60,197 nt of DNA, taken from Acidobacteriota bacterium. Its GTDB lineage: Bacteria; Acidobacteriota; Vicinamibacteria; Vicinamibacterales; UBA8438. The stretch is taken from positions 1 through 60,197 of the forward strand of contig JAGWAH010000018.1 of NCBI GenBank assembly GCA_021296515.1, read 5' to 3'. Below, piece by piece: positions 1 through 60,197 of this stretch (position 1 is its first letter; the number at the start of each line of letters is the position of its first letter). The notes beneath the pieces are model-generated. The model saw nothing but the letters and a program-made list of their open reading frames with translations. It did no database searches and was not told the DNA's origin. A program made the position numbers and the translations under genes.

Positions 1-2
1 CG

Positions 3-2072
3 GCGTGCCTGCCGGGAATCGAGCACGTCGACGTGCCGATCACCGCCGCCGAGCCCGCGCTCTTCGATCTCGAGCAGGCCCTGCAAACCCTGCTCGGGCA
101 GCTCGGCACGGCGTCGCTGGACGGCTTCGGCCTGCTTCCGGACCGGCACCCCGCGGCCATACGGGCTGCGGGAGGGCTCGTGCGCCACCTGCGCGATACA
201 CAGAGGACTGAGCTCGAACATCTCAGAACGCTGGAGTTCCGGACGCGGGCCGATCATCTCGTCGTCGACGCCGCGACCTTCGAGCACCTCGAGGTCCTCG
301 CCGGCGCCGAAGGACATCGGGCCGGTTCGCTCCTTGCGGAGATCGATCTGACGAACACCCCGATGGGTGGCCGCATGCTGCGCGCGTGGCTACAGCGGCC
401 GCTCGCGGCGCGCGAGCCGATCATCGACCGCCTGGACGCGGTCGACGAACTGTCGCGGGAGGTCGCCGCCCGCGGGCGTCTGCGGGGGGATCTGGCCCGC
501 GTCCAGGATCTGGAGCGTCTCATCGCCCGCGTGGCGCTCGGTACGGCGGGACCGCGCGATCTGGCGGCGCTCGGCCGATCCGTCGGCATCCTTCCGGCGG
601 CCCGCGCCCGCGCGGCCGAACTGCAGGCGCCGCTCATCGGCATGCTGCTGAACGAGCTCGACGAGCTGCGCGACGTCCACGACCGGATCACGGCGACGCT
701 GGGCGACGATCCGCCGGCGCTCGCACGGGACGGCGGGTTCATTCGGGACGGCGTGGACGGAGATCTCGACGAGTTGCGCGCCATCAGCCGCGACGCCCGG
801 CAGGCAATCGCGGCGATGGAGGCGGCCGAGCGGGAGCGGACCGGCATCGGATCCCTGAAGATCCGGTTCAACCGGGTCTTCGGCTACTACATCGAAGTGT
901 CGGCGGCGAATCTCCACGCCGTCCCCGACGACTATCACCGCAAGCAGACCATCGCGAACGGCGAGCGCTATATCACCCCGGCGCTCAAGGAATACGAGGA
1001 GAAGGCGCTCGGGGCGGACGATCGGATCCTCGAGCGGGAACAGGAGATCTTCGACGAACTGCGGCGTGCGACTCTCGCCGAGGCGGGTCGCATCCAGCGG
1101 TCCGCGCGGGCGATCGCCACTCTCGACGTCCTCGCTGCGCTGGCCGAGGTGGCCGCGCGGCGCGACTACGTCAAGCCGCGGGTGCGGGAGGACGGAGAGC
1201 TGGCGATCGCCGACGCGCGGCATCCGGTGGTCGAGACGCGGACCGATTCGTTCGTGCCGAACGATGTCCGGCTCAACGAGACGGACCACCAGGTCGTCGT
1301 GCTGACCGGGCCCAACATGGGAGGCAAGTCGACGTACCTGCGGCAGACCGCCCTCATCGTCCTGATGGCGCAGGCCGGGTCCTTCGTGCCCGCACGCGAA
1401 GCCGCGCTGCCGATCATCGACCGGATCTTCGCCCGCATCGGCGCAGCCGACAATCTGGCCCGCGGGCACTCGACGTTCATGGTCGAGATGCAGGAAACCG
1501 CGAAAATCATGCACCAGGCCACCTCGCGCAGCCTCGTCCTGCTCGACGAGATCGGCCGCGGGACGGCAACCTTCGACGGGTTGAGCATCGCCTGGGCGGT
1601 TGCGGAGCATCTCGCCACCAGTCCGCGGGCGCGTCCCCGGACGCTCTTCGCGACCCACTACCACGAGCTCACCGACCTGGCCGATCTACACGACGGCGTG
1701 GTGAACTACCACGTCGCCGCGCGGGAGTGGCAGGACGACATCGTCTTTCTGCGCAAGGTGGAGCCGGGAAGGTCGGATCGCAGCTATGGCATCCAGGTCG
1801 CGCGGCTGGCCGGTCTGCCGCCGGCGACCGTCGCGCGGGCACGCACCATTCTGGCGGGGCTCGAGCGGGACGAGCTGTCGCGCGGCGGGCGGCCCTCCTT
1901 CAGCGGAGCAGCGGGCGAGACCGCGGGTCAGCTCGGGCTCTTCCAGCAGGAACCGCCGTCGTCGGTCCACCGCGCCGTCGCCGAACGGATCGCGGAGATC
2001 GACGTCGATCGTCTGACTCCGCTCGAAGCGCTGGTGCTTCTCGGCGAGTTGAAGGCGACGCTGGCAGACTGA
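3..2072 (+). CDS. mutS: DNA mismatch repair protein MutS (5' truncated by window edge)
   Basis: MutS binds mismatched DNA and uses ATP to recruit MutL. The reading frame is open through the first base, so the start and the N-terminal mismatch-reading domain lie outside the window; about 690 codons are visible of the usual ~860. Seen: connector/lever/clamp regions, then the ATPase domain with Walker A GPNMGGKST (about residue 426 counted from the GTG at 33), a DEIGRGTATFDG Walker B/signature stretch, the THYHELTDL switch motif and a C-terminal tail after QLGLFQQE. The GTG at 33 is an internal codon, not the real start. The gene is followed after 25 bp by a deoxyhypusine-synthase-like gene on the same strand. 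Identification is very secure. Confidence 0.97.
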   Translation, partial: ACLPGIEHVDVPITAAEPALFDLEQALQTLLGQLGTASLDGFGLLPDRHPAAIRAAGGLVRHLRDTQRTELEHLRTLEFRTRADHLVVDAATFEHLEVLAGAEGHRAGSLLAEIDLTNTPMGGRMLRAWLQRPLAAREPIIDRLDAVDELSREVAARGRLRGDLARVQDLERLIARVALGTAGPRDLAALGRSVGILPAARARAAELQAPLIGMLLNELDELRDVHDRITATLGDDPPALARDGGFIRDGVDGDLDELRAISRDARQAIAAMEAAERERTGIGSLKIRFNRVFGYYIEVSAANLHAVPDDYHRKQTIANGERYITPALKEYEEKALGADDRILEREQEIFDELRRATLAEAGRIQRSARAIATLDVLAALAEVAARRDYVKPRVREDGELAIADARHPVVETRTDSFVPNDVRLNETDHQVVVLTGPNMGGKSTYLRQTALIVLMAQAGSFVPAREAALPIIDRIFARIGAADNLARGHSTFMVEMQETAKIMHQATSRSLVLLDEIGRGTATFDGLSIAWAVAEHLATSPRARPRTLFATHYHELTDLADLHDGVVNYHVAAREWQDDIVFLRKVEPGRSDRSYGIQVARLAGLPPATVARARTILAGLERDELSRGGRPSFSGAAGETAGQLGLFQQEPPSSVHRAVAERIAEIDVDRLTPLEALVLLGELKATLAD

Positions 2073-2097
2073 ACCGTCCGGACTTCGCAGCAGACCA

Positions 2098-3204
2098 TTG
2101 TCCAAGCCCTCCACTTCGTCCGACAAGTCGCGCTTTCTCGACGTGCCGATAGAGCCCTTCGAGATCGCGCCGGATGCCCCGGCCGACGAGCTGCTCCGGC
2201 GGATGGAGCGGATCTCGTTCCAGGGACGCAACCTCGCCACCGCTCATCGGATCTGGCAGCGCATGCTGGCCGACGACGAGATCGTGATCTTCCTCGGGGT
2301 GGCCGGCGCGCTGACCGCCGGCGGTCTGCGCCTCGCCATCGCCCGGCTCATCCGCGACCGCGCCGTCGACTGCGTCGTGTCCACCGGTGCCAACCTGTAC
2401 CACGACCTGCACGAGACCCGCGGCCGGAGACACTTCGTCGGCTCGCACCGGGCGGACGACCGCGCGCTGCAGGCGGCGCGCATCGACCGCGTGTACGACA
2501 CCTACGTGGACGAGGACGAGTTCGTCGACAACGACAACTGGATCGCCGCCTTCAGCGCCGAACTCGAGGCCCGGCCGTACACCACGCGGGAGTACCTGCA
2601 TCAACTGGGGCGGCGCTTGTGGAGCGAGACGGGCGGCGACGGCATCCTCACGGCGGCCTATCGTGCGGCGGTCCCTCTGTTCTGCCCCGCGATCGCGGAT
2701 TCGTCCATCGGCATGGGACTCGCCCAGGCCCGGCACGCCGATCCCCGGCACGGACACATCGATGTGGTCGGCGACGTCATCGAATCGACGAACCTGGTCA
2801 TCCGGCGCCCGCGGACCGCATCGATCGTCCTGGGCGGCGGAACCCCGAAGAACTTCATCAACCAGGCGAGCGTGCAGGCCGACTTCTGCCGTCCCGGAGC
2901 CGGCGGACACCGTTACGCGCTGCAGATCATCACCGACGCCCCGCACTTCGGCGGCGCATCCGGATCGACCCTGGACGAGGCGCAGAGCTGGGGCAAGCTG
3001 GCCGTGGACGCCGATCAGGTCACCGTGCACGCCGACGCGACCCTCGCCTTCCCGCTGCTGACCAGCGCCCTGGCGGCGTCGGGCCGCGAGCTGCTCGCCG
3101 CCCGCCGCCCCGCCGCGTTCGCGCTCGGCGGCCGCGCGCTGGTCATCGACGGAGCGCCGGTTCCGGTCGAGGGTTTCGACGGCCTCGGCGATCGGTCGCA
3201 ATAG
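2098..3204 (+). CDS. Deoxyhypusine synthase family protein (probable polyamine-modifying enzyme)
   Basis: 368 aa, family DHS (NAD-dependent transfer of the aminobutyl group of spermidine to a lysine or an amine). Seen: GVAGALTAGGLR near the N-terminus, STGANLYHD, and GGGTPKNFINQ, whose Lys251 matches the position of the active-site lysine of eukaryotic DHS; then the DAPHFGGASGSTLDEAQSWGK stretch expected downstream. Bacteria lack eIF5A, so the usual substrate is absent. Known bacterial relatives include homospermidine synthases. The convergent neighbours aguA and aguB make putrescine, which supports a polyamine role (inference). The chosen start is TTG at 2098, with only a weak ribosome site; a later start is possible. 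mutS ends 25 bp upstream, so the two may be cotranscribed. Confidence 0.88.
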   Translation: MSKPSTSSDKSRFLDVPIEPFEIAPDAPADELLRRMERISFQGRNLATAHRIWQRMLADDEIVIFLGVAGALTAGGLRLAIARLIRDRAVDCVVSTGANLYHDLHETRGRRHFVGSHRADDRALQAARIDRVYDTYVDEDEFVDNDNWIAAFSAELEARPYTTREYLHQLGRRLWSETGGDGILTAAYRAAVPLFCPAIADSSIGMGLAQARHADPRHGHIDVVGDVIESTNLVIRRPRTASIVLGGGTPKNFINQASVQADFCRPGAGGHRYALQIITDAPHFGGASGSTLDEAQSWGKLAVDADQVTVHADATLAFPLLTSALAASGRELLAARRPAAFALGGRALVIDGAPVPVEGFDGLGDRSQ

Positions 3205-3288
3205 CGCCCCGAAACGCCTCGCAGGCTCGGCGCTTCGGCCCATCCCCCCACTCCATGACCTTTGCGCCTCAGCACTTCGCTTCGCTGC

Positions 3289-3308
3289 GTTCTGCGGCGC
3301 AAGCTCCC
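3289..3308 (+). repeat. 20-nt sequence shared with the rho leader
   Basis: The 20-mer GTTCTGCGGCGCAAGCTCCC lies in the 119-bp gap between the convergent ends of the DHS-like gene and aguA. The same 20 bases occur exactly on the minus strand at 21906-21925 in the rho leader. Flanking bases are only loosely alike. The rest of the 3205-3323 gap shows no gene and no clear hairpin with a T-tract. Confidence 0.6.
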
Positions 3309-3323
3309 AGCCGGCCGTGCGGG

Positions 3324-4475
3324 TCACCGAAGAGGCGCGCGGTTCCCGGCCGGGGACGCATGGCGCCCGCGCGGCTGCTGCTGCGTGACGCAGTGCACGG
3401 CGCCGAGGCCGAGGATGAGATCGCCGGCGTGGATGCCCACCACCTCGCGCGCCGGAAACAGGTCGGCCAGTATCCCCAGGGCCACCCGATCGGAGGGATC
3501 GTTGAAGGTCGGCACGAGCACGACGTCGTTGCCGATGTAGAAGTTCAGGTAGCTCGCCGGCAGGCGCTCGCCGTCGAAGTAGAGCGGCCGCGGCATCGGG
3601 ATAGTCACGACGTGCAGCGGGCGACCGCGCAGGTCGCGCATCTCCCGCAGGCGCGCCAGGTTGTCGGCGAGAGGCGCGTGGTTCTCGTCGCGCGTATCGG
3701 GCTCGACGGCGGCAACGACGGTGTCGGGCCGCACGAAGCGTGCGACGTCGTCGACGTGGCCGTGCGTATCGTCGCCCGCGATACCGCCGCCGAGCCACAG
3801 GACGCGCTCGACTCCCAGCGCCTGCTGCAGGACGCGCTCGATCGCCTCTCGGGGCAGGTCCGGATTGCGCGCCTGCTCGCGCCCCAGTAGGCACTGTTCG
3901 GTCGTCAGCAGCAGGCCCTGCCCGTTCACGTCGATGCTGCCTCCTTCGAGAACCACGGGCCGCGGTCCGTAGCTCGTGACCGCGGCGATCTCGAAGCGGC
4001 GCATGCCGAGGTGTCCGGCAATGGTCCGCGGCAGCGCGTCGTCACGCCGCCAGGCGCGGTAGCGCGCCCAGCCGTTGAATCGCCAGTCGGTCGCCGCGAC
4101 CTCGGACCGGGCAGCCGATCCGCCCACGACGAAGACCGGTCCGCAGTCGCGAATCCAGGAGCGATTCGTCGGGATGATGTGTGCGTCTATCCGGTTCAGG
4201 TGCACGCCGGTCCGACGCAGGCGGCGCTCCGCCCGCCGCCGCACGGCCTCGTCCCGGTAGACGATCGCGACGCGCTCTCCGCGGATGAGGTTGCGCGCGA
4301 TGTCGGCATAGCACCACTCGACCGCCGTGGTCTTGACCTCCCAATCGGCGCGGGCATGAGGCCAGACGAGCCAGGTCGCGTGGTGAGGCTCCCACTCCGC
4401 GGGCATCCGGAAGCCGGCGTCGCGCGGCGGCGGCGCCGCACCCCGGCGGGACGGCGCGCGCCGCAGGCCGCTCAT
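3324..4475 (-). CDS. aguA: Agmatine deiminase (agmatine iminohydrolase)
   Basis: Converts agmatine to N-carbamoylputrescine plus ammonia, the first step of the agmatine route to putrescine. 383 aa, normal for the family. Seen: MPAEWEPHHATWLVWPH near the N-terminus, an IPTNRSWIRDCGP segment, EGGSIDVNGQG, GDDTHGHVDD (catalytic His region) and the C-terminal HCVTQQQP with nucleophile Cys362. The ATG at 4475 overlaps the TGA of aguB as ATGA, giving translational coupling and deciding the start; the frame stays open further upstream but lies inside aguB. The C-terminal tail after QQQP is about 17 residues of low-complexity sequence. It ends convergently with the DHS-like gene. Confidence 0.96.
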   Translation of the reverse strand: MSGLRRAPSRRGAAPPPRDAGFRMPAEWEPHHATWLVWPHARADWEVKTTAVEWCYADIARNLIRGERVAIVYRDEAVRRRAERRLRRTGVHLNRIDAHIIPTNRSWIRDCGPVFVVGGSAARSEVAATDWRFNGWARYRAWRRDDALPRTIAGHLGMRRFEIAAVTSYGPRPVVLEGGSIDVNGQGLLLTTEQCLLGREQARNPDLPREAIERVLQQALGVERVLWLGGGIAGDDTHGHVDDVARFVRPDTVVAAVEPDTRDENHAPLADNLARLREMRDLRGRPLHVVTIPMPRPLYFDGERLPASYLNFYIGNDVVLVPTFNDPSDRVALGILADLFPAREVVGIHAGDLILGLGAVHCVTQQQPRGRHASPAGNRAPLR

Positions 4476-5416
4476 CGCGCCCGCTGGACCTCGCGCGGCG
4501 GGTCGTCCAGATAGCGCCGCGTGATCGGTGCGTAGGTATCGATGCGGCGATCCCGGAGAAACGGCCACGCCCGCCGTTGTTCCTCCAGGGCGCGCCGGCT
4601 GCATCGCGCGACCACCACGCCGGCAGTGTCTCCGTCCGCCCGGGCGATTACCCGCCCCCCGGGGTCGCAGACGAACGAGCCGCCCCAGAATCGCAGCGCA
4701 CCCGCTTCGGTCGTCTCCGTGCCTACACGGTTCACGGCTGCCACGTAGACCCCGTTCGCGATGGCGTGTCCCCGCTGCACCGTCATCCAGGCATCGCGTT
4801 CGGCGAGCCCGTCGTCACCCGGCTCGCCGGTGCCGATCCAACCGATTGCCGTCGGATAGAAGATTACCTCGGCGCCCTGCAGAGCGGTCAGGCGAGCCGC
4901 CTCCGGGTACCATTGATCCCAGCAGATCAGCACGCCGATACGTGCGTGCCGGGTCTCGAAGACGCGGTAGCCGAGGTCGCCCGGCGTGAAGTAGAACTTC
5001 TCGAGGAACTGCGGATCGTCGGGCACGTGCACCTTGCGGTACACGCCGAGCAGCTCTCCCGAAGCGTCGATCACGACCGCGGAATTGTGGTACAGGCCGG
5101 CGGCGCGACGCTCGAAGAGCGGCACTATCAGCACGACGCCGAGCGCCCGCGCGAGCCTCGCGTAGCGCGTGGTGAGGGTTCCGGGAATCTCCTCGGCCAG
5201 ATCGAAGCAGGCGGCGTCCTCGCGCTGGCAGAAGTACGGCGTCGCGAACAACTCCTGCAGGCAGACGATCTGCGCGCCCCGCCCTGCCGCGTCGCGGATG
5301 CCGGCCTCGGCCGCCTCGTGGTTGCGGGCGGCCAGCGGGCGGCAGGCCATCTGTACGAGACCGATGGTGAACTCGCCGGCCGGGGATGCCGGCGCCCTGG
5401 TCATGTCTCGTGCCAC
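4472..5416 (-). CDS. aguB: N-carbamoylputrescine amidase
   Basis: Nitrilase-superfamily amidase that hydrolyses N-carbamoylputrescine to putrescine, CO2 and ammonia. 314 aa. The Glu-Lys-Cys triad is visible: Glu55 in LQELFATPYF, Lys128 in YRKVHVPDD and Cys165 in LICWDQWYPE; the last two motifs are typical of the AguB subgroup. The first possible start is GTG at 5416; ATG at 5404 (MTRAPASP) is equally plausible. It sits 16 bp after the stop of the TPR protein gene and overlaps aguA by 4 bp, so the three genes look like one transcript. Together with aguA it gives a complete agmatine-to-putrescine route; arginine decarboxylase is not in the window. Confidence 0.96.
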   Translation of the reverse strand: MARDMTRAPASPAGEFTIGLVQMACRPLAARNHEAAEAGIRDAAGRGAQIVCLQELFATPYFCQREDAACFDLAEEIPGTLTTRYARLARALGVVLIVPLFERRAAGLYHNSAVVIDASGELLGVYRKVHVPDDPQFLEKFYFTPGDLGYRVFETRHARIGVLICWDQWYPEAARLTALQGAEVIFYPTAIGWIGTGEPGDDGLAERDAWMTVQRGHAIANGVYVAAVNRVGTETTEAGALRFWGGSFVCDPGGRVIARADGDTAGVVVARCSRRALEEQRRAWPFLRDRRIDTYAPITRRYLDDPPREVQRAR

Positions 5417-5432
5417 CGCGACCCGGACCGAC

Positions 5433-6152
5433 CTATCGCCCGGAGTTCAGCGTGTCGAGCTCGCGCTCGGCATCGAAACGGTAGCCGGAGGCCGGAAACT
5501 CGTCGACGAGACGCTGGAACGCCTGCATCGCCTCGGCCGGCCTGGCGGCTAGGCGATACGACTGGCCGAGCCGCATCAGCACTGCATCGAAGGGGAACTC
5601 GGCGTCCGCGAGCCGGGATTCCGCTTCGAGCAGGTCAATCGCCTCCTCGTACTCCCCGGCCTGCAGATGCGCTTCGGCGCGTCCGAGACGGGCCATGCGC
5701 GCATAGATGCCGTCGCTGGCGACCTCGATCAGGCGTTGGTACTGCGCTGCGGCTTCCGTGGTGCGGCCCAGGGCTCCGAGCGCGACCGCCGCCTGATAGC
5801 GGGCCACGATGCCCTGCTGCAGGCTCGGATACGCATCGGCCGCCGCGAGCAGCCGGGGCACCGCGGTCTCGAGCTTGGCGGCCTCCGACGGGTACGCGTC
5901 CGGTCCGGCGGCCGCCTGTCCGTCCGCAGGAACGACCGGGGCATCCACCACCGCCATCGCGGACGCCAGCAACTCGCTGGCGCGCGAGGTGCGCCACTGC
6001 TGCCAACCGAATACCGACGCACCGGCAACCAGCACGCCGACGACGCCTACGGCGCCGACGGCCCACCGGCCTCTCCGCATGGACTCCAGCAGGGGCTGCA
6101 GCCCGGCGGCCAGTGGGTCGGCCTTGAGATGGTGTCTCTCAGCTCTCTTCAT
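5433..6152 (-). CDS. Membrane-anchored TPR protein (YfgM-like)
   Basis: 239 aa from the ATG at 6152. Residues ~1-30 are cytoplasmic and basic, then comes one membrane span (VGAVGVVGVLVAGASVFGW), then tetratricopeptide-like helices (GIVARYQAAVALGALGRTTEAAAQY; LGRAEAHLQAGEYEEAIDLL; LGQSYRLAARPAEAMQAFQRLV). This layout matches YfgM/TPR_21 proteins, which in proteobacteria are ancillary to SecYEG, but other anchored TPR proteins look the same. First gene of a run with aguB and aguA. Upstream on the minus strand a TAGAAT-like -10 precedes a leader of roughly 20 nt. No link to polyamines can be read from the protein itself. Confidence 0.75.
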   Translation of the reverse strand: MKRAERHHLKADPLAAGLQPLLESMRRGRWAVGAVGVVGVLVAGASVFGWQQWRTSRASELLASAMAVVDAPVVPADGQAAAGPDAYPSEAAKLETAVPRLLAAADAYPSLQQGIVARYQAAVALGALGRTTEAAAQYQRLIEVASDGIYARMARLGRAEAHLQAGEYEEAIDLLEAESRLADAEFPFDAVLMRLGQSYRLAARPAEAMQAFQRLVDEFPASGYRFDAERELDTLNSGR

Positions 6153-6348
6153 GGTGTCATCATCAAGGGATCCCTTAATTCTAACAAAAGAGCACGCCCA
6201 CTGGCGGCCCCGCGGGGCCTGGCGCTGCAACCAATGTGGTAGAGTAGCGCGCGGCGCCGGGTCGGGAAGCGCATCAGTCCCAGCGGTTGCGCTGAATTTT
6301 CCCGATGCGCCGAGGCGGGCGCCTCGCCCCGGACTACCTGTTGACGTG

Positions 6349-7866
6349 ATGAGTCACGACTCGCAAGAGCCTTCGAGACGCCAGTTCTTGCGTGCCGCGG
6401 GGTTCGCGCTTGCCGGCAACGCGGTACGGGCGCCTGCCCTGCTTCGCGGGCAGGAAGGTCCGCCGCTGCTCCCGCCGTACGTCACCGACATCGACGGCAG
6501 CGGCGCGATCGACGCCTCCGACCGGGAGATCGTCAGCACCGCCCTGTACGCGCAACGGGGATTCGGTCTCACGCCGCGGCCGGGATTCGACTACCGGGCC
6601 GACGTGTTCGGACGCGCAGTCGTCGAGCCGCTGGTCGTCGATGCGGTCACGCATTCCATCCAACGCTACGGCGAATCGACCATGCCGACGCCCCGCCGGC
6701 CGATCACCGTCGCCTGGCACTATGGCTGGTACAACACCCTGGACCGCCCTCCCGGCTCCCACTCCCAGACCGTCCGTTTCAAGGGAGGCGACTATCTGTC
6801 GTCCGATCCGGAGGTCGAAACGACCTTCCATGATCTGAAGAACGAGTTCGGCGTCACGGTGGACGCCTTGAGCTGGATCCCGCGGCGCTTGACGACCGGC
6901 AACAATCGCAACTACTTCCGTGGATTCCTGCAGGCGCCGAACGTCGCCACCCGTCACGTCTGCCTGCTCTACGAGGACACTCTGGCGCTGCCGGCCACCG
7001 GCGGGCGAATCGGCTTTCTTGCGCCGACCGTGCAGTCCGCCTTCCGCGACGACTTCGTCGCGATGGCCCGCTTCCTGAGAGACGTGCGCCGCGTCAGTCC
7101 CGTCCGTATCTTCGCTCTGGACGGACGTCCGGTGGTCTTCATCTTCGGCACGCACACCTGGGGACGGTTGCCGCTCAGCACGCGGGAAGCGTCCGCGATG
7201 CAGACGACGATCGCGAGCGCAAGACAGGACTTCGCCGACGTCTACGGGGAGTTCCCGTACCTCGTCGGCGAGGAGATGCAACTGTCCTCGACCGGGCAGT
7301 TCTCGGCCGACCGTCGCACGCGCAGCCGCTTCTTCGACGCCATCTACATCTATCACCACGCCGCCAACATCAAGCAGGGCAGCGAGCAGCGGCTGCGGAT
7401 GTCGCCCTTGTACATCCAGAACCAGATCACCACCCTCCGCACCACGTATGCCGCCGCGACAGAAATCCGCAACCTCTTCACGGGGCGCCGCCTCCTGGTC
7501 ATCCCCAATCTGGCTCCCGGCTTCGCCAAATCGGGCCATCCGACCCTGGAAATCGGGCGCGGCGAGTACGCCAATTTCATGAAGCTCCTGAAGGGCATGC
7601 ACATGGAGGAGCACATCCTGCGGTACTGGTCCGGCGAGCTCGGGCAGGCCGTGCTGCCGGCGCCGGTCTATGTCGTCGGTTCCTGGAACGAGGAGTTCGA
7701 AGGGCACTGCGTATGGCCCTTCGATTTCAACCTCTCGGTACCGGCCGAATCGGTCGAGCAGCACGGCTTCGACATCTCTATGGCGCTCAAGGAGGTCTTC
7801 GGCTGGAACCACTACGCGTTTCGCGACATAGCCCCCGCCGCGCCGCCGGCCGAACCGGTCTTCTGA
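6349..7866 (+). CDS. Tat-exported GH99/WbsX-like glycan-active protein with EF-hand motif
   Basis: 505 aa from the ATG at 6349. A twin-arginine signal (SRRQFLRAAGFALAG, Arg10-Arg11) predicts folded export. Residues 47-58 read DIDGSGAIDASD, a dockerin/EF-hand-like calcium loop. The catalytic-like barrel starts at WHYGWYN (about residues 123-129) and ends with VGSWNEEFEGH (about 444-453); both motifs are typical of GH99 endo-mannosidase relatives and of the WbsX group in surface-polysaccharide loci. The acidic residues in the last motif may be catalytic (inference). A methyltransferase gene follows after 15 bp, suggesting one transcript. The divergent gap 6153-6348 holds only promoter-like sequence (TAGAGT at about 6240). 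Substrate is unknown. Confidence 0.78.
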   Translation: MSHDSQEPSRRQFLRAAGFALAGNAVRAPALLRGQEGPPLLPPYVTDIDGSGAIDASDREIVSTALYAQRGFGLTPRPGFDYRADVFGRAVVEPLVVDAVTHSIQRYGESTMPTPRRPITVAWHYGWYNTLDRPPGSHSQTVRFKGGDYLSSDPEVETTFHDLKNEFGVTVDALSWIPRRLTTGNNRNYFRGFLQAPNVATRHVCLLYEDTLALPATGGRIGFLAPTVQSAFRDDFVAMARFLRDVRRVSPVRIFALDGRPVVFIFGTHTWGRLPLSTREASAMQTTIASARQDFADVYGEFPYLVGEEMQLSSTGQFSADRRTRSRFFDAIYIYHHAANIKQGSEQRLRMSPLYIQNQITTLRTTYAAATEIRNLFTGRRLLVIPNLAPGFAKSGHPTLEIGRGEYANFMKLLKGMHMEEHILRYWSGELGQAVLPAPVYVVGSWNEEFEGHCVWPFDFNLSVPAESVEQHGFDISMALKEVFGWNHYAFRDIAPAAPPAEPVF

Positions 7867-7881
7867 CGCCACGGCGTTCCA

Positions 7882-9207
7882 ATGCGCACGCAAGTCCTGG
7901 CGACGATCATCGTCGGCGTCACCGAGTGGCTGGCAGAGCGGTCCATCCGTGTCCGCCGACTGCTGACGGTAGTCTATGACCGGCTCTACGCCACGGAGTG
8001 GATGAACCGGCCGCCGGCCGCCCATTCGCGGTTCACGCCCGAGCAGATCGTCGCCCGGACCGACATCTTCAACGCCGCCGCCGATCGCTACTTCGCCGAG
8101 CAGACGGATCAACCGTTCCTGCTGGGCAAGCCGTATACCGATATCGACAACTTCGCGCGACGCTTCTTCGACATCGGCGTCGTCGCGCATTGGCTCCGCC
8201 TCGCGCCCGGCGACGTCGTGATGGAGCTCGGCGCCGGGACCTGCTGGCTGCTGCATTTTCTGAATCGGTACGGCTGCCCCACCATCGCCGTCGACGTGTC
8301 CCCCGCGGCGCTGGAGATGGGTCGCCAACTGTTCGAGCGCGACCCGCAGACCAACTGGGATCTCGATCCGCAGTTCCTCCCCTATGACGGGCACCGGATC
8401 CCGTTGTCCGATGGGCACGTCGACAAGATCCTCCTGTACGATGCCTTTCATCACGTCCCCAATCAGGATGAGGTCCTGCGAGAGATGGCGCGCGTCCTCA
8501 AGGACGGCGGGGTCGTCGCGATGTGCGAGCCGGCCCCGGGACACAGCCACACCCAGGCGAGCCTGGACGAAATGGACGCCTGGGACGTGCTGGAGAACGA
8601 CATCGACGTGGAGGCGCTGGAGCAGCGTGCGCTCGCCTGCGGATTCAGCAGGATGACCGTGGTCCCCATCGGTCTGCCGCTCTCGGTGGAAGTGCCGGCG
8701 GGGAGTCTGCGCGACTTTCTCCTGGGCCGCGAGCTGGGTCACTACTGGAGGTTGTGGACAACAGCGATGCGCGTGGTGACCTACATCGTGGTCTACAAGG
8801 GCGAGTACCACGCCACGACCCGCAACCCCGACAACCTGCAGGCCCGCATCGAGCCCGCCGTCGACCGCGGACGGGTGACCGCCGGCGCCCCCATCCAGCT
8901 TCATGTCCGCGTGACCAACACCGGCGATACCCGCTGGCTGTGCGGCACGCCGGATCGGCGCGGCACGACCCAGCTTGCCGCGAATCTTCACCGCATCGAC
9001 CCGGACACCTGCATCGACCCGAAGTGGTCGCGGACCTTGCTGCCGCGCGACGTCCCCCCCGGCGACCACGTGACACTGCACGTCGTGCTGCCGACCATCG
9101 AGACGCCGGGCGAATACCGGATCGAGTTCGACGTCATTGCCGAGCATGTCTGTGCGTTCGCCGAACGCGGCTCTCCGACCACTGACCTGCCCATGACCAT
9201 CATCTGA
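7882..9207 (+). CDS. SAM-dependent methyltransferase with C-terminal beta domain
   Basis: 441 aa. Class I methyltransferase core with motif I ELGAGTCWLLHF (from residue ~115), an acidic strand IAVDVSPAAL, and post-motif LLYDAFHHVPNQDEVLREMARVLKDGGVVA, as in Methyltransf_11 proteins. From about residue 320 a separate domain begins (GAPIQLHVRVTNTGDTRWLC ... PGEYRIEFDVIAEH) that looks like an Ig-like/NPCBM-type beta sandwich of the kind found in carbohydrate-active proteins. No signal peptide, so the beta domain would act inside the cell, which is odd. The preceding GH99-like gene is 15 bp away; a role in modifying a surface glycan is an inference from these two facts. Confidence 0.8.
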   Translation: MRTQVLATIIVGVTEWLAERSIRVRRLLTVVYDRLYATEWMNRPPAAHSRFTPEQIVARTDIFNAAADRYFAEQTDQPFLLGKPYTDIDNFARRFFDIGVVAHWLRLAPGDVVMELGAGTCWLLHFLNRYGCPTIAVDVSPAALEMGRQLFERDPQTNWDLDPQFLPYDGHRIPLSDGHVDKILLYDAFHHVPNQDEVLREMARVLKDGGVVAMCEPAPGHSHTQASLDEMDAWDVLENDIDVEALEQRALACGFSRMTVVPIGLPLSVEVPAGSLRDFLLGRELGHYWRLWTTAMRVVTYIVVYKGEYHATTRNPDNLQARIEPAVDRGRVTAGAPIQLHVRVTNTGDTRWLCGTPDRRGTTQLAANLHRIDPDTCIDPKWSRTLLPRDVPPGDHVTLHVVLPTIETPGEYRIEFDVIAEHVCAFAERGSPTTDLPMTII

Positions 9208-9225
9208 GGTGGGATCCGCTGGGAG

Positions 9226-9303
9226 TGGCGCGCGTGCCCGGACTCGAACCGGGGGCCTGCCGCTTAGGAGGCGGCCGCTCTAATCCAACTGAGCTACACG
9301 CGC
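9226..9303 (-). tRNA. tRNA-Arg (anticodon CCT), CCA encoded
   Basis: Read on the minus strand, the cloverleaf has acceptor arms GCGCGTG / CACGCGC, a D arm with TAGCTCAGTTGG, anticodon stem GCCGC/GCGGC with 7-nt loop CTCCTAA (anticodon CCT, reads AGG) and a GTTCGAGTC T-arm. Discriminator G followed by genomic CCA (TGG at 9226-9228). It stands alone between the methyltransferase gene and a small membrane protein gene. Confidence 0.95.
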
Positions 9304-9364
9304 ATGGAGGTCGCGGGCGCTGGGCCGAAGGCCAGCGTCCCGTCCAGCTTACACCGTCGCCCGG

Positions 9365-9901
9365 TCAGGACGCTCTCTCGCCCTCCGACGCCCGTTCGCG
9401 GAGCGCCGCCAGTCCGTTGCCGATACGGACGTACTCTTCGTAGCGCTCCTGGTAGGCCTGCAGCTTCTCGTCGTCGAGCGCGGACAGCCGCGCCCGTACT
9501 CCAGCCGGCGTATCCCCCGCCGCCCGCAGATCGGTCTCGAGCGCGTTCGCCCGTTGCTTGAAGTCGGCGTCGTGCCGGCGCTCCCACGCCAGCCATTCCG
9601 CCGTCCAGCGCGCGTGCGCGTCGTCCACTACCGCGTGTGGAAACGGGAACGCCTCGCCGGTTCGTCGCTCGATGGCGCCGACCGCGTCCGGGAACAGCCG
9701 CCGGGCGGTGTCGGCGGCGCCGCGCCACGCCAGCAGGTCGCGCGGCTCGCTGCGCGCAGCGGCCGGGGACAGGCTCGTGATCAGGATGGCGACCAGGCGT
9801 TCGCGATGCTGCCGCGCAAGATCCCGGCGGGCGCGCTCCGCGACGAAGAGCACGACACAGATCAGTGCAAAGATGAGAGCCTCGGTCATGCCGTCCCCCA
9901 C
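9365..9901 (-). CDS. Hypothetical membrane-anchored protein
   Basis: 178 aa from GTG at 9901; ATG at 9889 (MTEALIFALICVVLFVAERARR) is an equally good start. One N-terminal hydrophobic span (about residues 5-22) followed by a basic, charged, helical region with Trp-rich segments (ARWTAEWLAWERRHD) and a KLQAYQERYEEYVRIGNGLAAL helix near the C-terminus. I do not recognise a family. It lies 21 bp downstream of apt on the same strand, so it is probably the last gene of the acyP-apt transcript. Confidence 0.7.
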   Translation of the reverse strand: MGDGMTEALIFALICVVLFVAERARRDLARQHRERLVAILITSLSPAAARSEPRDLLAWRGAADTARRLFPDAVGAIERRTGEAFPFPHAVVDDAHARWTAEWLAWERRHDADFKQRANALETDLRAAGDTPAGVRARLSALDDEKLQAYQERYEEYVRIGNGLAALRERASEGERAS

Positions 9902-9922
9902 GAGGCCGCGCCCGGCGGGGAG

Positions 9923-10438
9923 CTAGTAATGCAGCGCCGCGAAGATGTCGTGGCCGGCCAGCCGGTCGCGGCCGCGCAGGGCGTCGAGCTCGACGAGAAA
10001 CGCAAGCGCGTGCACCTCGGCGCCGCGTCCGGCGACGAGGTCGGCTGCCGCGCGCGCCGTGCCGCCGGTCGCCAGTAGATCGTCCACGATCAGTACGCGC
10101 TGGCCGCCGTCCAGCGCGTCCTCGTGAAGCTCCAGGGTGTCGGTGCCGTACTCGAGAGCGTACTCGACACGGACCGTACGGGCCGGCAGCTTCCCCGGCT
10201 TGCGCGCCGGCACGAACCCCGCGCCGAGACGGTCCGCCACCGCCGCGCCGAAGATGAAGCCCCGGCTCTCGATCCCCACCACCTTGTCGATTGCGGCCTC
10301 CTGAAACGGCTCGACGAGGCACGCGATGGCCCGGCGCAGTCCACCGGGGTCGCCGAGAAGCGTCGTGATGTCCTTGAACAGGATGCCCGGCTTCGGAAAG
10401 TCCGGCACCTCGCGGATCAGGCTCTTCAGCTCTTGCAT
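9923..10438 (-). CDS. apt: Adenine phosphoribosyltransferase
   Basis: Purine salvage: adenine + PRPP to AMP + PPi, cytosolic. 171 aa, the normal length. Seen: [18 protein letters not shown] at the N-terminus (hallmark of Apt), [21 protein letters not shown] and the PRPP-binding loop [13 protein letters not shown]. Starts at ATG 10438; the acylphosphatase gene ends 19 bp upstream on the same strand. Confidence 0.97.
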
Positions 10439-10457
10439 CTCTCGGGTCGCGGCTCCG

Positions 10458-10733
10458 TCAGGTGCGAACCACGAATCCTCCGGTCGCGTCCAGCGGCGCG
10501 ACGTCTTCGACAGTGATGCCGAGCACTCTCGACAGCCGGGGGCCCCGGTGCAGGGCGCGCTCGAACCGATCCATCGCCTCGCGGTCGCCCTCGCCGACCG
10601 CCTCCACCCGGCCGTCGGCGAGGTTGCGCACGAAGCCGCGCACGCCTTCCCGCCGAGCCGCCCCGGCTGCGAACGCGCGGAATCCGACGCGCTGTACGCG
10701 ACCGCTCACGAGCAGACGTCTGGTCACCGTCAT
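10458..10733 (-). CDS. acyP: Acylphosphatase
   Basis: 91 aa, hydrolyses carboxyl-phosphate bonds such as 1,3-bisphosphoglycerate. Both catalytic residues are visible: Arg19 in the GRVQRVGFR phosphate loop and Asn37 in [14 protein letters not shown]. The usual second glycine of the GxVQGVGFR loop is Arg here (VQRVGFR), a small departure. The ATG at 10733 is chosen because family members begin only a few residues before the first beta strand; the open frame continues to 10820 without homology. Followed by apt. Confidence 0.93.
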
Positions 10734-10850
10734 CGTCGGGATCGCCCGCCGGGCGCCGTGATTATAGCCGACCGGCGCGCTTCGCCGCGGTCGGGAATCC
10801 GGTCGCTCGGGCCGGCGCATATGCTAACCTGCCGTGGTATGGAGGTTCCC

Positions 10851-12407
10851 ATGAGATCCGTAGTCTGTCTGTTGGCTGCCATGTTGCTGGCCGCCCCCGC
10901 CGGTGCGCAGTTCGCCGAGGTCGGTTCGCTCGACTTCCCGACGTCCGCGCGTTCCGAAGAAGCGCAACGCCATTTCCTGCGCGGAGTGGCCGTTCTCCAC
11001 AGCTTCGGCTGGAAGCAGGCCATCGAGCAGTTCCAGGCGGCGCAGGCCATCGAGCCGGACTTCGCGATGGCCTACTGGGGCGAAACGCTGAGTTACAACC
11101 ACCCGCTCTTCGGCGGCGGTCCCAACCTCGACGAGGAGAGTCCCCGGGCGGTGCTCGCACGCCTGGGTCCGACCCGGGCGGCACGGGCCGCCAAGGCGCC
11201 GACCGACCGGGAGAAGGGCTTCCTCGAAGCGGTCGAGGTGCTGTGGAGCGATGAGGGCGCCTACGACGAGAGGCGCGTCGGTTACATGGAGGCGATGGGC
11301 CGGCTCTACGACCGCTATCCCGACGACCACGAGGTGGCCACCTTCTACTCGCTGTCGATGCTGGCCGGTTCACGGGCGCTTGGCGATCAGTCCTTGCGGC
11401 TCGAGGTCCGGGCGGGCAACATCGCGATGAAGGTCTTCCACGCCAATGCGGATCATCCGGGAGCACCGCACTACACGATTCACGCCTTCGACGACCCGAT
11501 CCATGCGCCCCTGGCGCTCGACGCCGCACGCCGCTACGCCGAGATCGCGCCGGCCGTCTCGCACGCGCGCCACATGCCCACCCACATCTTCATCCAGCAC
11601 GGCATGTGGGATCTCGTTTCGAACCACAACCAGTCGGCGCACGACGCGGCCCGCGCCCTGTGGGAGCCGGGCGACAGCGTCGGCGACGCCGTCCACTCCC
11701 TCGACTGGGGCCAGTACGGCGACCTGCAGCGCGGCGACTACGACAAGGCGCAGGTCTGGATCGAGCGCCTGGAGCAGCTCATCGACGAGAGCGACGGGCA
11801 GGCCCGCGCGGTCAGCACCCTGCCCCTGGTGAACGCCCGGTACGTGGTCGAGACCGAGCAGTGGCGCACCGAGCCGATTACCGACGACTCGTCCATGCAC
11901 GAGTTGCTGGCCACCGGACTCAGCGCCGTGCGCAAAGGTGATCTGACGCTGGCGCGCGAGGCCGAGGCGGCGCTCGCGGCGCGGGCCGCGGACGGCGGGG
12001 CGCAGGACCGGATCGCCCACAAGGAGGTCGCGGCGTCGATTCGGGCGGCGGAAGGCGACCAGGACGGGGCGACGGCGCTGATGGACGAGGCGATTGCCAT
12101 CGTCGAAACGCTGCGACTGCCCAACGGCGCAGCCAGCCCGGTCAAGCCCCCCTACGAGCTGTACGGAGAGATCCTGCTCCAGCTCGGCCGCCCCGCTGAA
12201 GCGCTGGCGAAGTTCGATACGTCGCTGCTGCGGATGCCGAATCGCATGCGCTCCGTGCTCGGAGCCGCGCGCTCGGCCGCCGCGAGTGGAGACCGGGTCA
12301 CCGCCCGGGAGCGCTACGGCACGCTTGTCGATTTCTGGGTGGGTGCGGCCGACGAGCCGGGCTACGCCGAGGCGCGCCAGTTCCTGGCGGCGACGAACGA
12401 GAACTGA
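10851..12407 (+). CDS. Secreted TPR-repeat protein
   Basis: 518 aa from the ATG at 10851, which has a GGAGG box at 10841-10845; another ATG at 10839 lies too close to use that box. A signal peptide (MRSVVCLLAAMLLAAPAGAQ) predicts export. The body has TPR-like pairs, for example RHFLRGVAVLHSFGWKQAIEQFQAAQAIEPDFAMAYWG and ELYGEILLQLGRPAEALAKFD, and a conserved His-rich middle (HYTIHAFDDP; HARHMPTHIFIQHGMW) common to a family of exported acidobacterial/proteobacterial TPR proteins of unknown function. A TATGCT -10-like box sits at 10820-10825. The many conserved His residues could bind metal, but that is a guess. Confidence 0.8.
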   Translation: MRSVVCLLAAMLLAAPAGAQFAEVGSLDFPTSARSEEAQRHFLRGVAVLHSFGWKQAIEQFQAAQAIEPDFAMAYWGETLSYNHPLFGGGPNLDEESPRAVLARLGPTRAARAAKAPTDREKGFLEAVEVLWSDEGAYDERRVGYMEAMGRLYDRYPDDHEVATFYSLSMLAGSRALGDQSLRLEVRAGNIAMKVFHANADHPGAPHYTIHAFDDPIHAPLALDAARRYAEIAPAVSHARHMPTHIFIQHGMWDLVSNHNQSAHDAARALWEPGDSVGDAVHSLDWGQYGDLQRGDYDKAQVWIERLEQLIDESDGQARAVSTLPLVNARYVVETEQWRTEPITDDSSMHELLATGLSAVRKGDLTLAREAEAALAARAADGGAQDRIAHKEVAASIRAAEGDQDGATALMDEAIAIVETLRLPNGAASPVKPPYELYGEILLQLGRPAEALAKFDTSLLRMPNRMRSVLGAARSAAASGDRVTARERYGTLVDFWVGAADEPGYAEARQFLAATNEN

Positions 12408-12550
12408 TGCAATCGCCGTGGCCGACCGTTGCCGGTCCCGCGCACCCGCTGCGCATGGCCGGCAACGGGCCGCGGCGCATCCCATCGCCGTTCGCGAAGC
12501 GGCGGCGTGAGTTTGTCGCTACGGATCAGCGCGAAAACCGGGAAGGAAGG

Positions 12551-12627
<77 letters not shown>

Positions 12628-12634
12628 CTGGCGG

Positions 12635-13390
12635 TCAGCGCGCGGCGATGCCGTACGGCCGGGCCCAGTCCAGGCCCGCCAGCGTGTCGCCGGCCGGACG
12701 GTACTCGCAACCCACCCATCCTTCGAACCCGAGATCGTCGATGACGTCGAACAGGTAGGGGAAGTTGATCTCCTGCGTACCGTTCGGCTCGTGGCGTCCG
12801 GGGACGCCGCCGATCTGGAAGTGGCTGATGATGTCGATGTTCGCCCGGACGGTCTCCGCGAGGCGCCCCTCCATGATCTGCATGTGGTAGAAGTCATACT
12901 GCAGGAAGACGTTGTCGGCGCCAACGCGCTCGATGATCCGCCGCGCCTGGGCCGAACCGGTCAGGAAGTAGCCGGGGTTGTCCTGCGTGTTGAGAGGTTC
13001 GAGCAGCAGTCGGATCCCGAGCGGCCGCGCATGCGCCGACGCCCAGCGGAGGTTCGACACGAAGGTCTCCTCCGCTCGCGAATCTTCGGTGACGCCGGCC
13101 AGACAGTGAATCTGACCACAACCGGCGGCGGCCGCGTACTCGATCGCCCGCGTCAACCCGTCGCGGTACTCCTGCTCGCGGCCCGGGACGGCGCCGGCCG
13201 CGGACGGAACGTTCATGAGCGCGGCGTCGAGCCCGTGGCTGCGAACGGACCCGGCGATGTCCCGCGGCGACTCTCCGTACGGCGCCTGGATCTCGACGCC
13301 GTCGAACCCCGCGCCGGCGGCCTGCTCGAAGCGGTCGAGCAGCTCCCACTCGTTGAACATCATCGTGACGCTGGCGGCAAACCTCGGCAT
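12635..13390 (-). CDS. hyi: Hydroxypyruvate isomerase-like TIM-barrel protein
   Basis: 251 aa, AP-endonuclease-2/xylose-isomerase-like TIM barrel. Seen: MPRFAASVTMMFNEWELLDRF (N-terminal signature of Hyi), GFDGVEIQAPYG, AGCGQIHCLAG, LLEPLNTQDNPGYFLT (metal-binding Glu), LQYDFYHMQIMEG (metal-binding Asp/His) and IGGVPGRHEPNGTQEINF. These match the Hyi/OtnI group, which interconverts hydroxypyruvate and tartronate semialdehyde or acts on related keto acids; the exact substrate is not certain. The ATG at 13390 is preceded by GAGAGGAG. The gene starts 8 bp after the tRNA-Pro, which is on the same strand and downstream. Confidence 0.88.
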   Translation of the reverse strand: MPRFAASVTMMFNEWELLDRFEQAAGAGFDGVEIQAPYGESPRDIAGSVRSHGLDAALMNVPSAAGAVPGREQEYRDGLTRAIEYAAAAGCGQIHCLAGVTEDSRAEETFVSNLRWASAHARPLGIRLLLEPLNTQDNPGYFLTGSAQARRIIERVGADNVFLQYDFYHMQIMEGRLAETVRANIDIISHFQIGGVPGRHEPNGTQEINFPYLFDVIDDLGFEGWVGCEYRPAGDTLAGLDWARPYGIAAR

Positions 13391-13462
13391 GCTGCTCCTC
13401 TCGCGGCGCGCCCATCCTATCATCCACCCTCGGGCCGGTCGATGCGCCCGCAGCGCCCCGGC

Positions 13463-13468
13463 TATGAT
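13463..13468 (+). promoter_or_regulatory. -10 box of hemH, leaderless spacing
   Basis: TATGAT eight bases before the hemH ATG at 13477. With transcription normally starting about 7 nt after a -10 box, the mRNA would begin at or next to the start codon. No Shine-Dalgarno sequence is seen. The -35 region is poor. Confidence 0.55.
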
Positions 13469-13476
13469 TCTCCGCC

Positions 13477-14499
13477 ATGCCCTGGAACGTCTGCCCCTTC
13501 GACGCCGTGCTGCTGATCAGCTTCGGCGGACCGCTGCGCCGCGCCGACATCCGGCCGTTCCTGCAGAACGTGCTCCGGGGACGACGGGTGCCGCCGGCCC
13601 GCGTCGAGGCGGTGGCGCAACACTACGAGTTGTTCGACGGCGTGTCGCCGCTCACCGCGATCACCCGGCGGCAGGCGGAGGGGTTGCGCGCACGTCTCGC
13701 CGCGATCGGCCCGAGGCTGCCGGTTTTCGTCGGCATGCGCAACTGGCACCCGTTTCTCGACGACACCCTGGAGGAGATGGCGGCGGCGGGGATCGAACGG
13801 GCGCTCGGCATCGTCCTGGCTGCGCACCACAGCTACTCGAGCTGCGGGCAGTACCGCCAGAACGTCGCGCAGGCCCGGCAGGAGCTGCGGGCGCGTGCCG
13901 CGGCCGACGTCGAGGTGCTGTTCGCGCCCGGCTGGCACACGCACGGAGGGTTCGTGGAAGCCAACGCTCGACGGATCGATGCCGCCCGACGCCAGCTTCC
14001 CGGCGCCGAGCGGGAGGCCGCCCGCATCGTCTTCACCGCACACAGCATCCCGACGACGATGGCGGCGGCGTGTCGCTACGAGACGGACCTGCGGGAGACG
14101 GCCGAACGCGTCGCCGCCCGCCTGGAGACCGACGACTGGGTGCTGGCGTACCAGAGCCGGAGTGGGCGGCCCGAGGACCCCTGGCTGGAGCCGGATGTCT
14201 GCGAGTATCTGCGCGCGGCGCATGATCGCGGCCTGCGGGCGGCGATCATCGCTCCGATCGGGTTCGTGGCCGATCACATCGAGGTGCTGTACGACCTCGA
14301 CACCGAAGCGGCCGAGGTCTGCCGCAACCTCGGCCTGCCGATGCGCCGCGCGGCCGCGGTCAACGACCACCCCGCCTTCATCGACACGCTGGCCGACGTG
14401 ACGCGGCGCGCCTGCGAGCAAGCCCGCTGCCGTCGGCCGTTGCCAATCGTACCGGCGTCGCCCCCCGCCCGGCTCGAGCCCCCGCCGCCGGCGCGCTGA
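13477..14499 (+). CDS. hemH: Ferrochelatase (proto-/coproporphyrin)
   Basis: 340 aa. Inserts Fe(II) into a porphyrin at the end of haem synthesis. Seen: FDAVLLISFGGP at the N-terminus, SPLTAITRRQAEGL, HHSYSSCGQY, the TAHSIP motif with the metal-binding His189, LAYQSRSGRPEDPWLEPDV and APIGFVADHIEVLYDLD with the conserved Glu. The sequence cannot decide between protoporphyrin and coproporphyrin as substrate. The last ~35 residues are Pro/Arg-rich and unlike the family. The start is fixed by the -10 box just upstream. Haem supply fits the c-type cytochromes further along the window. Confidence 0.95.
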   Translation: MPWNVCPFDAVLLISFGGPLRRADIRPFLQNVLRGRRVPPARVEAVAQHYELFDGVSPLTAITRRQAEGLRARLAAIGPRLPVFVGMRNWHPFLDDTLEEMAAAGIERALGIVLAAHHSYSSCGQYRQNVAQARQELRARAAADVEVLFAPGWHTHGGFVEANARRIDAARRQLPGAEREAARIVFTAHSIPTTMAAACRYETDLRETAERVAARLETDDWVLAYQSRSGRPEDPWLEPDVCEYLRAAHDRGLRAAIIAPIGFVADHIEVLYDLDTEAAEVCRNLGLPMRRAAAVNDHPAFIDTLADVTRRACEQARCRRPLPIVPASPPARLEPPPPAR

Positions 14500-14542
14500 C
14501 GGGACGGCAGCGCGGCCTCACGGCCGCGGCGGGGTCCGGACT

Positions 14543-14974
14543 CTACGCGACGGGCGCCGGCGCACAGTGCTTGTCGAACGCCGCGGTCAGATCCCGGGCG
14601 ATGACATCGGCCTCCCGGTTCTCGATCTGGTGCCGCTCCATCATGTAGATCAGCTTGCCGTCCCGCAGGAGGGCGACGGCGGGCGAGGACGGCGGATAAC
14701 CGGTGAGGTACTGCCGCGCACGCTGCGTCGCGTCGATGTCGGCGCCGGCGAACACGGTGGCTACCACGTCCGGCCTGGTCTCGTGCCGCAGCGCCAGCGC
14801 CACGCCCGGGCGTGCCCTGCCGGCCGCGCAGCCGCAGACGGAGTTGACCACGAGCATGAGGGTGCCGGACTCTCCGGCCACCGCGTCGTCAACGTCCTTG
14901 GCGGTCCGCAGCTCCTTGACGCCGAGCCGGGTCAACTCCTCGCGCATCGGGGCGATGAAGAACTCTGGATACAC
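14543..14974 (-). CDS. Bacilliredoxin (BrxA/BrxB family, CGC motif)
   Basis: 143 aa, YphP/YqiW family. The CxC active site is CGC at residues 47-49 in NSVCGCAAGRARPG, as in BrxA/BrxB, which remove bacillithiol from proteins or act as weak disulfide isomerases. N-terminus MYPEFFIAPMREELT is typical. Length and spacing are normal. Whether this organism makes bacillithiol cannot be told from the window. Monocistronic in appearance, convergent with hemH. Confidence 0.92.
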   Translation of the reverse strand: MYPEFFIAPMREELTRLGVKELRTAKDVDDAVAGESGTLMLVVNSVCGCAAGRARPGVALALRHETRPDVVATVFAGADIDATQRARQYLTGYPPSSPAVALLRDGKLIYMMERHQIENREADVIARDLTAAFDKHCAPAPVA

Positions 14975-15026
14975 GCTTGGGCTCCTTTCGCGTTACGCGC
15001 GCCCTCATGGGACGCGCGATTCATCG

Positions 15027-16496
15027 TCAACCTCCAAGCGTAGCACGGTCCGCCGCGCTCCGCTCGCCGAGGCGGCGGTTGAACGCCCAGAGCACAGCCA
15101 GTGCGATGCCCCACTGCGCCACGCAGGTGCCGACGCTGTATACCCGCAGGGGATTCCACCAGCCCTCAGGGTCGTACACCGTCGCCGCCTGATACATCCA
15201 CCAGCCGAACATCACCGCGAACTCCACCGGCACCAGGTATTTCAGGATCCACGCCCAGACCGGCCCGACCCGGCGCCCCGACGAGTGGGTGTTGACCAGC
15301 TCGTCGCGGAAGCGGTCGACTCCGTAGCGCAGGGTCGCAATGGCGATGAACACGCCGCTGACCATCAGCGCCAGTCCCCAGACCCAGTCCTGGTTCTCGA
15401 AGACCGCGAGGCTGACCGCCGACGGCAGGCCGCAGACGACGGCCGCGCCGACCACGAGCGGCACGGCGCGCGAACGGGCGGCGCCCGCGTCGATGAGCAC
15501 GCGCGTCCCGAGCTCCACCATCGCGATCAGCGACGAGAGTGCGGCGCAGAACATGGCCACGAAGAAGAGCGGCAGGAACAGCCCGCCGGCCGGCATCCGG
15601 GCGAACACCTGCGGAATCCAGATGAAGGTCAGTCCGGTGTTTCCCGCGGCCAGCGCCTCGCCCGCCTCGCCCGCCGGCAGGATGGCGAAGGCGGCCGGCA
15701 GGATCGCCATCGCGGCGAGCAGCGACGCCACGTTGTTGCCCAGACCGATCGTCGCGGCGTTGGTGACGACGTCGTCGCTCTCGCGCACGTAGATGGCGTA
15801 GCAGAGAATGAGCCCCCACCCGGCCCCGGTCGACCACGCCGACTGCGTCAGGGCCTCCAGCCATGTCCGGTAGTTCGTCAGGGCGCTCAGATCCGGGGTG
15901 AACAGATAGGCCAGTCCCTCGCCGGCTCCCGGCAGCGTGACCGCCCGCGCCACCGCGAACAGCAGCAGCACGAACAGCAGCGGGATGAGTATCCGGTTCG
16001 CCCGCTCGATGCCGCCGATCACGCCGCGGGCCACCACGAAACCCGCGCCGGCCACCGCCAGCACGTGAAACAGCACCGGCTGCCACACCGACGTGCTGTA
16101 CGCGTTCCAGTAGGCCGCGGCGTCGACTCCGGCGAGATCACCCGTCGATGCCGCGACCGCGTACTTCAGCATCCACCCGGTGACGACCGAGTAGTAGAAC
16201 ATGATCATCACGCTCGTCACTGCGACGAAGCCGCCCATCCACGCGGTTCGCCCCCCGGTCAGCTTGGCGAACGCACCGATGGGGCCGCGGCGCGCGCCCC
16301 GGCCGAGCCCGAACTCGGCGATCAGCAGCGGAATGGACCAGGCGAACAGGAACAGCAGCCACGGAATGAGGAACGCGCCGCCGCCGTTCTGGGCCGCGAT
16401 ACGCGGAAAGCGCCACAGGTTGCCGGTGCCGACGGCCATTCCGAGACCGGCCAGGATGATGCCCCAGCGCGACGAGAAGAAATCGGACGTCTTCAT
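15027..16496 (-). CDS. Sodium-dependent transporter, NSS/SNF family
   Basis: 489 aa from the ATG at 16496. Neurotransmitter:sodium symporter family: 11-12 predicted membrane spans; TM1 WGIILAGLGMAVGTGNLWRFPRIAAQNGGGAFLIPW carries the unwound GMAVGTGNLWRFP substrate/Na+ motif; a QSAWSTGAGWGLILCYAIY segment matches TM6. Bacterial members import amino acids with Na+, and the substrate cannot be read from the sequence. The open frame continues upstream (to 16610) without homology, and the chosen Met matches the family's N-terminus (KTSDFFSSRWG). The IS1380 remnant begins about 120 bp upstream. Confidence 0.92.
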   Translation of the reverse strand: MKTSDFFSSRWGIILAGLGMAVGTGNLWRFPRIAAQNGGGAFLIPWLLFLFAWSIPLLIAEFGLGRGARRGPIGAFAKLTGGRTAWMGGFVAVTSVMIMFYYSVVTGWMLKYAVAASTGDLAGVDAAAYWNAYSTSVWQPVLFHVLAVAGAGFVVARGVIGGIERANRILIPLLFVLLLFAVARAVTLPGAGEGLAYLFTPDLSALTNYRTWLEALTQSAWSTGAGWGLILCYAIYVRESDDVVTNAATIGLGNNVASLLAAMAILPAAFAILPAGEAGEALAAGNTGLTFIWIPQVFARMPAGGLFLPLFFVAMFCAALSSLIAMVELGTRVLIDAGAARSRAVPLVVGAAVVCGLPSAVSLAVFENQDWVWGLALMVSGVFIAIATLRYGVDRFRDELVNTHSSGRRVGPVWAWILKYLVPVEFAVMFGWWMYQAATVYDPEGWWNPLRVYSVGTCVAQWGIALAVLWAFNRRLGERSAADRATLGG

Positions 16497-16614
16497 CGAA
16501 TGTTCCTGATGCGTTGCATCTACAGTGTAGGCGGATCGGCCGCCGTCGCGACGCCGGCGGTTCCGCATCCGGCTCGACTGCCATGAGTCGCAGGTTGCGC
16601 CGGACTTCACGCCG

Positions 16615-16740
16615 GATACGCTCCAGCCCGTAGATGCGCTCGGCTGTATTCAGCAGAATCGTCCCGCCGTCGGAACTGGCCTGCTCCTGGTTGAACTGGG
16701 CGTGTAGCGGCTTGTCGAACAGATCCGGGAACAGAACAGT
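16615..16740 (-). pseudogene. IS1380-family transposase N-terminal remnant
   Basis: In the otherwise empty 16497-16868 interval the minus strand encodes LFPDLFDKPLHAQFNQEQ followed by ASSDGGTILLNTAERIYGL. This is the typical N-terminus of IS1380-family transposases (FP-LFDKPLxxxFDQ, SSDGGAxLL). No start codon in good context, no DDE residues and no more than about 45 residues of similarity remain. No terminal inverted repeats were recognised. It is best read as a decayed insertion sequence between the NSS transporter and hspR. The match is from memory of the family, not a search. Confidence 0.6.
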
Positions 16741-16826
16741 CCCGTTGCGCGCGAATCCGTAGCGGGCCGGGCGCGGCGCGCCGCAGCCGCCAGCCGTTCC
16801 CGACCACCGGGAACCTCCGCCAATTC

Positions 16827-16850
16827 TTATACGTCTCATATCAATGTATA
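16827..16850 (+). promoter_or_regulatory. Inverted repeat TATAC-N13-GTATA upstream of hspR
   Basis: An AT-rich island in GC-rich DNA, TTATAC (16827-16832) and GTATA (16846-16850), lies 18 bp before the hspR start. It could be a promoter or an operator for the MerR-type regulator. It does not resemble the HAIR element (CTTGAGT-N7-ACTCAAG) known for HspR in actinobacteria. Confidence 0.4.
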
Positions 16851-16868
16851 GAGTCGGGGCGACGCATC

Positions 16869-17207
16869 ATGAGCGAGATCCTCTTCATCAGCACGGCTTC
16901 GCGCCTGCTGGGCATGCATCCGCAGACCCTCCGCAAGTACGAGCGTCTCGGACTGGTGCGCCCCGACCGCACGGTCGGCAGCATGCGGCTCTACTCGACG
17001 GAACAGATCGAGCGCCTGCGCTTCATCAAGCATCTGGTCGACGAGTGCGGGATCAACCTCGCCGGCGTGCGGCACCTGCTCGCGGTGGCCGATGCGGTAC
17101 AGCGGCTCCGGCCGCTCGCCGGCGGAGATGCGCTGAGCAGGCGCGGCGGGCATCGCCGCCTCCTGCGGGAGCTGGAGCATCTGAGCGAGCTGGTCGGTCT
17201 GCCGTGA
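16869..17207 (+). CDS. hspR: MerR-family heat-shock regulator, HspR-like
   Basis: 112 aa. MerR winged helix at the N-terminus: [35 protein letters not shown], closely matching HspR proteins, then a helix with [25 protein letters not shown] and a short C-terminal tail. HspR represses chaperone genes in other bacteria. Its position 43 bp before clpB on the same strand supports control of clpB and probably of itself (inference). An AT-rich inverted repeat upstream is the best operator candidate. The ATG at 16869 gives the expected N-terminus. Confidence 0.88.
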
Positions 17208-17250
17208 GCACGGAAGGACGCATGCAGTCGACGACTCGAGGACCATTGCC

Positions 17251-19881
17251 ATGAACATCAATCGACTGACCGAGAAGGCCCAGGAGGCCGTCGTCGCGGC
17301 CCAGCAACTCGCCGAGCAGGCGGGGCATCCGCAGATCGAGCCGGAGCACCTGCTGTTGACCCTGATCGAGCAGCATGAAGGCGTCGTGCCGGCGCTGCTG
17401 CAGAAGCTCGCGGTGGATCCGGCATCCCTGGCCGCCGCCGCTCGCGCCGGCCTGGATCGGCTGCCAGCGGCGACGGGCGGCGCACCCCCGGCCCCGGCGG
17501 CCCGCCTTCACGGCGTCCTGACCGCCGCGAGCAGCGAGGCGGAGCGCCTGACCGACGAGTACGTCAGCACCGAGCACCTCTTCCTGGCCCTGGCGACCGA
17601 GCAGGGCACCGCCCCGGCGGCCCGCCTGCTGTCCGAGCACGGGGTCGGCAAGGACCGGCTCTACGAGGCGCTGACCGCGGTCCGCGGCTCTCACCGGGTG
17701 ACCGACCAGCATCCCGAAGGGAAGTACCAGGCGCTCGAACGCTACGCCCGCGATCTGACCGCGCTGGCCCGCGGCGCCCGGCTCGATCCGGTCATCGGCC
17801 GCGACGAAGAGATCCGCCGGGTCATCCAGGTGCTCTCGCGCCGGACCAAGAACAACCCGGTTCTCATCGGTGAGCCGGGCGTCGGCAAGACCGCGATCGT
17901 GGAAGGCCTGGCCCAGCGCATCGTACGCGGCGACGTCCCCGAGGGACTCGACGACAAGCGTCTGGTCGCCCTCGACATGGGGGCCCTCATTGCCGGGGCC
18001 AAGTACCGCGGCGAGTTCGAGGAGCGGCTCAAGGCGGTGCTCAAGGAGATCACCGACGCCGAGGGCCGCATCGTGCTCTTCATCGACGAGTTGCACACGG
18101 TGGTCGGCGCGGGCGCGTCCGAGGGTGCGATCGACGCTTCCAACATGCTCAAGCCGCTGCTCGCCCGCGGCGAGCTGCACACCATCGGGGCGACGACCCT
18201 GGACGAGTACCGCAAGTACATCGAGAAGGATGCGGCGCTCGAGCGGCGCTTCCAGCCGGTGCTCGTCGCCGAGCCCACGGTCGAGGACACCATCAGCGTC
18301 CTGCGCGGCCTGCGCGAGCGGTACGAGATCCACCACGGCGTGAAGTTCAAGGACGCCGCCCTGGTCGCCGCCGCAGTGCTATCGAACCGCTACATCAGCG
18401 ACCGTTTCCTGCCGGACAAGGCCATCGACCTGATCGACGAGGCGGCCTCGAAGCTGCGCACCGAGATCGACTCGCTGCCGGTGGAGCTAGACGAGGTCGA
18501 ACGGCGCATCATGCAACTGGAGATCGAACGCGAGGCGCTGCGCAAGGAGACCGACGACGCCTCGCGCGGCCGCCTCGAGCGCCTGGAGAAGGAGTTGGCC
18601 GACCTGCAGGAGGAGCGCCACCGGCTGCGCACCCGGTGGGAGCACGAGAAGGCGGAGATTCAAGCCGCGCGCAGCATGCAGGGCGAGCTCGAAGCGTTGC
18701 GCCACGAGGTGGAGCGGGCGCAGCGCGAGGGGGACTACACGCGCGCTTCCGAGCTGCAGTACGGACGGCTCCCGGAGCTCGAGCAGCAGTTGCGGCGGAG
18801 CCGCGAGACCGCCGCTTCAGGCTCGCGCATGCTCAAGGAAGAGGTGGATGAACAGGACATCGCCGCCGTCGTGAGCAAGTGGACGCACATTCCGGTCAGC
18901 CGGCTCGTCGAGGGCGAGATCGAGAAGCTCGTCCGGATGGAGGATCGGCTCCGGAAGCGCGTGATCGGCCAGGACGACGCCATCACGGCGGTATCCAACG
19001 CGGTGCGCCGCGCCCGCGCCGGCCTCCAGGACCCGGACCGCCCGCTCGGCAGCTTCATCTTCCTCGGGCCGACCGGCGTCGGAAAGACGGAGCTTGCGCG
19101 CGCCCTGGCCGAGTTCCTCTTCGACGACGAACGGGCCATGGTGCGCATCGACATGTCGGAGTACCAGGAGAAGCACTCCATCTCGCGGCTGGTCGGCGCC
19201 CCGCCCGGCTACGTCGGCCACGACGAGGCGGGCCAGCTCACCGAGGCCGTGCGGCGGCGCCCCTACTCGGTGGTGCTGTTCGACGAGGTCGAGAAGGCCC
19301 ACCCGGACGTGCTCAACGTCATGCTGCAGCTTCTGGACGACGGCCGCCTGACCGACGGCAAGGGGCGGACGGTCGATTTCCGGAACGTCGTCGTCATCAT
19401 GACCTCGAACCTGGGCAGCGAGTTCATCGCCGCGCGCGCCATCGACGGCGGCGACCTGGACGAGGACACGCGGCGGCGGATCGACGACGTCGTGCGGCGG
19501 CACTTCCGGCCCGAGTTTCTCAACCGCGTCGACGAGATCATCGTCTTTCACGCCCTCGCACGGGACCATCTGGCGGATATCGCGGCCATCCAGCTCGCCC
19601 ATCTCGGGCGGCGGCTGGCCGAGCGCCAGGTCACGATCGAGGCGACCGACGGCGCATTGCGTGGCTTGATCGACGAGGGATACGACCCCGCCTACGGGGC
19701 GCGGCCGCTGCGCCGGACGATCCAGCGCCGGGTGCTCGACCCGCTGGCGATGGACCTGCTCCGGGGCGATTTCGCGGACGGCGACACCGTGGTCGTCGAC
19801 CGCGGCGCGGACGGGCTGACGTTCACCCGGCGTGCGCCGGTCGCCGCGAACGAGAATCCCGGGAACGAGATCGAAGCGTAA
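17251..19881 (+). CDS. clpB: ATP-dependent disaggregase ClpB
   Basis: 876 aa, full length. Hexameric AAA+ disaggregase that works with DnaK. Domains: Clp N-terminal repeats (1-145), first AAA+ with Walker A GEPGVGKT at 207-214 and Walker B LFIDELHT, the long coiled-coil middle domain (about 400-520, rich in Glu/Arg), second AAA+ with GPTGVGKT at 606-613, [22 protein letters not shown] and [10 protein letters not shown], and the C-terminal D2-small domain. The coiled coil and the absence of a ClpP-binding loop favour ClpB over ClpA/C. Lies directly behind hspR. The last residues ([17 protein letters not shown]) are a short acidic tail. Confidence 0.97.
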
Positions 19882-20010
19882 CTCTGCCCCGTCACGCTAC
19901 GTGCGGGAAGGCAGCGGGCGCCTCGCGGGTCTCGATGCTACGCGCGGTTCCACCGCGGACTGCCAGGGCGCCGCGCCACGGCGGTCCGGGCGGCCCGGTC
20001 CGGCAGGGGG

Positions 20011-20216
20011 CTACCCGCCCGCGCGGGTAGCGGCCTCGAAGCCCTCGCGGTTGTGGGAGCCGTCGCAGAACGGTTTGTTCTCGGAGTGTCCGCAGCGGCA
20101 CAGCGTGAACGGCCGGCGCGTGATCGGAAACTCGTTGCCGTCGGCGTCCACCACCCGCACGTCGTCGCCGTCGACCAGGCAGGGACCGTTGTCTCGAATT
20201 CGGATCGTCGCCATCA

Positions 20217-20220
<4 letters not shown>
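20011..20220 (-). CDS. CDGSH iron-sulfur domain protein
   Basis: 69 aa. One CDGSH motif, [16 protein letters not shown], gives the three Cys and one His that ligate a redox-active, labile 2Fe-2S cluster; small stand-alone versions are common in bacteria and their role is not settled. Three ATG codons in a row open the gene; the first (20220) overlaps the rho stop as ATGA, so translation is probably coupled to rho. The longer frame to 20340 is inside rho and not real. The 129-bp gap to clpB (convergent) shows no clear terminator. Confidence 0.9.
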
Positions 20221-21578
<1,358 letters not shown>

Positions 21579-21951
21579 GTCTTGGCTAGAACTCTCGGTT
21601 ACGGGTTGACGTCGGGCCGTGACGGCCAGGTTGAGGATGGGAGGGGCGATTCTCCGGGACGAGGCCCGGAGCAGGGTCACAGGTTTCCGATATCCGTTGT
21701 CGTCGCGCCCCGACTCGGGCTCGTCCCGTCCGGCTCGACCGGACGTAACGCTCTCATGGCAGATTGCTGAAACACGGAACCGTCTGAATGCTCACGCGTC
21801 GAGATGCAACGGTCAGCTTGGAGGATGCGTTCAACGCCGTGCTGACGAGTAACGCCGTCGAACTCGTCGCGAGGTTCGTGTCGGGCCCCAGCCCCCCAAC
21901 GCCCCGGGAGCTTGCGCCGCAGAACTCACTGCGTTGCGTTCTAAGGTTCCT
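21579..21951 (-). other. Long untranslated rho leader
   Basis: No credible gene on either strand. This is the predicted rho 5' leader of about 370 nt starting just after the -10 box at 21952. It includes a 20-nt match (21906-21925) to the gap after the DHS-like gene. Rho is known to limit its own synthesis through its leader in other bacteria, so attenuation here is plausible, but no leader peptide with clear regulatory codons or intrinsic terminator was recognised. Confidence 0.5.
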
Positions 21952-21980
21952 AGCATAGAAAGCCGGCTGGAAGCTGTCAA
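21952..21980 (-). promoter_or_regulatory. Sigma-70-type promoter for rho
   Basis: On the minus strand: perfect -35 TTGACA (21975-21980), 17-bp spacer, -10 TATGCT (21952-21957). It points at rho, 370 bp away, with no other gene between. One of the two best -35 boxes in the window. Confidence 0.8.
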
Positions 21981-22014
21981 CCCCGGCGGCGCCGTTGCAC
22001 CCTTCCCCTTTGCG

Positions 22015-22392
22015 TCAGTAGAGCGCGGGCGACTCGTCGACGGCCAGGATGCTGCACTGCAGGCGGGTGTCGAGCCCGAGGGCCTTCGCCCGCACCAGGA
22101 GCGAGTCGCTCTCGGCGCCCGGGTTCACCCAGAGTTCGGAAATCCCCTTGGCGGCGATCTCCGGCAGCACCCCCTCGCCCACCGCCGGGTGGACGTAGAG
22201 CGTCGCCACGTCCACGGGACCCGGTACGTCGTCCACCGAGGCGTACGCCGGCAAGCCCTCGATCCGGCCCGCCGCGCGGGCGCGACGGGGATTGATCGGC
22301 ACCACCTCGTGTCCGGCGTGCCGGAGCGCCCGGACCGCCTTGTTCCCGAACTTGGCGCGATCCTCCGAGGCGCCGATGACTGCGACCCTCAT
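22015..22392 (-). CDS. CoA-binding domain protein (YccU-like)
   Basis: 125 aa from the ATG at 22392. Rossmann fold of the CoA_binding_2 family: MRVAVIGASEDRAKFGNKAVRAL (dinucleotide loop), HEVVPINPRRAR, VDVATLYVHPAVGEGVLPEIAAKGISELWVNPGAESD. Stand-alone relatives bind CoA, but no reaction is established. Divergent from the GT39-type glycosyltransferase gene; the rho promoter lies just beyond its stop, on the same strand. Confidence 0.88.
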   Translation of the reverse strand: MRVAVIGASEDRAKFGNKAVRALRHAGHEVVPINPRRARAAGRIEGLPAYASVDDVPGPVDVATLYVHPAVGEGVLPEIAAKGISELWVNPGAESDSLLVRAKALGLDTRLQCSILAVDESPALY

Positions 22393-22459
22393 GGTCTCAG
22401 TGTCGCAGGTCCCGCGTGCCGCGGCAACCCGGGCGCGCGGACCGGTGCCGCGCGGGATG

Positions 22460-22465
22460 TACAAT
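22460..22465 (+). promoter_or_regulatory. -10 box of the GT39-type gene, leaderless spacing
   Basis: TACAAT followed after eight bases by the GTG start at 22474, with no Shine-Dalgarno between. Predicted transcription start falls at or within a few bases of the GTG. Confidence 0.5.
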
Positions 22466-22473
22466 CCGCCGCG

Positions 22474-24165
22474 GTGTCACGCCACGCGGTGATTCTTGCC
22501 GGCGTTTGCGTCCTGACGTTCTTCGTCGGGCTCGGGCGCCCGGCGCTGACCGACTCCGACGAAGCCTTCTACGCCGAGAGCGCCCGCGAGATGATCGAGC
22601 GGGGCGACTGGCTCACGCCCTACTACAACGGCCAGCCGCGCTTCGAGAAGCCGGTGCTCTACTACTGGCTGGTTGCCGTCACCTACGTGGCGGCGGGACC
22701 CTCTCCCGGCGCGGCGCGGTTCCCTGCCGCGCTGGCCGGCGTCGGCCTGGTACTGGTTACCTTCGCCTGCGCGCGGCGCTGGTACGACGGGTCGACCGCC
22801 CTGCTGGCCGGCCTCATCGGGGCGACCAGCGCGGGCATCGTCGCGATGGCCCGTCAGGCGCTGCCCGATCTGCCCCTTGCCTTCTTCGTGACGCTCGCCG
22901 TCTGGGCGGCGCTCGTCGCCCTGCTTGAGGATCCGCACCGGTCGCCGGGACCGCGCCAGCGCCGCGCCTGGCTGCTCCTGGCCGCGCTGGCCGCAGGCGC
23001 CGCGTTCCTCGTGAAGGGCCCTGTCGGTCCGGCGCTCGCCGCACTGGTCGTGCTACCCCTCGCCGCACTGGACTGGCGGCGGCACGGCCTGCCGTCCCGG
23101 GCGACCCGGGTCGACCTGGCGCTTGCCGCCGCGCTCTTTCTGCTCGTGGCGGCGCCCTGGTACGCCGCGATGGCGATCGAGCACGGCGCCGGGTATCTGG
23201 AGCGGTTCTTCCTTGCCGAGAATCTCGAACGTTACGCCTCCGATCGCTACAACGCGCCGCGGCCGCCGTGGTACTACCTGCCGATAATCGCCGGCGGCCT
23301 GCTTCCGTGGTCCCCGTTCATGCTTCTGTGGGCGGCGGCGGCACGAGAGAGCTGGCGCCGCCGGATCCTCGACCAGCGCGTGCTGCGGCTGGCGGTCTGG
23401 GCGGCGGCGCCGCTGGCCTTCTACACGCTGTCCGTCGGCAAGCAGCCGCGCTACATCCTGCCTCTGCTGGCGCCCCTGGCCATCCTCCTCGCGCGCGCCG
23501 TGACGCGGGCCCTCGAGGGGACACCCGCCAGGCGGCGTGCTCTCGCGACGCTCGGCGCCGCGACGGGCGCCGTGGTCATGGTCATCGGCGGGCTCGTTTA
23601 CCGCGCCCGGCCGCTGTTGGTCGAATGGAACGAGCCGGTCACTCTGATTGTCGCGCTCGCAGTCTTTCTCGCCGGCGGCGCCGTCGCCGCGTTCTCGGTG
23701 GGCGCGTGGCGGCACGGGCCGGACGCAACGGCGCGGGCCGGGGTGATTCCTACGCTCGTCGCCGCCGCCGCGGTGGTCATGGCGGTCGGGGCGCACCTGG
23801 TCGTGCTGGCGTCCCCCGGTCCGTCCCCCGTCGAGCGCATGGCCGCCATGCTCGCGGTCGAGCGCAACGCCGGTGAGCCCTACGGCCGCCACCGGGTGTT
23901 CGACCGCAACCTCGTGTACTACATGCGCACGGCGCACGTGGAGTTGCCCGTGCTGCCGGCGGCGTACGATTTCCTGAGTTCACCCGGGCGGGTGCTGTGC
24001 GTGCTGCGGGCGGAGGACGCCGTGCGGCTCCGACAGGATGGCCTGCGGCTGCAGCGCCTGGCAGAGGTGCGCTATCTGAACACCGGCAGCCTCAACCTGC
24101 GCACCCTGCTCAACCCCGACCCGCAACGCTACCTGCAGCGTGTGGTGCTGGTCGCCAACCGCTAG
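22474..24165 (+). CDS. ArnT/PMT-like membrane glycosyltransferase (GT39/GT83 type)
   Basis: 563 aa from GTG at 22474, chosen from the -10 box just upstream and the start of the first hydrophobic segment. Integral membrane protein with about 11-13 spans. Near the N-terminus: GLGRPALTDSDEAFYAESAREMIERGDWLTPYYNGQPRFEKPVLYYWLVA, the DxDE-type first loop that holds the catalytic acid in ArnT and dolichyl-phosphate-mannose-dependent transferases. Such enzymes move a sugar from a polyprenyl-phosphate donor to lipid A or protein outside the membrane; donor and acceptor are unknown here. The TAG stop is part of the CTAG repeat that follows directly. Confidence 0.88.
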   Translation: MSRHAVILAGVCVLTFFVGLGRPALTDSDEAFYAESAREMIERGDWLTPYYNGQPRFEKPVLYYWLVAVTYVAAGPSPGAARFPAALAGVGLVLVTFACARRWYDGSTALLAGLIGATSAGIVAMARQALPDLPLAFFVTLAVWAALVALLEDPHRSPGPRQRRAWLLLAALAAGAAFLVKGPVGPALAALVVLPLAALDWRRHGLPSRATRVDLALAAALFLLVAAPWYAAMAIEHGAGYLERFFLAENLERYASDRYNAPRPPWYYLPIIAGGLLPWSPFMLLWAAAARESWRRRILDQRVLRLAVWAAAPLAFYTLSVGKQPRYILPLLAPLAILLARAVTRALEGTPARRRALATLGAATGAVVMVIGGLVYRARPLLVEWNEPVTLIVALAVFLAGGAVAAFSVGAWRHGPDATARAGVIPTLVAAAAVVMAVGAHLVVLASPGPSPVERMAAMLAVERNAGEPYGRHRVFDRNLVYYMRTAHVELPVLPAAYDFLSSPGRVLCVLRAEDAVRLRQDGLRLQRLAEVRYLNTGSLNLRTLLNPDPQRYLQRVVLVANR

Positions 24166-24257
24166 CCCGACAATCGTCGCCTGCGGCTCCGATTGCCGCC
24201 CAACCGGGCCTGACTAGCAGTCTACGCCGTTCTACGGCGGCTGGCCCGACCATCGTC
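24161..24257 (+). repeat. CTAG hairpin repeat, copy A (one unit plus partial)
   Basis: Member of a repeat family also at 29168-29257 (inverted) and 37084-37262. The unit begins GCTAGCCCGACA, contains a 29-nt core (CCGATTGCC ... GGGCCTGACTAG) identical in all copies, and ends in a CTAG-bounded hairpin. Here the hairpin has lost about 7 nt of its right arm, so the next unit starts after 79 bp and is cut after 18 nt. It fills the gap between the convergent GT39-type gene, whose TAG stop is in the first CTAG, and coaD. Confidence 0.85.
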
Positions 24258-24270
24258 TGCGCACCAGGAG

Positions 24271-24786
24271 TCAGACGTTCAGGCCTGGCGCGCGCGCGCC
24301 GGCCTTCTGCCGGAGGCGCGTCTCCACCACTTCCGGCACCAGTCCGTCCAACGAGCCCCCCAGGGCGAAGACTTCCTTGGCGAGTCGGGAGCTGAGATAG
24401 GTGTACCTTTCGTCCGGCATCATGAAGACGGTTTCTATCGACTGGCTGAGCCGCCGGTTCATGAGCGCCATCTGCATCTCAAACTCGAAGTCGGAGATCG
24501 CCCGCAGCCCGCGAACGATCACGTCCGCCCCCCGGCGCTCCGCATAGTGGACGAGCAGGCCGTTGAACTTCTCGACTTCGACGTTGGCATCCTGGCGGAA
24601 CACCTGGCGCGCGATCTCGACCCGCTCCTCCACCGAGAACAGCGGGGACTTGTCCATGTTGACCAGGATCGCGATGACGATCCGGTCGAACAGCAGCGCG
24701 CCGCGACGGATGATGTCGACGTGGCCGTTGGTCAACGGGTCAAACGACCCCGGATAGACGGCCAGCCTACTCCTTGGCTCTGACAT
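24271..24786 (-). CDS. coaD: Phosphopantetheine adenylyltransferase
   Basis: Fourth step of CoA synthesis: 4'-phosphopantetheine + ATP to dephospho-CoA. 171 aa. Seen: AVYPGSFDPLTNGHVDIIRRG with the nucleotidyltransferase TxGH motif, FNGLLVHYAERRGADVIVRGLRAISDFEFEMQMALMNR, and YTYLSSRLAKEV (the S-S-x-x-(K/R/L) region of CoaD). Its start overlaps the end of rsmD by 20 bp, the common rsmD-coaD arrangement. Confidence 0.97.
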   Translation of the reverse strand: MSEPRSRLAVYPGSFDPLTNGHVDIIRRGALLFDRIVIAILVNMDKSPLFSVEERVEIARQVFRQDANVEVEKFNGLLVHYAERRGADVIVRGLRAISDFEFEMQMALMNRRLSQSIETVFMMPDERYTYLSSRLAKEVFALGGSLDGLVPEVVETRLRQKAGARAPGLNV

Positions 24787-25318
24787 GGAAATCGAGAACG
24801 CTGTCGCCGGCCCTCACCCGACGCGTGTGCCGCAACGGTTCCACGGCGACCCTCTCGGCACGCCGCGTCCGCTCCACGACTACCTGCCCCCCGGCGGCGG
24901 TACGCCGGCCGGCAGCTGACAGTATGGCACCTATCGCGCGGTCATCATACTCGTACGGCGGATCCAGCAGCACCAGATCGAAGGTGACGGCGGCGCCCAG
25001 CCGGTCCAGCGCGCCCGGCAGCGCGCCGCGCACCACCTGTCCCAGGGCGGCGACGCCGCAACGGTCCAGATTGGCCTCGATCAGAGCGACGGCCCGCGCG
25101 TCGCGGTCGACGAACGTGACGCCGGCGGCGCCGCGGCTGAGCGCCTCCAGCCCGAGCGCGCCGGTTCCCGCGCAGCCGTCCAGGACGAGTGCGCCAGCGA
25201 CGTCGCCGGCCAGGATGTTGAACAGGGTCTCACGCAGCCGGTCCGACGTCGGTCGCAGGCCGGACCAGGTCGGAGACGGCAGGCGACGCCCTTTCAGCTC
25301 CCCGCCGATGATGCGCAT
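24767..25318 (-). CDS. rsmD: 16S rRNA (guanine-966-N2)-methyltransferase RsmD
   Basis: 183 aa. MRIIGGELKGRRLPSP is the typical N-terminus; SAM site LDGCAGTGALGLEALSRGA; catalytic DPPY at 119-122 (LLDPPYEYDD). Methylates G966 of 16S rRNA during 30S assembly. Six bases separate it from recG upstream, and coaD overlaps it downstream; the set hypothetical-recG-rsmD-coaD reads as one operon. Confidence 0.95.
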   Translation of the reverse strand: MRIIGGELKGRRLPSPTWSGLRPTSDRLRETLFNILAGDVAGALVLDGCAGTGALGLEALSRGAAGVTFVDRDARAVALIEANLDRCGVAALGQVVRGALPGALDRLGAAVTFDLVLLDPPYEYDDRAIGAILSAAGRRTAAGGQVVVERTRRAERVAVEPLRHTRRVRAGDSVLDFHVRAKE

Positions 25319-25324
25319 CGCGTC

Positions 25325-27445
25325 TCAGGCCACCCCGGCCAGTCCGAAGCGGCGGGTCCAGGCGCTGCGCACCGCGTCGAGCCGCGGACCGATCGCTTCC
25401 GGGCCGTCGATCCACGCCGCCGCGGCGCGGCGCGCCTCCTCCATCAGCCGGTGGTCGCGCAACAGATCGCCGACCCGAAACAGCGGGACGCCGGACTGCC
25501 TGGTGCCGAAGAAGTCGCCCGGGCCGCGCAGCTCCAGATCGCGCTCCGCGATCTCGAATCCGTCCGTCGTCCCCGCCAGCGCCCGCAACCGGGCCTCGGC
25601 CGCATCGGAGAGCCGCGCGGCGTGCATCAGGACGCAGCAGGACCGGGCCGCGCCACGCCCCACGCGGCCGCGCAACTGGTGCAACTGGGCCAGCCCGAAA
25701 CGCTCCGCCTGCTCTATCACCATCACCGTCGCGTTCGGCACGTCGATGCCCACCTCGATCACCGTCGTCGCAACCAGCACATCGATCCGGGCCGCCGCGA
25801 ACGCCGCCATCGTCCGCTCGCGCTCGGCGGTCGCCATGCGGCCGTGGACCAGGCCGACGCGGGCGTCCGGGAACACGCGCGCCTGCAGCTCCGCGGCCAT
25901 CTCGGTCGCCGCTCTCAGGTCCAGTTTCTCCGATTCCTCGACGAGCGGGTAGACGACGAACGCCTGCTTTCCGGCGCGCAGCTCCGTGCGAACGAGGTCG
26001 TAGGTCTCGGTGCGGCGCGCCTCGCTGCGTATCACCGTTTTCACCGGTTGCCGGCCGGGAAGCCGCTCCCTGATCTCGGAAACGTCCAGGTCGCCGTACG
26101 CGGTCAGGGCCAGGGTCCGTGGAATCGGCGTGGCCGTCATCACGAGCACGTCCGGATCGAGGCCCTTGTCGCGCAGGATCGCGCGCTGCACGACGCCGAA
26201 GCGATGCTGCTCGTCGATGATCGCGAGGCCCAGCGCCCTGAACCGGACGTCGCCCTGCACGAGCGCGTGGGTGCCCACGACGAGCTGCGACGCGCCGTTG
26301 GCGATGCGGCTGCCGGCCTCGCGCCGCGTCCGCGCCGGGAGCGTGCCGGTCAGCAAGGCGGCGGCGAAGCGCGACCGCGACAGTACGCGGCTGATGCTCG
26401 CGTAGTGCTGCTCCGCGAGCATCTCGGTCGGCGCCATGAACGCCACCTGCAGCCCGTTTTCCATGGCGACGAGCGCCGCGAGCAGCGCCACTATGGTCTT
26501 GCCCGAGCCGACGTCGCCCTGCAGCAGGCGGTTCATCGGCCGCGGGCGCTGCAGGTCCTCGACGATCTCCCTCAGGGCCTGCCGCTGATGCCGCGTGAGG
26601 CGGAACGGGAGCAGGTCCCGGGCAGCCTGCCGGATCCGGTCGTCGACGACGAGTCGCCGCGGCTTGACGCGGGTGTCCGACTCGCGCCGCCGCAACAGCA
26701 GGCCGACCTGGAAGAAGAAGAACTCCTCGAAAATCAGACGCTGCTGCGCAGGCGTCCCGAAACGGTCGAGTGCCTCGATAGAGGTTCCGGTCGGCGGAAA
26801 GTGTGCATCGGCAAGCGCCTGCCGGCGCGGGGGCGCGCCGAGCGAGCGGCGGACGCCGTCGGGCAGCGGGTCGTCCACCTCCGCCGGCAGGCGCTGGAGT
26901 GCGTCGTGGACGACGCGACGAAGCGATTTCGGCGTCAGCGACCCGATCTTCTCGTAGACGGGCACGATGCGCCCGGTGTGGATCGGCTCGCCCCATGCGT
27001 CGTCCTCCTCGTCGGACACGATCTCGTGATCCGGATTGGTGATCTGCAGACCCCCGGTCGGACGCCGGTCGACCCGGCCGTGCAACAAGACCTGCTGCCG
27101 CGCCGCGAAGACGCCCTTGAGGAACGCCTGGTTCAGGAAGGCGACGCGCACGCGGCCCGTCGCGTCCTGAACGAGCATCTCGAAGATCCGGAACCCCGGC
27201 CGGCGAGTGGTACGCAGACCGCAGCTCAGCACCGTGCCGCCGATCGTGGTCGCCTCGCCGGGGCGCAGGTCGCGGATCGATTGCAGGATCGCCCGGTCCT
27301 CGTAGCGGCGAGGCAGGGTCAGGAGCAGATCCTCGACCGTCTGCACACCAACGGCGGCAAGGTCCCCGGCGCGCCGCGGGCCAACGCCCTTCAGGTACTG
27401 GACAGGAGTCTGCAGAGCGTCAGCGGCGGCGGCGGCAGACCGCAT
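25325..27445 (-). CDS. recG: ATP-dependent DNA helicase RecG
   Basis: 706 aa. Remodels stalled replication forks and Holliday junctions. Seen: N-terminal helix with [20 protein letters not shown], the wedge OB-fold (GEATTIGGTVL; RVRVAFLNQAFL), Walker A LLQGDVGSGKT, MAPTEMLAEQH, the helicase DEQH box (IIDEQHRFGVVQR), MTATPIPRTLALTAYGD, and the C-terminal half with GRVGRG and a GPGDFFGTRQSG motif typical of RecG. Starts 3 bp after the stop of the secreted hypothetical gene. Confidence 0.97.
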   Translation of the reverse strand: MRSAAAAADALQTPVQYLKGVGPRRAGDLAAVGVQTVEDLLLTLPRRYEDRAILQSIRDLRPGEATTIGGTVLSCGLRTTRRPGFRIFEMLVQDATGRVRVAFLNQAFLKGVFAARQQVLLHGRVDRRPTGGLQITNPDHEIVSDEEDDAWGEPIHTGRIVPVYEKIGSLTPKSLRRVVHDALQRLPAEVDDPLPDGVRRSLGAPPRRQALADAHFPPTGTSIEALDRFGTPAQQRLIFEEFFFFQVGLLLRRRESDTRVKPRRLVVDDRIRQAARDLLPFRLTRHQRQALREIVEDLQRPRPMNRLLQGDVGSGKTIVALLAALVAMENGLQVAFMAPTEMLAEQHYASISRVLSRSRFAAALLTGTLPARTRREAGSRIANGASQLVVGTHALVQGDVRFRALGLAIIDEQHRFGVVQRAILRDKGLDPDVLVMTATPIPRTLALTAYGDLDVSEIRERLPGRQPVKTVIRSEARRTETYDLVRTELRAGKQAFVVYPLVEESEKLDLRAATEMAAELQARVFPDARVGLVHGRMATAERERTMAAFAAARIDVLVATTVIEVGIDVPNATVMVIEQAERFGLAQLHQLRGRVGRGAARSCCVLMHAARLSDAAEARLRALAGTTDGFEIAERDLELRGPGDFFGTRQSGVPLFRVGDLLRDHRLMEEARRAAAAWIDGPEAIGPRLDAVRSAWTRRFGLAGVA

Positions 27446-27448
27446 CGC

Positions 27449-28039
27449 TCACTGGACGACCACAGTCCGCCGTGACTCGACGCGCACGGCGTCGATACCG
27501 CTCGGAAGCGGAATCGGCTCGCTCACGTCGATCCCGTCGGGATACTGATCCGACCGTGTGTAGACTTGCACCAGTTCGGCCACGAGGGCCGCCGGCACCG
27601 GAAGCGCTCCGACCCGCGCCGACTCGATCCGGATCGTCAGCGTACGGCGGGACGACTGCACGATGCCGATCGCCGTGACGGGCAGCCTTCCGCTCAGGAA
27701 GCGGAGGGGATTGAGCGGCCCCGGCGACTGCTGCTCGCGCACCGCATCCAGATCGACGGTGGCGGTGACCGTCAGGCGTCCGCCCGCCTCCATGCGCAAC
27801 TCCGGATCGGCCAGTCCCGGCGGCAGGCTGTCGGCGGCCTGAAATCGCAGAAAGCCGGCCACCGCCCGTTCGGTGATGATCACCTCGCGGGGCTCGCCGC
27901 GACGCGGCGTGGCGGCATTGAGCAGGATGCGGGCCAGCGCCGATTCGAATTCGCGGCCGTCGGCGGCGGTCGGCGGCCCGCCCTGCGGGGCCGGCGCCGC
28001 CGCGCCGAGCATCACCATCGCGGCAACTATCCAGATCAC
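27449..28039 (-). CDS. Secreted hypothetical protein
   Basis: 196 aa from GTG at 28039. The longer frame to 28147 exists but a -10 box (TACAGT at 28046-28051) lies inside it, six bases before this GTG, so the mRNA is likely leaderless. A signal peptide (VIWIVAAMVMLGAAAPAP) is followed by a soluble domain with alternating hydrophobic strands (EVIITERAVAGFLRFQAA; RLTVTATVDLDAV; TLTIRIESARVGALPVP; IPLPSGIDAVRVESRRTVVVQ). It resembles bacterial LmeA/DUF2993-type lipid-binding folds only in general pattern. No family is claimed. Precedes recG by 3 bp. Confidence 0.72.
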   Translation of the reverse strand: MIWIVAAMVMLGAAAPAPQGGPPTAADGREFESALARILLNAATPRRGEPREVIITERAVAGFLRFQAADSLPPGLADPELRMEAGGRLTVTATVDLDAVREQQSPGPLNPLRFLSGRLPVTAIGIVQSSRRTLTIRIESARVGALPVPAALVAELVQVYTRSDQYPDGIDVSEPIPLPSGIDAVRVESRRTVVVQ

Positions 28040-28045
28040 TCCGAA

Positions 28046-28051
28046 ACTGTA
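28046..28051 (-). promoter_or_regulatory. -10 box for the gene upstream of recG
   Basis: TACAGT on the minus strand, six bases before the GTG at 28039. It would drive the hypothetical-recG-rsmD-coaD operon from a leaderless start. The divergent lexA promoter must lie in the same 119-bp gap; a TTGATA box at about 28087-28092 is a candidate -35. No recognised LexA box was found. Confidence 0.5.
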
Positions 28052-28158
28052 GCATGCGGCGCGGATCGCGCGGCGTCGCTGCGGTCTTGATATTCGCCTT
28101 TTGTTTGCTGTAAGGTAGGGAGTCCCATGCCCGGGTGAACACGCCATGAGGAGGCACC

Positions 28159-28764
28159 GTGCAACCGCTCACGAGGCGACAGCGAGAGATCCTCGATTAT
28201 CTCACCGAGTTCATCCAGCACCACGGCTACAGTCCGAGCCTGGAGGAGATCGGCCGGCGTTTCGGGCTCTCTTCGCTCGCCACCGTGCACAAGCATCTGA
28301 CGAATCTGCAGGAGAAGGGTTTCATCAAGCGCGCCTGGAACCGCAGCCGCTCCGTGGAGCTGCTTCCGACCGGCGCCGGCGGACGCGCGATCGAGATCCC
28401 GTTGCAGGGCTATGTCGCCGCCGGCGATCCCATCGAGGCGGTGGTCTCTCCGGAGACCGTCGCGGTGCCCGAGAACCTCACGGGCACCCGCGCCACGTAT
28501 GCGCTCCGGGTGCGTGGCCAGTCCATGATCGACGAGCAGATCCGCGACGGCGACATCGTAATCGTCGAAGATCGCAGGACGGCGGAGAACGGCGAGATGG
28601 TGATTGCCCTGCTCGACGTGTCCGAGGCGACGCTCAAGACGTTCTACCGGGAGGACGGGCGCATCCGCCTGCAGCCGGCGAATCCCGCGATGCAGCCGCT
28701 CGTGGTGGACGCCGGGCGGGTACAGATACAGGGCGTCGTCGTCGGCCTCATGAGAAGATACTGA
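28159..28764 (+). CDS. lexA: LexA repressor
   Basis: 201 aa. SOS repressor with autoprotease. Winged HTH QREILDYLTEFIQHHGYSPSLEEIGRRFGLSSLATVHKHL; cleavage site Ala88-Gly89 in YVAAGDP; Ser122 (RGQSMIDEQIRDGD) and Lys160 (ATLKTF) form the catalytic dyad. GTG start at 28159 is preceded by GAGGAGG. Divergent from the recG operon, so one gap may serve both DNA-repair units. No GAAC-N4-GTTC or GTTC-N7-GTTC operator is evident, and the site used here may differ. Confidence 0.97.
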   Translation: MQPLTRRQREILDYLTEFIQHHGYSPSLEEIGRRFGLSSLATVHKHLTNLQEKGFIKRAWNRSRSVELLPTGAGGRAIEIPLQGYVAAGDPIEAVVSPETVAVPENLTGTRATYALRVRGQSMIDEQIRDGDIVIVEDRRTAENGEMVIALLDVSEATLKTFYREDGRIRLQPANPAMQPLVVDAGRVQIQGVVVGLMRRY

Positions 28765-28835
28765 CCGCGCCCGCCTCCGCGGGGCGTCGAGGCGCCCGGA
28801 CGGGCGTCGAAGCGCATCAACCGAGGACGAGACGA

Positions 28836-29171
28836 ATGCCCGAACGCAAGCAGATCAATTTCACGATAGTGCCGGACGAACCGAGCGACGTCGCACGCAC
28901 GTACGCGAACTTCTGCGCCATCTCGCACACGCCCTTCGATTTCACCCTCACCTTCTGCGAGGTGCTGCCGCCCTCCGAGACCGAGGTGCGGGAGGCGGAC
29001 GGCGACGAACAGCAGTCGGACGGACCTCGTCAGCTCCGGGCGCCGGTCCGCGCCCGGATCGTCGTGCCGGCGGCGTTCATTCCAAGCCTGATCACCGCGC
29101 TGCAGGAACACGCGCGCGCCTTCAGCGAGGCGCCTCCGAAGGTCGCCTCTCCGAGGGACGCGGTGCACTAG
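28836..29171 (+). CDS. DUF3467 family protein
   Basis: 111 aa. N-terminus RKQINFTIVPDEPSDVARTYANFCAISHTPFDFTLTFCEV is the conserved DUF3467 pattern (small beta-rich protein found across several phyla, function unknown). The second half has APVRARIVVPAAFIPSLITALQEHARAF, also typical; between them an acidic insert (EVREADGDEQQSDGP). Lies 71 bp after lexA. Its TAG stop at 29169-29171 forms the outer CTAG of a repeat hairpin. Confidence 0.85.
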   Translation: MPERKQINFTIVPDEPSDVARTYANFCAISHTPFDFTLTFCEVLPPSETEVREADGDEQQSDGPRQLRAPVRARIVVPAAFIPSLITALQEHARAFSEAPPKVASPRDAVH

Positions 29172-29257
29172 GAGTCTGCGCGGCAAGAGCGGCGTAGACT
29201 CCTAGTCAGGCCCGGTTGGGCGGCAATCGGAGTCGCCGGCGACGATTGTCGGGCGAG
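29168..29257 (-). repeat. CTAG hairpin repeat, copy C (inverted, one unit)
   Basis: Same family as 24161-24257 and 37084-37262 but in the opposite orientation. Hairpin 29168-29205 has arms CTAGGAGTCT / AGACTCCTAG. Compared with copy B (CTAGCAGTCT / AGACTGCTAG) the C-to-G change in one arm is matched by G-to-C in the other, so pairing is kept. The 29-nt core is at 29202-29230, identical to other copies. The outer CTAG supplies the TAG stop of the DUF3467 gene; the zincin gene starts 8 bp beyond the repeat. Confidence 0.87.
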
Positions 29258-29265
29258 TCGAGGCC

Positions 29266-29661
29266 ATGACCGACGAGCGGTTCGAGGAACTCGTGGCGGA
29301 GGCCTTCGAGCTGATTCCGCAACAGTTTCGCGAAGCGATGCGGAACGTCGTCCTGGTGATCGAGGACGAGCCCTCCCCGGAATTGCTCGCCGAACTGGGC
29401 ATCCCCCCGCCGGATACGCTGTACGGGCTCTACCAGGGCACTTCGCTGGTGGAACGAGAGTGGGGTCAGTTGGCCGAGCTTCCGGACCAGGTCATCATCT
29501 TCCGCGATCCGATCCTGGAAGACGCCGAGGACGAGGACGACGTCGTACGCGCCGTCGGCGAGACGGTCATTCACGAGTTTGGCCACCATTTCGGGCTCAG
29601 CGAGGAGGAGATCGACGAGGCCGAAGCGATCTGGGCCGAAGAGACGTTCGGCGACCACTGA
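29266..29661 (+). CDS. Metallopeptidase-like protein, zincin fold (minimal MMP-like)
   Basis: 131 aa. Contains HEFGHHFG (His103, Glu104, His107), the HExxH zinc site with a third ligand likely in the acidic tail after it, in the arrangement of the PF06262 family of small zincin-like bacterial proteins. The N-terminal part is FEELVAEAFELIPQQFREAMRNVVLVIEDEP and YGLYQGTSLVERE. No signal peptide. Peptidase activity has not been shown for most members. Ends TGATG against an ATG in another frame, pointing to rsmA following closely. Confidence 0.87.
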   Translation: MTDERFEELVAEAFELIPQQFREAMRNVVLVIEDEPSPELLAELGIPPPDTLYGLYQGTSLVEREWGQLAELPDQVIIFRDPILEDAEDEDDVVRAVGETVIHEFGHHFGLSEEEIDEAEAIWAEETFGDH

Positions 29662-30508
29662 TGACCCGGCGGGCATCCCGCGGCAATCCAGGCCTCGGCG
29701 GAGGCTGGGGCAACACTTCCTGGAGCCGGCCTGGGTACGGAAGGTCGTCGATGTCGTCGCGCCGACGCCGGAGCAGGTCCTCCTCGAGATCGGGCCGGGC
29801 CGCGGAGCGCTCACCTTCGCGCTCGCGAATCATGCCGGGCGGCTGCTGGCGGTCGAGTTGGACGAGAATCTCGTGCGGCGGCTGAAGGCCGGCGCTCCCG
29901 CCAACGTCGAAATCCGTCACGCCGACTTCCTGCAACTGGACCTGCGCGAAACGACCGCGAGCTTGCGCCGCGGCGCCGGCGGGCGGGCCGCGAACTCGTT
30001 GCGCGTCGTCGGGAATCTGCCGTACGGGATCTCAGCCCCGATTCTGCTGCGTCTGCTCCGCCACGCTCTCGCGGCTGGAATACGCGACGCGGTGGTCATG
30101 CTGCAGCGCGAGGTGGCCGAACGTGTCGTTGCCGGCGCCGGATCGCGGGCGTACGGGCCGCTGGCGGTCATGTCGGCCCTGCACGCCGACACCCGCTGGA
30201 TGCTCGACGTGCCGCCCGGAGCATTCCGCCCGGCGCCAAGGGTCCGATCGGCGGTCGTCTCCCTGAACTTTCGCGATCCGGTCCGCGCTCCCGTCGACGC
30301 GGCGGGCTTCGAGCTCCTCGTACGCCGTCTTTTCACCCGACGCCGCAAGCAGGTCGTGAACGCCCTCGCCGCGTTCAACTCCTCCCCGGGATTCGATCCG
30401 CTGTCGGTGTGCCGCGCCGCGGGTCTCTGCCCGACCCGTCGGCCGGGCGCCCTCGACCTGCCGGAACTCATTGACCTGTCTGATGTTCTGGCCGCCATGC
30501 CAGACTGA
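29579..30508 (+). CDS. rsmA: 16S rRNA dimethyladenosine transferase RsmA (start uncertain)
   Basis: Dimethylates A1518/A1519 of 16S rRNA. Homology begins at RRRLGQHFLEPAWVRKVVD (about 29696) and continues with SAM motif LLEIGPGRGALTFALA, NLPYGISAPIL, REVAERVVAGAGSRAYGPLAV and FRPAPRVRSAVVSL; the C-terminus is complete. The only usual start in frame is TTG at 29579, which overlaps the zincin gene by 83 bp and adds ~40 unmatched residues. An ATG at 29661, in the expected TGATG coupling with the zincin stop, reads MTRRASRGNPG but is in the wrong frame; a one-base deletion between it and 29696 would explain this. Function is sure, the start is not. Confidence 0.88.
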   Translation: MATISGSARRRSTRPKRSGPKRRSATTDDPAGIPRQSRPRRRLGQHFLEPAWVRKVVDVVAPTPEQVLLEIGPGRGALTFALANHAGRLLAVELDENLVRRLKAGAPANVEIRHADFLQLDLRETTASLRRGAGGRAANSLRVVGNLPYGISAPILLRLLRHALAAGIRDAVVMLQREVAERVVAGAGSRAYGPLAVMSALHADTRWMLDVPPGAFRPAPRVRSAVVSLNFRDPVRAPVDAAGFELLVRRLFTRRRKQVVNALAAFNSSPGFDPLSVCRAAGLCPTRRPGALDLPELIDLSDVLAAMPD

Positions 30509-30517
30509 CCTCTGTGC

Positions 30518-30523
30518 TATACT
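30518..30523 (+). promoter_or_regulatory. Possible -10 box for RNase J gene
   Basis: TATACT in the 180-bp gap between rsmA and the RNase J gene. No good -35 at 16-18 bp. The remainder of the gap (30524-30688) holds no other feature I can support. Confidence 0.4.
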
Positions 30524-30688
30524 ACGGTGCCTTCCTGCTGTTCGCGGGTTCCCCCAGCAGCCCGCACATGGACCGTGGCGCCGGGCAGTCCCGTCCGGTT
30601 GCGCGCTCGGCTCCTCCCCGTCGGCGCGTCCGCCCCGGCCGGTGATGCGTTGATCGAGCGGCACCGCCGCTCCCGCGAGAGATCCGAG

Positions 30689-32365
30689 ATGACCCGCGAT
30701 TTCGGGCGCACGCCGCTGGTCGAGGTGCTGCTCCTCGGCGGCGTCGGCGAGTTCGGCATGAACATGATGGCCGTCCGCTGCGGGCCGGACAGCCTGCTGG
30801 TCGACGCCGGGGTGATGTTCCCCGGCCCCGAGCACTTCGGTGTGGACCTCGTCATTCCCGACGTGCGCTCCCTCACGGGAGAGCTCGGGCGGTTGTCGGC
30901 GCTGGTGCTGACGCACGGCCACGAGGACCATATCGGCGCCGTTCCCTACATCTGGGATCTGATCGACGGACCCACGTACGGCACCCGGCTCACCCTCGCC
31001 CTGCTGGAGCGCAAGCTCGCCGAGCACGGCTGCGATACATCCGGCCGCCTGGTGACGGTCGAGCCGTCGGAGACCGTGACCGCCGCCGGGCTCGACGTGG
31101 AGTTCGTGCAGGTCGCCCACAGCATTCCCGATTCCGTGGCGGTGGCCATCCACACGCCCGCCGGCACGCTGCTGCACAGCGGGGACTTCAAGTTCGACCA
31201 GACGCCACTCGACGGCCGCCCCACCGATGCCCATCGTCTCGCCGACCTGGGCCGGCGCGGCGTGCTGGCTCTTTTCGCGGACAGCACGAACGCGTCGCAG
31301 CCGGGCCACTCGGGATCCGAGCGGCACGTGGAGCCGGCGCTCGAGGAGATATTCGCCGGCGCACCCCGGCGGCTCGTCGTGACCACCTTCTCGTCCAGCC
31401 TCCACCGGCTGCAGTTGCTCGTCGAGCTTGCCGACCGCTTCGGCCGCCAGGTCGCGTTCGTCGGCCGCGGGGTCGTGGAGAATGCGGCGCTCGCCGCCAG
31501 GCTCGGCTATCTGCGCCTGCCCGCAGGTCTGCAGATCGCCGAGACCGACGTCGCGCACCTGCCGCCGGAGAAGGTGCTCTGCATCGTCACCGGCTCACAA
31601 GGCGAGCCGTTCTCCGCCCTTGCGCGCATGGCCGTCGGCGCCCACCGCCACGTTCGCCTGGAGGCGGGCGACGTCGTCGTCTTCTCCGCCCGCGCGATAC
31701 CCGGCAACCGGCACGCCATCGATCGACTGATGAATCACATCGCCCGCCGCGGCGCGCGGGTCGTCGACGAGCCGTCGAAACGGGTTCACGTCTCCGGGCA
31801 CGGCAGCGAGGAGGACCTCAAGCTGCTGCTCTCCCTGATCAGCCCGCGCTGCTTCGTGCCGATACATGGAGAGTACCGCCATCTGGCGCACCATGCCCGG
31901 CTTGCCGAGCAGGTGTGCGGCGAGAGCGTGACGGTGCTGCTGGCCGAGAACAGCGATCGCATCTGTTTCGACGAATCGGGCGGATGGATTGGCGAGCCGC
32001 TTCGCGCGGGGCGTGTGCTCATCGACGGAACGCGCAGCGGTCAGGTGGCCGACGAGGTTCTGCGCGACCGCCGGCACCTGGCCGTCGACGGAGTCGTGGT
32101 CGCCGTCCTGGCGATGAACGCGCACAGCGGCGGCATCGAACAGGCCACGGAGCTGATCACCCGCGGGTTCGTCCTCGACGGGCCGACCGAGGCGCTGCTC
32201 GACGCCGCGACGGGCCGGCTGCGCGCACTCGCCGCCGAGGCCAGCGTCGAGGAGCGCACGGACCAGGGGGTCATGGGCGAGCGGGTGCGGGTCGAATTGC
32301 AGCGGTTCTTTCGCAAACGGTGCGGCCGGCGGCCACTGGTGCTGCCGGTCATCCTGGAGATCTGA
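30689..32365 (+). CDS. rnj: Ribonuclease J
   Basis: 558 aa from the ATG at 30689 with a GAGAG box upstream; the open frame from 30527 has no matching N-terminus. Metallo-beta-lactamase/beta-CASP RNase for mRNA decay and rRNA maturation. Seen: GGVGEFGMNMMAV, the HxHxDH site THGHEDHIGAVPY (His76, His78, Asp80, His81), LHSGDFKFDQTP, FADSTNASQPG, the beta-CASP region with TGSQGEPFSALARMA, and VPIHGEYRHL. C-terminal domain about 110 residues (RVLIDGTRSGQVADEVLRDRRHL). An intact enzyme of normal length. ftsK follows after 3 bp. Confidence 0.95.
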   Translation: MTRDFGRTPLVEVLLLGGVGEFGMNMMAVRCGPDSLLVDAGVMFPGPEHFGVDLVIPDVRSLTGELGRLSALVLTHGHEDHIGAVPYIWDLIDGPTYGTRLTLALLERKLAEHGCDTSGRLVTVEPSETVTAAGLDVEFVQVAHSIPDSVAVAIHTPAGTLLHSGDFKFDQTPLDGRPTDAHRLADLGRRGVLALFADSTNASQPGHSGSERHVEPALEEIFAGAPRRLVVTTFSSSLHRLQLLVELADRFGRQVAFVGRGVVENAALAARLGYLRLPAGLQIAETDVAHLPPEKVLCIVTGSQGEPFSALARMAVGAHRHVRLEAGDVVVFSARAIPGNRHAIDRLMNHIARRGARVVDEPSKRVHVSGHGSEEDLKLLLSLISPRCFVPIHGEYRHLAHHARLAEQVCGESVTVLLAENSDRICFDESGGWIGEPLRAGRVLIDGTRSGQVADEVLRDRRHLAVDGVVVAVLAMNAHSGGIEQATELITRGFVLDGPTEALLDAATGRLRALAAEASVEERTDQGVMGERVRVELQRFFRKRCGRRPLVLPVILEI

Positions 32366-32368
32366 TCT

Positions 32369-34768
32369 GTGGTAGCCACGACCCTGTCCCGTCGCGCAAG
32401 CGAGACGCTCGGCGTCGCTTTCTTCGCGGGCGCTCTCGTCTGGCTCGTCTCACTGGCGACCTACGACGCCGCCGACGCCGTCTGGTTCTTCTATCCCGGC
32501 GGGGTGACGCCGCCAATGAACCTGGTCGGCCGAGTCGGGGCGTTCCTGGCCGAGCTCTCCTACCAGGCTCTGGGGTTGACGGCGTTTCTGATTCCGGTGC
32601 AACTCGTCGTGCTCGGCTGGCACGCCTTCTGGTGCCGGCCCGTCGGTGGCGCCTACGCGAAACTGCTCGGCCTCGGCGTGATCGTGGGGTGCAGCGCCGG
32701 GTTCCTGAGTCTTGCGGTCGGACACCTCGTCGAGTCGCCCCGCCCCATCGATGCAGGCGGATATCTTGGAGCCGTACTCACGGGCCTGCTGGCCGAGTAT
32801 TTCAACCGGATCGGATCGAGCATCGTCATCCTGACCGTCCTGTTTCTGGCAGTGATGCTGTCGACCCAGTTCTCCCTGGGGCAGCTCCTGTCGGCCGTCT
32901 GGCGCGGTCTGGGCGGCCTCTCGCAGGCGGTGCGCGGGACGATCGGGGGCTGGTGGACGCAACGCCAGCGCGCGCGGCAGCGGCGGGACGTCGTCAACAA
33001 GCATCTGGCGAAGACCGGCTCGTCGTCCGCGCGCACCGAGATTCTGGCTCGCAGCCACGCTCCGGAACGTCCGCGGCGGAGCATGCCGCGGAAGGCGCCA
33101 ACCGGGCCGCGAGAGCCGGAGCCGGTACCCTCGGCCGGCGATCCGGCCGGGGACGTCGCTCTCGATGCGGAGCCGCCGCCCCCACCGGCTTCGCTGCCCG
33201 CGTCCGCGCCCGCGATATCGTCACCGCCCGAACCACTTGAGCCCGTGTCGGCGCCGACGCCCGACCTGTCGATGCAGGAACGGCGCAGCCGCTACACCTC
33301 GCCTCCGATCTCGCTGCTCGACTCCCCGCGAGCGATGCAGACCTTCGACGAACGCCAGCTCATGGACCGGGCCCATCTGCTCGAGGAGAAGTGCCGTGAG
33401 TTCTCCGTCGAGGGCTCCGTGGTTCAGATCCATCCGGGTCCGGTGGTCACGACCTTCGAGTTCAAGCCGGACGCCGGCGTCAAGTACAGCCGGGTCACCG
33501 GCCTCGCCGACGACCTGTGCCTGGCGATGCAGGCCGAGTCGGTGCTCATCGAGCGCATCCCCGGCAAGTCGACCGTGGGCATGCAGATCCCGAACGCGGA
33601 ACGCGATCAGATCTCGCTGCGGGAGCTGCTGCAGTCGGAACCGTACGCGCAGTCGTCGTCGAAGCTGACTCTCGCGCTCGGCAAGACCATCCATGGCGAA
33701 CCGGTCGTCGCCGATCTCGCCACCATGCCGCATCTGCTGATTGCCGGCGCCACCGGCACGGGCAAGTCCGTCTGCCTGAACGCGATGCTGACCAGCATCC
33801 TGTACCGGGCGACACCCGACGAGGTGCGGCTGATCATGATCGACCCGAAGCGCCTGGAGCTCGGGATGTACGCGGACATCCCTCACCTTCTGACGCCGGT
33901 CGTGGTCGATCCCAAGCAGGCCAACAATGCACTCCGCTGGGCGGTTCGCGAGATGGAGGAACGGTACAAGCAGCTCGCCGCCGAGGGTGTGCGCAATATC
34001 GGCCAGTACAACCGGAACGTGCGCCGGCAAATCGAGGAGAGCGTCGGCGCCGGCGCCGCCCAGGCCGGTGGCGAGGGAGGCGAAGGGGCCGAGGTCCCGG
34101 CGCCCCTGCCCTACGTGATTCTCGCCATCGACGAGCTCGCCGATCTGATGATGGTGGCGAGCAAGGACGTCGAGGAATCGATAGCGCGTCTGGCCCAGAT
34201 GGCGCGGGCGGTCGGGATTCACCTCATCCTGGCGACGCAGCGGCCGTCGGTCGACGTAATCACCGGTCTGATCAAGGCGAATCTGCCCTCGCGCATCGCG
34301 TTCCGCGTGTCCTCCAAGGTCGACTCGCGCACCATTCTCGACGGCAACGGCGCCGAGCAGCTTCTCGGAAAGGGAGACATGCTGTACCTGCCGCCGGCGT
34401 CGTCCCGTTGCGTCCGGCTGCACGGTCCGTACATATCGGAGCGCGAGACCGCACGTCTGTGCAGCTTCCTGCGCAAACAGGGCGCGCCCGGCTACGACGA
34501 GTCGATTACCGCGGACGAGAAGGCGCCGGAAGCGGCTCCGGTAGAGCACGACGACCTCTACGACCAGGCCGCGCGCATCATCGTCAGCAGCGGCCAGGCC
34601 TCCATCTCGTTTCTCCAGCGGCGCCTCCGCATCGGGTTCAGCCGCGCTGCGCGCCTCGTCGACATGATGGAGGCGGACGGTCTCGTCTCCGCAGGAACCG
34701 CGGGCAAGCCGCGGGAAGTGCTGGTCAAGCCCGACTACTTCGACCAGGTCGATCTGCAGCTCCACTAG
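32369..34768 (+). CDS. ftsK: DNA translocase FtsK/SpoIIIE
   Basis: 799 aa, GTG start 3 bp after the RNase J stop. Four N-terminal membrane spans (residues ~10-180), a Pro/Ala-rich linker (about 215-305), then the motor: alpha domain, beta domain with Walker A GATGTGKS (460-467), Walker B LPYVILAIDELADLMM, LATQRPSVDVITGLIKANLPSRIAFRV, and the C-terminal gamma winged helix (DDLYDQAARIIVSSGQASISFLQRRL) that reads KOPS. It moves chromosome dimers/terminus DNA at the septum. A short insert (about 553-572, AGAAQAGGEGGEGAEVPAP) interrupts the motor near Walker B; likely a surface loop. Confidence 0.96.
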   Translation: MVATTLSRRASETLGVAFFAGALVWLVSLATYDAADAVWFFYPGGVTPPMNLVGRVGAFLAELSYQALGLTAFLIPVQLVVLGWHAFWCRPVGGAYAKLLGLGVIVGCSAGFLSLAVGHLVESPRPIDAGGYLGAVLTGLLAEYFNRIGSSIVILTVLFLAVMLSTQFSLGQLLSAVWRGLGGLSQAVRGTIGGWWTQRQRARQRRDVVNKHLAKTGSSSARTEILARSHAPERPRRSMPRKAPTGPREPEPVPSAGDPAGDVALDAEPPPPPASLPASAPAISSPPEPLEPVSAPTPDLSMQERRSRYTSPPISLLDSPRAMQTFDERQLMDRAHLLEEKCREFSVEGSVVQIHPGPVVTTFEFKPDAGVKYSRVTGLADDLCLAMQAESVLIERIPGKSTVGMQIPNAERDQISLRELLQSEPYAQSSSKLTLALGKTIHGEPVVADLATMPHLLIAGATGTGKSVCLNAMLTSILYRATPDEVRLIMIDPKRLELGMYADIPHLLTPVVVDPKQANNALRWAVREMEERYKQLAAEGVRNIGQYNRNVRRQIEESVGAGAAQAGGEGGEGAEVPAPLPYVILAIDELADLMMVASKDVEESIARLAQMARAVGIHLILATQRPSVDVITGLIKANLPSRIAFRVSSKVDSRTILDGNGAEQLLGKGDMLYLPPASSRCVRLHGPYISERETARLCSFLRKQGAPGYDESITADEKAPEAAPVEHDDLYDQAARIIVSSGQASISFLQRRLRIGFSRAARLVDMMEADGLVSAGTAGKPREVLVKPDYFDQVDLQLH

Positions 34769-34794
34769 CGAAGGAGCGAAGGGCGGGCAGGCGA

Positions 34795-35046
34795 TCAGCG
34801 GCCGGAGGCTCCCAGACCGAGACGGGTTGCGCCTCCGCCGGCGGTTCCATCGATGTCCCGGCCGCGCAGCTTCCGCAGGCCGATGAGGAGGCCGGCCAGG
34901 GATACGCCGAGCAGGACGGCGACGAGGCCGAGCACGCCCACGACCGAGAACGCGCCGAGCACCACGTCGATGACGGTCGTCTGCTCGGTGGTGGCCTCTA
35001 CCACCTCGTAGATCAGCGGCGTCACCGGCTCGGGCTGGATGACCAC
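34795..35046 (-). CDS. Small single-span membrane protein, hypothetical
   Basis: 83 aa. One strong membrane span (VVLGAFSVVGVLGLVAVLLGVSLAGLLIGL, about residues 28-57) between a short acidic N-terminus (PEPVTPLIYEVVEATTEQT) and a Gly-rich basic tail. No family recognised. Starts 9 bp after the pepA stop on the same strand, so it is probably cotranscribed with pepA; its end faces ftsK. Confidence 0.65.
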   Translation of the reverse strand: MVIQPEPVTPLIYEVVEATTEQTTVIDVVLGAFSVVGVLGLVAVLLGVSLAGLLIGLRKLRGRDIDGTAGGGATRLGLGASGR

Positions 35047-35055
35047 GAAGACAGC

Positions 35056-36573
35056 CTACCAATTCCAGTCGTCGGTCGCCAACCTGGTCAGCGTGCGCAC
35101 CATGACGCCGGTGGCCCCGGCGGCGGCGTCCTCCCGGGGCTTCTCGATCCAGGCGGTACCGGCGATGTCTATGTGGGCCCAGGGCAGCCCGCCGGTGAAC
35201 GCGTCGAGAAACGCCGCCGCGGTGCAGGCCCCGCCCTCGCGCCCGCCGATGTTCTTCAGGTCCGCCAGCTCCGATCGCAATTGCTCCCGGTATTCCTCAT
35301 AGAGGGGCAGTGGCCACACCCGCTCGCCGGCCCGGGCGCCGGCTGCCCGCAGCGCGTCGCTCCATGCCGACGGGCGGGCGAAGAGCCCGCTGGCGGCTCC
35401 GCCCAGCGCAATCACGCAGGCCCCGGTCAGCGTCGCCACGTCGACAAGATGGGTGGCCCCGCATTCCCGCGCGTACCAGAGTGCATCGCCGAGGATCAAG
35501 CGGCCCTCGGCGTCCGTGTTCAGCACCTCGACCGTGGTGCCGCCGGCGCCGGTCAGAATGTCGCCCGGCCGCGTGGCGCGGCCGCCGGGCATGTTCTCGG
35601 CCATCGGGACGATGCCCAGAACGCGGCGGGGAACCCCCAGCGCCCCGATCGCGCGCATCGCGCCGACGACCGCGGCGCCGCCCGCCATGTCGCTCTTCAT
35701 CCACTCCATGCCGGCCGCCGGCTTGATCGAGATCCCGCCCGTGTCGAAGGTCACGCCCTTGCCGACCAGCGCCAGCACCGGCTCGGCGGGTGCGTCTGAC
35801 GGCTCGTGACGCATGATCAGCAGACGCGGCGGCGCCGCGCTGCCCTGGCCGACACCCAGGAGCAACCCCATGCCGAGTTTACGGATGGCGGTCTCGTCCA
35901 GAACCTGGGTGGCCACTCCTGTTTCGGCGACAGCTTCCACTGCCCGTTCTGCGAACACGGCCGGAGGCAGCAGGTTGGACGGCTGGTTCGCGAGCTCGCG
36001 GGCCAGGTTGGTCGCCGCACCGATGGTGACGCCCCGGGCGACGGCCTCCGTCGTACCGGTGACGCCCTTCCCGTCCGGCCAGACGACGTCGCACGCCGGG
36101 GCCGGGCCGTCCGCTTCCGGCTCGCTCTTGTAGCGGGTGTCGGCGAACCCGCCGCTGACGACGCCCTCCCCTACCGCCTGAGCCAACTCCGCCGGTTCCC
36201 CGTCGCTCCGGCAGACGAAGGCGAATCGTTGGACACGGCGGGCGCGCGCCACCCGGCTGGCCACCGCCGCCGCTTCGCGCAGGCGGGCCGCCGGTCCTTC
36301 CGGCCCGGGCGGTGCACCGACCAGGAGCAATCGCGACGCGCGCCACCCGGCGCCGGTCAGCGCAGTCTCGAACGTCTCGCGGCGTTTTCCCCGGAACGCA
36401 CCCGAAGACCGGGCCTGTGCGAGCACACCGCCGGTGGCGGCGTCGAGACCGGGAAGATCGTCCAGCGTGTCGGCTGCGGCATCGCCCAGCACGGGAACGG
36501 CGAGCAGCGTCGCGTCGGCTGCCGCCGCCGGGGCGCCGCTCGCGCCGGCGGTGGCGGAAGTCGTTGTCGGCAT
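35056..36573 (-). CDS. pepA: Leucyl aminopeptidase (M17)
   Basis: 505 aa. Hexameric two-metal aminopeptidase for peptide turnover; some PepA also bind DNA. C-terminal catalytic domain shows KGVTFDTGGISIKPAAGMEWMKSDMAGGAAV (metal ligands Lys, Asp), NTDAEGRLILGDALWYA (the M17 signature) and DVATLTGACVIALG. N-terminal domain is the usual poorly conserved one. The ATG at 36573 is preceded by TATAAT only six bases away, so the message is probably leaderless; the open frame to 36642 is upstream of that promoter and not used. Confidence 0.95.
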   Translation of the reverse strand: MPTTTSATAGASGAPAAAADATLLAVPVLGDAAADTLDDLPGLDAATGGVLAQARSSGAFRGKRRETFETALTGAGWRASRLLLVGAPPGPEGPAARLREAAAVASRVARARRVQRFAFVCRSDGEPAELAQAVGEGVVSGGFADTRYKSEPEADGPAPACDVVWPDGKGVTGTTEAVARGVTIGAATNLARELANQPSNLLPPAVFAERAVEAVAETGVATQVLDETAIRKLGMGLLLGVGQGSAAPPRLLIMRHEPSDAPAEPVLALVGKGVTFDTGGISIKPAAGMEWMKSDMAGGAAVVGAMRAIGALGVPRRVLGIVPMAENMPGGRATRPGDILTGAGGTTVEVLNTDAEGRLILGDALWYARECGATHLVDVATLTGACVIALGGAASGLFARPSAWSDALRAAGARAGERVWPLPLYEEYREQLRSELADLKNIGGREGGACTAAAFLDAFTGGLPWAHIDIAGTAWIEKPREDAAAGATGVMVRTLTRLATDDWNW

Positions 36574-36579
36574 CCCGCA

Positions 36580-36597
36580 ATTATATCGGGCTACAAT
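36580..36597. promoter_or_regulatory. Back-to-back -10 boxes for pepA and the PKD gene
   Basis: Minus strand: TATAAT (36580-36585), consensus, six bases before the pepA ATG. Plus strand: TACAAT (36592-36597), 29 bases before the ATG at 36627, which also has a GAGAGG box. The two promoters overlap within 18 bp, so polymerases would compete. -35 boxes are weak on both sides. Confidence 0.6.
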
Positions 36598-36626
36598 GAG
36601 GAGATTACTGTCTGAGAGGTCAGCCC

Positions 36627-37088
36627 ATGGCTCGTTCATCATCCCGGCGGCGCGGCGCGTTTCTCGGTTTCTCGGTCGGCGTGCTGGCGGTCATCCTCGC
36701 CGCCGGGCAGATGTCCGATGGATACGCTGCGTTCCAGCGGCGAGGTCCCGACGACGACCCCCGGCTCCGGCTGCGCGCTACGCCGCGCGTGGGGCTCGCT
36801 CCCGCGAGCATTCTCTTCGTCGGAACGCTCGACGGTGGTCCCGACGACAACGAGGAGCTCTACTGCACGACCATCGAGTGGGACTGGGGCGACGACACGT
36901 TGTCGGAGAGCACCCCGGATTGCGAGCCGTTCGAGCCGGGCCGGACCGAGATCCGCCGACGCTTCTCGGTCCGCCACACCTTCGACTACGCCGGTCGCTA
37001 CGAGGTGCGCCTCAATCTGAAGCGCCGGGACGACATCCTCATCTCGGCGCGCACGCGCATCGAGGTGCGCGGCAACCGGTTCCGCTAG
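36627..37088 (+). CDS. Secreted PKD-like domain protein
   Basis: 153 aa. A signal peptide or anchor (FLGFSVGVLAVILAAGQ) follows a basic start. The remainder fits one PKD/Ig-like domain: RLRATPRVGLAPASILFVGTLDGG (typical PKD opening), IEWDWGDDT, then a loop of about 20 residues with a possible disulfide (two Cys: YCTTIEWDW and PDCEPF), and FSVRHTFDYAGRYEVRLNL (the HTFxxxGxYxV strand). Likely a cell-surface or periplasmic binding module. Its TAG stop lies in the first CTAG of the tandem repeat that follows. Confidence 0.78.
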   Translation: MARSSSRRRGAFLGFSVGVLAVILAAGQMSDGYAAFQRRGPDDDPRLRLRATPRVGLAPASILFVGTLDGGPDDNEELYCTTIEWDWGDDTLSESTPDCEPFEPGRTEIRRRFSVRHTFDYAGRYEVRLNLKRRDDILISARTRIEVRGNRFR

Positions 37089-37262
37089 CCCGACACTCGT
37101 CACCGCCGGCGCCGATTGCCGCCCAACCGGGCCTGACTAGCGGTCTACGCCGTTTCTACGGCGCAGACTGCTAGCCCGACACTCGTCACCGCCGGCGCCG
37201 ATTGCCGCCCAACCGGGCCTGACTAGCAGTCTACGCCGTTTCTACGGCGCAGACTGCTAGCC
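37084..37262 (+). repeat. CTAG hairpin repeat, copy B (two 86-bp tandem units plus partial)
   Basis: Two units, 37084-37169 and 37170-37255, differ at one position in the hairpin (G at 37142 versus A at 37228); a third starts at 37256 and stops after 7 nt. Each unit carries the 29-nt core and a 38-nt hairpin (37137-37174 and 37223-37260) with arms CTAGCAGTCTACGCCGT / ACGGCGCAGACTGCTAG around TTCT. The array fills the whole gap between convergent genes: first CTAG holds the PKD gene stop, and the tyrA stop begins 2 bp after the array. It could act as a two-way terminator, though it lacks a T-tract. Confidence 0.9.
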
Positions 37263-37264
37263 GA

Positions 37265-38188
37265 TCACTCTCCCTGGGGCGCACGGCGGCGGGCCGCGAG
37301 TGCGGCCCTCCACCGGGAGGCCGAGTCGAAGATCCGGTCCACCGCCCCACCGTCGGCGAGATGGTCTCGAGCCGCCTGAAGCTCCCGGATCAGCGCGTCG
37401 AGCGCTGTACCAATCTCGTCCGCGTTCGTGGCGCAGATGTCCCGCCAGATGTCCGCCGGGCTCGACGCCAGCCGCGTGGTGTCCGCCAGACCCCGCCCGC
37501 TCAGCGCCAACCCGTCCTCGCCGATGGCATCTCCGACGACATGCATCAGCACGCTGGCGGTGAGTTGCGGCACGTGGCTGAGGAAGGCGAGCAGGCGGTC
37601 ATGGGCGTCGGGGGCCAGCACGTGAGGCGCCGCGCCGAAGCCGGTGACGAACCGGCGCAGCTTCTCGAGCGCTGCGCCATGGTGGTCGTCGGACGGGGTG
37701 AAGAGCCACGGCCGGTCCCGGAACAGGTCCGGACGCGCGTGGTCGATGCCGCCGCGCGGCGCGCCTCCGAGCGGATGTCCGCCGACGAAGGTCAGGCGGG
37801 AAGGCAGCGCGCGCGCCGCTGCGACCAGGTCGCGCTTGGTGCTGCCGACGTCGGTGACGATGGCCGCGCCCCGGACGTGCTCTTCGAGGTCGGCAAGCAG
37901 GGCCAGATTGGTGCGGACGGGAGCGGCCAGCACCACGAGATCGGCTTCCGCCATCACGACCGGATCGTCCGCAGCGACGTCGATGGCGTGGCGCAGCATC
38001 GCGCGCTCGAGCACCGGCTTGTCGTCGACGCCGATCACCAGTCCGGCCGGCCAGGTCTCCCGAATGGCGAGGGCCAGGGACCCGCCAATCAGGCCGAGGC
38101 CGACGATTGCCACCCGATCGAACACCGGCGGGACCGACGATGCCGTTCCCGGCTGTATGACCGGCAGGGTGCGAGGCGTGTCCGCCAT
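37265..38188 (-). CDS. tyrA: Prephenate dehydrogenase
   Basis: 307 aa from the ATG at 38188. Oxidative decarboxylation of prephenate to 4-hydroxyphenylpyruvate (Tyr branch). NAD-binding [17 protein letters not shown], then [48 protein letters not shown] (substrate region) and [17 protein letters not shown] in the helical dimer domain. No fused chorismate mutase or ACT domain; chorismate mutase is a separate gene two places upstream. Last gene of the aromatic supraoperon, 14 bp after the DAHP synthase gene. Confidence 0.94.
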
Positions 38189-38202
38189 GGCTGTTGCCCG
38201 GG

Positions 38203-39258
38203 TCAGACGTGCGACGCCGCCACGCGGCGGGCCACCGGCTCCACGCAGATGCTCCGGCCGATGGCCGGGGCGATGATGCGCAGCTCGGACATCAGGCGCT
38301 CGAACTGCTCCGGAAACATCGACTGCGCGCCGTCGCTCCGGGCGTGGTCCGGGTCGGGATGCACCTCGATCAGGAGTCCGTCGGCACCTGCCGCCACCGC
38401 CGCACGGGCCATCGGGGCCACCTTGTCGCGCAGTCCGGTTCCGTGGCTCGGGTCGACGATGACGGGCAGGTGGCTCAGCTTGTGAATCACCGGGATCGCC
38501 GAGATGTCCAGCGTATTCCGGGTGTAGGGCTCGAACGTGCGGATGCCCCGCTCGCAGAGGACCACGTTGCCGTTGCCGCCGGCCAGCACGTACTCCGACG
38601 AGAGCAGCCACTCCTCGATCGTCGCCGAGATGCCGCGCTTGAGCAGAATGGGCGTTTGCGACCGGCCGAGCTCCCGCAGGAGGCTGTAGTTCTGCATGTT
38701 GCGGGCGCCCACCTGCAGCATGTCGGCGTACCTGCCTACCAGCTCGATCTGGCCGACGTCCATCACCTCGGTCACCAGCTTCAGCCGATGCCGGTCGCAG
38801 GCGGCGCGCAGCATGCGCAGGCCCTCCTCGCCGAGGCCCTGGAAGCTGTAGGGCGAGCTGCGCGGCTTGAACGCCCCTCCGCGCAGCATCTTGGCGCCGG
38901 CCCCGGCTACCGTGGCGGCGGCGGCATCGACCTGCTCCTCCGTCTCGGCGGAGCAGGGCCCCGCCATGACGATCACCTCGTCGCCGCCGATCCGGAACCC
39001 TCCCAGCGAAACGAGGGTGGAAGTCGGCCTGAAGGTGCGGCTGGCCAGCTTGTAGGGCTCGGTGATGCGCAGCACCTGCTGCACGCCGTCCATGACCTCG
39101 ATCACGCCAGTGTCGAATTCCCGGTTCCCTCCGACCGCCCCGAGCACGGTCTTGAGCGCGCCGGTCGAGCGATGCACGTCGAAGTTCCGCTCGACGAGCG
39201 TGGCGATGACGTGCTGAATCTGGTCCTCCGACGCGCGTTCCTGCATGACGACCACCAT
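38203..39258 (-). CDS. aroF: 3-Deoxy-7-phosphoheptulonate synthase, type I-beta
   Basis: 351 aa. First step of the shikimate pathway (PEP + erythrose 4-phosphate). An N-terminal ferredoxin-like regulatory domain ([33 protein letters not shown], residues 1-70) precedes the KDOPS-like barrel: [69 protein letters not shown]. The N-terminal domain marks the Tyr/Phe- or prephenate-sensitive I-beta class. In an operon with chorismate mutase just upstream and tyrA just downstream; in some bacteria these act as a complex. Confidence 0.95.
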
Positions 39259-39295
39259 CGCACTCTACTCCCTGCGCCCGGCGTCTGCCGCCGGG

Positions 39296-39631
39296 CTACC
39301 CGTTCCCGGGCTCTCCTGCATCCCGCAGCCGTTCCAGACGGCGCGACTCGTCGATGATCCGCTCGAACAGGCGGATTATCGCGACGTCCGCCAGGGGACC
39401 CGCGTTGACCCGCCGCACGTGATCGAGCACGGTCCGTTCCCGACCAGGCTGGTAGACTTCCATTCCCACCTGCTCCTTGAGCCGCCCGATCTCGTTCGCG
39501 CAGGTTGCGCGGGCGTTCAGGAGACGCACGATTTCCTCGTCCAATCGATCGATCCGGCGCCTGTACGCATCGAGCCGCTCCGCGATGTTCTCGGGCGCCG
39601 GAGGATCGCCCTGGGACCTGCCTTCCGGCAT
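39296..39631 (-). CDS. aroQ: Chorismate mutase, AroQ type
   Basis: 111 aa, all-helical CM_2 domain: IAERLDAYRRRIDRLDEEIVRLLNARATCANEIGRLKEQVGMEVYQPGRERTVLDHVRR, with the Arg, Lys, Glu and Gln positions of the AroQ active site visible. Converts chorismate to prephenate. The ATG at 39631 comes 1 bp after the trpA stop; the first ~15 residues are outside the domain. Its place between the trp genes and the aroF-tyrA pair sends the operon's chorismate both to Trp and to Tyr/Phe. Confidence 0.93.
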   Translation of the reverse strand: MPEGRSQGDPPAPENIAERLDAYRRRIDRLDEEIVRLLNARATCANEIGRLKEQVGMEVYQPGRERTVLDHVRRVNAGPLADVAIIRLFERIIDESRRLERLRDAGEPGNG

Positions 39632-39632
39632 C

Positions 39633-40466
39633 TCATTGCTCTCCCGCGCCCACGGACGCGGCGCGGCCCTCGGGAGTGTCGACGTCGCCGCGCAGCCACC
39701 GCACGTACCGTTCCACGTCACCCAACACGCTGCTCGGCGCGGCCCGGGCGATGACGTCGATCAATGCGCTGCCAACGACCGCCGCGTCGGCCCAGCGTCC
39801 CACTTCAGCCACGTGTTCCGGGCGCGAGATGCCGAAGCCGAGCGCGACCGGCAGATCGGTAGCCCGCCGAATGCGGCCGACCAGTGTCTCGGCGCCGTCG
39901 GCGATCGCGCTGCGGGCGCCGGTCACCCCCAACCGCGATATGCCGTAGAGGAACCCGCGCCCCAGCTCCGCCGCCCGGCGGATGCGCGCGTCGGTCGTGG
40001 TGGGGCTGAGCAGGAAGATCGGGTCGATTCCGGCGCCCAGCGTCGCGTCGCGAAACCGGTCGGCCTCCTCGATCGGCAGATCGAGTGCGAGCACGCCGTC
40101 GACGCCGGCCGCGGCGGCCCGCTCGACGAACTCGGTCGTGCCCATGCGCACGACCGGGTTGGCATAGGTGAACAGCACGATGCCGGCCGAGATGTCCGGC
40201 CGCACCTCGGCCACGAGGTCCAGCACGCGGGCGAGCGTGGCGCCGGCGCGCAGGGCCCGTTCCGAGGCCCGCTGAATCACCGGTCCGTCGGCGAGCGGGT
40301 CGGAGAACGGCACGCCGACTTCCAGGACGTCGACGCCGGCCCGGTCCAGCACCTGCAGGATCTCGGCGGAACGCTCCAGATCCGGATCGCCGGCCGTCGT
40401 GAACGTCACGAGGCCGTGCCGGCCGCGGCGCCGCAAGGTCTCGAACGTACGCTCCAGACGCGACAT
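39633..40466 (-). CDS. trpA: Tryptophan synthase alpha chain
   Basis: 277 aa. Cleaves indole-3-glycerol phosphate to indole and glyceraldehyde 3-phosphate. Catalytic Glu49 and Asp60 in LEVGVPFSDPLADGP; also FTTAGDPDLE, DLPIEEADRF, FLLSPTTTDARI and the phosphate loop GFGISRPEHV. ATG 40466 has a GGAAGAG box. trpB ends 7 bp upstream. The C-terminal ~30 residues (RWLRGDVDTPEGRAASV) exceed the usual end slightly. Confidence 0.96.
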   Translation of the reverse strand: MSRLERTFETLRRRGRHGLVTFTTAGDPDLERSAEILQVLDRAGVDVLEVGVPFSDPLADGPVIQRASERALRAGATLARVLDLVAEVRPDISAGIVLFTYANPVVRMGTTEFVERAAAAGVDGVLALDLPIEEADRFRDATLGAGIDPIFLLSPTTTDARIRRAAELGRGFLYGISRLGVTGARSAIADGAETLVGRIRRATDLPVALGFGISRPEHVAEVGRWADAAVVGSALIDVIARAAPSSVLGDVERYVRWLRGDVDTPEGRAASVGAGEQ

Positions 40467-40473
40467 GCTCTTC

Positions 40474-41706
40474 CTATCCCTCCGCCGGCTCGCGTTCCCT
40501 GATCGCGTCCACATCCTTGTCGCCCCGCCCCGAGAGGTTCACCGCGATGATGTGTTCGCTGCCCAGTTCCGGCGCGAGACGGCATGCGTGCGACACCGCG
40601 TGGGCCGACTCGAGCGCCGGCAGAATCCCTTCGGTGCGGGCGAGCAGCCGGAACGCGCCGAGCGCTTCCTCATCGGACGCCGAGGCGTACTCCGCACGGC
40701 CGAGATCGCGGAGCCACGCGTGCTCGGGCCCCACGGCGGCGTAGTCGAGCCCGGCCGACACCGAGTGCGTGGGCTCGATGTTGCCGTCGAGGTCCTGCAG
40801 GAGATAGCTGCGCGTGCCTTGCAGCACGCCGGCCACCCCGGTGGCGAATCGCGCCGCGTGACGCCCCGCCACCAGCGCCTCGCCACCAGCCTCGACGCCG
40901 ACCAGCCGCACGTCGCCGTCCTCGACGAAGCCGTCGAAAATGCCCAGGGCGTTGCTGCCCCCCCCGACGCAGGCGACCACGACGTCCGGGGCCCGACCGG
41001 CCAGCTCGCCCATCTGCGTACGCGCCTCGCGGCCGATCACCGACTGGAACTCGCGCACCATCAGCGGATACGGGTGCGGGCCCAGCACCGAGCCGAGCAG
41101 GTAGTAGGTGTCCCCGACGTTCGTCACCCAGTCCCGCATCGCCTCGTTGATGGCGTCCTTCAAGGTCCGGCTCCCGGAGTCGACCTGCGAGACGGTCGCC
41201 CCGAGCAGACGCATCCGATAGACGTTGAGCGCCTGCCGCCGCATGTCGTCGGCGCCCATGTAGACCTCGCACGCGAGCCCGAGCAGCGCGCAGGCGGTGG
41301 CCGTGGCCACGCCGTGCTGTCCGGCGCCGGTCTCCGCCACGACCCGCCGCTTGCCCATCCTGACCGCGAGCAACGCCTGGCCGAGCGCGTTGTTGATCTT
41401 GTGGGCGCCGGTATGGGCCAAATCCTCCCGCTTCAGAAAGATCCGCGCCACGCCGCCCGATCCCGCGCCGGCTTCCAGCGCGGCCCGGAGGCGGGTCGCC
41501 TCGTAGACCGGCGTGGGCCGGCCGACGTAGTGCCGCAGCAGCGCTTCGAGATCGGCGGAGAACGCCGGGTCCCGGCGGGCCTCGCGATAGGCCTCCTCCA
41601 ACTCCTCCACCGGTGCGACCAGCGTTTCGGGAACGAACCGGCCTCCGTACTCCCCGAAGTACCCGCGCGAGTCCGGATCGCGCCGCCCGAAGCTCGGAGC
41701 CGTCAT
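40474..41706 (-). CDS. trpB: Tryptophan synthase beta chain
   Basis: 410 aa. PLP enzyme joining indole and serine. Seen: [22 protein letters not shown] (start of TrpB1), PLP lysine Lys103 in [60 protein letters not shown], and [17 protein letters not shown]. This is the canonical TrpB1, partner of TrpA, not the indole-salvage TrpB2. ATG overlaps the trpF stop as ATGA. Confidence 0.97.
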
Positions 41707-42323
41707 GCGCGTGCCACCTCCTCGAAGAACTCGCGCAGCCGGCCGGCGTCCTTGCGGCCCGGCTGCTCCTCGACACCACTCGATACGTCGATCCCGTACG
41801 GCCGGACGGTTTCCAGCGCGGCGCCCACGTTCTCCGGGGCGAGGCCGCCGGCCAGGAAGATCCGGCGGCGGGCGGCCACGCCGGCCGCCACGCGCCAGTC
41901 CACGGTTCGTCCGGTCCCTCCCCTGCGTACCGGATCGCGGGCGTCGAGCAGCACTGTGATGTGGCCGGGCACCCGGCCGGCGGCGTCGTGGGTCGTCTCC
42001 CCCTCCACCGCCACCGCCTTCAGCACGCGATACGGCAACCCGTCGCACAGCGTGGCCGGCTCGTCTCCGTGAAGCTGAACCGCGGCCAGGCCCACGAGCT
42101 CGGCGATACGCCGCACGTCGCTCACCGCGGGATCGACGAAGACCCCGACGGGCGCGACGTCGGCCGGCAGCTCGCGGGCCAATGCCGCCGCCGTCTCGGG
42201 CTCGACGTAGCGCGGGCTCCGCGGCCAAAAGACGAAGCCGATGGCCGACGCTCCGAGATCGGCCGCGAGCAGGGCATCGTCCCGTCGCGTGATGCCGCAC
42301 ACCTTCACTTTCGCACGAGCCAT
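41703..42323 (-). CDS. trpF: Phosphoribosylanthranilate isomerase
   Basis: 206 aa, TIM barrel. [36 protein letters not shown] carries the catalytic Cys; [54 protein letters not shown] and [21 protein letters not shown] with the catalytic Asp. Its start (ATG 42323) lies inside the end of trpC (19-bp overlap) and its stop overlaps trpB. Confidence 0.96.
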
Positions 42324-43186
42324 GGTTCTCGATCTCGGGCAGTGACGCGGCCGCGGGCACCCCGCGGCGCCGGCTCGACCGCAGCGAGCATCCGCGCGAG
42401 GGCGTCGCCGGGGTCGGACCGGCTCATGAGCGACTCGCCCATCAGGAACGCGTCGTACCCCGCGTCGCGCAGCGCCTCCAGGTCGGCCGCACTGCGCAGC
42501 CCGCTCTCCGCGACCGCGACGACCCCTTCGGGAATCGCTTCGATCAGGGTCCGCGACGCTTCGAGGTCGACGGCGAGCGTCCGCAGGTTGCGGTTGTTGA
42601 CGCCGACCACCGCCGCTCCCGCGCCCAGCACCCTGTCGAGCTCCCGCCGATTGTGGACCTCGGCCAGCACGGCAAGCTCCAGATCGGCGGCCTCGGCCGC
42701 AAGTCTGCGGAGCGTCCGGTCGTCGAGCGCAGCCGCGATCAGGAGCGCCGCGTCGGCCCCGGCCGCCCGCCCCTCGATCAACTGGTACTCGGAGACGATG
42801 AAGTCCTTCTGCAGCAACGGCGCGTCCACCCGCTCGCGCACCGCGCGGAGATGATCGCGCGCGCCGTCGAAAAAGGCGGGCTCGGTCAGAACGGAAATCG
42901 CCGCGGCGCCGGCCGCCGCGTAACCGGCCGCGATCTGCGTGGGTTCGTAGTCGGCACGGATCACGCCGCGCGAGGGCGAGCGGCGCTTGCACTCCGCGAT
43001 CACGCTGCAGCGATCCGGGTCGGCAAGCGCGGCGGCGAAGCGATCCCCGCGAGGTCGCCGGCGCGCCGCGGCGCGCTCGACTTCGTGCAGCGGGCAGCGC
43101 GCCCGCCGCTCCTCCACCGCGCGGCGTGTGGCCTCGACTATGGTCTCCAGGAGGTCGGCCGGCGTGGTCTGCACGGCGGCGGTCAT
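42305..43186 (-). CDS. trpC: Indole-3-glycerol phosphate synthase
   Basis: 293 aa. [49 protein letters not shown], then [42 protein letters not shown] and [16 protein letters not shown]. All catalytic Lys and Glu regions are present. About 30 residues longer than usual at the C-terminus ([21 protein letters not shown]), in the part that overlaps trpF, so the tail may simply be read-through of the overlap. ATG overlaps the trpD stop (ATGA). Confidence 0.96.
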
Positions 43187-44205
43187 CCTCCCGCCTCCGC
43201 GGACTGCGAGCTCTGCGCCAGGCGCTCCATCTTCGCCGCCGCGCGGCCGCTCCGCAGTGCGTCGAGTCCCATCTGCACGCCATCCTTCAGCGAGTCGACG
43301 CGGCCGGCCACCAGCAACCCTGCCGCGGCGTTGGCGAGCACGAAATCGCGCGGCGGGCCCGCCGCGCCGCCCAGCACCGAGCGTGCGATCCGGACGCTGT
43401 CGTCAAGCCCGTCGACGCGCAGCCGGTCCAGCGTCGTCGGCGTCAGACCGAGGTCGGACGGGTGCACATGCAGCGTCGAGACCGTGCCGTCGCGTACCTC
43501 GCAGACCTTCGTGTGCCCCACCACCGAGACTTCGTCCAGCCCCTCCGCACCGTGCACCACCCAGGCGCGCTCGGAGCCCAGGTCGGCCAGCGCGCGCGCG
43601 ACCAGCTCGGCAAGCTCCGGCCGCGGCACCCCGACCACCTGGCGGCGTGCGCCGGCGGGATTGGTGAGCGGGCCGAGCAGGTTGAACGCCGTCCGGATGC
43701 CGAGCTCCCGTCGGACCGGGCCGGCGTGCCGCATGGCCGGATGAAACGTGGGCGCGAAGAAGAACGCGATGCCGGCCTCGTCGAGACAGCGCTCGACCAC
43801 CGCGGGCGGCGCAGTCAGGTTCACCCCGAGCGCCTCGAACAGGTCGGCGCTTCCGCAGCGGCTCGACACCGAACGGTTGCCGTGCTTGGCCACCTCGACG
43901 CCGCAGGCGGCGAGCACGACGGCGGAGAGCGACGAGACGTTGAACGTATGCGACCGGTCGCCGCCGGTGCCGCAGGTGTCGAAGCTCGACTCGCGGGGCC
44001 GCGACAGGGCCACCGCATGCGCCCGCATGGTGCGGGCGAGTCCGACGATCTCCCGCGGGCGCTCCCCCTTCATGGCCAGGGCGACGAGGAAGCCGGCGAT
44101 CTGCGCGGGCGTGGCGGCGCCTTGCATCACCTGGTCCATCGCGTCCGCGGCCTGCGCCTCGGTCATATCCTCGCGCCGGAGCAGCGTATCGAGTGTCTCG
44201 CGCAT
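43183..44205 (-). CDS. trpD: Anthranilate phosphoribosyltransferase
   Basis: 340 aa. N-terminal helices ([43 protein letters not shown]), then [53 protein letters not shown] (PRPP loop and KHGNRS), [37 protein letters not shown]. All standard. The ATG at 44205 is 5 bp after the trpG stop. The frame stays open upstream only because the frameshifted half of trpG is in the same frame. Confidence 0.96.
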
Positions 44206-44210
44206 GACTC

Positions 44211-44765
<555 letters not shown>

Positions 44766-44766
<1 letters not shown>

Positions 44767-46289
44767 CAACGGTTCCTCGCTCCGGTGGCCGACGGGCCGC
44801 GCCCGCTCTCGGCCATGCGCAGCGCACCGAACAGCGCCGACGCCTTGGCCCGCGTTTCCTCGTACTCGGCCGTCGGATCCGAATCGGCCACGATGCCGGC
44901 CCCGGCCTGCACCCACGCGCGCCCGTCGCGCATCACGATCGTGCGGATCGTAATGCAGCAGTCGAGATGCCCGGCGAAGTCGACGTAGCCGACCGCGCCG
45001 GCGTAGATGCCGCGCCGGGTGGGCTCGAGCTCGTCGATGATCTCCATCGCACGGATCTTCGGGGCCCCGGACACCGTGCCCGCCGGAAAGCACGCCGCGA
45101 GGGCGTCGAGCCGGTCGCGGTCGTCGGTCAGCTCGCCGACCACGCGCGAGACCAGGTGCATCACGTGCGAGTACCGCTCCAGGGCCATGTACTGCGGCAC
45201 CTGCACGGAACCGTAGGCCGAGACCCTCCCGAGGTCGTTGCGGCCGAGGTCGACCAGCATCACGTGCTCGGCCCGCTCCTTCTCGTTCGCCCGCAGCTCG
45301 TCGGCCAGCTTCGCGTCGGCCTCGGCGGTCACCCCCCGCGGCCGCGTGCCGGCGATCGGGTGCGTCTCGGCGCGCCGGCCCTCGACGCGGACGAGCATCT
45401 CGGGCGACGATCCGACGATGGAAACGCCTCCCAGACGGATGAAGTACATGTAGGGGGACGGATTCACGTACCGCAGCGCACGATAGACGGTGAACGGATC
45501 GCTTTCGATCTCGGTCTCGAACCGCTGCGAGAGCACGACCTGGAAGATGTCGCCGGCCGTGATGTAGTCCTTGGCGCGGCGCACGGCGTCCTCGAAGGCC
45601 GCCTGCGTCGTGTTCGAGCGAAACGATACGGCGCCCCCCGAGGCGGGCGGCGGCTCCGAGAGCTGGCGCCGCAGCTCGGCCTCCAGAAAGCCGATCCGGG
45701 CCAGCGCGAGCGCGTAGCACGCCTCGAGATCGCAGCCCTCCTCCACCTCGGCGTTGGCGATGATCAGGATGCGGTGCTTGACGTGGTCGAAGGCCATGAC
45801 GGTGTCGAACAGCATGAACGCCGCGTCGTCGCCCGCCTCGGCCGGCTTCGGATGCGCGGCGCGCGCCCGCTCCAGGGTCGGCTCGAACCACCTCGCGGTG
45901 TCGTACCCGAGGAATCCGACCGCCCCGCCCGCGAAGCGGGGCAGGCCGGGCACCCGCGGCGCCCGGTAGCGAGCCAGCAGTCCTCGGAGCGCTCCCAGAA
46001 ACGGTTCGGCCAGCTCCTCGCTGCGGCCTCCCTGCCGGCGGATCGTCCTTCCCTCGGCCGACCGCAGCACGAGGAACGGATCCTTGCCGAGAAACGAGTA
46101 CCTGGCGAGATGCTCGCCCCCGGCCACGCTCTCGAACAGAAAGGCATGGTCGGCGCTGTCGGCGACCTTCAGGAAGGCCGAGACCGGGGTCAGCAGGTCG
46201 GCCAGCACCTCCCGGCAGACCGGCACGAACGTGCCGCCGCGGGCCAGCTCTCGGAACTCGTCGAACGTCGTTGCGGTCATCGTGTCCAT
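44766..46289 (-). CDS. trpE: Anthranilate synthase component I
   Basis: 507 aa from the ATG at 46289. Chorismate to anthranilate. N-terminal domain with [35 protein letters not shown] (the Trp-feedback region; LFESV corresponds to the LLES-type site), then the chorismate-binding domain: [97 protein letters not shown]. Feedback inhibition by Trp is expected. aroDE ends 13 bp upstream, and its own stop overlaps trpG. Confidence 0.96.
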
Positions 46290-46302
46290 GACGGCGCTTC
46301 CG

Positions 46303-47793
46303 TCACGCGGGCTGCGGGGCGGTCCTCTGGGCCCCTTGCGCCTGCCGGGCGAGATCCTGCTCGGCCGCCCGCCTGAACAGATCGGCGGACGGCGTCTCGC
46401 CCGTCCACCACGCGAACTGGCGCACGGCCTGCGCCACGAGCATGTCGAGTCCGCCGATGGTGTCGCACCCCGCACGCGCCGCGTCCGCCATCAGGCGGGT
46501 CTCCGGCGGGTTGTACACGAGGTCGTACACCAGGCGTCCATCGAACGGCCCGTCCGGCAGCGGGCTCCGGGCGGCCGCGGGCCACGTCCCCAGCGGCGTG
46601 GTGTTGACCAGCAGGTCCCACGACCCCGGGCGCGGGGGCAGCGGCGCGGCCCGGGTTCCGGGCGCCACGGCGGCGACGGCGGCGGCCCGTTCCGGGCGCC
46701 GCGCGCAAACGGTCACTTCCGCGCCCTCGCCGCGCAGCGCGAACGCCGCGGCTCGGGCCACGCCGCCCGACCCGAGCACCGTCGCCCGCGCACCGGCCAG
46801 CGCCATGCGGCCGGCCAGCGGCGCCAGCAGTCCGTGCACGTCGGTGTTGAGGCCTTCCCAGACCCCGCCGGCGAGAGGGCGCACCGTGTTCACCGCGCCA
46901 ATCGCGTTGCCGATGGCATCCTGCTCGACGACGTGTGGCACGATCGCTTCCTTGAAGGGCGCGGTGACGCTGGCGCCCCGCAGTTGGACGGCGTCGGCGA
47001 AGGCCAGGAAATCCTCCACGTCGGCGGCCTCGAGCGGCAGGTAGACCGCGTCGATGCCGTGCGCCCGAAAGCCGGCGTTGTGCATCGCCGGGGAGAGCGA
47101 GTGACCGATGGGCGACCCGAGCACGCCGTAGACCGCGGTGCCCTCCGAGAGCTCCCGAAAGCGGAACTGCTCCCGCATCCGCGCAAGGTCGATCTGCCCG
47201 GGCGCGATCCCGTCCCCCGCGTAGGTCCAGCACGAACCGAACCGGCCGGCCAGCACGCGCGACGGGATCCCCGCCGCCCCCATGCCGATCAGGACCCGGC
47301 TCTCGTCGTCGCGCCCCAATCTCGCCACCCGCACCGATTCCGTCAGGCTCCCCGCGGCCGCCGCGATCTTGACTACCTCGGCTCCGGTGGCCCGCATCGA
47401 TCGATAGCGGCCCTCCAGATCCGGCGGCACGCCGTCGAAGACGTGGAACGACAGGACCACCCCGCGGCCGCCGCGGGCATCAAGGACCTCATCCGCGAAT
47501 CCGGCTCGCTGCTCCACGTCGACGTACTCGGCGCCGAGGCGGCAAGCCTCCAGCAGAATGCGGCGGCGCTCGGCCTCGCTGCCCGCGAACGCGCCTCCCT
47601 CCCAGGTCGGCCGGCAGGTGGCCACCACCGGGTGACGGCGGTCCGCCAGCGCGCCGCCGACGTCCGGATCGGCCACGCCGTCCAGGCGCAACTCCACGAG
47701 ATCCGCCCCCTCCTGAGCATCGCGCCGCGCACGCAACTCGGACGTCGTTTCCGCCGTCACCGTCGCGCACAACCGGGTCCTGCCGTCGGCCAT
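46303..47793 (-). CDS. aroDE: Bifunctional 3-dehydroquinate dehydratase / shikimate dehydrogenase
   Basis: 496 aa fusion. Residues 1-~215: type I dehydroquinase with VELRLDGV (Glu34, Arg36), catalytic His117 in VVLSFHVFDG and Schiff-base Lys142 in EVVKIAAAAG. Residues ~218-480: shikimate dehydrogenase with YGVLGSPIGHSLSPAMHNAGF, SVTAPFKEA (Lys281), NTDVHG (Asp318), the NADP loop VLGSGGVARAAAFAL and GGLDMLVAQA. Catalyses two successive shikimate steps. The fusion order is the same as in plants and some bacteria. The usual SYHDF around the His is SFHVF here. First gene after the attenuator; ATG 47793 is 18 nt past its T-tract. Confidence 0.94.
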   Translation of the reverse strand: MADGRTRLCATVTAETTSELRARRDAQEGADLVELRLDGVADPDVGGALADRRHPVVATCRPTWEGGAFAGSEAERRRILLEACRLGAEYVDVEQRAGFADEVLDARGGRGVVLSFHVFDGVPPDLEGRYRSMRATGAEVVKIAAAAGSLTESVRVARLGRDDESRVLIGMGAAGIPSRVLAGRFGSCWTYAGDGIAPGQIDLARMREQFRFRELSEGTAVYGVLGSPIGHSLSPAMHNAGFRAHGIDAVYLPLEAADVEDFLAFADAVQLRGASVTAPFKEAIVPHVVEQDAIGNAIGAVNTVRPLAGGVWEGLNTDVHGLLAPLAGRMALAGARATVLGSGGVARAAAFALRGEGAEVTVCARRPERAAAVAAVAPGTRAAPLPPRPGSWDLLVNTTPLGTWPAAARSPLPDGPFDGRLVYDLVYNPPETRLMADAARAGCDTIGGLDMLVAQAVRQFAWWTGETPSADLFRRAAEQDLARQAQGAQRTAPQPA

Positions 47794-47810
47794 TCGTTTC
47801 CGCTGCCCAC

Positions 47811-47846
47811 AAAAAAAGCCTCTTCACCCTGGGGGTTGAAGAGGCT
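47811..47846 (-). terminator. Attenuator terminator of the aromatic supraoperon
   Basis: On the minus strand a perfect 10-bp stem AGCCTCTTCA / TGAAGAGGCT with a 10-nt loop runs straight into TTTTTTT (47811-47817). It lies between the leader peptide and aroDE. Its left arm (47838-47848) can instead pair over 11 bp (two G-U) with GGAGGGGCUGG at 47878-47888, giving an antiterminator. Confidence 0.92.
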
Positions 47847-47873
47847 GGGTTGTCCTGTCCAGTGACGCTCCTG

Positions 47874-47957
47874 TCAGCCAGCCCCTCCCTGCGAGGCGGT
47901 AAACGTGCGTCGCCACCAATAGGCCCGACCCGTCACCGCGTCATCGGGATTGCGCAT
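47874..47957 (-). CDS. trpL: Trp operon leader peptide
   Basis: 27 aa from ATG 47957 (or 34 aa from ATG 47976-47978), ending ...GRAYWWRRTFTASQGGAG. Two consecutive Trp codons (TGG TGG, plus-strand 47913-47918) follow a Tyr codon. The antiterminator segment at 47878-47888 starts 24 nt after the Trp codons, inside the end of the peptide gene. A ribosome stalled for lack of Trp-tRNA would leave that segment free to pair with the left arm of the terminator, so aroDE-trp transcription continues. Ordering and spacing match classical trp attenuation. Neither start has a strong Shine-Dalgarno. Confidence 0.85.
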   Translation of the reverse strand: MRNPDDAVTGRAYWWRRTFTASQGGAG

Positions 47958-48017
47958 CGCCTTGGCCGTGAGAGGCATCACCGCCGCCGTTCGCTCGGCT
48001 GCGCGAGCCAGCTTCTG

Positions 48018-48046
48018 ACGGTAGCAGAGGTAGATCGGAGTGTCAA
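48018..48046 (-). promoter_or_regulatory. Promoter of the aromatic supraoperon
   Basis: Minus strand: -35 TTGACA (48041-48046, perfect), 17-bp spacer, weak -10 TACCGT (48018-48023). It precedes trpL by about 50 bp and is divergent from the S55 peptidase gene. No TrpR-like palindrome was recognised. Confidence 0.7.
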
Positions 48047-48073
48047 TTGCGGTTGCCGGGAACCGCTTGACGG

Positions 48074-48079
48074 TATGAT
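48074..48079 (+). promoter_or_regulatory. -10 box for the S55-type gene
   Basis: TATGAT, 29 bp before the ATG at 48109, preceded by weak -35-like TTGCGG/TTGCCG. A GGAAGG ribosome site lies at about 48091-48096. Confidence 0.5.
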
Positions 48080-48108
48080 GGTTCCCGACGGAAGGAAGCC
48101 CGGTCGCC

Positions 48109-49980
48109 ATGAGACTCACGCCAAGCCGCTTTTCGGCCGTTGCCGCGGGTATCGCGCTTGGGGCCGCGACGCTGGCCCCGTTGCCGGCGGTCACCTCGCG
48201 GATGCCGGTGGACGAGGTCGAGGTCGGGATGCGGGGCTTCGGCGTCACGGTATTCGGCGGAGCGACCCGCGAGCGGTTCGACGTACAGGTGCTCGGGGTG
48301 CTCACCAACGTGCTCGGTCCCCGGCGCTCGCTCATCGTCGCCAGGCTCGAAGGCGGTCCGCTGGCGCAGACCGGGGTCATCCAGGGCATGAGCGGCAGCC
48401 CGGTCTACATCGACGATCGGCTGGTGGGCGCCGTCTCCTACGCGCTCGGGTCGTTCTCCCGCGAGGCGATCGCGGGCATCACCCCGATCGAGGAGATGGC
48501 CGCGACGGACTCGACCCCGCTGCTTGCCGCCCGGCGGTGGTCCACGCCGCTTCCGCCGGCGCGCGCCGTCACACGGGACACGCTGGTCGACGTCGTCGCG
48601 CGAGCCCTGCCCCCCGCCGAGCCGTTCGCCCGGCGCCCGGGCGACGTCCGCGCCGCCGGCCTGCCGGCGGTCGCCGCGGGGCGGCTCGGCGCGTTGCTGC
48701 GCCCGATTGCGACACCGCTCGTGCTGAGCGGGTTCACGCCCGAGATCCATGACCTCTGGAGCGCCGCGTTCGGCGCCGGCGGCCTCGTTCCCACGGTGGG
48801 AGGCCAGCGCGCGGGGGCGTCTCCCAGCGTCGACGACGGGCCGCCCCTGGAGCCGGGAGACCCGATAGGGGCCAGCCTGATCCAGGGCGACCTGGCCATG
48901 GCGGGAACCGGCACGGTCACTCTGGTGGAGGAGGGTCGGGTGTATGCCTTCGGCCACCCGTTCTACAACCTCGGACGGGCCCAGTTGCCGATGACGCGAG
49001 CGCACGTCACGACGCTGCTGCCGAGTCTCGCGATCTCCTCGCGGCTCGCCACCATCGGCCCCGTACTCGGGACGATCGACCAGGACCGATCGACGGGCAT
49101 CTACGGGAGTCTGGGGAGCGGACCCGAGCTGATTCCCGTCACGCTGTCGATCTCGGCCGGCGACCGCCGCCTGCGCGAGCGTTTCTCGTTCGAGATCATC
49201 GACGACCCCTTGTTCACGCCGATCCTGACGCTGACCGGCGTGCTCAACACGTTCCTTTCCTGGAACCGCGACGTCGCCCCCAGCAGCACCTACGAAGTGT
49301 CGGGGACCGCCGCCCTGGGAGGCGGGTACGGCAACGTGGCGTTCGGCAACGTCTTTACGGGACAATCGGCCGCCTTCAGCGCGGCGCTCTCGGCGACCAC
49401 GCCGCTGATGTCTCTGCTCGGCAACCGATTCGGACCGGTCGAGGTGGAACGCATCGACATCGATATCAACACCTACGAACGCCCCCGCACGGCCACGCTG
49501 GAGCAGGTCCGCATCGACGCGGATCGCATCCGGCCCGGTGATACGGTTCCGATCGGGGTGGCCGTCCGTACGGTCGAAGGTGTCGCGATAACGAATACGG
49601 TCGACGTCGAGCTGCCTCGCGACGTGATCGGCTCCGTGCGGCTCCTGGTGGCCGACGCAACGACGCTCGACCGCCGCGAGGTGCAGGCCGGGCGGCAGCC
49701 GCAGCAGGCCCGCTCGCTGCCGCAGTTGATCCGGGCCCTCAGCACGGGACGGCAGCAGGACCGCCTGTACGTGCAGTTGCTGGCCTCGCGACCCGGCGCC
49801 GTGGTGCGCGGGCAGCCGCGGGCGGGGTTGCCCCCGTCGGTTCTCGCGGTGCTCGACGGTGATCGTGCCGGCGGCGACGTGACCCGCCTGCGCGAAGCGA
49901 CGCTGGGCGAATGGGAGGTTCCGATCGGCTACGTCACCTCCGGCTCCCGCCAACTCTCCTTCACGGTCGAGGCCGAATGA
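48109..49980 (+). CDS. Exported SpoIVB-type (S55) peptidase-domain protein
   Basis: 623 aa. Signal peptide (FSAVAAGIALGAATLAPLPAV). Then MPVDEVEVGMRGFGVTVFGG and GVIQGMSGSPVYIDDRLVGAVSYALG: the S55 motif GMSGSP with probable nucleophile Ser95; a second motif VYAFGHPFYNLG (about residue 280) holds the conserved His. From ~330 on, beta-rich repeats (SAGDRRLRERFSFEIIDDPLFTPILTL) and an RPGDTVPIGVAVRTVEG Ig-like part. SpoIVB cuts SpoIVFA in sporulating Bacillus; outside Firmicutes such proteins occur without sporulation and have unknown targets. The next gene overlaps by 4 bp. Confidence 0.82.
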   Translation: MRLTPSRFSAVAAGIALGAATLAPLPAVTSRMPVDEVEVGMRGFGVTVFGGATRERFDVQVLGVLTNVLGPRRSLIVARLEGGPLAQTGVIQGMSGSPVYIDDRLVGAVSYALGSFSREAIAGITPIEEMAATDSTPLLAARRWSTPLPPARAVTRDTLVDVVARALPPAEPFARRPGDVRAAGLPAVAAGRLGALLRPIATPLVLSGFTPEIHDLWSAAFGAGGLVPTVGGQRAGASPSVDDGPPLEPGDPIGASLIQGDLAMAGTGTVTLVEEGRVYAFGHPFYNLGRAQLPMTRAHVTTLLPSLAISSRLATIGPVLGTIDQDRSTGIYGSLGSGPELIPVTLSISAGDRRLRERFSFEIIDDPLFTPILTLTGVLNTFLSWNRDVAPSSTYEVSGTAALGGGYGNVAFGNVFTGQSAAFSAALSATTPLMSLLGNRFGPVEVERIDIDINTYERPRTATLEQVRIDADRIRPGDTVPIGVAVRTVEGVAITNTVDVELPRDVIGSVRLLVADATTLDRREVQAGRQPQQARSLPQLIRALSTGRQQDRLYVQLLASRPGAVVRGQPRAGLPPSVLAVLDGDRAGGDVTRLREATLGEWEVPIGYVTSGSRQLSFTVEAE

Positions 49981-52190
49981 CGTCTTTCGCGCGCCGGCGC
50001 ATCACGGGAGTTGCCGCCGCCGCGGTCGCCGCGGTCGTTGCAATCGTCGTCGTGTCGGCAGCCTCCCCGGTCTTCTGGCGCGTCTCCACACAGGCGGAGT
50101 TCCTGCGCGGCAGGGCGGACAACGTTTCCATCGACGCCGGCGGGCGGCTGCTGCTGGGGCCGAATGCCGAGCGCGTGCATGCCACGGGCCTCCCGTTTCT
50201 CTGGTCGCTGGTGCAGACGGAAGGAGCGCTGTGGGTCGGCGGCGGCGCTCCCGGCGCCGTCTACCGCGTGCCTCCCGCCGGTGAAGCAAGCACCGTCCTC
50301 GATGGCGCCTCCGGCGACGTGCAGGCGCTGGCGGTCGGGGCGGGCGGGACCGTGTACGCCGCGCTGTCGCCCGGCGGACTGATCGTCGCCCTCGACGCCC
50401 GCGGCACGCGGCGCGACGTGTTCGACGCCGAGGAACCGTACGTCTGGGCGCTGGCGACGGGCTCCGACGGATCGCTGTACGCGGGCACCGGCAATCCCGG
50501 ACGGATCTACCGCATTCCGCCGGACGGCAGCGCGGCACTGCTGTACGACACCGGCGCCGCGCACGTCCGGTCGCTCGCAGTGGACGCGCAAGGCCGTCTC
50601 ATCGCCGGCACCGGCTCGCCCGGCCGCGTGCTGCGCCTCGACGCGGCGGGGCGCGCGTTCGTGCTGCTCGACACGCAGCACGACGAGATCACGTCGATCC
50701 GCCTGGCCCGCGACGGCGCTGTCCTGGCGCTGGCCGCCGGCGGCGCCGCGGCGCCGATCTCGGCAGGCCCGCCCCCCGCCGCGGCGGCTGCTTCCGCTAC
50801 CCCGGTGGTGACCACCAGCGTGTCGGTGACGGTGACGGCCAGCGCTCCGGCCACGCCGGCGGCGGCCCCGTCCGGGCCGAGCACCGGCGCCGCCGCGCCC
50901 TCGACCGCATTGGGCGGCGCCGTGTATCGCATCGCGCCGGACGGCATCTGGGACGTGGTGTGGCAGTCGACTGCGGACACTCCCTATGACGCCGTGATCG
51001 ACGCAGACGGCGCCGTCGTCGTCGGCACCGGTCCGGACGGAAAGATCTTCCGCGTGCAGGGCCGGCCGCGGACGACGGTGCTCCTCACCCGCGCCGCCGC
51101 CGGGCAGGTCACCCGTTTCGTCGACGGACCGGACGGCCAGACCTACTTCACGACGGCCAACCCGGGCAACCTGCACCGTCTCGCCTCGAGCCGGGCCGGC
51201 AGCGGCACCTACGTTTCCGATGTGCACGATGCGCGTACGGTGGCGACCTGGGGCACGATTCGCTGGCGCGCGAGCACGCCGGGCAACAGCTCCGTCCGCC
51301 TGCATACCCGCGCGGGCAACACCGCGGTGCCCGGCGAGACCTGGAGTCCGTGGTCCGAGGCGTACACCGTTCCGGCGGGCACGGCCATCAGCAGCCCCAA
51401 GGCGCGCTACCTGCAGTGGAAGGCGGAGTTCGAGGGGGCCGGCGTCGCACCGGCGCTCTTCTCGGTCACCGCGGCCTACCTGCCGCGCAACCTCGCCCCC
51501 GAGGTCACGCAGGTCACGGTCCATCCCCCCGGACGGGTCAACCTGCGGGCGTTTCCGACCGACCCGCCGATAGCCGGACTGGACGCCGAGCGCGATCCTG
51601 CGGCCCCGCCGCCGGCGCCCGGCGCGGCGCAGACGCCGACCCTGGGCCGGCAGGTCTATCGCAAGGGCCTCCAGTCCTTCGCCTGGGAGGCGCGCGATCC
51701 CAACGACGACCCGCTCCGGTTCGAGATCCGCTACCGCGAGGAGACCGCCGCCGAATGGCGGGTGCTGCAACGGGACCTGACGACGCGCCTCTTCACCTGG
51801 GACACGACGTCGACCCCGGACGGCACCTACGTCGTACGCATCGTCGCCACCGACGCCGGAGCGAACGCACCGGGCCAGGCGCTGACGGCCCTGCGCGACA
51901 CCGCGCCCTTCGACGTCGACAACACCCCACCCCGCATCGTCGTCGAGAGCCTGACCCCGTCCGGGAACCAGGTGCGGGTGCGTCTGCTGGTCTCCGACGC
52001 GCAATCGACTCTAGATCGCGTGGAGTACAGGGTGGACCCCGATCACTGGCAGGCGGCCTATCCGGCGGACGGCATTGCCGACGAGCGCGAGGAGCGCTTC
52101 GAGCTGGCCGTGGCGGCCGCGGACGTCGACCGCCTGGTGCTGCGCGTCACCGACGCCATGCGGAACACCGCCACGGCCTCGGCTCGCTGA
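49977..52190 (+). CDS. Secreted beta-propeller protein with C-terminal Ig/FN3-like domains
   Basis: 737 aa. ATG overlaps the stop of the S55 gene (ATGA). N-terminal signal/anchor (GVAAAAVAAVVAIVVVSAASPVFW). Residues ~40-420 form propeller-like repeats with DG/AG turns: LWVGGGAPGAVYRVPPAG, VYAALSPGGLIVALD, LYAGTGNPGRIYRIPPDG, LIAGTGSPGRVLRLD, VVVGTGPDGKIFRVQG. An Ala/Pro/Thr-rich linker (about 260-315) interrupts the propeller. The C-terminal ~300 residues hold Ig/FN3-like folds (FAWEARDPNDDPLRFEIRYRE; TYVVRIVATDAGAN). No enzyme motif. Overlap with the S55-type gene implies the two work together outside the membrane (inference). Confidence 0.78.
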   Translation: MTSFARRRITGVAAAAVAAVVAIVVVSAASPVFWRVSTQAEFLRGRADNVSIDAGGRLLLGPNAERVHATGLPFLWSLVQTEGALWVGGGAPGAVYRVPPAGEASTVLDGASGDVQALAVGAGGTVYAALSPGGLIVALDARGTRRDVFDAEEPYVWALATGSDGSLYAGTGNPGRIYRIPPDGSAALLYDTGAAHVRSLAVDAQGRLIAGTGSPGRVLRLDAAGRAFVLLDTQHDEITSIRLARDGAVLALAAGGAAAPISAGPPPAAAAASATPVVTTSVSVTVTASAPATPAAAPSGPSTGAAAPSTALGGAVYRIAPDGIWDVVWQSTADTPYDAVIDADGAVVVGTGPDGKIFRVQGRPRTTVLLTRAAAGQVTRFVDGPDGQTYFTTANPGNLHRLASSRAGSGTYVSDVHDARTVATWGTIRWRASTPGNSSVRLHTRAGNTAVPGETWSPWSEAYTVPAGTAISSPKARYLQWKAEFEGAGVAPALFSVTAAYLPRNLAPEVTQVTVHPPGRVNLRAFPTDPPIAGLDAERDPAAPPPAPGAAQTPTLGRQVYRKGLQSFAWEARDPNDDPLRFEIRYREETAAEWRVLQRDLTTRLFTWDTTSTPDGTYVVRIVATDAGANAPGQALTALRDTAPFDVDNTPPRIVVESLTPSGNQVRVRLLVSDAQSTLDRVEYRVDPDHWQAAYPADGIADEREERFELAVAAADVDRLVLRVTDAMRNTATASAR

Positions 52191-52214
52191 TCTCTCGCGG
52201 CGCCGGGTCTCCGG

Positions 52215-52997
52215 CTACGCGGTGGGCGCGAAGGCGAAGTCGCGGCCGTCGGACATCGACGCGTCGGCCAGGATCGTCACCTGCTCGACCACCCAGACCA
52301 TGTTGACCGCCACCGGCGCGCCGCGGTACTCGGCCGGCAGGAACCGCGAGCCGTAAGCCGAGTCGACCAGCCCGTGCCAGCTCAGCGGGTCCGGCCCGCT
52401 CGACCCGAGCACCTCGATTCCCGAGACCGTTCCCTCCCGCGTGACGACGACTGCGAACGTCACTCCGGTCGGGCGGCCGGGCAGCGGCATCGGCTCGGGC
52501 AGGGTCAGCAGCACCGCTTCGGGGCTCAACTGCGGTGCCACCATTCCGGTCCGAAGCTGCACGGGATTCTCGTTCGAACCGGGATTCGAAAGAGCCTCCA
52601 TCATCGCCGCCAGCGAATCCGGGCTCTGCACGGTACTGACGGCGCTGGCTGCGGCCAACGCGCAGAGGACGGTCACCGCACAGGCGGCGCCGGCCAGCCA
52701 GACTCTGTGCAGGTTGTCCGCCAGGCCGCGCATGCCGGTCGTACGGGCCACTTCCCGTTCCGCGGCGATGCGGCTCAGCACCATGCCGCCGACCACGCGC
52801 AGGCGCTCGACGAGATCGTCGTCCAGCCGATCTCCCGCCGCCAGCCGCACGGCGCGGCTCAGCTCGCGCTGCTCGTCCGCGAGACGAACGCAGGCCGGGC
52901 ATTCGTCGAGGTGCGCGTCGACGGCAATCCGGTTGCCGACGCTGAGCTCGTCGTCGATATAGGCGGCCAGACGCCGCCGCGTCCATCTGCAGGTCAC
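52215..52997 (-). CDS. Anti-sigma factor with zinc-finger (ZAS) and TonB-C-like domain
   Basis: 260 aa. ZAS domain: Cys3, His29, Cys33, Cys36 (HLDECPAC), the HxxxCxxC anti-sigma zinc motif. One membrane span at about 98-120 (VWLAGAACAVTVLCALAAASAV). The periplasmic part ends with TFAVVVTREGTVSGIEVLGSSGPDPLSWHGLVDSAYGSRFLPAEYRGAPVAVNMVWVVEQVTI, which has the pattern of a TonB C-terminal domain (xVxVxVxxxGxVxxxxVxxSSG...). GTG start overlaps the sigma gene stop as GTGA. A sensor that holds the sigma factor at the membrane is the natural reading; the TonB-like sensor end is unusual. Confidence 0.85.
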   Translation of the reverse strand: MTCRWTRRRLAAYIDDELSVGNRIAVDAHLDECPACVRLADEQRELSRAVRLAAGDRLDDDLVERLRVVGGMVLSRIAAEREVARTTGMRGLADNLHRVWLAGAACAVTVLCALAAASAVSTVQSPDSLAAMMEALSNPGSNENPVQLRTGMVAPQLSPEAVLLTLPEPMPLPGRPTGVTFAVVVTREGTVSGIEVLGSSGPDPLSWHGLVDSAYGSRFLPAEYRGAPVAVNMVWVVEQVTILADASMSDGRDFAFAPTA

Positions 52998-53608
52998 CTT
53001 GGCCAGAGCTCCTTCATCGATTCGCGGAGCGCGGCGCGCCCGCGTGCGAGTCTAGACTTGACCGTACCCACCGTCACGCCGAGCGAGAAGGCGATCTCCT
53101 GGTACCGCATGCCGTGGAACTCCCGGAGCACCAGGGCCGACCGCTGTTCGAACGGCAGCGCGCCGATGGCCGCCCGCATGCGCGTCGCGAGCTGCCGCCG
53201 CTCGAGTCGTACGTCGGCTCCCGGTTGATTGGTGGCCCGCAGCTCGCCGTGGGTGGACGCGTAGTCCTCCAGCGAAACTTGCGCGTCCCGCCGCCGCCGC
53301 GTCCAGGACCGCTGCCGGTTGCGCGCCTGGTTGACGACAATGCGATAGATCCAGGTCCTGAGAGTCGCGTCTCCGCGGAACCTCGCCAGGGTCCGGAACA
53401 CGCGCAGGAAGACCTCCTGCGAGACGTCGAGCGCCTCCTCGCGGTCCCCCAGCAGGGCGAGGGCGAGCTGGAACACCATCGCCTGGTGCGTTTCGACCAG
53501 CCGGCGGCACGCCTCCTCGTCCCCTTCGACGCACCGGTCGATCAGAGACGTGTCGGTCGCGGGAACGGCCGACCATTCGACAGCCGATGCAGATCTCAAG
53601 AGCTCCAC
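52994..53608 (-). CDS. ECF RNA polymerase sigma factor (RpoE-like)
   Basis: 204 aa from GTG at 53608 (TTG at 53599 also possible; no in-frame ATG near). Region 2: LIDRCVEGDEEACRRLVETHQAMVFQLALALLGDREEALDVSQEVFLRVFRTLARFRGDATLRTWIYRIVVNQARNRQR; region 4: LPFEQRSALVLREFHGMRYQEIAFSLGVTVGTVKSRLARGRAAL. Cotranscribed with, and overlapping, its anti-sigma gene. The gap 53609-53801 to the divergent spm gene holds promoters only; no clear ECF-type AAC...CGT pair was identified. Confidence 0.92.
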   Translation of the reverse strand: MELLRSASAVEWSAVPATDTSLIDRCVEGDEEACRRLVETHQAMVFQLALALLGDREEALDVSQEVFLRVFRTLARFRGDATLRTWIYRIVVNQARNRQRSWTRRRRDAQVSLEDYASTHGELRATNQPGADVRLERRQLATRMRAAIGALPFEQRSALVLREFHGMRYQEIAFSLGVTVGTVKSRLARGRAALRESMKELWPR

Positions 53609-53801
53609 CAGAGGCCGCGTTCGCGGCCTTCGCCGTCCCGTCAAGAGTCGCGTACCGCCGGCCCGAACGCAAGTGCAAGCGTGGTCTTGCGGCCGCGCAA
53701 TGACCCGCGCCGAGCCCCTGTTCGTTTGGACACCGGCGGTGCCCGAAGGTTCCCTGATTCCTGCTACGATCCGCTCGGTCGCCGATAGCGCGGCCTGCCC
53801 A

Positions 53802-55130
53802 ATGCTGAACGGCCTCTTCGTCTCGGTCGCGCTGGCCTCCGTCCTTCTCGCCGCAGCCACCGGTCGGATGGAGGAGCTCACCGGCTCGATCCTGACGTCC
53901 GCGCGCAGCGCGGTAGACCTCGCGATCGGGCTCGTCGGCGTGATGGCCTTCTTCCTGGGGTTGATGCGCGTCGCCGAGAACGGCGGCCTGATGGCCACCA
54001 TCGCCCGCCTCGTACGTCCCGTCATGCGCCGGCTCTTCCCCGACGTGCCGGACGACAGCCCGGCGATCAGCGCGATGATCCTCAACATCGCCGCCAACAT
54101 GATGGGCCTGGGCAACGCCGCCACGCCGTTCGGCATCAAGGCGATTCAGGAGCTCGACAAGCTGAACAGCCGGCCGGGCACGGCCACCAACGCGATGGCG
54201 CTGTTTCTCGCCATCAACACGGCCGGACTGGCCGTGTTGCCCAGCGGCATGATCGGCGTGCGGGCCTCTCTCGGATCCGAGGATGCGGCCGGCATCTTCT
54301 TCCCGACCTGGTTCGCCAGTGGATCGGCAACGATCGTCGGCATCACCGCCGCCATTCTGCTGTCGCGGGCCGGCCGCTACCGCCGTACGGCGCCTCCGCC
54401 TGTCGAGGCCGCGACGACGCGGGCGCCGGAGCCCGCAGGAACGCAGGAAACGCCGGTCCCCGACGGCGCGGCGGCCGGACCGGAGGCAGCCCCGGAGCCT
54501 TCTCCGAGGCGGGTCTGGGTTGCCAGGGCATTCTGGATCGGCCTGCTGGCGCTGGCTCTCCGTGACTTCGTCGCCCGGCTGGCTACGGAACCCGCGCTGG
54601 ACGCGTTCCGCGGCATGACCTCGTTCTGGATGCTGCCGGCCCTGGTTTCAGGCCTTGTCCTGTATGGCTGGGTCCGCCGCGTCCGCGTTTACGATTCCGT
54701 GGTCGAAGGGGCGAAGCAGGGCTTCGACGTCGCCCTGCGGATCATTCCTTTTCTGGTCGCGATACTCGTGGCCATCGGCATGTTCCGCGCCGCCGGCGGC
54801 ATCGACGCTCTCGTGACCGTGCTGGGACCGATTACCGCCCTCATCGGCATGCCCGCCGAGGTGTTGCCGATAGCCGTGCTCCGCCCCCTGTCCGGCTCCG
54901 GCTCGCTGGGCGTGGCGGCGGAAACGCTGCAGACCTACGGTCCCGACTCGCTGATCGGGTATCTGGCCAGCACCGTCTACGGCAGCACGGAGACCACCTT
55001 CTACACGCTGGCGGTGTACTTCGGCGCGGTCGGCGTGCGGAACACCCGCCACACCCTGCCGTCCTGCCTGCTGGCCGATGTCGCCGGGATTCTCGCGGCG
55101 ACGTTCATCGTGAACTTGCTGTTCGGCTGA
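53802..55130 (+). CDS. SpmA-SpmB fusion, nucleoside-recognition-domain membrane protein
   Basis: 442 aa. Residues 1-~190 match SpmA: MLNGLFVSVALASVLLAAATGRMEELTGSILTSARSAVDLAIGLVGVMAFFLGLMRVAENGG, NIAANMMGLGNAATPFGIKAIQELDKLN, NTAGLAVLPSG. After an Ala/Pro/Glu-rich linker (about 196-240), residues ~250-442 match SpmB: FWMLPALVSGLVLYGWVRRVRVYDSVVEGAKQGFDVALRIIPFLVAILVAIGMF, PLSGSGSLGV, YGSTETTFYTLAVYFGAVGVRNTRHTLPSCLLADVAGI. In Bacillus these are two proteins needed for spore-core dehydration. Fused forms occur in non-sporulating bacteria, probably as transporters. The start follows the first membrane helix. Confidence 0.88.
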   Translation: MLNGLFVSVALASVLLAAATGRMEELTGSILTSARSAVDLAIGLVGVMAFFLGLMRVAENGGLMATIARLVRPVMRRLFPDVPDDSPAISAMILNIAANMMGLGNAATPFGIKAIQELDKLNSRPGTATNAMALFLAINTAGLAVLPSGMIGVRASLGSEDAAGIFFPTWFASGSATIVGITAAILLSRAGRYRRTAPPPVEAATTRAPEPAGTQETPVPDGAAAGPEAAPEPSPRRVWVARAFWIGLLALALRDFVARLATEPALDAFRGMTSFWMLPALVSGLVLYGWVRRVRVYDSVVEGAKQGFDVALRIIPFLVAILVAIGMFRAAGGIDALVTVLGPITALIGMPAEVLPIAVLRPLSGSGSLGVAAETLQTYGPDSLIGYLASTVYGSTETTFYTLAVYFGAVGVRNTRHTLPSCLLADVAGILAATFIVNLLFG

Positions 55131-55140
55131 CCGAGAGGGA

Positions 55141-55561
55141 TCAGGGGTCGAACGGAATGGCGTCGAGCGTCTCTTCGTCTTCCGGGAGCACCGTCTCTCC
55201 CGCCGGCAGGCGGTTGCCGCGCAGGATGTGCGCGACGATCTCGGCAGTCTGGGCGGCAGTCAAGGTTCCCGGCGCATCCTGAGGCATCGTCTCCCGGATG
55301 TATCCGAACATCTCGCCCAGCGAGCGGCCTCGCCAGGCGTTCCGGAAATTGTGATCGCCGAGCAACGCCGCCATCTCCGGAACGAACTGGCGGATCGCGC
55401 CGTGACACACGGCGCACTGGTCGTCGTACAGGACCGCGCCGCGATCGGCCTGCCCGGTCGTGTAGACGCCGTCCCGCACGGATGGCGCCGACGGCTCCTG
55501 CGCGGCAGAAAGAGCGGCGGCCCCCACCGCCAGGGTGAGGGCCGCCCAAGAAAACGCGCAT
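55141..55561 (-). CDS. Exported c-type cytochrome, frameshift near the start
   Basis: Mono-haem protein of about 135 aa: GAVLYDDQCAVCHGAIRQFVPEMAALLG with haem site CAVCH, and a Met ligand in RETMPQDAPGTLTAAQTAEIVAHIL. The frame with the haem domain has a signal-like stretch (SWAALTLAVGAAALSAAQ) but no start codon. The only ATG (55559-55561) is in another frame and reads MRVFLGG. Removing one base from the run of four T (55551-55554 as AAAA on the plus strand) would give MRVSWAALTLAVGAAALSAAQE, an ideal signal peptide. I annotate the gene from that ATG with a suspected one-base error or mutation. Follows the YVTN gene by 10 bp. Confidence 0.75.
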
Positions 55562-55571
55562 GCCGTTGCGG

Positions 55572-56578
55572 CTACTGATCCAGGATCAGCGTGGCGTTGC
55601 GCTTCGGCACCTGGCCGCCGGTCCGGATCTCGGCGATCTTCTCGACCGTCTCGATCTCGACCACCGCGACGCTGTTGTTCCCCGACAGCGAGATGTAGGC
55701 GTACTTGCTGTCCGGGGTGATGGTGACCCAGTTCGGCGAGTGGCCCACGCGGACGCCGCCGACCAGCTCCAGGTCCGGCACCGTGTAGACGTAGACGCTG
55801 CTGTTCAGGCTGCTGTTGGCGACGATGTACTTGTTGTCGGGGGTCACGCCGATGCCGTGCGCGGTGTTGCCGCCGTGGCCGGGCGTCCGCTCGTCGGGCG
55901 GCACCTCGGGATACTCGATCCGGCGGACTTCCTTGCGCGTGTCGAAGTCCACGACGCCGAAGCCGTTGAAGTTCGAGAGCTGCGCATAGATGTGGCGGGT
56001 CGAGCCGTCCGCGTTCACGTCGAAGGTCATCGGGCGGATGCCGAGATCGAAGTAGGTGGTCCACACCGGCCGGTCGGTCGCCGTATCCACCACGGTGATG
56101 TTGCGCCCGCCGACCATGCCGGCGATGGCGTACTTGCCGTCCGGCGTGACGTAGGTGTTGTGCACCCCGCCATGGACGGAGATGACCGCGACGATCTCGT
56201 TCGACTCGGTGTCGAGCACGTCGAGCGCGCCGGGGGCCTGTGCGATGGCCGTGTAGACCTTCTTGCCGTCCGGCGTGACCGCGATGTTGTTGGGCCGCCC
56301 GCTGAGCGGAACCTTCTTGATCACCTTCAGCGCCGCAACGTCGACGATGTCGATCGTGTCGTCGGACTCGTTGGCCACGTACAGCCACTTGCCGTCGGGG
56401 GACGGCGCCGCGCCGTCACGCCGACCACCTCGTTGGTGACCGGATCGATGAAGTGCACGTTGTCGCCCGCGCTGTTGGTCTGGACGATCCGCACGGTGCC
56501 CTGCGCCGCCGCGGTCAGGGGCAGGAGGAGGATCGCCGCCGCCGCCAAGTAACAGATTGACCGGTGTTTCATCGCCAT
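55572..56578 (-). pseudogene. YVTN beta-propeller protein, frameshifted
   Basis: N-terminal part from ATG 56578: signal peptide (CYLAAAAILLLPLTAAAQ), then GTVRIVQTNSAGDNVHFIDPVTNEVVGV. At about 56404-56421 the frame changes and the protein goes on with GAAPSPDGKWLYVANESDDTIDIVDVAALKVIKKVPLSGRPNNIAVTPDG through several blades to PKRNATLILDQ. Relatives have about eight more residues here (I-x-G-I-E-x-x-H before GAA), so some 22 nt seem to be missing. Such exported propellers often sit by c-type cytochromes, as here (a cytochrome on each side). If the lesion is real the product is a short peptide; if not, about 342 aa. Confidence 0.82.
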
Positions 56579-56619
56579 CCTTCAAGCTCCTCTGTTGTGA
56601 GATCCTGCTTTCGCTCGGT

Positions 56620-57033
56620 CTACTGTCCGGCCGTCTCGCCGTTCACCCAGGCCGCCAGGGTCTGGAACCACGGGTCTTCCTGCGAGCTGAACTGCCGCCC
56701 GCCGTTGTGGAACTCGTCCCCGCCCGCGTCCGGCTCCAGCGGATGCATCAGCAGGCGGCTGGCCAGCGGGTCGCCCGGCACGACGAGACGGGAGACCGCC
56801 TCGAAGTTGGCCCGCGACTGCTCCTCGTCCCACTCCGTGGCGCCCCGCTCCATCTCCTCCAGGAAACCGACGCGTCCGCCCTCGGCGTGGCAGACGACGC
56901 AGCGGGTGAAACCCGACTTGCGTTCCAGAAAGATCGGCTGGACCTGGCTCCGGAAGAACTCGAAGTCCAACTCCACTGTCGCCTCGGCCGGTTGCTGCCC
57001 CATTAGCGCCGTAAAGGCCAGGATCATGATCAC
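56620..57033 (-). CDS. Planctomycete-type cytochrome c domain protein
   Basis: 137 aa from GTG 57033, with AAGGAGG eight bases upstream. Signal peptide (VIMILAFTALMGQQPAEA), then VELDFEFFRSQVQPIFLERKSGFTRCVVCHAEGG with haem site CVVCH, in the pattern of the PSCyt1 domain (FxxxVxPIFxxxCxxCH), and DPLASRLLMHPLEPDAGGDEFHNGGRQF, ending with FQTLAAWVNGE. Probably a periplasmic electron carrier acting with the YVTN protein downstream (42 bp) on the same strand. Confidence 0.86.
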   Translation of the reverse strand: MIMILAFTALMGQQPAEATVELDFEFFRSQVQPIFLERKSGFTRCVVCHAEGGRVGFLEEMERGATEWDEEQSRANFEAVSRLVVPGDPLASRLLMHPLEPDAGGDEFHNGGRQFSSQEDPWFQTLAAWVNGETAGQ

Positions 57034-57246
57034 GGCGAGTCCTCCTTCCTTGTCACGCGGCCACGGCGCGCACGTGCGCACCGTGACCCGATAGACTCGT
57101 CCGGCGATTCTACCATCGCAGGAGCACCTCGGAACGGATGGAAATCGCATCGATAGCGGCGCGCCGCGCTTCCCCGGTCCGGAAACGCTCTCGGAACGGG
57201 TAGAATCGCTTGGATATCAGGCGCGACCGATCCAGGAGGTGCAGCG

Positions 57247-57969
57247 ATGACACTCTCGCGACGCAAGGCGCTCTCCATTTCCGGCTCCACCCTCGCCGGA
57301 CTGTCCCTCGGTGTCGTCGGGCCCGGACGTCCCGGTGCGATCCAGGCCCAGGAGACGCAGGACTGGCCGGACCGGCTCGTCGAGCGGCCGCTCCGCGAGG
57401 GTTTCCCGGCCCCGCTGCCACTGAATCCCGACGGGTCGGCCCCCGACCATCCGGAGAGCGCGGCCGGAGCGATCACCGACCCGCTGATGTGGCGCACGGC
57501 GGGCCGGCGGACACCGGAGATCGAGTTCGACTACCGGCGGATGGCGATCCGGGTCGATACGCGCGGCATGGCGCGGCTGTCCGGCACGCTGCGCTTCTCG
57601 GACCTGGAGCAGCTTCCGGTCGTGTCCGGCACCTGGCTGCTGCAGTGCGGCGCGCCGAATCCGCGCGGCATCGTCAAGTGGACCGGCGTCCGCTTCAGCG
57701 ACTTCGCCGACATGTTGGGCGTGATCCCCGAGGTGCACTACTGCCGCTTCGTCGGTTCCGACCGCTTCTACGCGGACGAGCCGATGACGACGCTGCGGCA
57801 ATCGCAGGTAATCCTCGCGTGGCTGATGAACGACGAGCCGATCCCGCCGCGGCACGGGGCTCCGCTGCGGTTGATCGTTCCCTTCCGCTACGGGAACCGG
57901 AGCGTGAAGGCGATCACCGAGATGACCTTCAGCACGCCGGGGCCGCGGATGCCGCCGTTGCCGGGCTAG
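57247..57969 (+). CDS. Tat-exported sulfite-oxidase-type molybdopterin protein
   Basis: 240 aa. Twin-arginine signal (LSRRKALSISGSTLAG) with AGGAGG ahead of the ATG. Oxidoreductase molybdopterin-binding fold: MAIRVDTRGMARLSGTLRFSDLEQLPVVSGTWLLQCGAPNPRGIVKWTGVRFSDFADMLG, where Cys134 would bind Mo, followed by VGSDRFYADEPMTTLRQSQVILAWLMNDEPIPPRHGAPLRLIVPFRYGNRSVKAI. It lacks the C-terminal dimerisation domain of sulfite oxidases, as in short YedY/SuoX relatives. Electrons probably pass to the neighbouring c-type cytochromes. Its TAG stop and that of the convergent NHL gene share one CTAG (57966-57969). Confidence 0.87.
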   Translation: MTLSRRKALSISGSTLAGLSLGVVGPGRPGAIQAQETQDWPDRLVERPLREGFPAPLPLNPDGSAPDHPESAAGAITDPLMWRTAGRRTPEIEFDYRRMAIRVDTRGMARLSGTLRFSDLEQLPVVSGTWLLQCGAPNPRGIVKWTGVRFSDFADMLGVIPEVHYCRFVGSDRFYADEPMTTLRQSQVILAWLMNDEPIPPRHGAPLRLIVPFRYGNRSVKAITEMTFSTPGPRMPPLPG

Positions 57970-59154
57970 TCGCTCACGCGCGTGAACTTCTGGTTCCGCC
58001 GCCCGCCGACCGTCTCGGCGGCGTACAGGTCGCCTTGTGAATCGATCACGATGGTGTGGGGAAAGGTGAACTCCCCCGCCATATGCCCGGATCCGCCGAT
58101 GCTGCCGACGATGTCGCCGCTCTCCCGCTCCAGGATCCAGATGCGGTTGCTGCCGAGGTCCACGACGAACAGGTGCCGCTGCTCGGGGTCGCGCGAGAGC
58201 TCGATGTCGGTGGCCCGTAACGTCGCCTCGCCGTACGCGGCGGGGTCGACCGGGATGATGCGCTGCAGGTTGCCCTCCCGATCGAACACCTGGATGCGGT
58301 TCTGGCCACGGTCGCAGGCATAGACGAGACCGTCGTTACCGAGCACGACGCAGTGCGGGTGTCCCCCGCCGCCCTCCACGAACTGCCCCTCGCCGCTCCC
58401 GGCCGAGCCCCACTGGCGCAGATAGTTGCCCTCGCGGTCGAAGACCACGATGCGGTGGTTGCCGTAGCCGTCCGCGATGTACACCGAGCCGCGCTCGCCC
58501 GTCACCGGATCCGGGTTCGGATCGACCGCGATGTCGGCCGGGGCGTTGAGCAGGGTCCGGCTGCTGTTGAACCCCGGCTCGCCGCAGGTCGGATGGGGAG
58601 CGTTCGGGTTCAGCGTGGGCGGACCGTCGCAGACGCCCTTGGTGCCGATCTGCAGGAGCATCTGTGACCCGTCGTGAGCCCATTTCTGGACCACGCCGTC
58701 CGAGTTGCCGGCGATCCAGATGTTGTCCATCTCGTCCACGAAGCAGCCGTGGATCCGCGCCGTCCTCGGTGAGCGTCGGATCGCCCCAACTCGCGGCGAC
58801 GTTTCCGGCCCTGTCGTAGAGAATCACCGGCGGCGACGGGATCGACTGCGAGCCCTCCTGCGGCAGCAACCCGTTGGGCAGGAAGCCCCGGTTGACGGTG
58901 ACGACGCGGTCGTGCGAGTCGATGCAGCTCGCACCCACCATCCCGGTCACCCACTGCCGCTCCAGGCCGTCGTCGTCCGTCATGGTCGGCAGCGGCTTGG
59001 GCCAGAACGGGTCGACCCGATACGCGGGGGCCGGCCCCGCGTCCTGGGCCGCGGGCAGCGCCATCCAGAGCGCGCCGCCGAGCAGCGCCGCGAGCAAAAC
59101 GCCCGCGCGAGTACGCCGTCCGCTGAACAGTGCGCCGGCAGGTCGTTGCTTCAT
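57966..59154 (-). pseudogene. Exported NHL-repeat propeller protein, frameshifted
   Basis: N-terminal part from ATG 59154: basic start, signal (GVLLAALLGGALWMALPAAQ), YRVDPFWPKPLPTMTDDDGLERQWVTGMVGASCIDSHDRVVTVNRG to WGDPTLTEDGA. At about 58748-58768 the frame changes and continues as HGCFVDEMDNIWIAGNSDGVVQKWAHDG and NHL blades (GNHRIVVFDREGNYLRQWG; GQNRIQVFDREGNLQRI; IVIDSQGDLYAAETVGGRRNQKF) to the stop at 57966. Loss of two bases in a GCGCG tract would account for it. Such proteins are common, exported and of unknown ligand. A second protein could start at GTG 58739 but would lack the signal. Confidence 0.82.
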
Positions 59155-59249
59155 GGTTCCTCCTTATACCACCTGCACGGGAGTGCCGCGAGCACGATCT
59201 GCACTCCGCGCCGGCGAACCCTGGAAAGCGACTACCGTCTCGGGGCTGC

Positions 59250-59358
59250 TAGAGTAGGGCACGCGCGCGACCTCTCGGTCGCGTTGGGAGTTTCGCTGGG
59301 GCGAAACTCCTGTGAAGCCAGCCTTCAGGAGTCGGAAACACGAGATGAGGAGGTTTCG
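59250..59358 (+). promoter_or_regulatory. Structured leader before the aldolase gene
   Basis: After a TAGAGT -10-like box (59250-59255) come three hairpins: CGCGACC/GGTCGCG (59266-59283); GGAGTTTCGC/GCGAAACTCC with loop TGGG (59287-59310, 10 perfect pairs); and CTCCTG..AAG/CTTCAGGAG (about 59306-59333), which uses the same CTCC as the second hairpin, so these two exclude each other. GAGGAGG and the ATG follow. No T-tract. The divergent NHL gene starts at 59154. Confidence 0.5.
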
Positions 59359-60197
59359 ATGAGCACGACATACGCAACACGTGGCACCAGCTCGCGGCGA
59401 GCACGTTGGATCGCCGGGGCGACCGTCGCCGGACTGGCGCTCGCCGGCGGACTCGCCGTCGAGGATGTCCAGGCCCAGGAGCGGACGCGGATCAACAAGG
59501 TGATCGAGGCGATCGAGCAGGGCCGGCCCGCCATCGCCAACCAGGACTGGCGCTTCGTCGACATGGAGCACTCGCCCTTCTCGGCCGGGGGGATCGTGGA
59601 TGCCTTCGCCGAGGCGGATCAGGACCGCGACGAGCAGGGCCGCATGCGGCTGACGCCGATGGTGCGCATCCCGCAGGAGGGCGACGAGGACTTCAAGTGG
59701 GCCGTCAAGCAGGTCCTCGACCTCGGCGGCCTCGGCGTCATCGTCCCGCACGTCGACACCGGCGAGGAGGCCGTGCGGCTCGTCCAGGCGGCGCGGTATC
59801 CCCCGATGCAGAACGACGCGCAACCCGAGCCGCGCGGCGAGCGGGGCTGGGGGCCCGGCCGGGCGACGCGCCTGTGGGGCGTGGACACCGCCGAGTACCA
59901 CGCACGGGCCGACGTGTGGCCGCTCGACCCGGACGGCGAGCTCTTCGTGGTGGCCATGGTCGAGTCGGCCGAGGCGGTCGCGAACATTGAAGCCATCCTG
60001 GCCGCGCCGGTCAGCGCGATCATGGTCGTGCCGGGCGACATGAGCATCGACCTCGGGCTCGGACCCGCACCCGGGCCGGAGAACCATCCGGAAGTGGATG
60101 CCATGTACGACAAGGTCCTCGCGGCGTGCCAGGCGCAGGATCGCGTGATCTGCGGCTGCGGGGACGGCGCCGTCCGGCTGCAGCAGCGCATCGACGA
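59359..60197 (+). CDS. Exported HpcH/HpaI aldolase-family protein (3' cut by window edge)
   Basis: 279 codons visible, no stop before the window end. ATG 59359 has GAGGAGG. A twin-arginine-like signal (TSSRRARWIAGATVAGLALAGGLA ... VQAQE) precedes the domain: RINKVIEAIEQGRPAIANQDWRFVDMEHSPFS (the D-x-E-H-x-P/Mg-binding region of HpcH/HpaI), RMRLTPMVRIPQ (active-site Arg), KQVLDLGGLGVIVPHVDTGEEAVRLVQAARYPP and AIMVVPGDMSIDLGLG. Family members are cytosolic pyruvate-class aldolases; an exported copy is unusual and its substrate is unknown. Confidence 0.87.
   Translation, partial: MSTTYATRGTSSRRARWIAGATVAGLALAGGLAVEDVQAQERTRINKVIEAIEQGRPAIANQDWRFVDMEHSPFSAGGIVDAFAEADQDRDEQGRMRLTPMVRIPQEGDEDFKWAVKQVLDLGGLGVIVPHVDTGEEAVRLVQAARYPPMQNDAQPEPRGERGWGPGRATRLWGVDTAEYHARADVWPLDPDGELFVVAMVESAEAVANIEAILAAPVSAIMVVPGDMSIDLGLGPAPGPENHPEVDAMYDKVLAACQAQDRVICGCGDGAVRLQQRID

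Follow-up and report, generated by a model that had tools for sequence, protein, structure and literature searches.

The CTAG-bounded repeat at positions 37085-37260 of the analysed window, a stretch of 60,197 nucleotides from contig JAGWAH010000018.1 of an Acidobacteriota bacterium, is very probably a non-autonomous, MITE-like chimeric element derived from an insertion sequence (IS) of the IS1182 family, and its position at gene ends most probably follows from the supply of CTAG sites. We assign this reading a probability of about 0.8.

The unit comprises 86 nt and is built from a CTAG, a 48-nt body ending in CCGATTGCCGCCCAACCGGGCCTGA, an inner CTAG, a 30-nt hairpin and a further CTAG. At 37 kb, two units are arranged in tandem on the + strand with a period of 86 nt. 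The left border CTAG (37085-37088), in which the upstream + strand gene has its TAG stop, is followed by the body of unit 1 with the conserved core (37089-37136, 48 nt) and by the inner CTAG and hairpin of this unit (37137-37170), in which two IS1182-type terminal repeats stand back to back with one non-pairing stem change (CTAGCGG). The CTAG at 37171-37174 is common to both units, and the body of unit 2 (37175-37222), its inner CTAG and hairpin with perfect CTAGCAG/CTGCTAG arms (37223-37256) and the right border CTAG (37257-37260) complete the array. A single unit on the + strand (24162-24239) possesses a hairpin truncated after CTACGGCG, and a single reversed unit is located on the - strand (29168-29257).

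The first-pass annotation had described the same element at three loci and in four units with a 29-nt core identical in every copy, and all of these units (24162-24239; 29168-29257 in reverse; 37085-37260) and the identity of their cores were found again. A 20-nt piece of the core matched the window four times, in comparison to 0.01 matches expected from shuffled sequences. It had also been stated that a CTAG of the repeat provides the TAG stop codon of the upstream gene at each locus and that two loci lie between convergent genes. Both statements agree with the predicted genes, the stops of which are located at 24163-24165, 29169-29171 and 37086-37088; the border CTAG 24162-24165 contains the stop of a gene for a PMT-domain protein, and the CTAG 29168-29171 that of a gene for a DUF3467-domain protein. 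Two corrections concern the borders: the 24-kb copy lacks the right half-arm and the right CTAG, and the left border of the 29-kb copy is now CTCG instead of CTAG. The reported difference between CTAGCAG/CTGCTAG and CTAGGAG/CTCCTAG arms is real. In Rfam, no family reached the gathering threshold over positions 36900-37450.

The annotation had proposed a search of the rest of the genome and of related genomes with the core. In the source genome of the window (G000; 3.31 Mb, 158 contigs, 88% complete), the core was detected with up to three mismatches at 85 places, which fall into 71 arrays, and a reversed control gave no match; this count is a lower bound, as contigs often end or have N gaps within copies. 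The unit was also present in all three congeners searched (G001, G002 and G003 with 36, 38 and 20 copies, respectively). Exact-core matches that carried names belonged to MAGs of Vicinamibacterales or Acidobacteria, except for one Arthrobacter contig, in which the match was limited to the 22-mer searched. Outside the family, one stray core match with three mismatches occurred in the order. The element is also retained in the sister genus g4, where its core is altered (GGTTGGTTGGGCGG...). A long variant of the element with an extra body stem (GAACGCGACC...GGTCGCGCTGCGGCC) was observed at five loci (L054, L056, L065, L072 and L207). Going by their titles and abstracts, papers on palindromic repeats in Acidobacteria or Vicinamibacteria describe no such family.

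The mobility of the unit was tested by searching the joined flanks of 11 sites in the three congeners. At C43:16245, G002 possesses a single CTAG (...AACCGGCG-CTAG-GCGTCC...) and G000 the sequence CTAG-82 nt-CTAG. At C74:29168, the empty site GA-CTAG-TGCACC of G002 corresponds to GA-CTCG-82 nt-CTAG-TGCACC in G000. The site at 37085 contains no element in G002 and G003 and an oppositely oriented one in G001, and the site at 24162 holds a decayed, oppositely oriented element in G002 and none in G001. Furthermore, at C87:20401, which adjoins the stop codon of a gene, G001 and G002 carry a different CTAG-bounded element, referred to as element C, in the same place. These comparisons of empty and filled sites therefore indicate that insertions took place independently, that CTAG targets were used repeatedly and that 4 bp were duplicated each time. 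CTAG thus serves as the insertion site and is doubled in the process, and the earlier suggestion of a non-autonomous mobile element targeting CTAG was borne out, with a single CTAG in empty and a double one in filled sites. The target is not strictly CTAG, because the copy at C87:18481 has CTGG on both sides.

Element C is a second CTAG-bounded two-hairpin repeat (CTAGCGCCCCGAAACGCC...GCGGCGCAAGCTCCTAG) with an IS1182-like right end, GAGCTTGCGCCGCAGAA. One copy is located at 3201-3310 on the + strand and begins at a TAG stop; further copies were observed at L281, L036 and L106 and at the G002 and G001 orthologues of C87:20401 of G000.

The hairpin itself points to its source. Seven family genomes were searched for the arm sequence TAGGAGTCTGCGCCGYAGAA, and six of them contained between 91 and 353 occurrences each; in G006, a member of a sister genus, it forms the terminus of an intact IS of approximately 1.58 kb (C1:6667-8248 and several more copies). 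The transposase of this IS scored 320 bits with the NCBIfam IS1182 model NF033551 (cut-off 270). Its terminal inverted repeat GAGTCTGCGCCGCAGAAA and the hairpin arm GAGTCTGCGCCGTAGAAA are identical at 17 of 18 positions; the other arm matches the IS1182 terminus at 11 of 12 positions, and the match runs through the loop on one side. Copies of the IS in G006 have CTAG at both ends (L379, L382, L383 and L396), CTCG at both ends (L319) or CGAG at both ends (L381). The unit shares the type of target duplication with its probable parent IS, as CTAG was found by comparing empty and filled sites and CTAG, CTCG or CGAG in the IS copies. The same terminal repeat was detected beside IS1182-type fragments in the congeners G001 and G002 and in G015. 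In G000, which is 88% complete, an intact cognate IS1182 transposase was not found, only a divergent fragment, and the 86-nt unit is too short to encode a transposase. IS5 relatives had been considered as the CTAG-targeting source; the matching termini belong to an IS of the IS1182 family and not of the IS5/IS427 type.

According to the first-pass annotation, a match to the terminal pair of a known IS would turn the repeat into an ordinary MITE. Matching IS termini do exist in the hairpin module, but the left end of the unit, CCCGACAATCG, has no such repeat and differs from the right end. Its sole similarity to the IS in G015 is CGACAATCGT, which is found there in a subterminal position and may be due to chance. 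Because of this left end, the unit is regarded as chimeric and MITE-like and not as a canonical MITE.

Other repeats of this kind were observed in the family. G006 also possesses a MITE of approximately 114 nt with the same repeat at both ends. A second CTAG-bounded MITE of 156 nt with AGCCCGTGGTGAAA ends (for example L117, L122, L128 and L135; a 255-nt version in L080, L085 and L086) has a terminus that was matched in 25 of 28 family genomes, and its ends match those of IS1182-related elements of G017, the scores of which do not reach the curated cut-off of the family. In the sister genus g4, the core of the window element is nested inside a longer version of the 156-nt MITE.

In the origin proposed here, the hairpin would represent two head-to-head copies of the IS1182 terminal inverted repeat, fused to a body of about 48 nt of uncertain origin. 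An IS1182 transposase would act in trans and insert the unit into CTAG, thereby duplicating 4 bp. Copies might then pile up at gene ends without harm, as CTAG is rare in coding DNA, most non-coding CTAGs of this genus belong to stop codons or to the spaces between genes, and the duplication would keep the stop codon. Tandem units could arise when a new copy enters the border CTAG of an older one. Four observations speak against this origin. The left end CCCGACAATCG does not repeat the right end in inverted form, and the cutting of the whole unit is not accounted for; G000 yielded no intact cognate IS1182 transposase; some copies are located at CTGG rather than CTAG; and insertion into a palindrome would not lead one to expect the orientation bias described below (72:18).

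The position at gene ends was analysed by a census of CTAG outside the elements, which covered 754 kb around copies in the four congeners G000 to G003. Coding DNA contained 43 CTAGs in 682 kb (0.06 per kb), and base composition predicts about 2.8 per kb; in the fetched loci of these genomes, coding CTAG is thus approximately 40-fold below prediction. A further 92 CTAGs of the same 754 kb were located at stop codons or between genes. Gene contexts were counted with a home-made gene caller over the fetched loci, and MAG assemblies break in these repeats; the p-values given here are optimistic, because the copies are related to each other, both inside one genome and across genomes. A stop codon was involved in 57 of 118 elements (48%) and in 38 of 72 free non-coding CTAGs having a gene on either side (53%; p = 0.65), the spacer types of elements and free CTAGs did not differ (p = 0.31), and within predicted genes the elements were depleted (8 of 126 in comparison to 43 of 115 CTAGs; odds ratio 0.11, p = 3e-9). 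The placement at gene ends is therefore ascribed to the choice of a target that is rare in genes, together with the loss of harmful insertions. The position noted by the first-pass annotation is real, and the stop-codon share is at the level of the CTAG supply. Stop-codon placement as a sign of selection was rejected on the basis of this census.

The orientation of the elements relative to genes is strongly one-sided. Between genes of the same direction, the hairpin end faced the 3' end of the upstream gene in a ratio of 54:12 in the four congeners, with the same sign in each, and of 18:6 in G006 (pooled over five genomes 72:18, p = 8e-9). This bias could be due to selection on the mRNA 3' end or to an insertion bias. 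Six such elements are located next to lagging-strand genes in G006, and five of them follow the gene, a number too small to separate transcription from replication. An apparent chromosome-strand bias in G006 was rejected as a listing artefact; sampling of 60 x 20 kb gave 26:11. It is possible that the hairpins play a role in mRNA 3' ends. The bidirectional terminator that had been suggested in the first-pass annotation was not supported, since no T-run follows the hairpin, as required of an intrinsic terminator (TCAGGCC in the sense of the upstream gene, or the flank, stands there), and since the orientation is so one-sided.

A tentative extension, which can be compatible with an IS1182-derived origin, is that the hairpins were taken over after their spread as directional 3'-UTR elements. 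Selection might then keep those copies in one orientation right behind the upstream stop, where the hairpin would affect the stability or termination of mRNA 3' ends; judged from sequence data, we consider such an exaptation rather unlikely, with a probability of about one in four. It is suggested by the pooled orientation bias and by RNA folding, in which the strand transcribed from the upstream gene is more stable than the other one (-59.1 vs -46.3 kcal/mol). Two stem pairs also covary. Among 102 hairpins, Watson-Crick pairing occurred 65 times at pair 2 of the border tetranucleotides (45.0 in shuffles, p < 2e-4), and the same applied to the base next to the tetranucleotide (65 vs 48.5, p < 2e-4); the neighbouring stem pair was not above shuffles. 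The earlier claim of selection on the structure is thereby supported only in part, as mismatched stems (C:C and A:C) are frequent, with C:C at the position highlighted in the first-pass annotation in 18 of 55 hairpins of G000. Covariation is also no proof of a selected structure, because shared ancestry or hairpin-templated repair could produce the same pattern. The missing T-run, the match of stop-codon placement to the CTAG supply and the weak wobble asymmetry between the strands (58 vs 86 cells) likewise speak against exaptation.

It is improbable that the unit is instead a REP/BIME-like repeat with CTAG as its hairpin-foot tetranucleotide, mobilized in single-stranded form by a RAYT or an IS200/IS605-type HUH transposase. 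Such an origin would fit the two hairpin regions, the lack of inverted termini of the whole unit, the orientation bias and the covariation of the inner tetranucleotide with the right border (CTAG/CTAG 34, CCAG/CTGG 20, CTGG/CCAG 6). However, Y1_Tnp (PF01797) gave no matches in G000, G001 and G002, of which the latter two are 99% complete, and a single truncated IS200-like gene was found in G003 beside an IS110-like gene. Moreover, the hairpin arms match the ends of a DDE transposon, and the tag reads CTAG, or more rarely CTGG or CCAG, instead of GTAG or CGTC. An inner CTAG acting as an IS605-like guide became unnecessary once the hairpin was recognized as a pair of IS ends.

Even less probable is an IS630/Tc1-mariner MITE inserted at the TA within CTAG. 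IS630 prefers the TA in 5'-CTAG-3' (Tenzen & Ohtsubo 1991, as cited in PMC2170065), and copies of this family in G001, G003 and G006 are located in CTAG with TA duplication, one of them at an element C border and one between two MITEs sharing the hairpin ends studied here. Nevertheless, the termini of the IS630 elements in these genomes are GTGGTCCGTCAC and not GAGTCTGCGCCG, the 4-bp duplications of the IS whose termini do match include CTCG and CGAG, which contain no TA, and G000 has no DDE_3 match. IS630-family loci in CTAG were observed at L269, L275, L281, L285, L272, L273 and L282. An IS5/IS427-type MITE was rejected, as 27 of 28 family genomes lack DUF4096 (PF13340), and general DDE_Tnp_1 loci, which were tested as movers, were rejected or downgraded.

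The IS1182-derived origin would describe a route by which a transposon colonizes gene ends harmlessly, using a tetranucleotide that survives mainly in stops and whose duplication restores the stop. At least two kinds of CTAG-bounded repeats in this family of Acidobacteriota are tied to elements of the IS1182 type. The orientation bias might represent a case of transposon debris becoming an mRNA 3'-end structure.

Among known systems, MITEPye1 of Paracoccus yeei (PMC11578231) is likewise a short, non-autonomous and mostly intergenic element with IS1182-family termini and a long stem-loop. In contrast to the unit described here, it carries 18-bp repeats at both ends and occurs in one to three chromosomal copies, whereas the unit has repeats in its right module only, a fused body, tandem arrays and approximately 85 copies. 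IS1272 and TnSha1 of the IS1182 family (PMC4923244) also prefer palindromic sites, in many cases the transcription terminators that close genes; however, IS1272 uses hairpin targets without sequence preference, with partial deletion of the target and no duplication, and the unit a CTAG-like target with a 4-bp duplication. The PATEs of Haloquadratum (PMC3119063) are similar as mobile repeats without a transposase and with near-terminal palindromes, but they derive from IS605-type elements and cause no target duplication. REP and BIME sequences (PMC3733652) share with the unit the short palindromic intergenic form, the tetranucleotide at the hairpin foot and the tandem arrays. Their tags are GTAG or CGTC; the tag is CTAG in our case, no RAYT was found in three carrier genomes, and the hairpin arms match an IS1182 terminus.
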